DNA of 46,011 bases. Source: an uncultured Neomegalonema sp. (lineage in GTDB: Bacteria; Pseudomonadota; Alphaproteobacteria; Rhodobacterales; Rhodobacteraceae). The stretch covers positions 1 to 46,011 of the forward strand of contig CALLLP010000024.1 of NCBI GenBank assembly GCA_938008165.1, given 5' to 3'. Positions 1 through 46,011 of this stretch are shown one piece after another (positions within the stretch are counted from its first letter, which is position 1; each line of letters begins with the position of its first letter). Under the pieces are notes generated by a model. That model worked only from the letters and a program-made list of their open reading frames with translations, was not told the DNA's origin and did no database searches. Both the position numbers and the translations under genes were made by a program.

Positions 1-452
1 GTGTCGCCTTTGGCACCCTGAGCGCCGGTGGCACCCGTTGCACCCTGAGCACCCGTTGCGCCGGTATCACCTTTGGCACCCGTTGCGCCGGTGGCACCCG
101 TTGCGCCGGTGGCACCCGTTGCGCCAGTGTCGCCTTTAGCACCCTGAGCGCCGCCGAAGGCAGCTAGCAGTTCATTGCGGTCTGCTTTACCGTTACCGTT
201 CGTGTCAAAGCCTTCACGAGCAAAGACGTCGTCGAAGCTTGCGCCGTCCTGGCCGTCAATACCGTTCGCGCCAGCTGCGCCGGTGTCACCTTTGGCACCC
301 TGAGCGCCGGTATCGCCTTTGGCACCCTGAGCGCCGGTAGCGCCCGTTGCGCCGGTGTCGCCTTTGGCACCCTGAGCGCCGGTGGCACCCGTTGCACCCT
401 GAGCACCCGTTGCGCCGGTGGCACCCTGCGCACCATCATGTCCTTTAGGACC
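1..452 (-). repeat. Degenerate 9-base collagen-coding repeats
   Basis: The minus strand carries many near-identical 9-base units encoding Gly-Ala-Thr, Gly-Ala-Gln, Gly-Ala-Lys and Gly-Asp-Thr triplets, interrupted only at about 152–243 by the EF-hand insert. Such tandem DNA can change copy number by slippage and can collapse in assemblies. Confidence 0.8.
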
Positions 453-632
453 TTCTGGACCCTGCGGCCCAATTGGACCCTGCTGGCCAGCGGGACCCTG
501 TGGGCCGATCGGGCCTTGAGAGGGAGCCTTGCTGGTGGTGCCGGTGTTGATCAATCCCGGAAAACTGCTTCCGGCGGATTGGCTTGGTTTGGAAGTGCTC
601 AAGTTGCTAAAATTAGCAATATTAAAAGACAT
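1..632 (-). CDS. Collagen-like repeat protein with embedded EF-hand (partial, runs off left edge)
   Basis: Reading the minus strand from ATG at 632 gives an open frame of 210 residues with no stop before the window edge, preceded by a good ribosome binding site (GGGGAAAG). Residues 1–39 are rich in Ser, Thr, Asn and Gln, with no hydrophobic Sec signal. Residues 40–130 are uninterrupted Gly-X-Y triplets (first GPQGPI types, then GAT, GAQ, GAK and GDT types). Residues 131–160 form a non-collagen insert holding a canonical EF-hand loop (D143, N145, N147, D151, E154; [12 protein letters not shown]). Triplets resume from 161 to the edge. The gene is divergent from the type III secretion operon. 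A Sec-less polar N-terminus beside these genes suggests, by inference, a type III substrate or surface fibre. The C-terminus is not visible, so length and anchoring are unknown. Confidence 0.85.
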
Positions 633-719
633 GGTGCTTTCCCCTGCATCCATTAACACTGAAAACTACTGCCATTTCAGGGTCGCCGTCCCGATTTAGC
701 CGTAGCATCCGAACGATTG

Positions 720-790
720 CATCAAAAAGGGACATAATCAAGGATATAATAAAAATTTGATGTATTATAGTACGGTGTAGTCATCAAAAA
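720..790. promoter_or_regulatory. AT-rich divergent promoter region with three CATCAAA sites
   Basis: This lies in the 250-base gap between the divergent collagen-like gene and the first secretion gene. A perfect TATAAT is at 745–750 on the plus strand and another at 764–769 on the minus strand; neither has a strong -35. CATCAAAAA occurs at 720–728 and 782–790, and the inverse TTTGATG at 756–762, so three copies of one heptamer bracket both -10 boxes. A shared regulator binding here is an inference. Confidence 0.35.
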
Positions 791-885
791 TGTAAATTCG
801 TCTTGTTTTGGGAGGGGAAACATGCGATATCACCTGAGGCGACGTTCTGATTGTTTTTAGTTGACGCGAAACTCAGGGATTTGTG

Positions 886-1551
886 ATGGTCAATCGTCTC
901 ACAATGTTACTGTTCTCGCTCGCATTGGTGCCCGGAATGTCGCTGGCCGCTGATGATGGGTGGCGTACGGAGCGGTTTAATATCGTCGTGCGGGATCAGG
1001 GTGTCCGTGATGTGCTTCGCCAGTTTGGCGCTTTGATCGGGGTGCCTGTTGTTTTGTCCGATGCGGTCGAGGCGCAGGTTTCTGCTCGATTCGAGGGGGC
1101 GAGCGGTGAGCAGATTATCGACGCGATTGCCCGCGAGTATGGTTTTGACTGGCGGTATGACGGGCGGCGAATCGAGGTTTCGTCGAGTAGCGAACAGGTT
1201 AGCCGTATTCTCGATATGGGCGGTGTGTTGCGCAAAGATTTGATTGTGGCGCTTGAGGCTCTCGATTCGTATGAGCCGCGCTTTCCGATCTCTGCGGTTG
1301 ATGGTGAGTTGGGGTTGTTGGTTGGCCCGCCCCGATATGTTGCGATTGTCGAAATCGTGCTGGCCGAGCTGGTTGAAAAACGCATTGCCGAACAGGCTCT
1401 TGAGGCGGAGCGTGTGGCGGCTGAGCAAGCTAGGCAGTTGGCTGAGCAGCGCCGTCTGGAGGCGTTGTTGGCTGAGCAGCGTAAACGCAAGCCACGTGAG
1501 ATCGTCTCTGACGTGCCGATTGTTAACCGTGGCGGACGGTGGGGAGGCTAG
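886..1551 (+). CDS. sctC1: Type III secretion secretin N-terminal protein (NolW/RhcC1-like, SctC N-domains)
   Basis: This is the first gene of the type III secretion operon, 221 residues. ATG at 886 is preferred over GTG at 883 because AGGGA (875–879) is then 6 bases upstream. A Sec signal peptide of about 21 residues ends in SLA, followed by an N0-type domain (FNIVVRDQGVRDVLRQF onward) and a short N1-type domain, then a charged Ala/Glu/Arg helix and a basic tail. Full SctC secretins are usually over 500 residues and carry the beta-barrel pore; that part is absent. Rhizobial systems encode the secretin in two pieces, NolW (RhcC1) and RhcC2, and this matches the first in length and position. 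The second piece is not in the window. I see no remnant downstream, so it looks like a natural short form rather than a truncation. Confidence 0.8.
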   Translation: MVNRLTMLLFSLALVPGMSLAADDGWRTERFNIVVRDQGVRDVLRQFGALIGVPVVLSDAVEAQVSARFEGASGEQIIDAIAREYGFDWRYDGRRIEVSSSSEQVSRILDMGGVLRKDLIVALEALDSYEPRFPISAVDGELGLLVGPPRYVAIVEIVLAELVEKRIAEQALEAERVAAEQARQLAEQRRLEALLAEQRKRKPREIVSDVPIVNRGGRWGG

Positions 1552-1553
1552 GG

Positions 1554-1997
1554 ATGCTGGAGGCTTTTGATTTTACGGCAATCGATGTGCCACCCCCTTG
1601 TTCTGATGGTGGTTTGTCGTCTGACTTTTCCGGTCATGTGACGCGTGAAGATCTGACTTTGCTGTGTGAAATCGGTGTTCTTGCGCTTGCGGTCGAGCGA
1701 GGTGAGGAGGCCATGCCAATTTTTCAGCTCATCGATTCGGAGCAGCCCCACAATGCGGCGGGGGCAATCGGAATCGCGATGATCGAAGTTGCTGCGGGGC
1801 GCAATCGTGATGCGTTTGCGCGGCTGCGTACTGCCATTGCCACGCGGACGCTGTGTGTCCGTGAGGCAAAAGCGGTTTTGGCGGTTTTCCTGATGGGATT
1901 CGGCCGGCACTCTGAAGCGAAAAACTTGCGACGCGAAATAATGCGTGGGCCTGACTGTGGTGCTCGACGTTTGGTTCAAAGTTACGGTGCCTGCTGA
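1554..1997 (+). CDS. TPR-like type III secretion protein (HrpB1/HrpK or SctG-like)
   Basis: A 147-residue protein, starting 2 bases after the secretin stop with GGGGAGG 6 bases upstream of ATG 1554. It lacks signal peptide and membrane segments. From about residue 30 it is helical with TPR-like pairs (LCEIGVLALAVERGEEAMPIF, then a central pair around GAIGIAMIEVAAGRNRDAFARL and a third around AVLAVFLMGFGRHSEA). Small TPR proteins in these operons include the HrpB1/HrpK family and the needle chaperone SctG. Both fit the size; position next to small structural genes suggests a chaperone or export-apparatus role. The exact family is an inference. Confidence 0.75.
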   Translation: MLEAFDFTAIDVPPPCSDGGLSSDFSGHVTREDLTLLCEIGVLALAVERGEEAMPIFQLIDSEQPHNAAGAIGIAMIEVAAGRNRDAFARLRTAIATRTLCVREAKAVLAVFLMGFGRHSEAKNLRREIMRGPDCGARRLVQSYGAC

Positions 1998-2022
1998 TTC
2001 GGCGGCTTGAAAGGAATTAGAG

Positions 2023-2211
2023 ATGAACGGAATAAATTCAATTGGCGGTGCGCCTGGTGCGGCCCCTTCCAACGGTGCTGAAGGTGCCGGTGGGAGCGAT
2101 TTTGATGCTATTTTCCAAGAAGGGTTGGTCAACACTTCTATCGTTATGCTTCAGCTCATCGGCGGTGATATTATTCAATCCGTCATGAAAGACGAAGCGG
2201 CAGTGGATTGA
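2023..2211 (+). CDS. Small type III secretion operon protein, possible needle/pilus subunit or exported component
   Basis: A 62-residue protein with AAGGAA about 8 bases before ATG 2023. The first 25 residues are Gly/Ala/Ser/Asn-rich and probably disordered, with no Sec signal. Residues 26–58 form a likely amphipathic helix (FDAIFQEGLVNTSIVMLQLI, then GGDIIQSVMKDE). Size and composition are in the range of needle (SctF) or other small secreted components, and it sits between a TPR candidate chaperone and sctI. I do not recognise a specific family. A second candidate for the needle is the gene at 11437. Confidence 0.7.
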   Translation: MNGINSIGGAPGAAPSNGAEGAGGSDFDAIFQEGLVNTSIVMLQLIGGDIIQSVMKDEAAVD

Positions 2212-2260
2212 TCTTGGTCAGTTCTTAAAATATTCTTAGAATACAGGGAAGATTTCCATC

Positions 2261-2551
2261 ATGCATGCCGCCAACCGATATGAAGAACAAAGGGAAAGCG
2301 CTCGTCGCGCTTTTGCCCGCGTCTTCGTGGCTGGCCTTGCGCGCGAGATGGCGTGTTCCGGGGTTCTGCGCATTATGGCGCGGGCTGTTGCTGGACTCGA
2401 AACTTCCCTGAATGGGTTCCCCTCCAGGCATCTGCACACGCTGTGTGACAATGCTGACAAAGAACCGCTCCGCAGATCCGGAGTCGCCGCCGGTGGAGCA
2501 GGCGGGGGTGGACCGGGCGATTGTGGACTCGATATTGCATATATCCATTGA
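2261..2551 (+). CDS. Hypothetical small protein; frame uncertain in second half
   Basis: A 96-residue open frame from ATG 2261 with AGGGAA about 11 bases upstream. Residues 1–63 look genuinely coding: a charged helix (RYEEQRESARRAFARVF) then more helix to about residue 50. From about residue 68 the frame becomes Gly-rich and looks like an out-of-frame reading. There, another frame opens at ATG 2452 and runs to TAA 2568, giving a 38-residue stretch that looks more protein-like (PESPPVEQAGVDRAIVDSIL). Either two short genes overlap, or a frameshift splits one gene of about 100 residues. There is no recognised family. Confidence 0.4.
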   Translation: MHAANRYEEQRESARRAFARVFVAGLAREMACSGVLRIMARAVAGLETSLNGFPSRHLHTLCDNADKEPLRRSGVAAGGAGGGGPGDCGLDIAYIH

Positions 2552-2568
2552 AGTTTTTCGATAAAACT
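2452..2568 (+). CDS. Possible short overlapping ORF or frameshifted end of the preceding gene
   Basis: A 38-codon frame inside and past the preceding ORF, in a different reading frame. Its third codon positions are strongly G/C over the first 28 codons, as in neighbouring real genes, and it ends IVDSILHISIEVFR. It has no clear ribosome binding site of its own, so it would depend on translational coupling or a programmed or accidental frameshift near 2445–2455. Confidence 0.25.
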
Positions 2569-2633
2569 TCTTTTGGGTTTTTTCTTTGATTTTCGAGTTT
2601 TCCACCAGTGTGGCTGGTGGGTTGGAGGTTTCC

Positions 2634-3122
2634 TTGTCTATAGCTGCAGTAACATCTCATGGGGGCGTGGGTAGTCAGCTTGGGGCTTCGATGGAGCGGG
2701 CCGCTACGCAAGCGGCGGATGCCAGTGGCGCAAGCGGTGCGTCGGGTATCAGCAAAGTCAATATCAGTTTCTCGCCCCCGGCTCAGTCCAATGCACCCAT
2801 GGACCGCCTTGGTTCCGGTTTGCTCGATACGCTTCGTAACTTCGAGCAAACCCGCGCAGCCAACCGCGATTCGATGAGCGCCGCACAGGGCGGTCCGGCA
2901 TCGCCCGTGGCAATGGCAAAAGATGAGCTTCTTTCCGGGCCAGCGAGCATTCGCCCTGCTGCCGGGGGAGAAATCGCCGCCGAACCACCTGCGGCCGTTG
3001 GTTATGAAGATGCTGTTGGCGCGATGACGCGCAGCTTCGATTATGCAATCGAAACGCAGCTTATCGTCAAGACAGGTTCGCAATTCTCATCGTCCGCGTC
3101 CTCGCTCATGCGTGGCCAATAG
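2634..3122 (+). CDS. sctI: Type III secretion inner rod protein SctI (NopB/YscI-like)
   Basis: The C-terminus has the hallmark of inner rod proteins: an amphipathic helix (RSFDYAIETQLIVKTGSQF) followed by a tail ending SLMRGQ, like the LLRGQ ending of YscI/HrpB-type proteins. The rest is Ala/Ser/Gly-rich and low in structure. I chose TTG 2634 (162 residues) because GGAGG at 2624–2628 lies 5 bases before it; ATG 2586 in frame would add 16 residues but has no clear binding site. It directly precedes sctJ, as nopB precedes nolT in rhizobia. In other systems the rod links the export gate to the needle base. Confidence 0.75.
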   Translation: MSIAAVTSHGGVGSQLGASMERAATQAADASGASGASGISKVNISFSPPAQSNAPMDRLGSGLLDTLRNFEQTRAANRDSMSAAQGGPASPVAMAKDELLSGPASIRPAAGGEIAAEPPAAVGYEDAVGAMTRSFDYAIETQLIVKTGSQFSSSASSLMRGQ

Positions 3123-3162
3123 GCTGATACACCCTACGGGGTGCTCTGTTTTGGAGTGACTC

Positions 3163-4065
3163 ATGACGATCAGGAAAACTGGCTTTGCACTTGTGGCGCT
3201 CTTGGCGCTCGCCGGGTGCCGCGTTGAAGTCTATGACAAGCTGTCTCAGCGCGATGCGAACGAGATCACGGCCCTTCTTATGTCTGCATCCATCGATGCA
3301 AAACGGGTCGAGGACAAGGACGGGACATTTGCGGTCGAGGTGCCCGAAAGCAATTTTGCGGCGGCTGTGACGCTCATTGCCGATAATGGCCTGCCGCGTC
3401 CACAGTTCAAATCGATGGTCGATGTCTTCGATAATGACCGTCTTATCTCATCGCCGTCCGAGGAGCGTGCGCGCCTTGGCTATGCTGTGTCGCAAGAGCT
3501 TTCGCAGACGGTATCCGAAATCGATGGTGTTGTGTCTGCACGTGTTCATCTGGCCACCCCTGCGCTCGATCCTCTGGGTCGCCGGGTGAACAAATCTTCC
3601 GCTTCGGTGGCGATCCATCATGAGGAGGCTTTGTCGACCGAAGGGCTGGTCCCGCGTATCAAGCTGCTCATCTCCCATGCGGTCGACGATTTGCAGTATG
3701 ACGATGTGCTTGTCGCGCTGTTTCCTGTCGGGGGCGGCGTATCGGGCGACTCGTCTGTTGCGGCGCGTGTGACCACAAACCGAAGCGGTGGCGGCATTTT
3801 GGATGACATGGTGCGGCCGGGGGGTGATCCTTCCTATTCCGCCGGAGTCACGAATGGTTCTTCGCGGTCCCTTATCGCACCGGCGAGCGTAGGTGAGGCA
3901 TCGCCTTTCAGCCCCGCCATCGCAGTCATTCTGGCGGGCGGATTGCTGGTCTTGCTGATTGCGGCGAAGGGGCTGTTTGACAGGCCCCGCCAACGGGCGG
4001 CGGTAATGGCCGATGCCGATGACCGGCCTGTGGTTCCTGCAAAACGGCCACGCAGGCATTCATGA
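3163..4065 (+). CDS. sctJ: Type III secretion inner membrane ring lipoprotein SctJ (NolT/RhcJ, YscJ family)
   Basis: A 300-residue protein with a lipoprotein signal peptide and lipobox LAGC (Cys19), two periplasmic ring-building domains (D1 about 20–80, D2 about 115–190, including VSARVHLATPALDPLG) and one membrane helix at about 246–268, followed by a basic cytoplasmic tail. The family forms the 24-mer inner MS-like ring with SctD. GGAG lies 7 bases before ATG 3163. A small CACCC/GGGTG hairpin with a short T run (3130–3150) lies in the 40-base gap after sctI and could trim transcription. Its stop overlaps the next start (ATGA). Confidence 0.93.
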   Translation: MTIRKTGFALVALLALAGCRVEVYDKLSQRDANEITALLMSASIDAKRVEDKDGTFAVEVPESNFAAAVTLIADNGLPRPQFKSMVDVFDNDRLISSPSEERARLGYAVSQELSQTVSEIDGVVSARVHLATPALDPLGRRVNKSSASVAIHHEEALSTEGLVPRIKLLISHAVDDLQYDDVLVALFPVGGGVSGDSSVAARVTTNRSGGGILDDMVRPGGDPSYSAGVTNGSSRSLIAPASVGEASPFSPAIAVILAGGLLVLLIAAKGLFDRPRQRAAVMADADDRPVVPAKRPRRHS

Positions 4066-4772
4066 CAGGACCCGTTGCAAGCTCGACAGAACGTAGGGCG
4101 GCGCAACGACTCAAGACCCTTATCGACGTTTCTGATCTCGTGAGTCGTTTCGATGACCACCAGATCAATGGTGACTTGATGCCAGCGGTTGCCGAAAGGC
4201 TGTCAGCCCGAAGGTTTCGTTCCCGGTTGGAGCGGCGCTTTCTGCGGCGAACGGGCTTGGCCGATTCTCTCGACACGCTCGCGGATAGCGAAGCGCCAGT
4301 GGTGGCCGGTCTGGGCGAAGCGGGGCTACGCGCTGTGATCGTCGATACGGGCGTGATGTGCCAATATGCGATTCTGCGTCGGATCGTGGATCAGTCCGTT
4401 TTGGCGGAATTGTCCAGGCATCTTGGACTAGATTTGATCCGGCACGATGCGCGCCGGGCGGTTCAGGGCATGTCAATCGATCTCGCGCGGGTGATCGCCT
4501 CGCCCTGCCATGCTGCCAATCAAGAGACCGAGACGGTCATTAACGCGATTTTGCATGATGGCCTTCAATGCTGGACATGCTGGATTCACGGTCAATCCCA
4601 ATCTCTACGGCCTTTCTTTAACGCGCTGACCCCAAGCCTGCCTCAAGATCGGGGGGTGATAGCGTCGGATGGGTGCCATCCCCGCGATTGTCGACGCCGG
4701 GCTGATCTGTTCGCGGCGCGTCTTCAAAAGGTGCTGAAAGACCGGAACGATTCGATGCAGAGGGATGCGTGA
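4062..4772 (+). CDS. sctK: SctK-like type III secretion sorting-platform accessory (NolU position)
   Basis: A 236-residue soluble protein, overlapping sctJ by 4 bases and the next gene by 1. It is mostly helical and Arg-rich at the N-terminus, with no signal or membrane segment. Between sctJ and sctL, rhizobial operons carry nolU and other systems carry sctK, the pod protein bridging SctD to SctQ. Sequence is poorly conserved in this family, so the call rests mainly on position and size. The C-terminal third has an unusual number of cysteines (CWTCW and later C-H-C spacing), which I cannot tie to a known metal site. Confidence 0.65.
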   Translation: MTGPVASSTERRAAQRLKTLIDVSDLVSRFDDHQINGDLMPAVAERLSARRFRSRLERRFLRRTGLADSLDTLADSEAPVVAGLGEAGLRAVIVDTGVMCQYAILRRIVDQSVLAELSRHLGLDLIRHDARRAVQGMSIDLARVIASPCHAANQETETVINAILHDGLQCWTCWIHGQSQSLRPFFNALTPSLPQDRGVIASDGCHPRDCRRRADLFAARLQKVLKDRNDSMQRDA

Positions 4773-5380
4773 TGCAGGACGGCCATGATTTTTATGATTC
4801 TGCGGACAAGCCCGCTTCCGCGTCGAAAGTTCTGAAAGCACAGGATTTTGAAGCCTTATCGTCCGCGCGCAAAGGCATCGAGCAGGCGCATTCCGAGGCT
4901 CAAGGCGTTATTGCCGCCGCCCATCAGGAAGCCGAAGCCATCCGCGCCTCTGCCCATGCGGAGGCGCAAACCGAGCGTGCGGCCCTGATTGCGGAATACG
5001 CCTCGCGGATGAATGCTCAGCTATCGCGCACGCAGGAGACACTGAGCGGCGTCGTGATGACCAGCCTGCGTCGGTTGCTCGACCCTGTGCCAAAAGCGGA
5101 AAAGGTCGCCGGAGCCGTTGCCTGCGCCATCCGCGAAACCGATATTTCGGGCGGAGCCGTGCTGATCGTGGCGCCCGCTTTGATGCATACCCTGCGTGAG
5201 CAATTCGAACGGCGTGGGATTGCGGCGGAGATGATCGAGGTGCGCGGCGACCCTGATTGCCCGCTCGAATCCAGCATTCTTCGCTCGGCCTTCGGGGATG
5301 TCGAGCTTGGCATTGAATTCCAGTTGCGCGCCATCGAACGCGGCCTGAAGGCGGCGGCCAAGGGAAACGATCAGCCATGA
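4772..5380 (+). CDS. sctL: Type III secretion ATPase stator SctL (NolV/RhcL, FliH/YscL family)
   Basis: A 202-residue protein starting at ATG 4772, which shares one base with the upstream TGA; GTG 4769 is an alternative. Residues 25–95 are an Ala/Glu/Gln-rich coiled coil (IEQAHSEAQGVIAAAHQEAE and continuing), typical of FliH-type peripheral stalks. The C-terminal domain (about 100–200) includes AVLIVAPALMHTLREQF and a helix ending IERGLKAAAK that resembles the V/A-ATPase E-subunit fold. It tethers the hexameric ATPase to the SctQ platform. It overlaps sctN by 4 bases. Confidence 0.88.
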   Translation: MQDGHDFYDSADKPASASKVLKAQDFEALSSARKGIEQAHSEAQGVIAAAHQEAEAIRASAHAEAQTERAALIAEYASRMNAQLSRTQETLSGVVMTSLRRLLDPVPKAEKVAGAVACAIRETDISGGAVLIVAPALMHTLREQFERRGIAAEMIEVRGDPDCPLESSILRSAFGDVELGIEFQLRAIERGLKAAAKGNDQP

Positions 5381-6747
5381 TGACGCTGGGTGACAGCTTT
5401 GCTCAGCATGGGCCGCATATCAGCGCCCTGCGTCTGGGCAATGTGTGCGAATCAGTTCCACTGCGTCCCACTGTGGGACGGGTCTCGAAGGTATCGGGTA
5501 CCATCGTCGAAGCCATCCTCGCAGGGGGTAAGCTGGGCGAAATCTGTGCGTTGGAAAATCCGGGCTTGCATGGCAGCGCGCCACGCCTTGCCGAAATCGT
5601 CGGGTTTCGCGATGGAATCGCGTTGCTGGGGGTGATCGGCGAGATGGCGGGTCTGTCCTCGCGCACGCGGGTGACGCCCACCGGCACGCCGCTATCCGCT
5701 CCGGCGGGGGAGGCAATGCTGGGGCGTGTGCTCGACGGTTTGGGCAATCCGCTCGATACGCGGTTGCGTGGTCCACTTGATGTCGCAGAATGGCGGACCG
5801 TCGATGCCGCGCCCACCGATGCGCTGGACCGGATGCCGGTTATTCAGGCGATGCCGCTGGGCATTCCGGCGCTCGATGCGCTCAACGTCATCGGTGAGGG
5901 CCAGCGTGTCGGCCTGTTCGGTGAGCCGGGGACGGGTAAATCGACCTTCGTCTCGGCGCTCGCCAAGGCCGCCTCCGCCGATGTCGCCGTGATTGCGATG
6001 GTCGGTGAGCGTGGGCGCGAAGTGACAGAATTCATCGAGGATGCCTTGGGTCCGGAGGGCTTGGCGAAATCCGTGGTCGTCGCGGCGACGTCCGACCGCC
6101 CGGCGATGGAGCGGATCAAGGCCCCCTTTATCGCCGCCGCCATTGCCGAATATTTCCGTGATCAGGGTAAGCGCGTGCTGTTCCTGATGGATAGTCTGAC
6201 TCGCCTTGCCCGTGCCCAGCGCGAAATCGGTCTTGCGGCTGGCGAACCTCCGGCCCGGCGCGCTTTTCCACCATCGGTTTTTGCGATGATGCCCAAGCTG
6301 ATTGAGCGGGCCGGGGTCTCGCCGGGGGGCGGATCGATTACTGCGTTCTACACCGTATTGGTGGAAGATGACGGGGTGGGCGATCCGATTGCCGAGGAGG
6401 CGAAATCCCTTCTCGATGGCCATGTCGTCCTGTCGCGAAAACTGGCGGAAGCGGGCAAATTTCCCGCCGTCGATGTGCTGGCGAGTCGCAGCCGTGTCAT
6501 GGCGCGGGTCGTGGAGCAGGATCACTCGCGGGCCGCCGAGCGCGTGCGCGCCTTACTCGCCCGATATGACGAAGTCGAATTGTTGTTGCGCATGGGCGAA
6601 TATGCGCGCGGTTCGGATGCCTTCACGGATGAGGCGATCGACAAGAAGGAGCGGATCGACGCCTTTATCCATCATTCCCTGTCCAAGTCGGAAGACTGGA
6701 AGACCATTGTGGATGCATTGGGCTTTCTGGCGTCACCACCGCAATGA
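5377..6747 (+). CDS. sctN: Type III secretion ATPase SctN (RhcN/FliI family)
   Basis: 456 residues, the usual family length. An N-terminal beta-barrel domain spans about 15–100. The F1-beta-like core has Walker A GEPGTGKST (182–190), the conserved VGERGREV (209–216), Walker B VLFLMD with Asp272, and the type III-specific loop PPSVFAMMPKLIERAG. The C-terminal domain includes EVELLLRMGEYARGSD. The enzyme strips chaperones from substrates and unfolds them at the base of the export gate. It overlaps both neighbours by 4 bases, which implies translational coupling with its stator and stalk. Confidence 0.97.
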   Translation: MMTLGDSFAQHGPHISALRLGNVCESVPLRPTVGRVSKVSGTIVEAILAGGKLGEICALENPGLHGSAPRLAEIVGFRDGIALLGVIGEMAGLSSRTRVTPTGTPLSAPAGEAMLGRVLDGLGNPLDTRLRGPLDVAEWRTVDAAPTDALDRMPVIQAMPLGIPALDALNVIGEGQRVGLFGEPGTGKSTFVSALAKAASADVAVIAMVGERGREVTEFIEDALGPEGLAKSVVVAATSDRPAMERIKAPFIAAAIAEYFRDQGKRVLFLMDSLTRLARAQREIGLAAGEPPARRAFPPSVFAMMPKLIERAGVSPGGGSITAFYTVLVEDDGVGDPIAEEAKSLLDGHVVLSRKLAEAGKFPAVDVLASRSRVMARVVEQDHSRAAERVRALLARYDEVELLLRMGEYARGSDAFTDEAIDKKERIDAFIHHSLSKSEDWKTIVDALGFLASPPQ

Positions 6748-7238
6748 CACCGAAGCAAATCGCAGAGGCGCTGCGGGTGCGCCGCCGCCGCGAGGAGCGC
6801 GCCCTTGCCGCCCTGCAACAGGCGCAGGCGATGCAGGCGCAGGCGGAGGCAAAGCTCGCGGAGGCGAAGGGCGCGCTTGCCGCGTTTGATTCCCGGCTTG
6901 AGGCGAGCCTTCATGCTTTTGAGGAACGGGCAAAGATTGGGCTTAATCCCCATAGTATCATGGGCATGCGCGCCTTTCATGCGGATCAATTGAAACTGCG
7001 GGAAGCGTTTCACGACCCTATCGCGCTCGCCGAAGGGGCGGTTTCAATGGCGCAGGATGCGGTCGCCAATGCGCGGCATCAATGGAAGCAAGCATCGCAA
7101 GCGGCAGATAACTTGCAAGAAATGAGCGCCAAGATGGCCACGAGCGCCGCACGCGATCTTGAGCGTCGGCAGGAACAGGACCGGGACGAGATCGCGGCGA
7201 CGCGCGCCGCCCGTGCGTCCATGGAACAGGACGGATAA
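6744..7238 (+). CDS. sctO: Type III secretion central stalk SctO (YscO/FliJ-like)
   Basis: 164 residues, predicted almost entirely as an antiparallel coiled coil: Arg/Glu/Ala/Gln-rich heptads at 8–60 and 90–160 with a turn near GLNPHSIMGM. There is no signal peptide. Position directly after sctN, with ATGA overlap, and this architecture match SctO/FliJ, the stalk that inserts into the ATPase hexamer and contacts SctV. Sequence identity is not diagnostic in this family; architecture and context carry the call. Confidence 0.82.
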   Translation: MTPKQIAEALRVRRRREERALAALQQAQAMQAQAEAKLAEAKGALAAFDSRLEASLHAFEERAKIGLNPHSIMGMRAFHADQLKLREAFHDPIALAEGAVSMAQDAVANARHQWKQASQAADNLQEMSAKMATSAARDLERRQEQDRDEIAATRAARASMEQDG

Positions 7239-7239
7239 C

Positions 7240-8313
7240 GTGAGTATGCTCGATTTCTTTTCTGCGGACAGGTCCAAGGTGGTCCCTCTCGCCCTAGAGC
7301 GGATCCGGCCACAGGCGGCGAACCGCAATCGGACCCTTGCATGGCCCCGGACGCCGTTCCTTCTGGCCGAAGGGATCGAGATGGCACTCGTTCCCGATGG
7401 GCGGCTGATTTGGGAGGGGGCGGGCGAGCGGATCGATATCGCTTTCACCGTCGGGGGAGAAGTGGGGTATGTGACGACCGTAACGCCGGTCGTCCAGCGT
7501 CTTCTGGCCCGTGCCGATATTCGGGTGCGCCCGGATCAACTGGATGCCGAACTGGCCGCCATGGTCATCGAAACCGTTCTGATCGACCGCATCGAGACCA
7601 TCGAGCGGCAGATCGGCGCCGAAATCGCCCTGCTCAATCTCGATCGCCGGGAGGAGCGGGCATCGCTCGCGAGTTTGTGCTTCGAGTTGCGTATGACCGA
7701 TATTGGCACAGTGTATCCTGGCATGATCCACGCTCCGGCATCCTTGCTGTCGCTCATTGCGCGGTCTTGGACGCAGCAGCCCGCTCAGGAATCCGACGGG
7801 GAGATTGTGACCTTCATGCTCGCGTGTCGGGTTGCCTTTACCGACCTTGCATCTTCTGCCCTGAGAGAACTGGGCGTGGGCGATGCGATGCTGTTCGACC
7901 GGGTTGCCGTTCCGGGAGGCGCGGCGGTGGTCGTGGCCGAGGCGCTTCATGCGGTGGCCAAATTCGATGGGGAAGGAATTCTTTACCTATCCGAACCATT
8001 AAACAAACCAGAGCCGTACGCTCTCGGAGAATTCCTTATGACTGAAGAAGATGATCATGAGAGGCCCGTACAAGCCGTCATGGAAGCCGATATCGATGAT
8101 CTTCCCGTGCGTCTCGTCTTCGAGGTGGCCCGGCAGAACGTAACGCTGGAAGAATTGCGGTCCCTTGGCGTTGGCGCACCCATCCCGCTCGACCGTCCGG
8201 CATCCTCTGCCGTTCAGATCTTCGCCAACGGGCGACGGATCGGGGCCGGGGAAATGGTCATGATCGGCGATCAGCTTGGCGTGCGGGTCACACAGTTGAA
8301 CGGCAATGCCTGA
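7240..8313 (+). CDS. sctQ: Type III secretion cytoplasmic platform protein SctQ (RhcQ, SpoA domains)
   Basis: 357 residues from GTG 7240 (GGACGGA just upstream); ATG 7246 is an alternative two codons on. The C-terminal about 75 residues form a SpoA/FliN domain (DDLPVRLVFEVARQNVTLEE through GDQLGVRVTQL). A second, weaker SpoA-like region lies at about 200–260 (EIVTFMLACRVAF onward). Between them is an acidic linker beginning at ATG 8038 with its own ribosome binding site (see separate entry). SctQ forms the sorting-platform pods with SctK and SctL. Its stop overlaps sctR by 8 bases. Confidence 0.9.
   Translation: MSMLDFFSADRSKVVPLALERIRPQAANRNRTLAWPRTPFLLAEGIEMALVPDGRLIWEGAGERIDIAFTVGGEVGYVTTVTPVVQRLLARADIRVRPDQLDAELAAMVIETVLIDRIETIERQIGAEIALLNLDRREERASLASLCFELRMTDIGTVYPGMIHAPASLLSLIARSWTQQPAQESDGEIVTFMLACRVAFTDLASSALRELGVGDAMLFDRVAVPGGAAVVVAEALHAVAKFDGEGILYLSEPLNKPEPYALGEFLMTEEDDHERPVQAVMEADIDDLPVRLVFEVARQNVTLEELRSLGVGAPIPLDRPASSAVQIFANGRRIGAGEMVMIGDQLGVRVTQLNGNA
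8026..8313 (+). promoter_or_regulatory. Internal ribosome binding site and start for a C-terminal SctQ form
   Basis: GGAGA at 8026–8030 lies 7 bases before an in-frame ATG at 8038 that opens MTEEDDHERPVQAVMEADID and runs to the sctQ stop. This would yield a separate 91-residue SpoA-domain protein. Internal initiation making SctQ-C is established in several type III systems; here it is read from sequence only. Confidence 0.6.
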
Positions 8314-8959
8314 ATTAAACGCAAATGTGCTGTCCCTCATCATCGTCGTGATGATGCTGGGGTTTTTGCCCTTCGTCGCGGTTGCCGTGACGGCTTTCGC
8401 AAAGATCACTGTCGTATTGTTGATCGTGCGAAATGCCCTTGGCGTACAGCAGACGCCGCCGAATATGGTGATTTACGGCATTGCGCTGGTCCTGACCGTC
8501 TATATCGCGGCGCCCTTGGCGGCACAGTTGCAGACGGTCCTGTCGGACCCGACTCTTAATTTTGAGACGCTGGACGATTGGCTTGCCGTCTTCGAGCAGG
8601 GGGTCGAGCCGGTGCGCGACTTTCTGCTGCGTCATGCGCGTGTCGATGACCGGGCGTTCTTCATGGAGGCCACGGCATCGGTCTGGGGACCGGAGCTGGC
8701 ACAGGGCGTGGACAGCGAGTCCCTGTCCGTTCTCGTGCCTGCCTTTCTCGTGTCGGAGCTGACCCGCGCCTTTGAGATTGGCTTCTTGCTCTATCTGCCG
8801 TTTCTGGCCATCGATCTGATCGTCTCGGCGATCCTGATGTCGCTTGGGATGATGATGGTGTCGCCGATCATGATCGCGATTCCGTTCAAGCTGTTCCTGT
8901 TCGTGGCGGTGGATGGCTGGTCCCGACTCGTACAGGGCCTTGTCTTGAGCTACACATAG
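8306..8959 (+). CDS. sctR: Type III export gate protein SctR (RhcR/FliP family)
   Basis: 217 residues with four hydrophobic segments: two near the N-terminus (about 8–30 and 50–75) and two at 155–205. Conserved family stretches include VAVTAFAKITVVLLIVRNALG and QTPPNMVIYGIALVL, and later AFLVSELTRAFEIGFLLYLP. SctR pentamers with SctS and SctT form the helical export gate. It starts inside the end of sctQ, 8 bases overlapping, and is followed 13 bases later by sctS. Confidence 0.97.
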   Translation: MPELNANVLSLIIVVMMLGFLPFVAVAVTAFAKITVVLLIVRNALGVQQTPPNMVIYGIALVLTVYIAAPLAAQLQTVLSDPTLNFETLDDWLAVFEQGVEPVRDFLLRHARVDDRAFFMEATASVWGPELAQGVDSESLSVLVPAFLVSELTRAFEIGFLLYLPFLAIDLIVSAILMSLGMMMVSPIMIAIPFKLFLFVAVDGWSRLVQGLVLSYT

Positions 8960-8972
8960 GGGAGCGGCGAAT

Positions 8973-9242
8973 ATGACCGAAGATTTTCTCGCCCGCTATC
9001 TGCTGCTCGCCGCGATTGCCAGTATGAAAAGCGCGGCGCCACCCTTGATCGTCGCGGCGTTGATCGGTTTCGTCGTCGCCCTGTTTCAGGGTGTGACACA
9101 GATTCAGGATCAAAGCCTGCCAATCACGCTCAAGATTCTTGTTGTCGGGGCGACTTTCCTGTTCTTCGGGGCGTCGCTGGCCAGTCCGGTGGTCATTCTC
9201 GCGGATGAGGCGCTGCGCATTTTTCCCACTGCATCACGCTGA
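8973..9242 (+). CDS. sctS: Type III export gate protein SctS (RhcS/FliQ family)
   Basis: 89 residues with two membrane hairpin helices (about 10–38 and 52–75). The conserved FQGVTQIQDQSLPITLKI follows the first helix, as in FliQ/SctS. GGGGAGCGG lies before ATG 8973. It is the four-copy layer of the export gate. The order R-S-T-U matches all non-flagellar systems. Confidence 0.96.
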   Translation: MTEDFLARYLLLAAIASMKSAAPPLIVAALIGFVVALFQGVTQIQDQSLPITLKILVVGATFLFFGASLASPVVILADEALRIFPTASR

Positions 9243-9266
9243 CGGGCGCAAAGGGGAGGGCGTATC

Positions 9267-10064
9267 ATGCTTGAGGTCGTCCAGTTCATCCTGCCGCTCG
9301 TCGAGGCGGGGGCGCTGACCTTCGCGCGTCCGCTTGGGTTCATCATCGTTTTCCCGCTGTTCTCATGGCTTGGATTGCAGGGCATGATTCGCAATGTCAC
9401 TGCGATTGCCTTTGGCTCGCCGTTCCTGCTGATGATCTACACGCAGATTTCCGGATCGCCCGAAACCTTTCCCGCGGAATACATCGTTTTGCTGGCGGGT
9501 AAGGAGTTCCTGGTCGGCGTCACATTGGGGATCATTCTGGGTGTGCCATTCTGGGGCGCGGAGATGGCGGGAGCCTATGTCGATGTGTATCGCGGCAGTT
9601 CCTCGGCCACGGTCGTCAGTCCCGATCAGATGTCGGAGCCGCTGGTCTCGGGCGCGGTTTTCTCGATTGCGCTGGTGGCGATCTTCCTGTCCATGGGGGG
9701 ATTGCGGATGGTGCTTGGGGTGCTCTACGAAAGCTATGGAATCTGGCCATTCTTTGAGGTCTTGCCGCAGATTTCGGGGGATATCTATCCGGTTTTCCTT
9801 GAGTTGCTGGGCACGGTTGCACGCATTTCGCTGGCGTTGGCTGCTCCCTTGCTCATCGCGATGTTTGTGGCGGAGCTGGCGCTGGCCTTCACAAGCCGTT
9901 TTGCTCCGCAGATCAATATCTTCGATGCGATGTTGTCGCTCAAGAATATCGTGTTTCTCGTGATCTTGCCGCCCTATCTCTACTTTCTCGCGCGGTATTA
10001 CGGGTCAGAGGTTCTCGACCTGCCGGGGCTGGTCAATATCATTCGCAAGCTGGTGGGGCCATGA
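9267..10064 (+). CDS. sctT: Type III export gate protein SctT (RhcT/FliR family)
   Basis: 265 residues, polytopic, with about six hydrophobic segments. It contains GKEFLVGVTLGIILGVPFWG and AELALAFTSRFAPQINIFDA, both typical of FliR/SctT. AGGGGAGGG precedes ATG 9267. It is the single-copy cap of the gate. It overlaps sctU by 4 bases (ATGA). Confidence 0.96.
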   Translation: MLEVVQFILPLVEAGALTFARPLGFIIVFPLFSWLGLQGMIRNVTAIAFGSPFLLMIYTQISGSPETFPAEYIVLLAGKEFLVGVTLGIILGVPFWGAEMAGAYVDVYRGSSSATVVSPDQMSEPLVSGAVFSIALVAIFLSMGGLRMVLGVLYESYGIWPFFEVLPQISGDIYPVFLELLGTVARISLALAAPLLIAMFVAELALAFTSRFAPQINIFDAMLSLKNIVFLVILPPYLYFLARYYGSEVLDLPGLVNIIRKLVGP

Positions 10065-11119
10065 GCGGCGAATCCTCAGAAGAAAAGGCCCTACCGCCCT
10101 CCGAGAAAAAGCTGCGCGAAGGGCGCAAGAAAGGCCAGATCGCCAAGAGTACCGATACGGTCTCGGCCATTATCATGATTTTTCTCGCGGCCTATCTCAT
10201 CCTTGGCTGGCCGGTCATTCGGGGCGCCTTTCAGCGCATGTTCGATACGGCGGGCATCGCGGCGGCGCGGGGGGGGACGGATTCGTGGGAAGCGGCTATT
10301 CGGGATACCTGGGCGGCGATGGGGGTCATCATGGGGCCGATCTACATCGTGTCTTTCATGGCGATTTTCCTCGGTTCGGTCATTTCCAACAAGGGCATTG
10401 TCATCTCCTTTCATCAGGTAAAGCCCGACCTGAAGAAGATTCACCCCGGTGAAGGCTTCAAGAAAATCTTCAGTGCGAAAAACTTCATCGAGTTTCTGAA
10501 GGCATTGGTGAAAAGTATGCTGATCCTCATCGTCCTAGCCGCAATCGGCTGGTACGGTTTGGGGCCGATCATGCAGGCGCCGCTGTGTCAGGAAGATTGC
10601 ATCGATGAAGTCATCGTCATCGTTGCCCTGCCGCTGATCTTCGCCGCGCTGACCTTGTTCGTCGTCTCGGCCATCGTCGATATCACGCTTCAGAAATGGC
10701 TGTTTACGCGTGAAATGCGGATGACTCATTCCGAGATGAAGCGCGAGATGAAGGAAGTCTACGGTGATCCTATGGTGCGCCGCGCCCGGAACGAAATGCG
10801 CCGCAATGCTGGCTCCGAAACCGGCTCAGGTAAGGCATCGGAATATCTCAAGGGAGGGGAGGCGACGATCATCGTCTGTTCCGGCACTCAGATCGCCGTG
10901 GGGCTGCGATACGTGTCCGGCGAGACGCCTGCCCCGATCGTCGTGGCCAAGGCTACAGGCGCGCGGGCGTCGCTGTTGATTGCTGACGCGGTTGGGGCGG
11001 GCCAAACCGTCGTGAATGATCCGGAGGTTGCCGCCGCCTTGCTTCAACAGGGTCGAATCGAGGCGTTTGTGCCAGAATCGCTCTTCCGCGATGTGGCCCG
11101 AATCATGAATAGGGCGTAA
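10061..11119 (+). CDS. sctU: Type III export switch protein SctU with non-canonical autocleavage site
   Basis: 352 residues: an N-terminal SEKKLREGRKKGQIAKS motif, four membrane helices (about 30–200), then the cytoplasmic FlhBC-type domain. The family cleaves itself at Asn-Pro-Thr-His to switch substrate class. At that position, read directly from 10880–10891, the residues are Ser274-Gly-Thr-Gln277 between IIVC and IAVGLRY. The catalytic Asn and Pro are both replaced, while the flanks align well and the frame is intact to the stop, so this is not a degraded copy. Autocleavage by the known Asn cyclisation should be impossible. Whether substrate switching works without it is unknown. Confidence 0.93.
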   Translation: MSGESSEEKALPPSEKKLREGRKKGQIAKSTDTVSAIIMIFLAAYLILGWPVIRGAFQRMFDTAGIAAARGGTDSWEAAIRDTWAAMGVIMGPIYIVSFMAIFLGSVISNKGIVISFHQVKPDLKKIHPGEGFKKIFSAKNFIEFLKALVKSMLILIVLAAIGWYGLGPIMQAPLCQEDCIDEVIVIVALPLIFAALTLFVVSAIVDITLQKWLFTREMRMTHSEMKREMKEVYGDPMVRRARNEMRRNAGSETGSGKASEYLKGGEATIIVCSGTQIAVGLRYVSGETPAPIVVAKATGARASLLIADAVGAGQTVVNDPEVAAALLQQGRIEAFVPESLFRDVARIMNRA

Positions 11120-11160
11120 GCAGTTATGTTATGTCACGCAGTTGTTAATGGGTTCTCTGG

Positions 11161-11189
11161 TTGACATACCACGACTCGTGCCGTATTGG
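11161..11189 (+). promoter_or_regulatory. Sigma-70-like promoter before the small-gene cassette
   Basis: A perfect -35 TTGACA (11161–11166), a 17-base spacer and TATTGG (11184–11189) lie in the 96-base gap after sctU. Predicted transcription would start near 11196, which excludes the in-frame TTG at 11186 as a start and supports ATG 11216 for the next gene. Confidence 0.65.
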
Positions 11190-11215
11190 TTCATCTATGG
11201 GAAGTATTTGGCGAA

Positions 11216-11431
11216 ATGTTCGGCAGTGGCACAGTGCGTAAGGATCTTTCTTCAATACTGAAAGCTGACTCCAGTGGGGAGGCTATGCGGCGTTATCAAC
11301 GCCAATTGGCCGATGCTGAAGGTAGGCTAGACGGCTCTTCCCAAGGGGCAATCAAAGACACGTCAACCAAGGCCATTCAGGCCGGCTTCGCTCTCCTCCC
11401 GGTTTTGTGGAGAGATCTTAACAGGAGATAG
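11216..11431 (+). CDS. Small helical type III cluster protein of unknown role
   Basis: 71 residues from ATG 11216; a longer reading from TTG 11186 would begin inside the -10 box. It is charged and helical (SSGEAMRRYQRQLADAEGRL), with a C-terminal hydrophobic patch AGFALLPVLWRDL. There is no signal peptide. It is the first gene of a cassette with its own promoter and lies 5 bases before the needle candidate, so a co-chaperone or assembly partner for that protein is one possibility. I do not recognise a family. Confidence 0.65.
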   Translation: MFGSGTVRKDLSSILKADSSGEAMRRYQRQLADAEGRLDGSSQGAIKDTSTKAIQAGFALLPVLWRDLNRR

Positions 11432-11436
11432 ACTTA

Positions 11437-11631
11437 ATGGCACAAAATATCGCAGGCGTCGGTCAGCAGACCGGCGAAACTGGTACAGCTGGTGATAACG
11501 GATCGGATGCTGCAATCGCATCGATGGAAGCGGCTTTTGACCGCGCCATCGCGAAGGCAGCGGAAGTAACCGAGAAGCGCATGGAGGGCGGCTCCGCTCT
11601 CGACGCGGCTCGGACCCGTCTGTCGAACTAA
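11437..11631 (+). CDS. Candidate T3SS needle/pilus subunit (SctF/NopA-like position)
   Basis: 64 residues with AGGAG about 8 bases before ATG 11437. The N-terminal 22 residues are Gly/Gln/Thr-rich and lack a Sec signal; residues 23–60 are one or two amphipathic helices (SMEAAFDRAIAKAAEVTEKR then SALDAARTRL). A strong promoter upstream and a strong terminator straight after suggest high, independent expression, as expected of a subunit polymerised in many copies. In rhizobial systems a small pilus subunit gene (nopA) lies near sctD and sctV. The needle role is inferred, not shown by a motif. Confidence 0.75.
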   Translation: MAQNIAGVGQQTGETGTAGDNGSDAAIASMEAAFDRAIAKAAEVTEKRMEGGSALDAARTRLSN

Positions 11632-11666
11632 TAATACGGCTTTTATCGGCTGTCTGATTGCGAATG

Positions 11667-11704
11667 ACTTCGCCAGCCGCTTTTGCGTCTGGCGAAGTTT
11701 TTTT
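11667..11704 (+). terminator. Strong intrinsic terminator after the needle candidate
   Basis: Perfect 10-base stem ACTTCGCCAG / CTGGCGAAGT (11667–11676 and 11689–11698) with a 12-base loop and a run of seven T. It separates the small-gene cassette from sctD, so sctD and sctV need read-through or their own promoter. Confidence 0.9.
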
Positions 11705-11744
11705 AATCTTGGGGGGTGTGTTCTGTGGATAGGCGGGCGATGAC

Positions 11745-12617
11745 ATGAAGCATGTCTGTGTTCTGAGCGGAATACATCGCGGAGCTGTTGTCGAGATCGG
11801 CGACACTCCCGTTTTGATTGGTGGCGACGATGATTGCGACGCCCTGCTGTCCGACGAGGCGGCAAGCGGGTCGGTCGTGCAGATCGCGTCCCGGCCTGAC
11901 GGCACGCTGCGGGCCACGCCCATGCGCGGTGTTGTCTCGCGCAATACCCGTCGCCTTCGGTCCGACAAGGAAATTTCCTTCCGCAAGGGCGCCGTTATCG
12001 GCGTCGGGGGTGTCGATATCGCCGCTGGCCGTGATCTTGATATGGCCCGCAAGGCCATGTCGGAGCGGGACAAGAGGCGCATGATGCTCAATTGGGGCGG
12101 TTTCTGTGCCGCCTGTATCGTTGCGTTCGGCCTGTTTGCGGCGGTTGGTGGCCCTGCGGATGCGTTCAATTCCTTCCGTACCCCAAAGGTCGTGCTGCCA
12201 TCCGTCGAGGCGGAGCGCATCAAGCCCGATCCTTTGGCCGAGCTGGATCGCGAGCTTGCCAAACAGGGATTGTCAAATCGTATCACTTTGAAACGCACTG
12301 GCTCGATGCAGATTCTTGCGACCGGCACGGTCGACGCGTCGCAGTTTGACCGCTGGAACGGGCTTATCCGTTGGTTCGATGGGCGTTTCGGCAGTGTTAC
12401 AATGCTGGACTCGCAGGTGAAGGCCAAGGGGGATGGGTTTGTCCTGCCGTTTCAGATCGTATCGATCCATTCCAGCCCCAATCCGCATGTTGTCATCCAG
12501 AACGGTCAGGTTTTTTCGATTGGGACATTCATGCCGGGAGGATGGGAGTTGCGCGATATCGCGAGCATGAAAGTCGTTCTCGTACGTGGAGATCAGGAGC
12601 TTGCCATCTCGTTTTAA
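11745..12617 (+). CDS. sctD: Type III secretion inner membrane ring protein SctD (Y4yQ-like)
   Basis: 290 residues. The N-terminal FHA-like cytoplasmic domain (about 1–95; SGIHRGAVVEIGDTPVLIGG) is followed by one membrane helix (about 115–135) and a periplasmic part of about 150 residues with a ring-building (BON-like) fold (MQILATGTVDASQFDRWNGL). This is shorter than Ysc-type SctD but right for rhizobial Y4yQ. SctD builds the outer concentric ring around SctJ and holds the cytoplasmic pods. The first gene after the terminator, it is followed by a 137-base gap. Confidence 0.85.
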   Translation: MKHVCVLSGIHRGAVVEIGDTPVLIGGDDDCDALLSDEAASGSVVQIASRPDGTLRATPMRGVVSRNTRRLRSDKEISFRKGAVIGVGGVDIAAGRDLDMARKAMSERDKRRMMLNWGGFCAACIVAFGLFAAVGGPADAFNSFRTPKVVLPSVEAERIKPDPLAELDRELAKQGLSNRITLKRTGSMQILATGTVDASQFDRWNGLIRWFDGRFGSVTMLDSQVKAKGDGFVLPFQIVSIHSSPNPHVVIQNGQVFSIGTFMPGGWELRDIASMKVVLVRGDQELAISF

Positions 12618-12754
12618 CCGGCCCTTTGCTAAAATGGTACAAGAGTTGCTTTGATGCGTAGTGTGGCAGGTGGAGAAGGGACGTTCTTTTCGTCATTTCC
12701 GCTTTGGAGAGCCACAAATTAAATCGCCGTGGCGCGTTCGGAGGAATTCAGGGA

Positions 12755-13132
12755 ATGAGCGATATTAAATCCACGGTTTCGCGGGTTCATACGGGTCGAC
12801 CTGCTGCGGCGAGTGGCGCTTCCGGTCGCCATGCTCCGCACCGTGCGAATGTTGATATTCCATCGCAAATTCAGAAAGATAAAGAAGCATATTCGGAAAA
12901 GAGAATTGCCGAAACGCCTCTTTTGTCTGAATTCATTGCGCCTCCGACCGAAACCGCCGAATGGCTCGGCAGCCCGTCGATCGGGTCTGTATTAACTGCC
13001 GTGTCCGGCGATCTTGCGCCGGGTGGTATGGCTACATCTAAGCGAAATCAATATGTTGCGAGTGTTGTTGAGACTCATCTTGTTGCACGTAGGCAATTGG
13101 CAAAACACCTCAATTCCCTGCTACGCGCATGA
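12755..13132 (+). CDS. Unknown type III cluster protein between sctD and sctV
   Basis: 125 residues from ATG 12755 with GGAGG about 10 bases upstream; in-frame ATG 12704 is less likely. The N-terminal half is polar and probably disordered (Ser/Gly/Ala/Arg-rich with no Sec signal). The C-terminal half is helical (QYVASVVETHLVARRQLAKH). It overlaps the TPR gene by 4 bases, which suggests they are made together. A secreted component or client of that TPR protein would fit; no family is recognised. Confidence 0.75.
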   Translation: MSDIKSTVSRVHTGRPAAASGASGRHAPHRANVDIPSQIQKDKEAYSEKRIAETPLLSEFIAPPTETAEWLGSPSIGSVLTAVSGDLAPGGMATSKRNQYVASVVETHLVARRQLAKHLNSLLRA

Positions 13133-13503
13133 ATGATTCATTCGGGGTTACGAAATCGGTGCGGACAATCGGGTCAGAGGCAAAGGCCCGGTCCCTGCAC
13201 GCGCTGGGCGCATTCTATCTGCGTCAGGGCTTTCCCAAACAGGGGCTGTCGCTCCTGTTGGCCGCGCGTGATTACGGGATCGTGGATGGTGCGCTCGATC
13301 GTGCCATCGCTCAAGCCTATCTGTTGAGTGGCGCGCCGAAGAAGGCATTACAGGTTCTTGATGACATCGATGGCAGTCTGAGCACCCAGAATTTGCGCGA
13401 TAGTGCCGGTATCCTGCGCAGTCGTGCGCTTTTGGCGCTGGGGCGTGTCGATGAAGCGCGCGAGACCTTCGCCATGACGGTCGGGATGGGGGAGCGGGTA
13501 TGA
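13129..13503 (+). CDS. TPR protein of the T3SS cluster (Y4yS-like position)
   Basis: 124 residues with two to three TPR-like helical pairs: about 20–50 (LHALGAFYLRQGFPKQGLSL), 52–75 (AIAQAYLLSGAPKKALQVL) and 92–115 (ILRSRALLALGRVDEARETF). There is no signal peptide. It overlaps both the preceding unknown gene and sctV by 4 bases. Rhizobial clusters carry a TPR gene (y4yS) beside rhcV. A class II-type chaperone or a sorting-platform accessory are the likely roles. Confidence 0.8.
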   Translation: MNDSFGVTKSVRTIGSEAKARSLHALGAFYLRQGFPKQGLSLLLAARDYGIVDGALDRAIAQAYLLSGAPKKALQVLDDIDGSLSTQNLRDSAGILRSRALLALGRVDEARETFAMTVGMGERV

Positions 13504-15590
13504 TCACTTCCCTCCATCGCGGCTTGAATGCCGTGGGCAAGCGTCAGGATCTGGTGGTCGTGATTTTGCTGGTGACGGCGATCATGATGATGATCCTTCC
13601 GCTGCCGACTTGGCTGGTGGATGTTCTGATTGCCGTCAATCTGGCGGGGGCCGTGTTGCTGCTGATGATGGGGCTTTATCTGAAGCGCCCGCTTGAATTC
13701 TCGACACTGCCTTCGGTCATTCTGATCGTGACGATCTTTCGTCTCGCACTGTCGATTACCACTACGAGACTCATTTTGCTCAATGCCGATGCCGGGTCGA
13801 TTATCGAGACCTTCGGTCAGTTTGTGATCGCGGGCGAGATCATTGTCGGCCTCGTCGTGTTCCTGATCATCACCATCGTGCAGTTCGTGGTGATTACCAA
13901 AGGGTCCGAGCGCGTGGCCGAAGTCTCCGCCCGCTTCACCCTCGATGCTTTGCCCGGAAAGCAGATGTCGATCGATAGTGATCTGCGGAACGGCGATATT
14001 GATGCCAAGGAGGCGCGCTCGCGCCGCCGCATGATCGAGCAGGAGAGTCAGTTCTTCGGCGCGATGGACGGTGCGATGAAATTCGTGAAGGGCGATGCCA
14101 TCGCTGGTCTCGTCATCGTCGCGGTCAACCTGATCGGCGGTATTGCCATCGGGATGGTCAGTCACAACATGGCGGCGGGCGAGGCGGTCGAGACCTATTC
14201 GCTGTTGACGGTTGGCGATGGGCTAGCGGCACAGCTTCCGGCGCTGTTCGTCTCGCTTGCGGCGGGGTCGGTGATTACCCGTGTTGCGACCGATGAGAAC
14301 GAGAACCTCGGCGCCGACATCACGCGCGAGATGATTTCCAGCACGATTGCCCTGCGCGTGGCATCCGTGATCCTGTTCGTCATGATGTTCATTCCCGGTT
14401 TTCCCTGGGCTGTCTTTCTGGTCCTTTCCGCTGGCCTGATGGCAATCAGTTTTTCCGACAAGCTCGGATTGATGATGTTCGGGGATAAGCAGGAAGGTGA
14501 GGAGGGCGATTCAGGCAGTGATTTGCTCGATACGGTCGGAATCGAGAAAAGCCCGTTTGTCGTGCGGGTTAATCCCGGTTTGCTGGATGCTGAATCGCGG
14601 GCGGTATTCTCCGACGAAGCCGCCGAGGCGACGCTGGGGATCAGCGCTGAAATCGGTCTGTCCATCCTGCCCCCGCGCTTGGTCGAGGATACCTCGCTGG
14701 GCATCGATGCCGTGCGTGTCGATCTGGATGATGTTGCGGTTGCGGGGTTTGTGATCGATCCTGAGCGTATGGCGGTGGATGCCGATGCGGAAACCCTGAC
14801 CCTTGCGAATGTGGCCCATGACGCGGCGACAAGCCCGCCCTTGGGATTTCGCACCCTGCATTGGATCGACCCGAATGATGCCAATGGTCTGGCCGAGCAT
14901 GGCTTGGTTCCGTTAACGCCCTTGGAGACGCTGTTGATCGGCACCCGCGCGACACAGCTGCGCTTTGCGTCGCAATGTATTGGTGTGCAGGAAACGCGCT
15001 CTGCCTTGATCGGCATGTCCCAAAACCACCCGGATCTTGCCTCCGAAGTGCGCGACCTTCTCCCGCTGAACAAGGTATCGGAGGTCTTCCGCAGGCTGGT
15101 CGATGAGGATGTTCCGATCCGCAATCAACGCCTGTTGTTGGAGGCGCTGGCCGAATGGGGCGCGAAAGAGCAGGATCCGGTTGTCTTGACGGAATACGTG
15201 CGTACCGCCCTGAAACGTCAGATTTGCAATGCGCTGGCGGGCGAGGATCGGGTCATTCCGGTCTATCTTCTGGATAGCGGTGTCGAGGATGCGTTGCGCA
15301 ATGCAGTGCGACAAACCACGGTCGGCGAGTATCTCGCGCTCGATGACAATCTGTCGGCCGCTCTGGTCGATGCCATTCGCGATAATCTGCGTGAGCCGAC
15401 GGAAGGCGGAACGCCGCCTGCGGTACTCGCATCGCTGGATGTGCGGCGGTTTGTGCGAAGCCTGATGAGTAACAACGGGATGCGCAATACTTCTGTCTTG
15501 TCCTATCAGGATCTGTCGACAGAATTCACGATCACCCCGATCACCACGATTTTGCTGCCTGAACTGAATTATCCTGCTGCTGCAGAATAA
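13500..15590 (+). CDS. sctV: Type III export gate protein SctV (RhcV/FlhA family)
   Basis: 696 residues. The first about 330 hold seven or eight membrane helices and the family signature RFTLDALPGKQMSID (145–159) in the FHIPEP region. An acidic linker (about 340–355) leads to the cytoplasmic domain, which forms the nonameric docking ring for chaperone–substrate complexes. Length is normal and the frame is intact. It is the last gene of the secretion cluster; its stop is 9 bases from the convergent Rieske gene, with no terminator visible between them. Confidence 0.97.
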   Translation: MITSLHRGLNAVGKRQDLVVVILLVTAIMMMILPLPTWLVDVLIAVNLAGAVLLLMMGLYLKRPLEFSTLPSVILIVTIFRLALSITTTRLILLNADAGSIIETFGQFVIAGEIIVGLVVFLIITIVQFVVITKGSERVAEVSARFTLDALPGKQMSIDSDLRNGDIDAKEARSRRRMIEQESQFFGAMDGAMKFVKGDAIAGLVIVAVNLIGGIAIGMVSHNMAAGEAVETYSLLTVGDGLAAQLPALFVSLAAGSVITRVATDENENLGADITREMISSTIALRVASVILFVMMFIPGFPWAVFLVLSAGLMAISFSDKLGLMMFGDKQEGEEGDSGSDLLDTVGIEKSPFVVRVNPGLLDAESRAVFSDEAAEATLGISAEIGLSILPPRLVEDTSLGIDAVRVDLDDVAVAGFVIDPERMAVDADAETLTLANVAHDAATSPPLGFRTLHWIDPNDANGLAEHGLVPLTPLETLLIGTRATQLRFASQCIGVQETRSALIGMSQNHPDLASEVRDLLPLNKVSEVFRRLVDEDVPIRNQRLLLEALAEWGAKEQDPVVLTEYVRTALKRQICNALAGEDRVIPVYLLDSGVEDALRNAVRQTTVGEYLALDDNLSAALVDAIRDNLREPTEGGTPPAVLASLDVRRFVRSLMSNNGMRNTSVLSYQDLSTEFTITPITTILLPELNYPAAAE

Positions 15591-15599
15591 CGCAGGTCA

Positions 15600-16751
15600 T
15601 CACGCTTTCGCATAACGACTGGCCACCCAGTCATGAAAACAATGGGTGGGGGCATCCATGGCGGGAGAGAATTTGCCGCCATCGAACAAATCTCCCCGAC
15701 GCCCTTTTTGCATGCCTTCGACAACGCCGATATCCTCGACGAAAATCTCCTTCCAGAGCGCGGCATTCTTGATGCGCAGATCGGCATAATCATCGCCGGT
15801 CATCTCTGGGGAAGCGTAATAAAGCTCGATATGCTCCACCGTTTTCTCCGGTCCGACCGGCTCCAGCAGGATCGCGAAGCTGTGATCCCGATGGACACCG
15901 AACAGGACATTGGGAAAGAACGACACGTATTCGGCCCCCGTATCCCATTTATCCGATAAGCCCGCAAAATTCACGAAAGCGCGCCCGTCTGTGGATAACT
16001 CCGGAGTATAGACGACCGTGCCTTGGCCGGAGAACTGACGCGGCTCCACAATGTCGTAATGATCCTCCAGCCGGGAATAGCTGTTGAGGCCGGGATGCAC
16101 CCACGGCAGGTGATAGGCTTCGCAGTAATTTTCGACCGCCAGTTTCCAATTGGTCGCGACACTCAGCTTGAACGAGGAATCCGCGCCACCATGGTAGTTT
16201 GGCTGCTCCAGTTCGGCCCAGCGTGCGAGCAAGGTGGCGGCGTGCTCCTCGAAGGGAGGGGCGGTGCCGTCCATATTGACGAAGATGACGTCGCGCCAGA
16301 CGCGGCTGCGCACTTCGATCAAGCCGAGTGCGTCGCGATCCAAATTCGGATGCGCGTTTTGCCCCGGCCCTCCGACATGGGGGGTCGCGCGCAGTTTGCC
16401 TTCAAGGTCATAGCACCAGGAATGATAGGGGCAACGCAGTGCGCCCTCGATCTTTTTTGGTTTTTCCAGCAGGATCATTCCGCGATGACGACACGCGTTC
16501 AGAAAGACGCGTACCCCATCATCCTTACCGCGTATGACGATCAATTCGCTGCCGCAAAAGCTGACGGGCCGCGCATCGCCCGGCTCCGGCACGTCCTTGG
16601 CAAAGCCGAGGCCCGCCCATGTGGCGGCGAAGACGGCGCGGCGTTCCTCCTCGAACATCTGCGCGTCGGTGTAATATCTGTTGGGCAGGCCGCGCGCCGT
16701 CTCGATCGGTCCGGTGATGGCGTCGAGCATCGTTCTGTCGTGAACCGTCAT
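15600..16751 (-). CDS. Rieske non-heme iron oxygenase, alpha subunit (quaternary-amine/aromatic ring-hydroxylating family)
   Basis: 383 residues from ATG 16751, with GGAGGG just upstream; the open frame extends further but overlaps the divergent gene. The Rieske cluster ligands are C87-R-H89 and C107-P-Y-H110. The mononuclear iron site includes H214 and H219 in EAYHLPWVHP, with an Asp near residue 345–350. The single-subunit layout and the NYCEAYHLPWVHPGL-type stretch resemble enzymes that demethylate glycine betaine or related amines (GbcA type) more than classical dioxygenases; the substrate is not determined. It needs a separate reductase, not seen nearby. Confidence 0.9.
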   Translation of the reverse strand: MTVHDRTMLDAITGPIETARGLPNRYYTDAQMFEEERRAVFAATWAGLGFAKDVPEPGDARPVSFCGSELIVIRGKDDGVRVFLNACRHRGMILLEKPKKIEGALRCPYHSWCYDLEGKLRATPHVGGPGQNAHPNLDRDALGLIEVRSRVWRDVIFVNMDGTAPPFEEHAATLLARWAELEQPNYHGGADSSFKLSVATNWKLAVENYCEAYHLPWVHPGLNSYSRLEDHYDIVEPRQFSGQGTVVYTPELSTDGRAFVNFAGLSDKWDTGAEYVSFFPNVLFGVHRDHSFAILLEPVGPEKTVEHIELYYASPEMTGDDYADLRIKNAALWKEIFVEDIGVVEGMQKGRRGDLFDGGKFSPAMDAPTHCFHDWVASRYAKA

Positions 16752-16901
16752 CGTATTCCCTCCGCTGTCGGGCGCATCAGCCCCATTTTCACAGCTTTCA
16801 GCGAAACCGGGGGGGCAGGCTGAGGCAAACTCGACATTTCCATCTGCAAAAACGGCGGTTATGCACTTTTCCTGAGCGTCTATCGCGCGTAGACAACGCC
16901 C

Positions 16902-18791
16902 ATGATCACAATTCGCAATCTGACCTTCGCCATGGAAGGTAAACCGCTTTTCGATGGCGCGAATGCCTCGATTCCCCCCAGCACGACCGTTGGTGTCGTG
17001 GGGCGCAATGGATGTGGCAAAACCACGCTCTTTCGCTTGATCCGGGGTGAGCTGGCGCTTGACGGCGGCGATATCGACATTCCACGCAATGCGCGCATCG
17101 GCGGCGTCGCGCAGGAAGCCCCGGCGAGCGACGATACGCTGCTTGAGACGGTGCTGGCCGCCGATACGGAACGCGCGGAGTTGCTGGCGCGTGCCGAGAC
17201 GGCGACGGATGGCACCGAGATTGCCGATATCCAGACCCGACTGGTCGATATCGATGCCCATTCGGCAGAGGCGCGGGCCGCGTCGATCCTTCAGGGGCTT
17301 GGCTTCGATACCGAGGCTCAAAACCGCGCCTGTGCCGAATTTTCGGGGGGGTGGCGGATGCGCGTGGCGCTTGCCGCTGTGCTGTTTTCGGCGCCTGACC
17401 TGTTATTGCTCGATGAGCCGACCAACTATCTCGATCTCGAAGGCACCATCTGGCTCGAAAACTTTTTGTCGCGTTATCCCCATACCTGTCTCATCATTTC
17501 CCATGACCGTGGGTTGCTGAACCGGGCGGTCAAAGGCATCCTGCATCTGAGCGATGGGGCGTTGACCTATTACAAGGGCGGTTATGACGCCTTCGATGCC
17601 ATGCGACAGGCACGGATGGAGCAACAGGTTGCCGCCAAGCGCAAACAGGATATGCAGCGCGCCCATATCCAAAGTTTTGTCGATCGGTTCCGCGCCAAGG
17701 CCAGCAAGGCGCGCCAAGCGCAATCGCGGCTCAAGATGCTCGAAAAGATGAAGCCGCTGGCGGCTTTGTCCGAAAATGCCGTGGCGGGATTCACCTTTCG
17801 CACCCCCGAAGAACTGCCCCCGCCCCTGATCGCGGTATCCGACGGAGCGGTAGGGTATGATGGTCCGCCGATCCTGTCGAAGCTGAACTTCCGTCTCGAC
17901 CAAGACGACCGCATCGCGTTGCTTGGGGCGAACGGGCAGGGCAAATCGACCCTGTCGAAGCTGATCGCCGATCGCCTTGCCTTGATGGATGGCACGGGTA
18001 CGCGCTCGAAAAAGCTGCGCATCGGATATTTTGCCCAGCATCAACTCGACGAATTGCGCGAGGATGAGACCCCGATCCAGCATATCGCCAGCCGTTTTCC
18101 CGATGAAACGCCCGCGAAACACCGGGCGCGGCTTGGGGCGTCGGGGTTCGGGGCGGATGTGGCGGAAGTCGAGGCGCGTCGGCTTTCGGGGGGACAGCGG
18201 GCGCGGCTGTTGCTGATGCTGGCGACGCTCGATGCGCCGCATCTGCTCATCCTCGATGAACCGACCAACCACCTCGATATCGAAAGCCGCGAGGCGCTGA
18301 TTCATGCGCTGAACGATTATGGCGGCGCGGTTATCCTTGTCAGCCATGATGCGCATCTGGTCGAAATGGTCGCGGATCGCTTCTGGCTGGTGCATGGTGG
18401 CCGGGTCTCGCCCTATGAGGGAGACATGGCCGATTACAAGCGCTTTTTGCTCTCCCAGCGTGGTGCATCGGCCCCTGGCCCGGTGGATGCGGCCAAGCCC
18501 GCCAAGGCAAAGGCGGAGACAAAACCCTCAAAACCGAAAGCCGCGCCCCCTGTGCGCCGTTCGCCTGCCAATCTGCGAGCGGATGCGCAAAAATGTGAAG
18601 CGCGGGTGACGGCGCTGCAAGGGATGCTGGCCAAGATCGACGAGCGACTGAACGAAGTTGCCCTCGCCGATCACATTTCTCCGGCAGAACTCGAAAAGCT
18701 GGGCATCAAACGCGCCGAAATCGTCGATGGTCTGGCCCGTGCCGAAGGATTGTGGATGGCTGTTCTGGAGGAATTAGAGGCTGTACAGTGA
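16902..18791 (+). CDS. ABC-F family ATPase (YheS/Uup-like ribosome-associated)
   Basis: 629 residues with two ABC domains and no membrane segments. Domain 1 has Walker A GRNGCGKTT (34–42), signature FSGGWRMR and Walker B DEPTNYLD. Domain 2 has GANGQGKST, LSGGQRAR and DEPTNHLD. The linker between them is charged and helical. A Lys/Ala/Pro-rich stretch precedes a C-terminal coiled coil. ABC-F proteins act on ribosomes at the tRNA exit site. It is divergent from the Rieske gene, 150 bases apart. Confidence 0.95.
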   Translation: MITIRNLTFAMEGKPLFDGANASIPPSTTVGVVGRNGCGKTTLFRLIRGELALDGGDIDIPRNARIGGVAQEAPASDDTLLETVLAADTERAELLARAETATDGTEIADIQTRLVDIDAHSAEARAASILQGLGFDTEAQNRACAEFSGGWRMRVALAAVLFSAPDLLLLDEPTNYLDLEGTIWLENFLSRYPHTCLIISHDRGLLNRAVKGILHLSDGALTYYKGGYDAFDAMRQARMEQQVAAKRKQDMQRAHIQSFVDRFRAKASKARQAQSRLKMLEKMKPLAALSENAVAGFTFRTPEELPPPLIAVSDGAVGYDGPPILSKLNFRLDQDDRIALLGANGQGKSTLSKLIADRLALMDGTGTRSKKLRIGYFAQHQLDELREDETPIQHIASRFPDETPAKHRARLGASGFGADVAEVEARRLSGGQRARLLLMLATLDAPHLLILDEPTNHLDIESREALIHALNDYGGAVILVSHDAHLVEMVADRFWLVHGGRVSPYEGDMADYKRFLLSQRGASAPGPVDAAKPAKAKAETKPSKPKAAPPVRRSPANLRADAQKCEARVTALQGMLAKIDERLNEVALADHISPAELEKLGIKRAEIVDGLARAEGLWMAVLEELEAVQ

Positions 18792-18967
18792 TTTATGTCT
18801 CATCACGTAGCACAGTTTGTATTATCGTGGTACGATTATTATAGTTTCTATAATACTAACAGATATCTAAGCGTTTGTCTACCCACGAATTCTTGATGTT
18901 TTCGTGAGATGGTCTGGCGATTGCGTATGAATAGGCATCGCTAAACACACCGTCCGGAGACATAAAA

Positions 18968-19711
18968 ATGAACCGCATGATGACCACAATCGCTACCGCT
19001 ATGACGGCAACCTTGCTCAGCATGACGGCCGCATCTGCAACGGTTTTCCTCAAGGATTATCATGATGCGGGGGTCTGGAATGCCTATGACGATCAGACCC
19101 AGACCTATTCGATGAAATTCAAGGACGATGGCTCGAAAGACGGTTTCTGGCTCGTCGTCTCTCCCGGTGAGAACCCGAAAGCCAACGCCAACGAATATGC
19201 GATCCTCTACGGTGACCGCAATACCAACCGGATCACGGCCTATAGCTATGATGGCAACGACAACGCGAACAGCTTCCAGACCGGCCAGTATCTCGGCACT
19301 TTTGAAAATGCGTTCACCGATGGCGGAAAGCATGCGAGATTAGGCTATGACATGACGATGTTCTCGCTGGATGTGTCCGGCATCAACAACGCTTTCGGAG
19401 ATGCGGGCTGGATCGGCACAAGTTTTGCCGAACAACAGGGCATCTGGTTCCATCAATCTGCGGATTCCCAGTTCGCTTATAATGCCGATGGCACGCTGTC
19501 CAATTACGCTTTTGGTAGTCAGATGTGGGTCGACACGGCGAATGAAGCCACGTGGCAGGCTTCCTGCGGTGCGAATAATACGAATGCCTATTACTGTCAG
19601 AACGGGACAACGCTTTCGAATCCGGGTGGTGCCAATCCTGCCCCGGCTCCCGGTGGCCTCGCCCTTGTGTTGCTTGGTTTGGCTGGATTTGGTTTGCGCC
19701 GCAAGACATAA
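18968..19711 (+). CDS. Exported protein with PEP-CTERM-like C-terminal sorting signal
   Basis: 247 residues. A Sec signal peptide (about 1–24, ending ASA) is followed by a polar domain rich in Asn, Asp and Tyr with two Cys near the end (ASCGANN and YYCQN), and a tail made of PAPAPGGL, a hydrophobic stretch (ALVLLGLAGFGL) and RRKT. That tripartite tail is the layout of PEP/VPLPA-CTERM sorting signals, which are cut and anchored by an exosortase. No exosortase lies in the window. The upstream 170 bases are AT-rich; GGAG precedes ATG 18968. The function of the main domain is unknown. Confidence 0.85.
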   Translation: MNRMMTTIATAMTATLLSMTAASATVFLKDYHDAGVWNAYDDQTQTYSMKFKDDGSKDGFWLVVSPGENPKANANEYAILYGDRNTNRITAYSYDGNDNANSFQTGQYLGTFENAFTDGGKHARLGYDMTMFSLDVSGINNAFGDAGWIGTSFAEQQGIWFHQSADSQFAYNADGTLSNYAFGSQMWVDTANEATWQASCGANNTNAYYCQNGTTLSNPGGANPAPAPGGLALVLLGLAGFGLRRKT

Positions 19712-19789
19712 CGCCGGATAGTACAGGGCCGATCTAATCGACCTGTTTCTCCTGCCCCGCCTATGATCCGGGGTGTGAAAAGAAGAAAA

Positions 19790-19820
19790 CTCCCGGTTCG
19801 CGCCGGGGGTTTTTTGTTTT
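19790..19820 (+). terminator. Intrinsic terminator after the PEP-CTERM-like gene
   Basis: Stem CTCCCGG / CCGGGGG (19790–19796 and 19803–19809, one G·T pair), a 6-base loop and a T-rich tail to 19820. It lies in the convergent gap with holC. Confidence 0.8.
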
Positions 19821-19844
19821 GGTGTGAGGGGCTTATGGGATTGA

Positions 19845-20312
19845 TCAGGCGTCGGGCAGGCTTTCGCGGGCCTTTGTCCAGCGCCCCCCATCCTGTTGCC
19901 AATAAGTCGATTTGACCGTGGCCGCTGCCCGTTTCCACTGGGTGCGAGCCAGCGCCACGGCTGCGTCGTCTTCCCCCGCAAAGAGGATCACGACGCGCTC
20001 GAAGTGGGTGAAGGAATCCGCATCCGCATCGGCCCCATCGACCAGAAACAAGGCATCCGCGCCGTTTGGCACCTCGTCCCCGGTGGTCAGATAGATGGGA
20101 TGTTGCTCAGGCATCGCACAGCCGGTGCTGGCATGGGGCAAAAAGCTTTCGTCCCGATAGGTCCATAGGTGCCTGTCCAGCGCGTCCATCCGTTCGGCCG
20201 TGCCGCATCGGACAACCGCTTTCCATCCCCGCGCGAGGGTGCGTTCGAGAAGGTCGGGCAAGGCCCGCTCCAGCGGATGCATGGTCAGGTGATAGAACAG
20301 CGCCTCGGCCAT
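19845..20312 (-). CDS. holC: DNA polymerase III chi subunit
   Basis: 155 residues. The N-terminus (MAEALFYHLTMHPLERALPD) and the interior (ALDRHLWTYRDESFLPHA, PIYLTT) match the HolC family, which links the clamp loader to single-strand binding protein. Length is normal. It lies 4 bases downstream of pepA on the same strand, an arrangement common in proteobacteria. Confidence 0.92.
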   Translation of the reverse strand: MAEALFYHLTMHPLERALPDLLERTLARGWKAVVRCGTAERMDALDRHLWTYRDESFLPHASTGCAMPEQHPIYLTTGDEVPNGADALFLVDGADADADSFTHFERVVILFAGEDDAAVALARTQWKRAAATVKSTYWQQDGGRWTKARESLPDA

Positions 20313-20316
20313 GATC

Positions 20317-21813
20317 TCAGGCGGAGGGTTCGAAGATGTCCCGTACCAACCGATTGAGCGTCGCCACGCCCCATCCGGACGCGCCCTTCGGGTAGAGGGG
20401 TTTCGCTTCCTTCGAGAGCGTTACCCCGGCGATATCGATATGCGCCCAAGGGCTGTCATCGACGAAGCGTTGCAGGAACTGTGCGGCGGTGATCGATCCC
20501 GCCCCGCGCCCGCCGGTATTCTTCATATCGGCCAGCGACGATTTGATGAGATCGTCGTATTCCTTCGAGAGAGGCAAGCGCCAGATCCCCTCGCCCTCGG
20601 CCTTTGCGGCATCGGCGAGTTGTTCGGACAGGGCATCGCTGTTCGAGAACAGGCCCGCGTTCAGATTGCCAAGCGCGATGATGATCGCTCCGGTCAGGGT
20701 GGCGAGATTGACGGTCGCCGCCGGTTTGAATTCGCGCTGGGCGTAGGTTAGCAGATCCGCGAGAACCAGCCGTCCTTCCGCATCGGTATTGATAACCTCG
20801 ATCGTCTGGCCGGAGAGGGAAGTTACGATGTCGCCGGGGCGGGTGGCCTTGCCATCGGGCATGTTCTCGACGAGACCGACGATGCCCACGACATTCGCCT
20901 TCGCCTTGCGCATTGCGACGGTCTTCATCAGGCCCGAGACGACACCCGCGCCCCCCATATCCATCGTCATCTCTTCCATGCCGCCCGCAGGCTTGATCGA
21001 GATGCCGCCCGTGTCGAAGGTCACGCCCTTGCCCACGGCACAGAAGGGAGCGGCGTTCGCGTCATCCGCGCCGTTCCACTTCATCACGACGACCTTGCTT
21101 TCGCGCTCGCTGCCCAGACCTACGCAGAGCAGCGATCCCATGCCGATTTCTTCGAGTTGTTTTTCGTCAAGTACAACCACCTCGACCCCGTGATCGGCCA
21201 GCGTCTCAAGACGCTCGGCGAAACTGTCGGGATAGAGGATATTGGCTGGTTCGCTGACCAGATCGCGGGTGAAAAAGGTGCCCTCGGCCAGCGCATTTGC
21301 GTCGATGAAGGCGGCTTCGGCCTTGGCCTTGTCGGCGGCAATTACTGTGATATTGCCTTCACCGTGATCGGATTTGGCATCCGCTTTGGTCTTGTATTTG
21401 GTAAAGGCATAGCGGCGCAATCTGATGCCTGCGGCCATCTCTGCAATATGGGTTGGATCGTCCATGTCCGCCGCGAGGATGGTCGCACTCGATGCCCCCA
21501 TCTTTCCGAGTGCCGCGCCGATCTTGCCGCCCAGCCTGCGCGCATCGGTTGCGGTTTGCGGATCGGTTCCGGTGCCTGCGGCGATCAGCTTGTCGATCTT
21601 CATTCCAGCCGGAAAAGGAAAAGCGATCGTATCGCCGTGCTTGGCCTTGAATTTCTTGGCGTTAAATGCCCGGCGAATGGCCCCGCCCATCGCGTCATCT
21701 GCCGCTGTAGCCGCCTTGCTGAGCGTTCCGTCGCCCGCCACGAAGACGACAGCCGTTCCCCCGATTTCGGTAATCGCGGGGGCTGCATCGGAAAACATGA
21801 TGGTCATATGCAC
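20317..21813 (-). CDS. pepA: Leucyl aminopeptidase (M17)
   Basis: 498 residues from ATG 21813. The C-terminal catalytic domain carries VGKGVTFDTGGISIKP (metal and catalytic Lys), MTMDMGGAG, and the family signature VINTDAEGRLVLADLL. The N-terminal domain is the usual macro-like fold. The enzyme is a two-metal cytosolic exopeptidase; some homologues also bind DNA. Ribosome binding sequence is weak. It is transcribed with holC. Confidence 0.95.
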   Translation of the reverse strand: MHMTIMFSDAAPAITEIGGTAVVFVAGDGTLSKAATAADDAMGGAIRRAFNAKKFKAKHGDTIAFPFPAGMKIDKLIAAGTGTDPQTATDARRLGGKIGAALGKMGASSATILAADMDDPTHIAEMAAGIRLRRYAFTKYKTKADAKSDHGEGNITVIAADKAKAEAAFIDANALAEGTFFTRDLVSEPANILYPDSFAERLETLADHGVEVVVLDEKQLEEIGMGSLLCVGLGSERESKVVVMKWNGADDANAAPFCAVGKGVTFDTGGISIKPAGGMEEMTMDMGGAGVVSGLMKTVAMRKAKANVVGIVGLVENMPDGKATRPGDIVTSLSGQTIEVINTDAEGRLVLADLLTYAQREFKPAATVNLATLTGAIIIALGNLNAGLFSNSDALSEQLADAAKAEGEGIWRLPLSKEYDDLIKSSLADMKNTGGRGAGSITAAQFLQRFVDDSPWAHIDIAGVTLSKEAKPLYPKGASGWGVATLNRLVRDIFEPSA

Positions 21814-21882
21814 TGGGCCTTGTGGTTGAGTATATTATACGGCCAAAGTAGCGCGCCGTGGATGCGCTGGCCAGTCAGGGGA

Positions 21883-22818
21883 TCAGGCTGCGGCGTTTTC
21901 TATCGCTTGCTCGGCGGCAACATAGGCATCGGCACAGGCTTTGGCGAGGGCGCGCACCCGTCCGATATAGGCTTGTCGCTCGGTCACGGAAATCACCCCC
22001 CGTGCATCGAGCAGGTTAAAAATATGGCTCGCCTTGATGCATTGGTCATAGGCGGGATGGGCCATGATAATCGTCTTGCCGGTCTTGGGATCGTCGGGCG
22101 TGGCGGCGATGATGCGCTCGCATTCGGCCTCCGCATCCTCGAAATGGCGCAGCAGCGTCTCGGTATCGGCAATGTCGAAATTCCAGCGTGAATATTCCCG
22201 CTCGGTATTCAGGAAGACATCGCCATAGGTCAGGGCGATGGGGGCGTCGGGGTCGTTGAAGGGCATCTCCATCACATGATCGACCCCCAGCACATACATT
22301 GCCAGCCGTTCCAGACCATAGGTCAATTCGCCTGAAACGGGGCGGCAGTCATGGCCGCCGACCTGTTGGAAGTAGGTGAATTGCGAGACTTCCATCCCGT
22401 CGACCCAGACTTCCCAGCCCAGACCCCACGCGCCCAAGGTCGGGCTTTCCCAATCGTCCTCGACGAAGCGGATATCATGCAGCGTGAAATCGATGCCGAT
22501 GGCGCGCAGACTGCCCAAGTACAGCTCCTGCAAGTCTGGCGGCGAGGGCTTCATCAATACCTGATACTGGTAGTAATGCTGCAAGCGGTTCGGGTTTTCG
22601 CCATAGCGGCCATCGGTCGGGCGGCGCGAAGGCTGGGCATAGGCCGCCGCCCATGGCCGCTTTCCGAGGGCACGCAGGGTCGTGGCCGGGTGAAACGTAC
22701 CCGCCCCCACTTCCATGTCATAGGGTTGCAGCACGGCGCATCCCTGGTGTGCCCAATACGCCTGAAGGCGCATGAGGATTTCCTGAAAGGAGCGGGGGGG
22801 CGTAAAATCTTCGGTCAT
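21883..22818 (-). CDS. glyQ: Glycyl-tRNA synthetase alpha subunit
   Basis: 311 residues. It opens with [20 protein letters not shown] and contains [19 protein letters not shown], the standard GlyQ N-terminus and catalytic core; the family length is about 290–310. GGAG lies before ATG 22818. The beta subunit gene glyS, often next to glyQ, is not downstream here: 70 bases after glyQ comes pepA. glyS must be elsewhere in the genome. Confidence 0.97.
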
Positions 22819-22981
22819 GATCGGCTCCTGAAACTGTCACACGGGCTGTATCGAAACGCTGCACAGGGGTCAATTTTGATCGGAGCCGCCGCATCCTTGC
22901 GCCTCGCTGCATCGGTGATTATACGGGGATTGTGGCCCCTTGTATTGGCGGTCGGTACGGCGAAGACGACGGGCGGGCGGC

Positions 22982-23167
22982 ATGGTCAAGAGCAAGAAAA
23001 AACGCGACAGCCAGCTCGTTATCCGCATCCACAAGGAAGAACGGGACGCGTTCGTCGATCTGTGCGATGCGCTCGATACATCCGCTTCCCGTGAGATCCG
23101 TGCCTTTATGCGCTCCTTTGTCGAAAAAAACGCGAAGAAAAAGAAAAAAGCGTTATCCGGCGAATAA
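22982..23167 (+). CDS. Small basic ribbon-helix-helix-like protein
   Basis: 61 residues from ATG 22982. A basic start (VKSKKKRDS) is followed by QLVIRIHKEERDAFVDLC and SREIRAFMRSFVEKN, a strand–helix–helix pattern typical of small DNA-binding RHH proteins, and a Lys-rich tail. A longer reading from ATG 22940 is Arg-rich and less likely. Its last 15 bases overlap the 3' end of the convergent CAP gene. No toxin partner is next to it. Confidence 0.65.
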   Translation: MVKSKKKRDSQLVIRIHKEERDAFVDLCDALDTSASREIRAFMRSFVEKNAKKKKKALSGE

Positions 23168-23920
23168 CTGCGTTGCGCTGACAGACTCGCATAACTGCCC
23201 ACTCGGATCGATAACGCCCGACGCGCCATGCCGGGTATAGGCGGGATTCATCAAATTTGCGCGATGCCCCGGCGATTCGACCCAGCGCTCGACCAGATTG
23301 AGGGCAAGGGCGTCGTAGGTCCGCACCGGCACGCGGGGACCGTTCGGCGTGAGGCTATAGGCGCAGCGCTGCGCCAGCGGAAAGACCGGCTGGCCACTGC
23401 GGATGGCAAGACGCCCAGCGGTCGCGAGGTTTTCCGCCGCCGTGCGAAAAGGCACGCCACTGCTCCTGAGGCGGTCGCCCATCGTCGTTCTGCCCGCCAC
23501 GGGTGACGTATGACCGAAAAAGCCGAGCCGCACCATATCGGCGCTATGCCCCGTTGCAACGCTGCGCAGGGCAGGGTCCGGGCCGAGGGGGGGGAGGCCC
23601 GCACCGCATCGCACGCGGTTGGTATGGAACAGGATCGCCCGGTCCAACAGCGGACGATCCAGCGCTCCGGCGGGAATGGGTGTCTCGAAGGCGGGGTCAG
23701 GCTGCGCATTGCATAGCGCCGCAAAATCCTGAGGCGGCACCGTCGATGCCGGTTGTGGGGCAGGAGGCGCCGGAACAACCGGCACGGGCACCGCGACCGG
23801 CGCGGGGAGAGGCACCGGAATCGGCGCAGGCGTGACGACCGCCGGAACAACAGCGGGCGGGACGCTGCTTGCACAGGCCCCAAGAGCGAACAAGACGGTA
23901 AAGAGACTGAAACGCCACAT
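23153..23920 (-). CDS. CAP/SCP-domain lipoprotein
   Basis: 255 residues with a short signal and lipobox LGAC (Cys16). A 45-residue Pro/Val/Ala linker follows, then a CAP domain: HTNRVRCGAGLPPLG, HSADMVRLGFFGHTSP and WVESPGHRANLMNP. CAP proteins occur in bacterial envelopes and secretions; the biochemical role is usually unknown. It probably sits as an outer membrane lipoprotein with the domain held off by the linker. Confidence 0.88.
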   Translation of the reverse strand: MWRFSLFTVLFALGACASSVPPAVVPAVVTPAPIPVPLPAPVAVPVPVVPAPPAPQPASTVPPQDFAALCNAQPDPAFETPIPAGALDRPLLDRAILFHTNRVRCGAGLPPLGPDPALRSVATGHSADMVRLGFFGHTSPVAGRTTMGDRLRSSGVPFRTAAENLATAGRLAIRSGQPVFPLAQRCAYSLTPNGPRVPVRTYDALALNLVERWVESPGHRANLMNPAYTRHGASGVIDPSGQLCESVSATQLFAG

Positions 23921-24072
23921 CTGTCAGGATACTTCCATAAGGGTTCGTTTGCTCGATACCTAAACCGAGAGGCGAGAGAAACAAATTGTCGATGCTTAAC
24001 TGTGCGTCAAAACTGCGTGTGCATACTGACCGCGATCGATACGACTGATGTTTCTCGAACAAGGCAGATAGA

Positions 24073-25050
24073 ATGCACCGGAATTTGAGTATGGCTCTGC
24101 TCGCAACCGTTACGGTCGCGGGTTTCACATCGACCGCCTTGGCAGGATCATCGGATTCTTACGCGAATGGCGTGCCTGCACAGCCAACGACGGTGACCAC
24201 CTTTACCGCCGCTGCGCCGCCGGTTATGGAAACCTATACGCCGCCGCCGCGCTATGTCGCGCCCCAGCCTGTCGCCGCCCCCCCGCCAAAAGACGGTTTC
24301 TACGATGAGAGTCGCTACGGCGGAAATGCCGAATTCGGGTATAAGCAACAACATGCCTGCGGCGGCGCGACCACGGGTGATCGATGCCTCGTCATCCTGT
24401 CCGACCATATGCGGCGTGTGCGTCTCGATGGTCCGGCGGGCACCATTCTTGTCGGTAATCCGTTGATCGCGGATGTAACCGTTCTGGGCAACGATACCCT
24501 TTTCGTTTCGGCGCGGACCATCGGCTCGACGAATATCATCGTTCTCGACAAAAGCGGCAACGAGATGGTGACGTATGAAGTCTTCGTGCGCGAGCCGCGC
24601 AGCAAGCGGGTTGTGCTGAATAATGCCGGGACGGTCGAAAACTATCAATGCGCCCCGCATTGCGAGCGGGCGCTGACCCAGAGCGATTCTCCGGCACCAT
24701 ATCAGGCCAAATCGGCGATCATCTCGACCGATCTGGGCTTGGATGCCACGGCGATTGGCCTGCAAAGCGGCCCGAATCCGAATACGGCCCCCAGCGATTC
24801 TCAGAATAATGGCGGTGGCGGCGCGGGCCTTCCGAGCGGCTTGCCGTCGGCGGGAACGGCAGGCGGCGCCGGGGCATCGGGCAACCAGCTGGGGAGCGAT
24901 CTGTCTCAATCCGTTGAAGGACTGGGGCAAAGCCTCGGCCCGGCTCTGGGTCTGGCGGGGGCCGTCGAGAGCCTTCTGGGTGGCACCACGACCGCGCCCA
25001 CGCAGGGTATAAACGGCCCGGCTCGCACGGATGCCCCGCCGCTTCAGTAA
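24073..25050 (+). CDS. Exported stand-alone pilus/secretin N-domain protein (CpaC N-terminal-like)
   Basis: 325 residues. A Sec signal peptide (about 1–25, ending ALA) is followed by a Pro/Ala/Thr-rich linker. At about 112–178 lies a T2SS/T3SS/pilus N-terminal domain (HMRRVRLDGPAGTILVGNPL, IADVTVLGNDTLFVSAR, STNIIVLDKSGNEMVTYEV). The rest is Gly/Ala/Ser-rich with a hydrophobic glycine-rich patch near the end. CpaC-type secretins begin with this domain, but no pore part follows and no pilus genes are near. It may line a secretin channel made elsewhere. Confidence 0.82.
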   Translation: MHRNLSMALLATVTVAGFTSTALAGSSDSYANGVPAQPTTVTTFTAAAPPVMETYTPPPRYVAPQPVAAPPPKDGFYDESRYGGNAEFGYKQQHACGGATTGDRCLVILSDHMRRVRLDGPAGTILVGNPLIADVTVLGNDTLFVSARTIGSTNIIVLDKSGNEMVTYEVFVREPRSKRVVLNNAGTVENYQCAPHCERALTQSDSPAPYQAKSAIISTDLGLDATAIGLQSGPNPNTAPSDSQNNGGGGAGLPSGLPSAGTAGGAGASGNQLGSDLSQSVEGLGQSLGPALGLAGAVESLLGGTTTAPTQGINGPARTDAPPLQ

Positions 25051-25074
25051 TCCAAATGCCAGCATTCGACCCGA

Positions 25075-25100
25075 ACGCCGCCCCCACCGGGCGGCGTTTT
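25075..25100 (+). terminator. Intrinsic terminator, possibly bidirectional
   Basis: Perfect 9-base stem ACGCCGCCC / GGGCGGCGT (25075–25083 and 25089–25097) with a 5-base loop and TTTT. It sits between the convergent ends of the pilus N-domain gene and the metallo-hydrolase gene. Confidence 0.8.
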
Positions 25101-25104
25101 GCTG

Positions 25105-25944
25105 TTATGCCAGCGTGGCACTGTGGATTGGCAACTCGATCGTCATGCCGTCGAAAGCAGGCTCGACGGTCTTGGGCAGATACGCGGCCAGTATCTCGTA
25201 ATCGAGATCGTTGTGCAGGTTGGTCAGGATCGCCCGTTTCGGTTTGATCGCGTCGATCCACTCCAATGTCATGTCAACATGGGCATGGGTCGGATGCGGC
25301 GTCCAGCGAAGGGCATCGACGATCCATATATCGAGATCGGCCAGTTTCTCCGCCGTATCGTCCCGGAGTGCGCTGACATCGGGCGTATAGGCCAGCCCGC
25401 CAAAGCGAAAGCCCCGCGCGGCGAAATTCGGGCCGTGCTCCACGACATGCGCCAGCGCCTCGACCGTGCCGCCCGCCCCATCGACCCGGACGGTTCCGTC
25501 ATGCAGACGCAGGGTGTAGATCGGTGGATACGCGCTGCCCTCTGGCTGCTCGAAGACATAGGCGAAGCGGTGCGAGAGCATCGCGCCAGTGTCACGATCC
25601 GCCCAGACATCGAGCCGCTCGCGCCGGTTGAGGACGATGGGGCGCAGGTCGTCGATCCCGTGAACGTGATCCGCGTGCTCATGGGTGATGATCGCCGCAT
25701 CCAGAGTGCCGACCCTGGCCGATAAAAGCTGTTCGCGAACATCCGCCCCGGCATCGACCAGAACCCGCGTGACCCCCGCCGCGCTGACCCGCTCGACCAG
25801 CAGGGCACAGCGGCGGCGCCGGTTCTTGGGGTTGGCGGGGTCGCATTGACCCCATGCTCCGCTTCCGTCCTCCCCCCCAAGGCGGGGAACGCCACCCGAT
25901 GAGCCGCAGCCCAGTATCGTCGCGCGCAGGGTATCGATACTCAT
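25105..25944 (-). CDS. Metallo-beta-lactamase-fold hydrolase (PhnP-like)
   Basis: 279 residues with the metal-binding motif HEHADHVHG and later THAHVDMTLEWIDAI plus LTNLHNDLDY, a pattern of PhnP/ELAC-related phosphodiesterases. N-terminal GCGSSGGVPRLGGEDG is typical of the subgroup. It overlaps tatD by 4 bases and ends the SPOR–dacC–tmk–holB–tatD operon. The substrate is unknown; association with nucleotide enzymes is conserved in related bacteria. Confidence 0.88.
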   Translation of the reverse strand: MSIDTLRATILGCGSSGGVPRLGGEDGSGAWGQCDPANPKNRRRRCALLVERVSAAGVTRVLVDAGADVREQLLSARVGTLDAAIITHEHADHVHGIDDLRPIVLNRRERLDVWADRDTGAMLSHRFAYVFEQPEGSAYPPIYTLRLHDGTVRVDGAGGTVEALAHVVEHGPNFAARGFRFGGLAYTPDVSALRDDTAEKLADLDIWIVDALRWTPHPTHAHVDMTLEWIDAIKPKRAILTNLHNDLDYEILAAYLPKTVEPAFDGMTIELPIHSATLA

Positions 25945-26720
25945 GGCACGGGCACCTTGGTAAAGAGACGATGGAAATTGGCGGTCGTGGCGGCGGCAAA
26001 TTCTTGCGTGGTCACGCCAAGGACCTGCGCGCCGATGGTGGCGGTATGGGCGACATAGGCCGGTTCGTTGCGTTTGCCCCTTTTGGGCACGGGGGCGAGA
26101 TAGGGGGCGTCGGTCTCCACGAGAATCCGGTCCAGCGGTGCATCGGCAAAGATCGCACGCAGGCTGTCGGCATTCTTGAAGGTCGCGACCCCCGACATCG
26201 ACAGGTAGAACCCCAGTTCAAGCGCCGCCTCGGCCAGCGCACGGCCCGACGAGAAGCAATGCATCACACAGGTATAGGGACCATCCTCATATCCTTCGCG
26301 CAGGATTGCGGCCATGTCGTCATCGGCATCGCGGGCATGGATGATAAGCGGCAGGCCCGTCTCGCGCGCGGCGACGATATGGCGGCGAAAGCTTTCTTTC
26401 TGCAAATCGGGGGGCCATTTGTCGTAATGATAATCCAGCCCCGTCTCGCCGATCCCTACCATCTTGGGATGGTCGGCATAGCCGACGAGATCCTCGACAC
26501 TCATCAGTGGCGCTTCGCCGACATTCAGCGGATGCGCGCCCACGGCGTAATAGACGCCCTCATAGGTCTCCGCGATGGCACGCACGGTGGGTTCGGCGCT
26601 TGCGCGGGTGCAGATCGTGACCATCTGCGTGACGCCCGCAGCCCGTGCGCGCACGATCAGATCGTCGCGATCATCGTCGAAATCGGGAAAGTCGAGATGG
26701 CAATGGCTATCGACAAGCAT
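25941..26720 (-). CDS. tatD: TatD-family metal-dependent deoxyribonuclease
   Basis: 259 residues with all family metal ligands visible: DSHCHLD (H6, H8), GIGETGLDYHYD, HARDADDD, HCFSSG and VETDAPYLAP. The family has 3'-5' exonuclease activity. Order holB–tatD–hydrolase with a short gap and an ATGA overlap indicates one operon. Confidence 0.95.
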   Translation of the reverse strand: MLVDSHCHLDFPDFDDDRDDLIVRARAAGVTQMVTICTRASAEPTVRAIAETYEGVYYAVGAHPLNVGEAPLMSVEDLVGYADHPKMVGIGETGLDYHYDKWPPDLQKESFRRHIVAARETGLPLIIHARDADDDMAAILREGYEDGPYTCVMHCFSSGRALAEAALELGFYLSMSGVATFKNADSLRAIFADAPLDRILVETDAPYLAPVPKRGKRNEPAYVAHTATIGAQVLGVTTQEFAAATTANFHRLFTKVPVP

Positions 26721-26740
26721 AATGGTGCTTTCCTGAGCGG

Positions 26741-27706
26741 TCAGGATGCGGCGCGTCTGGCCGCCTCCTCGATGCGCGCGAAGGTATCCAGCAATGCCTG
26801 CCGTCGGTCAAGGTTCAGCGCACGGGTCCGGGCGGCATCGGCCTGAATTGCCATTGCGGTTTCGGCCCAATAGGCGCCGCTTGACCGGTCGGCGGCGGTG
26901 GCGGACGCGGTGTCGCAGGCGTGGCGCGCGGCGATGTCGGTCGCGATCCGAATGGCGATGGCAAAGCCCTCGTCCTTGTCAGCGGGGGCCACCGCATCGC
27001 CCAGACGGTGCAGGGCGGCGCGGTCGATTCGCTGGGGCAGGGGGGCGAGGACAGCATCGATCCCTGCCATGATCGTTGCCCCATCCTCCGATGCAAGCCG
27101 CAGCGCCTCGCCCGGAGACCCCCGCGCCACCGATCGCAGGGCAGGGGGTAGCGATACATCAAGCGCGGCGAGGCTGTCGGCAAGGGCGCCGTCATCCAGC
27201 GGTCTGAAATCCAGCACCCGACACCGGGATCGGATCGTCGGTAGCAGGCGGCCGGGCGCATGGGAGACGAGGAAAAACACGACCCGCGCGGGCGGTTCTT
27301 CCAGCAGTTTCAGCAATGCATTCGCTGCGCTGGGGTTCATTTCCTCGGCGGCATCCACGATGACACAGCGCCATTCCCCACGCCCCGCTGAGAGCATGAG
27401 CGAGGATCGAAGATCGCGGATTTGTTCCACATCGATCTGCACACGCAGCTTGCCGGTTTTCTCGTTGATCCGCCGGGCGATGAGGGTCAGGCGCGGTTCG
27501 TTTCCGTCCTCGATGCGGCGACGGGCGGTATCCTCGCCCGTCATCGCGATCCGGTCGCGCTCCGATAGCAGGGCATGACTGGCCAAGCGTGCAAAGGTTG
27601 CTTTGCCGATGCCGCGCGGCCCGCAAAGCAACCAGCCGTGATGCATCCGTTCCGACTTCAATGCCGCGTCAAAGGCGGCGACGGCCTCGTCCTGCCCGTT
27701 GATCAT
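26741..27706 (-). CDS. holB: DNA polymerase III delta-prime subunit
   Basis: 321 residues of the clamp-loader AAA+ fold. It has a P-loop-like GPRGIGKA (29–36), the sensor stretch NALLKLLEEPPARVVFFLV and SRCRVLDF, the SRC motif of clamp-loader subunits. The cysteine zinc module of E. coli delta-prime is not seen. It overlaps tmk by 4 bases. Confidence 0.93.
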   Translation of the reverse strand: MINGQDEAVAAFDAALKSERMHHGWLLCGPRGIGKATFARLASHALLSERDRIAMTGEDTARRRIEDGNEPRLTLIARRINEKTGKLRVQIDVEQIRDLRSSLMLSAGRGEWRCVIVDAAEEMNPSAANALLKLLEEPPARVVFFLVSHAPGRLLPTIRSRCRVLDFRPLDDGALADSLAALDVSLPPALRSVARGSPGEALRLASEDGATIMAGIDAVLAPLPQRIDRAALHRLGDAVAPADKDEGFAIAIRIATDIAARHACDTASATAADRSSGAYWAETAMAIQADAARTRALNLDRRQALLDTFARIEEAARRAAS

Positions 27707-28305
27707 ATCAGGGCATCCAGCGCATCGGCCAGTGTCTGCGCAGGCGAGCGGGTCGCATCGAGTACGGTCACGCGCTTCGGTTCTGCCTGTGCAATGGTCA
27801 GAAAGGCGGTGCGCAGGGCGGCATGGAAGCCGCCTTCCATCCGCTCGAACCTGTCCGGCCCGGCCCGTACCTTTGCCCGCGCCAATCCGGTTTCGGGGGG
27901 GGCGTCGAGCAGGAGTGTCGCGGTGGGTGACAGGCCGACGGTCTGTCGATGCATGTTGTCGATCAGCGCGCGGTCTACGCCGCGCACACCCTGATAGGCG
28001 CGGGTGCTGTCGAGATAGCGATCGCAGATGACGTCTTGCCCGGCGGCGAGGGCCGGTTCGATGGTGCGCATCACATGATCGCGCCGGGCGGCATTGATGA
28101 GCAGCAATTCCGTGAGCGCATCCCAGCGATCCGTATCGCCCGAGACGAATAACGCGCGGATTTCCTCCGCCCCCGGCGACCCGCCCGGCTCGCGGGTAAA
28201 GACCGCATCCGAGAAAGTATCGGAGTGGCGTAACCCGTCGACCAGCGTTGATTTGCCGGTGCCTTCGCCGCCCTCGATCGTGATGAAGCGACCGCGCCGT
28301 TTCAT
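27703..28305 (-). CDS. tmk: Thymidylate kinase
   Basis: 200 residues with P-loop EGGEGTGKST (11–20), FTREPGG and CDRYLDSTRAYQG (the DR-Y motif), all standard for bacterial TMP kinase. It makes dTDP for DNA synthesis. It overlaps dacC and holB by 4 bases each. Confidence 0.96.
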   Translation of the reverse strand: MKRRGRFITIEGGEGTGKSTLVDGLRHSDTFSDAVFTREPGGSPGAEEIRALFVSGDTDRWDALTELLLINAARRDHVMRTIEPALAAGQDVICDRYLDSTRAYQGVRGVDRALIDNMHRQTVGLSPTATLLLDAPPETGLARAKVRAGPDRFERMEGGFHAALRTAFLTIAQAEPKRVTVLDATRSPAQTLADALDALI

Positions 28306-29492
28306 TCCGCTGGCTGCGCTTCGGTTTCGGCGGAGGGGGCGGGGCGCAGGGCGGACAGCGCGGTTTCCACGAGATAAAGCGCTCCGGCCTTCAGTTTTTC
28401 CTGCATTCCTCCGCGCTCGACGGCCATTCCGGCATAGAGCGGCACTTCGACTCCCTTGATGCCGGGGGCCGAGAGTTGAAGGGTGGCGACCTGCTGACCT
28501 TCGGTGATCGGGGCTTCGACCGGGCCGGAATAGGCGATCTCGCCCGTTACCTTGCGCAATCCGCCATAGGGCGTGGTCATGACCACCGGCTCCCTGACCA
28601 CGAGCGGCACACGCGGCGCAGAACCGATCCAGACGGCGGCGGTGCCGACTTTGGCTCCGGCGGGCAACAGCTCCTTTGTCTCGAATTCACGAAAGCCCCA
28701 GCGGATCAAGCGTTCGGCTTCGATGGAGCGTTTCGAGGCGCTGGGCAGTCCGGCGATGACGAGGATCAACCGCCGGTCGCCGCGCATGGCCGACCCGACC
28801 AGCCCATAGCCCGCCGCCTCCGTATGGCCGGTCTTGAGACCATCTGCCCCAAGGCCAAGGCCGAGCAGGGGGTTGCGGTTTCGTTGGTTGATCCCCTCCC
28901 ACTCGAAGCTTTCCTCGGAATAGATCGTGTAATATTGCGGATATTTGCGAATGATGTGTTCGGCCAGTTTCGCAAGGTCGCGCACGCTCATCTCATGGCC
29001 TTCGTCGGACCAGCCGGTTGCATCGCGAAAGCGGGAATTCTCAAGGCCCAGCTCCTTCGCGCGGATCGTCATGCGGCGGGCGAATTCTTCTTCCGATCCG
29101 GCGAGGCCCTCGGCAACCACGATGCTGGCATCATTGCCCGATTGCACGATGATGCCGCGCAGGAGATCGCTGATCTTGATCCGGTCGCCGACCTTCACGA
29201 ACATTTTCGAGCCGCCCTTTTTCCAGGCTTTTTCGCTGACGACGAATTCGTCTGCCATCGACAGGCGGCCTGAGGCGAGGGCCTCGAAGATCATCACGAC
29301 GGTCATCAGTTTCGACATGGAGGCGGGGGGGACCGGCTGATCCGCGCCTTTTTCCATCAAAACCGCCCCGGAGGTGATGTCGATGAGGATCGCATTACGC
29401 GCTTCCGTCGCGAATTGTTCGGCGCGTGCGGGGGGCGCGGCGAGCAGAAAACCAAGAACGAAAGCACAAGCGATAACGGACCAACGCATCAT
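28302..29492 (-). CDS. D-alanyl-D-alanine carboxypeptidase (S11, PBP5/6 type)
   Basis: 396 residues from ATG 29492, with GGGAGA upstream. A signal peptide (about 1–24, ending ARA) leads to the catalytic domain with S58-M-S-K61, SGNDAS and KTGHTEAAG, the three penicillin-binding motifs. A C-terminal beta domain and an amphipathic tail would hold it on the periplasmic face. It trims peptidoglycan pentapeptides. A terminator hairpin separates it from the upstream SPOR gene. Confidence 0.95.
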   Translation of the reverse strand: MMRWSVIACAFVLGFLLAAPPARAEQFATEARNAILIDITSGAVLMEKGADQPVPPASMSKLMTVVMIFEALASGRLSMADEFVVSEKAWKKGGSKMFVKVGDRIKISDLLRGIIVQSGNDASIVVAEGLAGSEEEFARRMTIRAKELGLENSRFRDATGWSDEGHEMSVRDLAKLAEHIIRKYPQYYTIYSEESFEWEGINQRNRNPLLGLGLGADGLKTGHTEAAGYGLVGSAMRGDRRLILVIAGLPSASKRSIEAERLIRWGFREFETKELLPAGAKVGTAAVWIGSAPRVPLVVREPVVMTTPYGGLRKVTGEIAYSGPVEAPITEGQQVATLQLSAPGIKGVEVPLYAGMAVERGGMQEKLKAGALYLVETALSALRPAPSAETEAQPAE

Positions 29493-29510
29493 AACGGTCT
29501 CCCGAAAACG

Positions 29511-29541
29511 AAAAATGCCGCGCCCGGTGGGGCACGGCATT
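29511..29541 (-). terminator. Terminator or attenuator between the SPOR gene and dacC
   Basis: On the minus strand a 12-base stem (AATGCCGTGCCC / GGGCGCGGCATT, one mismatch) with a 4-base loop is followed by TTT. It lies 40 bases after the SPOR gene and just before the dacC ribosome binding site, so it would lower dacC read-through. Confidence 0.75.
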
Positions 29542-29580
29542 CAAGTCTAGACGATTCGCGCCCTCAGGGCGACGATTGTA

Positions 29581-30813
29581 TCATCCGCGAACGATGCGGG
29601 CTTCGTAGTAGTTCAGACCACGGACCTGATCGAGAACCAGCTGAGCGTCACGCTTGCTGGCCGCCCCGATGCGGACCCGGTGGTAGAGCTTGCCACGGAC
29701 CTGAGCCGGAACACTGAACGCCTGAACGCCAGCGGAACCGAGCTTGTTAATCAGGTTGTTCGCCCGTGCAGGGTCGAGAAACGCGCCGACCTGTACGAAA
29801 TGCGTGCCCGATGGTGCGAAGCTGGTCGTTTCGAAGTTGGTCGTTTCGAAGTTGGTCGTTTCATAGGCCGCCGGTGCAGGAGCGAGCTGGGGGGCCGCCG
29901 GTGCGATGGCTGCAACCGCCGCAGCGGCGGTCTGGGCGCTGAGATCGTAGTAATCGGCGGCAAGCTGCTGTTGCTGAGCGGGCTGATACTCATAGCCGCC
30001 AACATTCACAGGCACCGTTTCCTGCACAGCGGGGGCTGGTGCGGCGGCGGCCGCTTCATATGCCTGCGTGTAGTTCGGCTCCACGACCTGATAGGACGTC
30101 TGCGGCTGCTGAGCGGGGGCAGCGGCTTGCTGGGTGATCGCCTGATAGGGGTCGGCGCCGGTCGAATATTGCGCGGTGGTGTCGACATAGGTTGCGCTGC
30201 TCGCCGGGGCGACTTCATAGCTGTAATCGGGCGTCGTGGTCGCGACCTTTGCGGTTTCTACAGGAACGGTCTGGGGCGCGGGGACCGGGGCCGGAGCGGG
30301 GGCCGTGGCGATTTCGGCCGGGGCCGTTGCGCCTGCGCGTTCAGCCGGGGCGTAGTTTGGCTCGGAGGGGGCAAAATTGCTCCACTGCGACGACAGGCCA
30401 TAGCCGGGAATGCCGCCATAGGGGTCGAAGCCGGGGACAGGGAAGCCTGCTGCTGCACCGGGAACCGGATATCCGCCGGGGATGCCATAGCCGGGGAAGG
30501 GCTGTGGCTGACCGTATCCGACGGGGGCCGTCGCGGTAGGCGCTGCGACGGCGCCATAGCCCTGCGGTGCGTTGAAGGTCGACGCGGGCTGCGCGCCATA
30601 ACCGGGCACAGCGGCATGACCTGCCTGCTGGCCGTAGCCGTATCCGGCGGGAAGCTGACCCTGAAAACCGTAGCCGAAGGCTGGCTGGCCGTAGCCCTGA
30701 GGCGCTACGTCCGAGGCGACGACAGCGGATGCGCTGAAGACGGCAAAGGCGGAAAGGGTGGCGGCGATCGCGGCACGGGAAGGTGCTTTGCGGTTCGATG
30801 CTGGCAGAGACAT
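29581..30813 (-). CDS. SPOR-domain exported protein with low-complexity Tyr/Gly/Pro/Ala repeats
   Basis: 410 residues from ATG 30813 (AGAGGAT upstream; ATG 30831 is an alternative). A signal-like hydrophobic segment (about 15–35) precedes about 300 residues of low complexity: GYG repeats near the start, then Pro/Ala/Thr/Gln-rich sequence. The last about 76 residues are a SPOR domain (THFVQVGAFLDPARANNLIN through LNYYEARIVRG), which binds denuded septal peptidoglycan. Homologues at this locus are often RlpA-like lytic enzymes; here no double-psi barrel is present, so it is a binding protein only. Confidence 0.88.
   Translation of the reverse strand: MSLPASNRKAPSRAAIAATLSAFAVFSASAVVASDVAPQGYGQPAFGYGFQGQLPAGYGYGQQAGHAAVPGYGAQPASTFNAPQGYGAVAAPTATAPVGYGQPQPFPGYGIPGGYPVPGAAAGFPVPGFDPYGGIPGYGLSSQWSNFAPSEPNYAPAERAGATAPAEIATAPAPAPVPAPQTVPVETAKVATTTPDYSYEVAPASSATYVDTTAQYSTGADPYQAITQQAAAPAQQPQTSYQVVEPNYTQAYEAAAAAPAPAVQETVPVNVGGYEYQPAQQQQLAADYYDLSAQTAAAAVAAIAPAAPQLAPAPAAYETTNFETTNFETTSFAPSGTHFVQVGAFLDPARANNLINKLGSAGVQAFSVPAQVRGKLYHRVRIGAASKRDAQLVLDQVRGLNYYEARIVRG
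29824..29862 (-). repeat. 15-base tandem repeat in the SPOR gene
   Basis: The unit GGTCGTTTCGAAGTT (plus strand) occurs 2.6 times in a row, encoding three copies of a Phe-Glu-Thr-Thr type pentapeptide just before the SPOR domain. Copy number may vary among strains. Confidence 0.8.
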
Positions 30814-30963
30814 GACCTGATCCTCTATCATAAATTTCACGCCCGTATTGCTCGACAGGTTTTTGGGTCTTGTTATGGGCGCATCTTGGCGTTCCGGAGG
30901 CAATGCCCCGCAACATGCAATTCAACGATAGGCGAATCAGGGTGAATCGCGCAACACTTTTTT

Positions 30964-31007
30964 GAGTCAGCAATGCAAAAAAATGTCGACTCTATAGGAC
31001 TCTATGG
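30964..31007. promoter_or_regulatory. Cluster of three GANTC methylation sites
   Basis: This sits in the 361-base gene-free gap between the divergent SPOR and mce genes. GAGTC at 30964 and GACTC at 30988 and 30998 fall within 39 bases; the last two are in a 10-base tandem repeat (GACTCTATAG/GACTCTATGG). GANTC is the CcrM site of alphaproteobacteria, and such sites in promoters tie expression to the cell cycle. No gene or RNA is seen in the rest of this gap. Confidence 0.4.
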
Positions 31008-31174
31008 TCCGTACTTCATGTTATCTACAACAAAGACGCCTTTTTGCCATGGTTGCAGGAGGTCGGTATGCTTCTTTGACCGTTTCGATGCCGTCTCGAC
31101 GCACCCGCTTGAGAAGCGCGCTCGAAGGGCATAGATGCTGCACCATGATGCCAGGGATGTGAGGAGCCTCGCGA

Positions 31175-31579
31175 ATGATCGGACGTCTGAACCATGTGGC
31201 CATCGCCGTGCCCGACCTCGATGCCGCCTGTGCGCAGTATCGCGATGCCCTTGGGGCCAGTGTCGGCGCGCCGCAGGATGAACCCGATCACGGCGTAACC
31301 GTGGTTTTCGTCGATTTGCCGAATACCAAGATCGAATTTCTCTATCCTCTGGGCGAGAATTCTCCCATCGCCGGATTTTTGGAAAAAAACCCTGCCGGGG
31401 GGATTCACCACATCTGCTATGAGGTGGAAGACATTCTCGCCGCGCGGGATCGCCTGACCGAATCCGGTGCGCGGGTTTTGGGCAGTGGGGAGCCGAAGAT
31501 CGGCGCACATGGCAAGCCTGTCCTGTTCCTGCATCCCAAGGATTTTGGCGGCACTTTGATTGAACTGGAACAATCCTGA
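31175..31579 (+). CDS. mce: Methylmalonyl-CoA epimerase
   Basis: 134 residues of the glyoxalase/VOC fold: RLNHVAIAVPDLDAA at the start (metal His7), GGIHHICYEVEDI in the middle, and FLHPKDFGGTLIELEQ at the end (metal Glu). It interconverts (R)- and (S)-methylmalonyl-CoA in propionate use. GAGGAG precedes ATG 31175. Its stop shares one base with the next start. Confidence 0.95.
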   Translation: MIGRLNHVAIAVPDLDAACAQYRDALGASVGAPQDEPDHGVTVVFVDLPNTKIEFLYPLGENSPIAGFLEKNPAGGIHHICYEVEDILAARDRLTESGARVLGSGEPKIGAHGKPVLFLHPKDFGGTLIELEQS

Positions 31580-31842
31580 TGGGTATCGTCTCCGCCTTTG
31601 TGGTTTTTGCCGTGACGTGGTTTCTCGCGCTTTATTGCCTGTTGCCGGTGCGTATCCGCAGTCAGGAGGAAGCGGGCGATATTGTGCCGGAAGGGTCGAT
31701 GACAGGGGCGCCGTCAAACCCCAATCTTGGGATCAAGATGATCGGCGCGACAATCATCTCGGCGATCATCACGGGGATCGCCTATTACCTCATCAATAAC
31801 CGCATCGTGACGCTTGAGACGGTGGATCGCCTCCTTGGCTGA
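31579..31842 (+). CDS. DUF1467-type small membrane protein
   Basis: 87 residues, two membrane helices (about 2–23 and 52–75). Conserved features are TWFLALYCLLPVRIRSQEE and a loop with PNLGIKM. It overlaps mce by one base; this pairing recurs in alphaproteobacteria, but the function is unknown. Confidence 0.85.
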   Translation: MGIVSAFVVFAVTWFLALYCLLPVRIRSQEEAGDIVPEGSMTGAPSNPNLGIKMIGATIISAIITGIAYYLINNRIVTLETVDRLLG

Positions 31843-31858
31843 GGGGCGGGCGGGGATT

Positions 31859-32485
31859 ATGCGGTTGTGGCTCGAATTCACGGCGTTCTACGTCCTTGCC
31901 CCTGCTGCGCTCTATGTCCTGCTCCCTTATGTGGATCTGTATGCGGCCATTGCCGGGACCATGGTGATCGGGCTGGTGCTGCTGCATTTTACCGATGGTT
32001 TCACTTGGCGGCATTTGTGGGATTGGCGCAGTTTGCGCGGGACGGGGGGCACGATCCTCTGGACCAGCGCGTTGACGGCGCTCGTTCTGGCGGTGATGAC
32101 GGTGTGGCTTGTGCCTGACAGGTTCTTGATCCTGCCGCGCGAGCGCCCGGAATTATGGCTCGCGATTCTTGCGCTTTATCCGTGGTTTTCCGTGCTGGGG
32201 CAGGAAGTGATTTTCCGCCCTTTGTTCTTCTACCGCTATGGACATCTGTTTTCTTCCGACCGCGTGCGCATTCTCGTGAATGCGGTGGTTTTTTCGGCCG
32301 CGCATCTGTTTTTCCAGAATTGGATCGCGCCGGTCATGACCTTTGCCGGGGGCCTGTTATTCGCGTGGGCGTATCAGCGCAGCCGATCGTTTCCGCTGGT
32401 CTTCATCATGCATTGGATTGCGGGCGGTCTGGTGTTCACGCTGGGGCTTGGCCTCTTTTTCTATCATGGAGCGATCCCGCGATAG
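31859..32485 (+). CDS. CPBP-family (CAAX protease-like) membrane protein
   Basis: 208 residues from ATG 31859, with six or so membrane helices. The catalytic-type motifs are Q115-E116-VIF-R120 (usually EExxxR), FSAAH149 and a later MHWIAGG. The first Glu of the pair is Gln here, so activity is uncertain. The family includes intramembrane proteases and bacteriocin-immunity proteins. It starts 17 bases after the DUF1467 gene. Confidence 0.8.
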   Translation: MRLWLEFTAFYVLAPAALYVLLPYVDLYAAIAGTMVIGLVLLHFTDGFTWRHLWDWRSLRGTGGTILWTSALTALVLAVMTVWLVPDRFLILPRERPELWLAILALYPWFSVLGQEVIFRPLFFYRYGHLFSSDRVRILVNAVVFSAAHLFFQNWIAPVMTFAGGLLFAWAYQRSRSFPLVFIMHWIAGGLVFTLGLGLFFYHGAIPR

Positions 32486-32518
32486 AGCGAGGGAGTCGCT
32501 CAGGATGCATCAGGGGCG

Positions 32519-32950
32519 CTAGAGGCGCCTACCCTGTGACAGATGTTCGCGGTCCATCTCCAGCAACTTGCCCGCTCCGGCATTCAGCGAGATGAGAAAA
32601 TCCATCGTCGTCAGGCCCAGTGCAACCGCCGTCAGGTAGAACGCCTGAAACGAGACATTCACGCCATAGATGCTGAGCGTCGAGAGATAGGCCATCGTCG
32701 TCACGCAGGCCCCGAAAAAGATGAGATCAATCGTGATATCCATCACGAAATCCGTTTTCGACTCGATATCGAAACTGCTGAACGCCGTTACGGCCAGCGA
32801 TATGCTGCCCAGAACAAGGATGACGACGAGAACCTGAAGAAAGCTGATATACGCGCCGAACATCGCATCATATCCCGTGAAGCGCACGAGAAAGGCCAGC
32901 AGCAACGTCAAAAAGACGATCGCACGCGGGGAAAGAAGAGTTCTGATCAT
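32519..32950 (-). CDS. Four-helix membrane protein, unknown function
   Basis: 143 residues with four hydrophobic segments (about 10–24, 34–58, 74–95 and 104–124) and a charged tail. There is no recognised motif. It lies 90 bases downstream of the RND pump on the same strand and may be its last operon gene; alternatively it is independent. Confidence 0.7.
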   Translation of the reverse strand: MIRTLLSPRAIVFLTLLLAFLVRFTGYDAMFGAYISFLQVLVVILVLGSISLAVTAFSSFDIESKTDFVMDITIDLIFFGACVTTMAYLSTLSIYGVNVSFQAFYLTAVALGLTTMDFLISLNAGAGKLLEMDREHLSQGRRL

Positions 32951-33040
32951 CGTATCGGTCCCCCATCAAACGAGGGTTCGTCCTCGCATACCATGGCCTG
33001 TGTCGCAAGCGATGGCCCAAGAACGGGCCATGGCTGGTGT

Positions 33041-36000
33041 CTATTCCGCCGCTTGTGGGAAGGGCGGATCATCATCCCCTGCATCCGACCGGGGCGGCAA
33101 GGGCATCCCTTCGGCCCAGACCAGCACGGGGCGTGTATCGGGCTTGATGGTCGCCACAGCGGGGATGTCGCCCTCGCGCACGCCGCCAAGTGCAGGCGCG
33201 GAATCGGAGGGCGATGGAAAGGCATAAGATGCGGCGGCGCCGCGCTCCGGAATGACGGGAAGGGGAGGCATGCTCAGGCGAACAGGCGTCTCCCCGAATG
33301 CATAAGTGTCGTCCCAGCGCACCGTATGCCCCGCGCGAAAGCCGTGCTTGACCGAGCGCAGAAGGCGGCGGTCACGGTTGTACTGGGATTTCTGGCCTGC
33401 CCCCGCCATGGCCAGCGTCATTATTCCACGCCAGCCCATCCGGGGCAGCTTGCCAAACCACCAGATGCGCAGGGCCAATAGGGACGGCGTGACTACCAGC
33501 GTCAATACGGTTGCAAAGCCAAGGCCGAAGATGATTGCGGTGGCCAGTTGCGTCCACCACAGGGCTGTCGGCGCACCGACGGTGATCCCCCCCGCCTTGA
33601 AATCGATGGAGACGGCGAACATCATCGGCAGCAGGCCCGCCATGGTCGTAATGGTGGTCAGCAGAACAGGGCGCAGCCGCTGCACGCCGGTCTGAACGAT
33701 CGCATCGATCGGCGGCAGGGTCCGGCGAAACTCCTGATAGGTGTCGATCAACACGATGTTGTTGTTCACCACGATCCCCGCCAAGGCCACGATTCCGATC
33801 CCGGTCATGATGATCGAGAAGGATTGCCCCATCACCATCATGCCGACCAGCACCCAGCCGACCGACAGGATCACGGCCAACAGCACGAGGATCGAGTTAT
33901 AGATACTGTCGAACTGTGCCAGCAGGATGATGAACATCAGGCCCAGCGCTCCGGCAAAGGCGGCCATCAGAAAGGCTTGGCTCTCCTGCTGTTCTTCGAA
34001 ATCGCCGACAAAGGTTGTCTTGACCCCCTTGCCCAGATCGGCGGTTTTCAGCCATTCGCCGATTTCCGCGATCTTTTCGTTGGCATTCGCGCCGTCCTCC
34101 ACATCCGCTGCGACGGTGAAGACGCGCACGCCATCCACGCGGGTAATCTCTGAGACCTTCGGCACTGCCCGGCGCTCGACGAAATTGGCCAGCGGGACAA
34201 GGCCCACATTCGTCTGTACGCGCAAGCGGTCGAGGATTTCGATATCGCGGCTCTCCACCGGAAAACGGCCGCGAATATCGATCTCGTCGTCTGAATCGTC
34301 CGGGCGATAGGTGCCGACCGTCACGCCCCGCGTCACAAGCTGTACCATCGATCCGATGGAGGCGACATTCGCGCCGTATTTGCCTGCCTCCGTGCGGTCG
34401 ATGACCAGTTCCCATTCGATGCCGGGCAGGGGCAGGGTGGAGGAAACGTCCTTCAGCCCCTCGACCCCGTTCATATGCGTCATGAGCGTTTTGGTGGCCG
34501 CTTGCAGCGTGTCGAAATCCACCGCCGCGACGCGCACTTGCACGGGCTTGCCCTGCTGCGGTCCATCCGCCTGTTCGGCCAGCTCGATCTTGACGCCGGG
34601 CAATCCTGCGACGGCCCCGCGCAGGTCTTCGAGAATGACCGCGCCTTTCTTGCGCACGCGCCAGTTATCGAATTCGAATTGGATGCGGCCAATGGAATCC
34701 TTGGGTGCGCTGCCCGTATCGGCCCCGCCTCCGCCGCCTCCACCGACGATGGCCAAGGCCGCCGAGACATCCTCGGTGCCCAGAACCCGGCTTTCGACGA
34801 CGCGCATGATGGCGTCCTTTTCCTCGATGGACAGGTTGCCGCGCGCCGAAACATAGAGATTGGCGATTTCGGGGTCGGTCTCGACGAAGAATTCCACCCC
34901 GTAGCTGTTCTCCTGATACAGCTTGAAGATGCCGACCAACGCTCCGGCGGTCAGCCCGACAACGACCAGCGGCATGATCGGATTGCCGACGATGAATTTC
35001 AGGAAAGTGCCAAAGATGCCAAGGCGGCCCGCTTCGCGCTCATAGGGTGCGATGGGCACTGTGCGGCCCTGAAATCCGGCGGCAAAGGCCATGGCGGCGA
35101 ACAGGGCGGTCAGGGCCGCGAGGGCATAGATCGCCTGTACGCTGCGGTTCGGGCCGGAATCGACATCCCCCGTCACGCCATCGGAGAGGGGCGGTGGGCT
35201 GGCGAGCGTCATCGCTTGCCCCAGATCGATCAGCGCCAGCGCCCCGACAACCAGCAGGCCGCCCAAGACCATCGATCCGACCCAGCCCAGCTTTGACCGT
35301 ATGGCGGTCGGCACGCGGCCCACCGCGCGGGTGATCCGCGCGACGATGATGCCGGTAATCGGCAGATAGATCAGCGCGACCAGCAAGGAGGCGGTCAGTA
35401 CGAAAATCAGTGTGATCGGCAGATACCGCATGAATTGCCCCGGCATCCCCGGCCAGAACAGCATCGGCAAAAACGCGCAGAGCGTCGTCGCGGTCGAGGC
35501 GACGATGGGCCAGAACATCCGCCGTGCCGCCTCGCCATAGGCAACCGAGGGCCGCGCCCCTTGCGCGCGCCGCGTATCGGCATATTCGGTGACGACGATG
35601 GCCCCGTCGACCAGCATCCCCACCGCGAGGATCAGGCCGAACATCACCATGTTGTTGACCGTCATCCCCAACGATGCCATCAGCGCAAAAGCCAAGAGGA
35701 ACGAAGTCGGAATCGCAAAGGCCACCAAGATTGCCGAGCGGATGCCCAACGCGGCGACAACCACGATCATCACGAGCGCGATGGCCGTGATGACGCTCGA
35801 TTCGAGCTGGCTGACCATATCCTGCACGCGACTGGCTTCATCGAGTGAAAAGTCGACGCGGACGGAATCGCGCAGGCCATCGGGCCATGTCTCCATGACC
35901 GCGCCCACGACCGCGCGCACCTGCTCGACGGTGCGGATGATGTTTTCGCCCGTGCGTTTCTTGACCGATAGCGAGATTGTCGGCTCGCCATTGAAGCGCG

Positions 36001-36811
36001 CGATGGAGGTGCGATCCTCGAAGGTGCGGCGAACCTCCGAAATGTCGCGCATGGTCACGACCCGCTCGCCCAATACCTTGATCGGCAATCTGTAAATATC
36101 TTCGAGCGACTCGATCGCGCCGGGCAGTTTGATCGAGAACGACCCCTGTTCAGTCTGCACCGCGCCCGCTGCGATCACCTGATTGTTGTTGCTGACGGTC
36201 TGAAGCAGTTCGGCGGCTGTGATGCCATAGCTTTCCAGCCGGGACGGGTCGATCACGATCTCGACCAATTCGTCGCGCTTGCCGTTGATTTCCGCTTCCA
36301 GAACCGAGGAAATGCCCTCGATGGCATTCTGCAAATCATTCGCGACCCGCACCAGCGTGCGCTCTGGCGCTTCGCCCGACAGGGTGACATTGAGGATCGG
36401 GAATTCGGATGTATTGATCTCGATGATGCGTGGTTCGTTTGCATCTTCGGGGAATTCGGCCTGCGCCTTATCCACCTCCGCGCGCACCTCCGCGATGATC
36501 GCATCCTTGTCAAAGCCGAAATCGAATTCCAGCGCGACCGAGGCATGGCCTTCGGTCGCTACGCCGGTCATCTCCTTCAAGCCTTCGAGGGTCTTGAGCT
36601 GTGTCTCCAGCGGTTTGACGAGCAGTCGTTCGGCATCCAGCGCGCTGACACCCGGATAGTTGACCGAGACATAGAGCGTCGGAATATCGATATTCGGGCT
36701 GCCCTCTTTCGGCAGGCCCGTGTAGGACATCCACCCCGCCACAAGGCTGAGGACGATGAACGCGACGATCATCCGGGCGCGATTGATCGCGACATCGACG
36801 AGACGGTTCAT
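33041..36811 (-). CDS. RND-family efflux pump inner membrane transporter
   Basis: 1256 residues, slightly longer than AcrB because of an insert of about 60–80 residues after helix 6. It has twelve membrane helices and two large periplasmic loops; the start MNRLVDVAINRARMIVAFIV and PNIDIPTLYVSVNYPGVSA are typical. In helix 4 the proton-relay pair Asp-Asp of AcrB is Asp402-Gly403 here (MLVDGAIVV); the helix 10 counterpart reads VVNNNIVLID. Poly-Gly near residue 690 (GGGGGGG) lies in the second loop. It overlaps the adaptor by 4 bases. The outer membrane channel is not in the window. Confidence 0.95.
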   Translation of the reverse strand: MNRLVDVAINRARMIVAFIVLSLVAGWMSYTGLPKEGSPNIDIPTLYVSVNYPGVSALDAERLLVKPLETQLKTLEGLKEMTGVATEGHASVALEFDFGFDKDAIIAEVRAEVDKAQAEFPEDANEPRIIEINTSEFPILNVTLSGEAPERTLVRVANDLQNAIEGISSVLEAEINGKRDELVEIVIDPSRLESYGITAAELLQTVSNNNQVIAAGAVQTEQGSFSIKLPGAIESLEDIYRLPIKVLGERVVTMRDISEVRRTFEDRTSIARFNGEPTISLSVKKRTGENIIRTVEQVRAVVGAVMETWPDGLRDSVRVDFSLDEASRVQDMVSQLESSVITAIALVMIVVVAALGIRSAILVAFAIPTSFLLAFALMASLGMTVNNMVMFGLILAVGMLVDGAIVVTEYADTRRAQGARPSVAYGEAARRMFWPIVASTATTLCAFLPMLFWPGMPGQFMRYLPITLIFVLTASLLVALIYLPITGIIVARITRAVGRVPTAIRSKLGWVGSMVLGGLLVVGALALIDLGQAMTLASPPPLSDGVTGDVDSGPNRSVQAIYALAALTALFAAMAFAAGFQGRTVPIAPYEREAGRLGIFGTFLKFIVGNPIMPLVVVGLTAGALVGIFKLYQENSYGVEFFVETDPEIANLYVSARGNLSIEEKDAIMRVVESRVLGTEDVSAALAIVGGGGGGGADTGSAPKDSIGRIQFEFDNWRVRKKGAVILEDLRGAVAGLPGVKIELAEQADGPQQGKPVQVRVAAVDFDTLQAATKTLMTHMNGVEGLKDVSSTLPLPGIEWELVIDRTEAGKYGANVASIGSMVQLVTRGVTVGTYRPDDSDDEIDIRGRFPVESRDIEILDRLRVQTNVGLVPLANFVERRAVPKVSEITRVDGVRVFTVAADVEDGANANEKIAEIGEWLKTADLGKGVKTTFVGDFEEQQESQAFLMAAFAGALGLMFIILLAQFDSIYNSILVLLAVILSVGWVLVGMMVMGQSFSIIMTGIGIVALAGIVVNNNIVLIDTYQEFRRTLPPIDAIVQTGVQRLRPVLLTTITTMAGLLPMMFAVSIDFKAGGITVGAPTALWWTQLATAIIFGLGFATVLTLVVTPSLLALRIWWFGKLPRMGWRGIMTLAMAGAGQKSQYNRDRRLLRSVKHGFRAGHTVRWDDTYAFGETPVRLSMPPLPVIPERGAAASYAFPSPSDSAPALGGVREGDIPAVATIKPDTRPVLVWAEGMPLPPRSDAGDDDPPFPQAAE

Positions 36812-37959
36812 GATGGCGATCCGAGAATATTGCCGGTTTGCGGCGTTTCCTTCAGGCGGCTGCCTTCGCTGACATATTCCTGTCCCACCACGATCACGGT
36901 CGCCTCGTTGCCGAGACCGGAGAGCCAGACCCCATTATCATCGTCGCGCAGGATCTCGACGGCCCGGAAAGCCGCTTTGCCGCCAACGGAAATCATGACG
37001 CCGATATCCCCCGCCTCGTTCAGTGTCAGGGCCGATTGAGGCAGTCGATGGGCGGGGCGCGAGTCGAGCGGAATTTCGATCTGTGCGGTGACGGCATCGC
37101 GCAGGCGATAATCGGGGTTCGGCACGTCGATCTCGATTTCAAAGGTCCGCGTGGCCGTATCGGCGGTCTGAGCGATATAGGTGATGGTCCCGCGCACGCT
37201 TTCGCCGGTGATGAGACTGGCACTGGCGGGATCGCCGAGGCGCAGCTTGCCGATCTGGAATTCCGGCACGAAGCCGGAGACTTTCAACGGGTTCGGATCG
37301 ACCACGGTTGCGCAGACACCGCCGGGTTGCAGCAGCGAGCCGATCTCGGCGCTCTCACCTTCGATCACCCCGTCGAAGGGAGCGCGAATCTCAAGCTGGC
37401 CGATTTCCACGTCGATCTGCATGATTTCCGAGCGCAGAACTTCGGCATCGGCCTTTCTTGCGCTGGTATTATTGGCGGCGGCGAGGCCTTTTTCGCTGAG
37501 CGTTTGCTGGGCACGGGCTTCGATCAGGGCCTGTTGCAGTCGTGCGACCGACCCTTCGCGCCGGGCCTTGCGCGCTCCAATCTGCTGACGGCAAAGCAGG
37601 TCGCCCTGACGCACCCGTGCGCCCTTGCGCGGGGCGATGGCGACGACGCCGGATGTTTCCGCGCGCACTTGGACCCGGCGACTCGCTTCGGTAGCGCCGG
37701 TCAGTTTCAGATTGGAGGCGAGAGATTCTGCGCGGCTGCGCGTCGTGACGACCTCGATCGCCATGGTTTTCGGTTCCGCCGGAGCGGTGCTTTCGCCTTG
37801 GGCGGCGGTTTCCTGCCGTTCCCGCTTGCGCGCCATGGCTTGATCCATGGCTTTCGTGGCCGCTTCGCTGACCTGCGCATAGTCGCCCCCGGTTACATAG
37901 GTGACGATGCCGAGCGCGATCCCGGCGGCGACGAGCAGTTTGAACACTCCGTTCAGCAT
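36808..37959 (-). CDS. RND efflux periplasmic adaptor (membrane fusion protein)
   Basis: 383 residues. It has one N-terminal membrane anchor (about 5–24), a Gln/Ala/Glu-rich linker, a biotinyl-lipoyl-like half (VRVRAETSGVVAIAPRKGA-type stretch at 100–120), a coiled-coil hairpin (about 135–180), the second lipoyl half (LEIRAPFDGVIEGESAEIGS) and a beta-barrel with TFEIEIDVPNPDYRLRDAV. It bridges the pump to an outer membrane channel. It starts 6 bases after the regulator stop. Confidence 0.93.
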   Translation of the reverse strand: MLNGVFKLLVAAGIALGIVTYVTGGDYAQVSEAATKAMDQAMARKRERQETAAQGESTAPAEPKTMAIEVVTTRSRAESLASNLKLTGATEASRRVQVRAETSGVVAIAPRKGARVRQGDLLCRQQIGARKARREGSVARLQQALIEARAQQTLSEKGLAAANNTSARKADAEVLRSEIMQIDVEIGQLEIRAPFDGVIEGESAEIGSLLQPGGVCATVVDPNPLKVSGFVPEFQIGKLRLGDPASASLITGESVRGTITYIAQTADTATRTFEIEIDVPNPDYRLRDAVTAQIEIPLDSRPAHRLPQSALTLNEAGDIGVMISVGGKAAFRAVEILRDDDNGVWLSGLGNEATVIVVGQEYVSEGSRLKETPQTGNILGSPS

Positions 37960-37965
37960 ATCTGG

Positions 37966-38472
37966 TTACTCCGCCGCCATGGTAGGTCTCACACGACTTC
38001 CACGCTGCGCATCGTTGTTTCCGTCGCGGGCATGCAGGTCGTCGAGGGCGCGGTGGGTGGCATTGGCCAGCACGTCGAAGAAATTCGCCAACTCGCCAAC
38101 CCGTTCCACCCCCTCCGGAGCCATATTGCTGAAGGAATCCGCATTGCGCAGAATCGTCTCACGGGCGCGGATCGACCGTGCGCGCTTGCGCTCCACAATC
38201 TGTATATAGGGGTCTTGGGCCAGCCGGAAATAATCCTGCCGCTCGCCCCGGATCGCAACCCGTTCGATGACGCCAAGGTCTTCGAGCAAGCGGGTATTCG
38301 TGCTGACACTGCCCCGGCTGATCGCCAGCCGCTCGGCAAGATCGGTAAAGCTGAACGGTCCCCCGTGCAGCACGAACAGGCCCATCAGACGCCCGGCAAT
38401 GCGGGGCATCCCGTCGCTTTGCAGGATGAGACCCATCCCTTCGATGAAATCGGTTTCAGCATGTTTGATCAT
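37966..38472 (-). CDS. MarR/GbsR-type transcriptional regulator of the RND operon
   Basis: 168 residues from ATG 38472; ATG 38493 or TTG 38502 would lengthen it, but those fall in the operator region. The winged helix is at about 22–90 (SDGMPRIAGRLMGLFVL, FSFTDLAERLAISRGSVSTN, LLEDLGVIERV), and the C-terminal part is helical for dimerisation. The first gene of the regulator–adaptor–pump operon, it very likely controls the operon through the palindrome upstream. Confidence 0.88.
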   Translation of the reverse strand: MIKHAETDFIEGMGLILQSDGMPRIAGRLMGLFVLHGGPFSFTDLAERLAISRGSVSTNTRLLEDLGVIERVAIRGERQDYFRLAQDPYIQIVERKRARSIRARETILRNADSFSNMAPEGVERVGELANFFDVLANATHRALDDLHARDGNNDAQRGSRVRPTMAAE

Positions 38473-38491
38473 GGCGAAGTATGTAGCGCGC

Positions 38492-38519
38492 ATTTTGTTC
38501 AATCAAGACTGAACGAAAT
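38492..38519. promoter_or_regulatory. Palindromic operator upstream of the RND regulator
   Basis: Arms ATTTTGTTCA (38492–38501) and TGAACGAAAT (38510–38519) are inverted with one mismatch in ten and an 8-base spacer. The site is 20 bases upstream of the regulator ATG, suitable for autorepression. It may also affect the divergent glutamine synthetase-like gene 140 bases away. Confidence 0.6.
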
Positions 38520-38657
38520 GTTTTTCGCGGTTGCGATGTCCTGCGCACACGCCGTGCAAAGAAAGTGTGGGCTTGGCCTGTCGTGTGAACGCGGCTAGGT
38601 TTTGATCCGATTGCACAGGCTTGCAATCCGCCCCCTGTATCCGTCACGGAAATTCCC

Positions 38658-40025
38658 ATGTCATCCTGCGATATCTTCGCCAGCTTGCCCCAGACCTGCC
38701 GCGACTGGGTCGATAACCGCAAGATCGAGGAGGTGGAATGCATCATCGCCGATATGGTCGGCATCTCGCGCGGCAAGGCGATGCCGTGGCGCAAATTCGT
38801 GGAAAGTCGCCGCAGCTTTCTGCCTATTTCGATTTTTTATCAGACGATTACGGGCGATTATGCCGATCTGGAAGGTCTGAGCGATCAATGGACCGAGCGG
38901 GATATGCTGCTCACCCCCGATATGAGCACCGCGACCGCTGCGCCCTGGTCGAATGACGTGACCATTCAGGTCATCCACGACATGAACACCTATGAGGGCG
39001 ACCCGATCCCTGTGGCCCCGCGCAATGTGCTGCGCCGGGTCATGTCGCTCTATGCACAGGCAGGGTGGAAACCGGTCGTGGCCCCCGAACTGGAATTCTA
39101 TCTCACCAAGATCAACACCGATCCCGACGAGGTGATCGAGCCGCCCGTGGGCCGCACAGGGCGGCGCGGGATCGGACGGCAAGCCTATTCGATGAGTGCC
39201 GTGGACGAATACGGCCCGGTTATCGAAACGATCTATGACTATGCCGAGGCGCAGGGCTTTGAGATCGAGACGATCATTCAGGAGGGCGGGGCAGGCCAAT
39301 TGGAGATCAATGTGGGCCATGGCGACCCGTTGACACTGGCCGATCAGGTGTTTTTCTTCAAACGGTCGATCCGCGAGGCGGCCCTGCATAACGGCTGTTT
39401 CGCAACCTTCATGGCCAAGCCGATGCAGGATGAGCCGGGCAGCGCGATGCATATTCATCAAAGCGTGCTCGACGCCCGCACGGGCCGCACCGTCTTTGCT
39501 GATGAGGCGGGCAAACCGACGCCGCATTTCTTCGGCTTTCTGGCGGGACAGCAGGATAACCTGCCATCGCTTATTTCGCTGCTCGCCCCGTATGTGAACA
39601 GCTATCGGCGCTATACGACCGAGGATGCCGCGCCGATCAACCTTGAATGGGGTTGTGATAACCGCTCGACGGGCCTGCGCGTGCCCCTCTCCACGCCCTC
39701 GGCGCTCCGGGTCGAGAACCGGATCGCGGGGATGGATTGCAACTGCTACCTTGCTTTCGCCGCCAGCCTCGCCGCCGGGTATATCGGCATGAAAGCGGGC
39801 GCAACGCCCCGGCCCGAAATCAAGGGCGAAGCCTATGCGCTCCCGCGCGCACTCCCCCGATCCTTGCACGAAGCGCTGGATCTGCTGAAGAATAACCCGG
39901 CGGTGGTCGATGTGCTGGGCGATGAATTCTGCACCGTCTATCTGGCCATCAAGCGGCAGGAGGTGGAGGAATTCCTACAAGTCATCAGCCCGTGGGAGCG
40001 GGAACATCTGTTGCTGAATGTGTGA
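38658..40025 (+). CDS. puuA: Glutamine synthetase family protein (gamma-glutamylputrescine synthetase-like)
   Basis: 455 residues with the glutamine synthetase fold: metal and substrate motifs VAPELEFYL, EGGAGQLEINVGHGDP, SAMHIHQSV and DNRSTGLRVP. The length and sequence style are those of PuuA-type enzymes that glutamylate polyamines rather than ammonia-assimilating GlnA. The following FAD oxidase gene resembles puuB, supporting polyamine or related amine catabolism. The amine substrate is not fixed by sequence. Confidence 0.85.
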   Translation: MSSCDIFASLPQTCRDWVDNRKIEEVECIIADMVGISRGKAMPWRKFVESRRSFLPISIFYQTITGDYADLEGLSDQWTERDMLLTPDMSTATAAPWSNDVTIQVIHDMNTYEGDPIPVAPRNVLRRVMSLYAQAGWKPVVAPELEFYLTKINTDPDEVIEPPVGRTGRRGIGRQAYSMSAVDEYGPVIETIYDYAEAQGFEIETIIQEGGAGQLEINVGHGDPLTLADQVFFFKRSIREAALHNGCFATFMAKPMQDEPGSAMHIHQSVLDARTGRTVFADEAGKPTPHFFGFLAGQQDNLPSLISLLAPYVNSYRRYTTEDAAPINLEWGCDNRSTGLRVPLSTPSALRVENRIAGMDCNCYLAFAASLAAGYIGMKAGATPRPEIKGEAYALPRALPRSLHEALDLLKNNPAVVDVLGDEFCTVYLAIKRQEVEEFLQVISPWEREHLLLNV

Positions 40026-40076
40026 TTGTCTTGAGATGGGATTTTCTGATTTCATTTCATTTTGCATTTTTAATCA

Positions 40077-41399
40077 ATGACATATTTTAATTCATCATCC
40101 GACCTCCTGACCATCAATGACCGCCCCGGCCAGCATGCTCCGTCGTGGTATGCTGTTACGGCACAGTCGATGCCGGATCATCCGTCGCTCAAGGGTGAAA
40201 CGCGGGCGGATGTGTGCATTGTCGGGGGCGGTTATTCGGGCCTGTCGGCGGCATTGCATCTGCGCGAGCGGGGGTACGATGTGGCCTTGGTCGAGGCGCA
40301 TCGTGTCGGCTGGGGGGCCTCCGGGCGCAATGGTGGGCAGCTTGGCTCTGGCCAGCGGATCGGGCAGGGCGAATTGGAGGCGCGGCTGGGGCAGGGGGTG
40401 GCCCGCGCGCTTTGGGATCTGGCCGAAGAGTCTAAAGCCCTCGCGAAATCCCTCATCGCCCGCCATGCGATCGATTGCGACCTGCGCCCCGGCATCCTCG
40501 ACGCCATACACCGCCCCCGCTTCGAGGCGGAGACCCGCGAGGATGTGGCCCTGCTCACCGAGCGCTATGCCTATCCCCATATTCGCTTTGTCGGGCGCGA
40601 GGAAATCCGCGCGATGGTGGCGAGCGAGGATTTTCACGGCGGCGCTCTCGATACCGATGCCGCTCATCTGCACCCCCTCAATTATGCGCTTGGCCTCGCC
40701 CGCGCGGCGGCGGCGGCGGGCGTGCGCCTGCATGAGCACAGCCGTGTCATGCGGATCTCTGGGGGGCCGGTCTCTGGGGGGCGGGTCGAGACGATGGAAG
40801 GGAGCGTGACGGCCCCGCATATCCTGCTCGCCTGCAATGGGTATCTGTGCGGGCTGGAGGGATCGGTGGCCGCGAGGGTGATGCCGATCAATAATTTCAT
40901 CGTCGCGACCGAACCACTGCCCGACCCCGCCGCCCTGATCCGGGACGATGTCGCCCTGTGCGATTCGCGGTTTGTGGTCAATTACTTCCGCCTGTCCCGC
41001 GATGGGCGGTTGCTGTTCGGCGGGGGCGAGAATTACAGCTATCGCTTTCCCGCCGATATCGCCGCGACGGTGCGCAAGCCCCTGCTGCGGATATTTCCGC
41101 AATTGGCGGACACGCGGATCGATTACGCATGGGGCGGCACATTGGCCATCACCATGGATCGGATGCCCCATTTCGCGCGCCCTGCACCGGGCATCCTGTC
41201 GATTTCGGGCTATTCGGGCCATGGGGTCGGAATGGCGACCCTTGCGGGCAAGCTGGCCGCAGAGGCTATCGCGGGGCAGGCGGAACGTTTTGACCTGCTG
41301 GCAAGCATCCCCCGTCCCCGCTTTCCGGGTGGCATAGCCCTTCGCTCCCCACTGCTGACCCTTGCGATGCTGTGGTACGGGCTGAAAGATCGATTGTAG
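40077..41399 (+). CDS. puuB: FAD-dependent amine oxidoreductase (gamma-glutamylputrescine oxidase-like)
   Basis: 440 residues of the DAO/GlyOx fold. The FAD-binding motif VCIVGGGYSGLSAALHL is followed by VGWGASGRNGGQLGSG, typical of PuuB. The C-terminus has LSISGYSGHGVGMATLAGKL, the usual FAD-closing stretch. ATG 40077 keeps the SWYAVTA segment seen in PuuB-type proteins; no good ribosome binding site precedes it. It lies 51 AT-rich bases after the synthetase gene. Confidence 0.88.
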   Translation: MTYFNSSSDLLTINDRPGQHAPSWYAVTAQSMPDHPSLKGETRADVCIVGGGYSGLSAALHLRERGYDVALVEAHRVGWGASGRNGGQLGSGQRIGQGELEARLGQGVARALWDLAEESKALAKSLIARHAIDCDLRPGILDAIHRPRFEAETREDVALLTERYAYPHIRFVGREEIRAMVASEDFHGGALDTDAAHLHPLNYALGLARAAAAAGVRLHEHSRVMRISGGPVSGGRVETMEGSVTAPHILLACNGYLCGLEGSVAARVMPINNFIVATEPLPDPAALIRDDVALCDSRFVVNYFRLSRDGRLLFGGGENYSYRFPADIAATVRKPLLRIFPQLADTRIDYAWGGTLAITMDRMPHFARPAPGILSISGYSGHGVGMATLAGKLAAEAIAGQAERFDLLASIPRPRFPGGIALRSPLLTLAMLWYGLKDRL

Positions 41400-41462
41400 T
41401 TTGCAATAATACACGATTTTCACCATACGACGTACGACATATCGAGTGCTTTGGGTGTGACT

Positions 41463-42173
41463 ATGGATTTCGAGCATGTGGCAACGCGGGATTGGGTGGC
41501 TTCATGGTCATCCGAGCCTATTCACGCTGTCCATAAGCGGGTTGTCGGGGCGCAGGTCTCCAGCATCGAGCCTTTGATGAAATGGCCTGCCTTGCTTTTT
41601 GAGCGTGATAGTCTCTCCCGGTATTTCGGTCTTAGCGACAACCATTTTCTGCATCGTCATGCGCTGGATTGGGATATCCATCTGACCGAACCTCAAGCCA
41701 CCCGCGCGTTGGCCCATTGCATCATGGCGCGTCATCGCGAGGCTCGGATCGGTGCCTTGCTGGCCGGTTTGGGAATCGTAGCAAAGGCGGAAGACCTCGA
41801 CGATAGCGTAGTAGTAGCAGAAGAAAAGCGCGTGGATTTGCTGATTTTATGGCAAGGGCGTCAGAAAGCGGCGATTGTTGAGGCCAAATTCGGCCATAAG
41901 GTCACTCAAGGCCAATTGAGCAAGTACGGAGCGTATGTAAGACGGGCGTACAAGCTTTCGAAGCCCGAAAAGATCGTCCTGCTCGTCGATCCCGATGAAA
42001 AAGTCCGATTCCGAGGGCCGCAATCGAGGCAGTGGCGTATCCTGTCTTGGGCGGCGTTACTGATGCGAATGGAGCGCGCTCTGCCTGCCGAAGCCGATGA
42101 CGACGATTTTCGCCTTTTACGCCGCATGATCTGGCAGCGATGTGGCGGTTTGCAACAAGGACGAAATGGATGA
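41463..42173 (+). CDS. PD-(D/E)XK nuclease-like protein
   Basis: 236 residues from ATG 41463 (GTG 41457 possible). The central region has the nuclease pattern D125-LLILW, then VE140-A-K142 and Q151-LSKY155, which fits the PD-(D/E)XK core with a Q..xY extension. The first 120 residues are unlike any domain I recognise. There is no signal or membrane segment. Base composition is lower in GC than its neighbours. It overlaps the next gene by 4 bases (ATGA), so the two are probably made together. A DNA-targeting defence or repair role is an inference. Confidence 0.75.
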   Translation: MDFEHVATRDWVASWSSEPIHAVHKRVVGAQVSSIEPLMKWPALLFERDSLSRYFGLSDNHFLHRHALDWDIHLTEPQATRALAHCIMARHREARIGALLAGLGIVAKAEDLDDSVVVAEEKRVDLLILWQGRQKAAIVEAKFGHKVTQGQLSKYGAYVRRAYKLSKPEKIVLLVDPDEKVRFRGPQSRQWRILSWAALLMRMERALPAEADDDDFRLLRRMIWQRCGGLQQGRNG

Positions 42174-42766
42174 ATATTCCTGACAGTATCAATGCTATTA
42201 TTGCCGATGAGACACTGCATGATGGCGTCGTCCAACTGGTGGCGAAACTCAACGGCAAGAAGATGGTGGCCGATAATTGGGCGCAAAGCCGCGATTACGC
42301 CAAGGCGTTGAGTATGGCGGCTATGGCGCGGAGTGATTACGTCCTGCTGATGCACGATCTGTGGGATGCGACCTGGGGCGAGGCGGGCGCGCTCGATCTG
42401 GGTGAGCCGGATGACAGCGAACCAAATGATCCCCATACGATATGGGAACACTGGGAGATCTACAGATATGTGGGGCTTTCAAGGCCCATCGGTGCATGCG
42501 CGCATGTGATTTTTTATGTCGAATTCGACCCGCACAATACCATCAGCTTGTCGGTTTCGTTTGAAGATGAAGATTACAATCAGATTCCCATCCCCAATGG
42601 GTTGTTGGAAGAAGGCACGGGATGGCATTCTGTAAAGGTTCCCAACGACGATTTTATCTACCCCATCCTTTACAGCGCCTCCATCCCGTCGAAGACGATT
42701 TCGACGGCTGCCGAGCCTTTGCGTGAATCCGTCTCGGATTTGATCGTCAGACTCAAGGCCCTCTAG
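42170..42766 (+). CDS. Unknown protein coupled to the PD-(D/E)XK nuclease-like gene
   Basis: 198 residues from ATG 42170. It is acidic (DLGEPDDSEPNDP, SFEDEDYNQIPIPNG), with a helical N-terminus and beta-rich middle (ACAHVIFYVEFDPHN, TISLSVSFEDEDY). There is no signal or membrane segment. Its start overlaps the stop of the nuclease-like gene. An acidic partner of a nuclease could be an inhibitor, specificity subunit or sensor; the sequence does not decide. Confidence 0.75.
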   Translation: MNIPDSINAIIADETLHDGVVQLVAKLNGKKMVADNWAQSRDYAKALSMAAMARSDYVLLMHDLWDATWGEAGALDLGEPDDSEPNDPHTIWEHWEIYRYVGLSRPIGACAHVIFYVEFDPHNTISLSVSFEDEDYNQIPIPNGLLEEGTGWHSVKVPNDDFIYPILYSASIPSKTISTAAEPLRESVSDLIVRLKAL

Positions 42767-42899
42767 GTATTTAGTCGCGGCATGGTGCGACTGATCCTGA
42801 CCGCGTGTTGGTCTATTCTGTGCATCATTCCGTTGGTTCTGGGATAGGAAGTGCATTAGGCTCGTCGACAACCTGAAAATTGCGTAATCGAGCCACCCT

Positions 42900-44420
42900 A
42901 TGCTGACCACCCATGCCTATACCGCTGCGTTCATCGGGATAGAGGCGCGGGAGGTGGATGTGCAGTGTCAGTTGTCGTCGGGTCTGCCCGCCTTCAACCT
43001 TGTGGGTCTGCCCGATAAGGCGGTGTCGGAGGCGAAGGAGCGGGTGCGTGCGGCGCTCAATTCGATCGGGTTGGCCCTGCCTGCCAAGCGCATTACGGTC
43101 AATCTCGCTCCGGCCGATCTGCCGAAAGTCGGCTCCCATTATGATCTGCCGATTGCCCTTGCGCTGCTGGGGGCGATGGAGGTGATCCCGGCGGATGAAC
43201 CTGCGCATTATGTCTCGCTTGGGGAGTTGTCCCTTGACGGTACGCTTAATCCGGTGCTTGGCGCGATGCCTGCCGCGCTGATGGCCGCTGAAGCGGATCG
43301 GGGGCTTATCTGTCCGGCACAATGCGGGGCGGAGGCGGCATGGGTCGGGTCGGTCGATGTTCTGGCCCCGCAAACGCTTCTGGCGCTCATCAATCATATC
43401 AACGGGCGCGAGGTTCTGGAGCCGCCCACTCCCGGTGAAGTGGGGCGGGGCGAGACCCTGCCCGATCTGCGCGATGTGAAAGGGCAGGAGACGGCCCGCC
43501 GGGCGCTGGAGGTTGCCGCTGCCGGGGGGCATAACATGCTGATGATCGGTCCGCCCGGCGCGGGCAAATCGATGCTCGCGGCCCGTTTGCCCGGTATCCT
43601 GCCCCCCCTGACGGCGGAGGAGGCGCTGGAGACGAGCCTGATCCACTCGCTGGCCGGATTGCTGGAGGACGGGCGCGTCTCGATGGTGCGCCCCTATCGC
43701 GCGCCCCATCATTCCGCCTCGATGCCCGCCATGGTGGGGGGCGGTAAGAATGCGGCTCCCGGCGAGGTCAGCCTTGCCCATAACGGCGTTCTCTTTCTCG
43801 ACGAACTGCCCGAATTCACGCGGCAGGTACTCGAAGCCCTGCGACAGCCCATTGAATCGGGCGAGACGGTCGTGGCCCGTGCCAATGCCCATGCGCGCTA
43901 TCCCAGCCGGGTCCAGCTCGTCGCGGCGATGAACCCGTGCAAATGCGGCCACCTCGGCGATCCGGCCATGGCCTGCTCCCGTGCGCCCAATTGCGGTCTG
44001 GATTATCAGGCGCGTATCTCCGGGCCGATGCTGGACAGGATCGACGTGCAGATCGAACTGCCTGCCGTCTCCGCCGCCGATCTCTCCCTGCCCCCCGCGT
44101 CCGAAGGGTCGGCGGAGGTCGGGGCGCGGATTGCCGCCGCCCGCCGCTTGCAGGCCGACCGTTACCGCGCACTGGACGTGAAGAATGTGCGCCTGAACGC
44201 CCATGCCGATGGCGATGTGCTCGACGGGGTGGCGCAGATGAGTGCGTCGGCGCGCGCCCTGCTCATGAAGGCCGCCGAATCCCTGCGGTTGAGTGCGCGG
44301 GGCTATCACCGTGTCCTGCGTCTTGCGCGAACCATTGCCGATCTCGACGGGTGCGGGGAAATCGGCGACACGCAGATCGCCGAGGCCACGTCGTACCGTC
44401 GTGCTCCGATCCTGCGCTAA
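42900..44420 (+). CDS. YifB/ComM-family AAA+ ATPase (Mg chelatase-like)
   Basis: 506 residues: an N-terminal ChlI-like domain (EVDVQCQLSSGLPAFNLVGL, LPKVGSHYDLPIALALL), an AAA+ core with Walker A GPPGAGKS (about 217–224) and Walker B FLDELPEF, the conserved MNPCKCGHLGD loop with Cys residues, and a C-terminal domain with SARGYHRVLRLARTIADL. ComM is a branch-migration helicase in natural transformation. Length is full and no DNA-uptake genes are near. Confidence 0.95.
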   Translation: MLTTHAYTAAFIGIEAREVDVQCQLSSGLPAFNLVGLPDKAVSEAKERVRAALNSIGLALPAKRITVNLAPADLPKVGSHYDLPIALALLGAMEVIPADEPAHYVSLGELSLDGTLNPVLGAMPAALMAAEADRGLICPAQCGAEAAWVGSVDVLAPQTLLALINHINGREVLEPPTPGEVGRGETLPDLRDVKGQETARRALEVAAAGGHNMLMIGPPGAGKSMLAARLPGILPPLTAEEALETSLIHSLAGLLEDGRVSMVRPYRAPHHSASMPAMVGGGKNAAPGEVSLAHNGVLFLDELPEFTRQVLEALRQPIESGETVVARANAHARYPSRVQLVAAMNPCKCGHLGDPAMACSRAPNCGLDYQARISGPMLDRIDVQIELPAVSAADLSLPPASEGSAEVGARIAAARRLQADRYRALDVKNVRLNAHADGDVLDGVAQMSASARALLMKAAESLRLSARGYHRVLRLARTIADLDGCGEIGDTQIAEATSYRRAPILR

Positions 44421-44425
44421 CATTC

Positions 44426-44451
44426 CATGGTTGCAAAACATGGTTGCAAAA
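44426..44451 (+). repeat. 13-base perfect tandem repeat
   Basis: CATGGTTGCAAAA occurs twice head to tail (44426–44438 and 44439–44451), just after the YifB-family gene, in an AT-rich 204-base intergenic region. Confidence 0.8.
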
Positions 44452-44511
44452 AAACGGACAATTTTAGACGTATACAGATGTTTAAGTGTCTGGATTAAAT
44501 GCGGATTGCCC

Positions 44512-44540
44512 TTGTTCAGTATCAAGATTATCGCTAGAAT
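44512..44540 (+). promoter_or_regulatory. Promoter for the receiver gene, flanked by 15-base direct repeats
   Basis: TTGTTC (44512–44517), a 17-base spacer and TAGAAT (44535–44540) form a sigma-70-like promoter. The sequence TTAA(A/G)TGCGGATTGC occurs at 44495–44509, just before the -35, and at 44570–44584, in the leader: a spaced direct repeat like a regulator site pair. Confidence 0.5.
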
Positions 44541-44624
44541 ATCTGCGTGGGCGACTCGTGCGTCATTTGTTAAGTGCGGATTGCTATTGCTGGCAAGGTC
44601 GCAAACTCGGGATTATGAATCGGT

Positions 44625-45017
44625 ATGTCGCAGTCGCCGTCGAAAATTCTTGTTGCCGAAGACAATGCCGTGAATGCGCGCCTGATCGTGGCGATGCTGG
44701 AACGGGATGGTCACGAGGTCACGGTCGTGACCGATGGTGGCAAGGCCGTCGCAATCAGCCGCGTGGAGTATTTCGATCTCATCCTCATGGATGTGAATAT
44801 GCCTGAGATGGACGGTCTCGAAGCGACGCGCCAGATCCGGGCGGGGGCCGCGCCCACGCGCGACGTGAAGATCGTCGCCCTGACCGCCGATGATGACGGC
44901 GCGACCCAGCGCGATTGTATCGAGGCGGGCATGAACGCCTTTCTGGCCAAGCCCATCGAGATGGCCGAACTGGCGAAGATCCTCAATCCCCGGATCAAAG
45001 GCTCCCGTCGCGCCTGA
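44625..45017 (+). CDS. Single-domain response regulator (CheY/DivK-like receiver)
   Basis: 130 residues, one receiver domain: acidic pocket E12-D13, phosphoacceptor D56 in LILMDVNMPEMDG, switch Thr87 and Lys109 (LAKP). There is no output domain. DivK of alphaproteobacteria has this layout and is a fair guess, but the sequence does not prove it. No cognate kinase is adjacent. Confidence 0.9.
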   Translation: MSQSPSKILVAEDNAVNARLIVAMLERDGHEVTVVTDGGKAVAISRVEYFDLILMDVNMPEMDGLEATRQIRAGAAPTRDVKIVALTADDDGATQRDCIEAGMNAFLAKPIEMAELAKILNPRIKGSRRA

Positions 45018-45178
45018 CCATGCCCGCCATGGGCAAAAATCGCGACGGAATGAATGTCTCCTTGCGTGGAACAGGCACCGAAGAGGGCAAGGGTTCTGGA
45101 ACCTGCCCCCCGCTCCGGTGATGTGCAGTGGCACTCCCGACCGCTGCGATCTGTCGAGCAGACCAAGGAACAAGCATA

Positions 45179-45751
45179 ATGACCGGAACAATGAAAATCC
45201 TTCTCGCCGCGACCGCCGCTGCCGGTATCGCGACCGCCGCTTTCGCCCATAATCACGGAGGCGGCAAAGGCCCCCGTGCCGAACGGATGTTCGAGCGGAT
45301 GGATACCGATGGTGATGGCCGCGTCAGCCGCGAGGACGCCCGTGCCTTCGCCGCCGCGCGCTTCGCCCGTCTGGATACCAATGCCGACGGGCAGGTCACG
45401 GGAGATGAGCGCCGTGCCAGCCGTCAGGCCCGGCGCGGCGAGCGTGTGGCCCGCATGGATGCCGACGGGAATGGCCTGATCTCGCAGGCCGAGATGATGG
45501 CCGTTGCCCAGGATCGCGCCGCGCGCCGCTTCGCGCGTCTCGACCGGAATGGTGACGGTGTTGTCACCGTCGCCGAGGCCGCCGAAAGGCAGGGGCCGCG
45601 CCATGGCAGGCGGGCTGACACCACCATGCAGGGCGGCAAACGCGGCCCTGTCACACAGGCGATGATGGAAGAACGTATCCTGAAACGCTTCGCGCGGTTC
45701 GACACGGACGGTGATGGCATCATCACCATAGAGGATGTGCGCGGGCAGTAA
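45179..45751 (+). CDS. Exported five-EF-hand calcium-binding protein
   Basis: 190 residues from ATG 45179 (AAGGAA 8 bases upstream). A signal peptide (about 1–23, ending AFA) is followed by a His/Gly patch (HNHGGGKG) and five EF-hand loops: DTDGDGRVSRED, DTNADGQVTGDE, DADGNGLISQAE, DRNGDGVVTVAE and DTDGDGIITIED. The linkers are Arg/Ala-rich helices. A periplasmic or secreted Ca2+ buffer or sensor is the likely role. A GC-rich hairpin without a T run (45775–45806) follows. Confidence 0.9.
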   Translation: MTGTMKILLAATAAAGIATAAFAHNHGGGKGPRAERMFERMDTDGDGRVSREDARAFAAARFARLDTNADGQVTGDERRASRQARRGERVARMDADGNGLISQAEMMAVAQDRAARRFARLDRNGDGVVTVAEAAERQGPRHGRRADTTMQGGKRGPVTQAMMEERILKRFARFDTDGDGIITIEDVRGQ

Positions 45752-45866
45752 CGGCCCCGTCCTTCCCGATATTGCGGGTGCGGCGCGCTGCGCGGCGCTG
45801 CACCCGTACAGCTATAAAGACATATCCGTCAGCCTGTGAGCGGGTTTGCGCCGTCACAGGATGATA

Positions 45867-45959
45867 TAGAGCACTCTGAATTCTATCTGAATCAGGAGTA
45901 TCACCATTCACACACGTCTTGGTGTGAATGGTGATTCGTATGAAATTCAGTGTGCTCTA
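45867..45959. repeat. MITE-like palindromic element
   Basis: A perfect 14-base stem ATCACCATTCACAC (45900–45913) pairs with 45922–45935 across an 8-base loop. Outer arms TAGAGCAC (45867–45874) and GTGCTCTA (45952–45959) pair perfectly, and the adjoining CTGAATT / AATTCAG also pair. Together they make a 93-base near-palindrome in a gene-free end of the window. It has no coding capacity and looks like a short mobile or repetitive element. Confidence 0.7.
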
Positions 45960-46011
45960 GACGGTAGCAATGATCGTCCTTGAGGGCGCATCCCCGGATG
46001 GGGCCGCTCCG

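What the first reader, a model, noticed from the sequence alone, without database searches (positions are those of the whole stretch)
10880..10891. SctU lacks the NPTH autocleavage motif (SGTQ instead)
In an otherwise intact SctU the four residues at the cleavage site are Ser-Gly-Thr-Gln, replacing the Asn and Pro needed for self-cleavage, with flanking residues well aligned. NPTH is nearly invariant in functional SctU/FlhB proteins. Either this system switches substrates another way, has no switching, or is locked in one state.
Basis: partly seen in the sequence, partly recalled or inferred. Interest (0 to 1): 0.8.

Follow-up and report, generated by a model that had tools for sequence, protein, structure and literature searches.

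The report
Injection gate without its self-cutting switch
A protein that normally cuts itself to tell a bacterial injection machine to stop building its needle and start delivering cargo has lost its cutting site here and in the sampled rhizobial-type relatives, and these systems also appear to lack the partner ruler protein, so they probably work without that switch.

Summary
The SctU gene (10061-11119, +) is intact, and SGTQ (10880-10891) sits ungapped where NPTH sits. It is no error: 11 of 11 SctU orthologs found among 13 same-genus (Neomegalonema) genomes lack Asn-Pro there, under purifying selection (six pairs, dN/dS 0.03-0.11). The genome's second injectisome SctU also lacks it (FEDQ), while its flagellar FlhB keeps NPTH. 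The loss is family-wide: in a tree that stops before the motif, 53 SctUs without it (51 with other residues, 2 truncated), from Rhc-I, Rhc-II and Rhc-III systems of rhizobia among others, form one clade (99/94). The two truncated ones (Rhizobium, Sinorhizobium medicae) have lost the whole switch domain.
The ruler gene sctP is missing too: in 32 of 32 clusters measured, SctN and SctR lie 1.05-1.74 kb apart; 22 were read gene by gene and none has sctP. All 6 NPTH-bearing T3SS clusters I could judge have an sctP-like gene. How many times this happened is open: an apparent second loss (G254) is not separable from the first (AU p=0.097). Absence of sctP in Rhc systems is published; I found no paper noting the NPTH loss. 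Best reading: an uncleaved gate in a T3SS family without the SctP/SctU switch. Cleavage was not assayed.

The parts
10061..11119 (+). sctU (FlhB/YscU/RhcU family export gate subunit), 352 aa, intact
   Evidence: ORF; PF01312 E=3e-69; TIGR01404 248 bits, under its cut-off of 358
10880..10891 (+). Ser-Gly-Thr-Gln in the NPTH position (residues 274-277), predicted turn between strands 269-274 and 278-283
   Evidence: AlphaFold2 model, mean pLDDT of residues 271-280 is 93
6744..7238 (+). sctO-like
   Evidence: PF16789 YscO-like E=0.00039 (under cut-off); position between sctN and sctQ
7239..7245 (+). junction where sctP lies in NPTH-bearing systems: no gene (sctQ probably starts at 7246; its longest ORF starts at 7159 and overlaps sctO)
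   Evidence: SctN-SctR interval 1559 bp
7246..8313 (+). sctQ (start inferred)
5377..6747 (+). sctN ATPase
   Evidence: PF00006, PF18269
8306..8959 (+). sctR
   Evidence: PF00813
8973..9242 (+). sctS
   Evidence: PF01313
9267..10064 (+). sctT
   Evidence: PF01311
13500..15590 (+). sctV
   Evidence: PF00771
11745..12617 (+). sctD-like, with a Y4YQ_C domain (named after a rhizobial protein)
   Evidence: PF23893 E=6e-10
883..1551 (+). N-terminal secretin piece (RhcC1-like)
   Evidence: TIGR02516 positions 2-142 of 463, under its cut-off
3163..4065 (+). sctJ
   Evidence: TIGR02544

Best explanation
The window encodes a Rhc-type (rhizobial-family) T3SS whose SctU has permanently lost the Asn-Pro autocleavage site, together with the ruler SctP that normally docks on that site. 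SctU is kept as a structural gate subunit with a covalently continuous beta-hairpin where the cut would be. Early and late substrates are therefore exported through one unswitched gate, with order set by something else: timing of expression, chaperones, or affinity for SctV. Shown by sequence: motif loss, clade-wide conservation, purifying selection, empty sctP slot, relatives without the whole C-terminal domain. Inferred: no cleavage in the cell, no needle-length or substrate switch, and what sets the order.
For: Same-genus orthologs: 11 of 11 lack NP; six pairs give whole-gene dN/dS 0.028-0.110. The second T3SS of the same genome also lacks NP, the flagellar FlhB has NPTH. Only one T3S4 ruler domain (PF02120) in the genome, in an ORF near flagellin-like and FlgD-like ORFs (those two named by eye). 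One clade of 51 NPTH-less and 2 truncated SctUs, UFboot/SH-aLRT 99/94 on columns 1-330, and 100/98 against the other 30 rows with all columns but the motif. SctN-SctR interval 1046-1741 bp in 32 of 32 NPTH-less clusters, 22 of them read gene by gene without an sctP. sctP-like gene in 6 of 6 judgeable NPTH-bearing T3SS clusters: L071, L149, L150, L164, L172, L174. L099/L161, NPTH-less and at or outside the base of the clade, also has sctN-sctO-sctQ with no gene between. SctU ending before the hairpin: two sequences read and three more annotated at 265 aa. Literature: no hrpP/yscP-like gene in any Rhc subgroup (PMC3574062, passages); SctP not identified in rhizobia (PMC3973906, passages); in Xanthomonas the N and P of NPTH are needed for HpaC (SctP) binding as well as cleavage (PMC3040844, passages), so loss of the ruler would remove one reason to keep the motif.
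Against: No cleavage assay. [quoted passage not shown] The C-terminal domain is conserved in the window's genus, so it still does something. An unrelated ruler or switch protein could exist. Co-loss of motif and sctP may be a single event: all 54 rows without NP can be one clade (AU p=0.097; 91/63), so the pairing may have happened only once. NPTH-bearing controls are few (6), sampling was seeded with NPTH-less sequences, and some of the 32 clusters are near-copies. The genome is an 85%-complete assembly.
Confidence: 0.62

Rival explanations
1. Switching persists but uses another device: a Rhc-specific protein without recognisable T3S4 sequence binds the uncleaved SctU C-terminal domain and changes its conformation.
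For: The C-terminal domain remains under purifying selection in Neomegalonema (dN/dS 0.036-0.089 in the four of six pairs where dS could be computed) and is predicted to fold confidently. PMC3973906 itself offers analogous rhizobial proteins as an option (passage). My T3S4 profile had limited sensitivity: leave-one-out recovered L164, L149 and L150, missed L071 and L172, and the FliK line was not readable.
Against: The usual slot is empty in 22 of 22 clusters read gene by gene, and short in 32 of 32 measured. Some members of the clade have dropped the whole C-terminal domain.
Confidence: 0.22
2. SctU is locked: the new turn mimics the post-switch (or pre-switch) surface, so a cleaved state is imitated without cutting.
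For: The motif is replaced by turn-forming residues (SGN/SGT/AGN/SKN in most of the genus; G-, D- and P-containing turns in rhizobia) and is often a residue shorter in the alignment. The model shows an unbroken hairpin.
Against: Residues at the turn vary between groups, so no specific mimic surface is conserved. The structure search against the PDB could not be run.
Confidence: 0.1
3. Cleavage still happens, by a host protease or at another bond.
For: Not excluded by sequence; 10 of 11 same-genus relatives keep an Asn at the third motif position.
Against: The window protein has Thr there; SctUs with no C-terminal domain exist in the clade; cleavage of HrcU at NPTH depends on its first Asn (N264A abolishes it, PMC3040844).
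Confidence: 0.04
4. The system is decaying and the change is neutral, or it is a sequencing artefact.
For: No secretin PF00263 in the own genome.
Against: Intact collinear cluster in nine further Neomegalonema loci, low dN/dS, same trait in 11 other same-genus genomes and in the Rhc-I system of S. fredii, a subgroup reported functional in nodulation (PMC3973906, passage).
Confidence: 0.01

Closest known systems
RhcU / SctU of Rhc-II T3SS (S. fredii NGR234 pNGR234b, S. meliloti GR4, Ensifer adhaerens)
   Same: 36-37% identical to the window SctU and no NPTH; in the two clusters fetched whole (L067, L070) a secretin N-terminal piece, an sctD homologue (20-23% identity) and an SctN-SctR interval of 1531 bp, in L070 annotated as sctO then sctQ with no gene between
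   Different: In L067 and L070 sctU lies apart from sctT, in a second gene block
RhcU of Rhc-I T3SS (S. fredii CCBAU 45436 symbiotic plasmid)
   Same: No NPTH (RGTAVLIGLRY), one gene only between sctN and sctQ
   Different: 31% identity; nopX, nopP, nopC and nol genes in the cluster
Canonical autocleaving switch proteins YscU, EscU, SpaS, HrcU, FlhB
   Same: PF01312 match and solved-structure relatives
   Different: They carry NPTH and a ruler partner (SctP/FliK; partly recalled); the window protein has neither in its cluster
Truncated SctU of Rhizobium sp. BT03 and Sinorhizobium medicae T10 T3SS
   Same: In the same clade
   Different: 265 and 273 aa: end before the hairpin, no C-terminal domain

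Membership tests
SctU/FlhB export gate family (PF01312) | Whole-length profile match | tested here: met
   E=3e-69, profile 1-332 of 335
SctU/FlhB export gate family (PF01312) | Encoded next to sctR-sctS-sctT in a T3SS cluster | tested here: met
   sctR, sctS, sctT, sctU contiguous at 8306-11119
Autocleaving substrate-specificity switch protein | Asn-Pro of NPTH in the loop of the C-terminal domain | tested here: not met
   SGTQ in register
Autocleaving substrate-specificity switch protein | Self-cleavage of the protein | not testable with these tools
   needs protein
T3S4-switched injectisome | SctP ruler gene in the cluster | tested here: not met
   no gene between sctO and sctQ; one PF02120 in the genome, beside flagellar-looking ORFs; TIGR02514 none at E<=1, though its controls rang only below its cut-off
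T3S4-switched injectisome | SctW gatekeeper | tested here: inconclusive
   PF07201 no match, but its controls rang in 0 of 14 genomes
Rhc T3SS family | SctU groups with Rhc-I, II and III | tested here: met
   clade of 53, 99/94, 100/98; the window genus has its own branch inside it
Rhc T3SS family | No hrpP/yscP-like gene | tested here: met
   literature PMC3574062 (passages)
Rhc T3SS family | Secretin split into C1 and C2 genes | tested here: inconclusive
   C1-like piece at 883-1551; no PF00263 in own genome; in the 11 same-genus genomes with the SctU, no listed secretin place is on sctU's contig, in draft assemblies

The most novel reading that the evidence does not exclude
A whole family of T3SSs, including those of legume symbionts, secretes both needle/pilus parts and effectors through a gate that is never cleaved and never switched; it lost the SctP ruler and the SctU cleavage site as one module, once at its base and possibly again elsewhere, and some members have gone on to delete the entire SctU switch domain.
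Probability: 0.52. Interest if true: 0.82.

Novelty: new variant of a known kind. Interest (0 to 1): 0.71.

Why it matters
SctU/FlhB autocleavage is described as required for the switch (PMC7064499) or as its proposed trigger, with the SctP ruler acting on the cleaved domain (PMC10333785; passages read). A large natural family without either part would show that injectisomes can do without the module, and gives cultivable symbionts (Sinorhizobium) as test beds for asking what cleavage is for and how secretion order arises without it. The joint absence also fits the view that a main job of NPTH is to work with SctP.

Tried and rejected
Read error or frameshift: rejected, same trait in 11 other same-genus genomes. 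A true NPTH nearby in register: none in the protein. The idea that only this lineage lost it: rejected.

A second, independent loss: first taken as shown, then withdrawn. L099 (G254) falls among NPTH-bearing rows when only columns 1-330 are used (95/91), but sits at the base of the NPTH-less clade (SH-aLRT 84) and (91/63), and the AU test does not reject one clade (p=0.097). L094, another NPTH-less SctU, is on a long branch that I could not place and was dropped; with it, the 108-row quick tree needs 3 changes. My odds for the best and the novel reading were lowered slightly for this.

T3S4 profile scan of 3021 ORFs: six sctP-like genes rang, but five are the model's own members; only L174 (E=1.5e-12) was new to it. 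In NPTH-less loci the only line was L169:10878-11294 at E=0.15, taken as noise. On leave-one-out the profile missed L071 and L172, so the argument rests on the slot, not on this scan. NPTH-bearing loci whose sctP slot I could not judge and left out of the 6-of-6 count: L058, L129, L063, L156, L162/L100, L163/L101, L165/L104; L154 and L173 are flagellar-like. Rows dropped: fragments L060 and L063 from all trees; 25 further rows (9 with long branches, L094 among them, and 16 thinned).

NP-containing stretches flagged by regex in L043 (residue 126) and L052 (residue 72) lie far from the motif column (residues 266 and 269). PF07201 (gatekeeper) search had no ringing control, so nothing is claimed. 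The structure was predicted, but the fold search stayed unavailable. Ten literature searches found no paper stating that RhcU lacks NPTH; the library lacks most subscription journals and did not hold the 2015 mBio autocleavage paper.

Full report
What is in the sequence. The gene at 10061-11119 (+) is an uninterrupted 352-aa member of the SctU/FlhB family. Bases 10880-10891 read Ser-Gly-Thr-Gln, and these four residues take the place of Asn-Pro-Thr-His without a gap in alignments to relatives and to solved FlhB chains. The gene lies in a collinear T3SS cluster: an N-terminal secretin piece (883-1551), sctJ, unassigned genes in the sctK and sctL places, sctN, sctO-like, sctQ, R, S, T, U, then sctD-like and sctV. 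NCBI's SctU model TIGR01404 is matched at 248 bits, below its cut-off of 358.

Where it comes from. Named same-genus matches are MAGs of uncultured Neomegalonema; the window lies on contig 24 of a 3.14 Mb, 56-contig assembly rated 85% complete. Of 13 same-genus genomes searched, 11 have an SctU ortholog (ten at 56-75% identity, one at 39%). All 11 lack Asn-Pro at this place: SGN followed by Q, M, T or D in seven, AGNT in one, SKND in two, DGDA in one. Six pairwise comparisons gave whole-gene dN/dS of 0.028 to 0.110; the C-terminal part gave 0.036-0.089 in the four pairs where it could be computed (dS is near saturation in several pairs, so the ratios are rough). This is a kept trait, not decay and not an error.

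An internal control. The genome has three PF01312 proteins: the window SctU; a second T3SS's SctU on contig 1 with FEDQ in the motif place; and a flagellar-type FlhB on contig 21 with NPTH. It has one T3S4 ruler domain (PF02120), in a 778-aa ORF with a FlgD-like ORF next to it and a flagellin-like ORF about 1 kb away (these two named by eye), which I read as FliK. So the flagellum seems to keep both parts of the switch and both injectisomes have neither.

It is a family trait. Of 43 loci found in named genomes, 35 lack NPTH and 8 have it. The 35 include SctUs of Sinorhizobium, Rhizobium, Mesorhizobium, Chelativorans, Phyllobacterium, Bradyrhizobium and Pseudomonas luteola. One member of each published subgroup was then read: Rhc-II of S. 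fredii NGR234 pNGR234b, Rhc-I of S. fredii CCBAU 45436 with its nol/nop genes, and Rhc-III of R. etli Mim1; all three lack it (subgroup names from PMC3973906 passages, assigned here by strain and gene content). A quick tree of 100 proteins without the motif columns put 53 of 54 NPTH-less proteins in one clade, 84% at its base and 98% one step in. A careful tree of 83 proteins on columns 1-330, ending before the motif, put 51 NPTH-less and 2 truncated proteins in one clade, 99/94; with all columns but the motif the same 53 are separated from the other 30 rows at 100/98.

How many losses. One further NPTH-less protein, L099 (genome G254), falls among NPTH-bearing T3SS proteins (95/91). But it joins the base of the NPTH-less clade (91/63), and the AU test does not reject a single clade of all 54 (p=0.097). 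L094 (a second T3SS of Phyllobacterium salinisoli) is NPTH-less on a long branch of unsure place. So one loss explains nearly all the data; one or two more are possible but not shown.

The domain itself can go. In Rhizobium sp. BT03 and Sinorhizobium medicae T10, inside the same clade, the SctU is 265 and 273 aa and ends before the hairpin; the next genes start 61 and 207 bp later, so no remnant of the domain fits there. Three more Rhizobium plasmids carry an SctU annotated at the same 265-aa length. A fourth, unannotated one was fetched but not read.

The partner is missing too. In 32 of 32 NPTH-less clusters where SctN and SctR could be measured on one strand, the stretch from the SctN stop to the SctR match is 1046-1741 bp (some are near-copies, and the motif for four of them was taken because the script printed none). 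Twenty-two of these were read gene by gene: the window, nine other Neomegalonema loci, the own genome's second T3SS, L068, L070, L152, L153, L155, L161 and L166-L170. They hold sctO-like plus sctQ, or sctQ alone, and no sctP. In NPTH-bearing T3SS clusters an sctP-like gene was present in 6 of 6 that could be judged: L164 (HpaP E=5.8e-9, over Pfam's cut-off; TIGR02514 E=3.4e-11, under NCBI's; interval 2344 bp), L149 (TIGR02514 E=4.8e-6, under cut-off), L150 (no model match, but homologous to the L149 gene, 44%, E=1e-25), L071 (HpaP, annotated sctP), L172 (annotated HrpP C-terminal domain) and L174 (33% identical to the L071 SctP, E=1e-18). L161, the L099 cluster, runs sctN-sctO-sctQ with no gene between, while L164, an NPTH-bearing relative, has sctN-sctO-sctP-sctQ. 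The NPTH side is small and the sampling was seeded by NPTH-less sequences; the published absence of hrpP/yscP-like genes in all Rhc subgroups (PMC3574062, passages) is the independent support.

How it probably works. The AlphaFold2 model (mean pLDDT 77.6; residues 271-280 at 93) has two strands, 269-274 and 278-283, joined by SGTQ as a turn, that is, a continuous hairpin. In Xanthomonas HrcU, N264A abolishes cleavage; the N and P are also needed for binding the ruler HpaC; the N264A mutant exports the early protein HrpB2 but not translocon and effector proteins (PMC3040844, passages). A system that gave up the ruler would lose one reason to keep the motif, but must have rewired the gate so that late substrates pass uncut. 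I infer that Rhc-type gates export both classes without the SctP/SctU switch. What sets the order is unknown; expression timing and chaperones are my guesses.

What is known and what is not. The absence of SctP in rhizobia is in print, with the suggestion that such control may not be needed (PMC3973906, passage). NPTH is called highly conserved and cleavage the proposed trigger (PMC10333785) or required for switching (PMC7064499; passages). I found no paper that says RhcU lacks NPTH: searches for RhcU with NPTH (none), NPTH with rhizobi (four papers listed; passages read in three, none on RhcU), NPTH with FlhB and Bradyrhizobium (none) and six 'lacking NPTH' phrases (one paper, about engineered HrcU deletions). 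The library is open-access only.

Verdict. I rate it a new variant of a known kind, interest 0.71.

Noticed in passing
L152:7983-8780, L155:7983-8804 (Rhizobium sp. BT03, S. medicae T10): T3SS SctU that ends before the NPTH hairpin, with sctN followed directly by an sctQ-like gene (no sctO, no sctP): the most reduced gate seen here.
   Followed up: partly
G000 contig 1, L076:9361-19319: A second, divergent T3SS in the same genome whose SctU has FEDQ at the motif place and no gene between the sctO-like and sctQ ORFs.
   Followed up: partly
window 883-1551 and whole genome G000: Only an N-terminal secretin piece was found; PF00263 has no match in the own genome, and in the 11 same-genus genomes with the SctU the secretin places lie on other contigs than sctU (draft assemblies); five secretins tested score best as GspD-like, so the outer-membrane exit of this T3SS is unidentified.
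   Followed up: partly
window 11437-11631: A 64-aa ORF just after sctU, 75-86% identical in 10 Neomegalonema loci and 43-54% in nine Rhc-II-like loci; possibly a needle or needle-associated protein.
   Followed up: no
window 2023-2211: A 62-aa ORF conserved in nine Neomegalonema clusters (51-68%) upstream of sctJ; another needle-protein candidate.
   Followed up: no
window 3-659 (-): Divergent collagen-like Gly-X-Y repeat ORF with a D-x-N-G-N-G segment, running off the window edge beside the T3SS cluster.
   Followed up: no
L126, L132, L069: CpaD-family pilus lipoprotein genes annotated near sctU or upstream of sctJ in Bradyrhizobium and R. etli T3SS clusters, in L069 beside a secretin-family gene; suggests borrowed Tad-type outer-membrane parts.
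   Followed up: no
L153:14835-16061 (Paracoccus sanguinis): T3SS cluster in Rhodobacterales with an NPTH-less SctU (AGTR) and a pilus-type secretin with T2SS-T3SS_pil_N domain.
   Followed up: no
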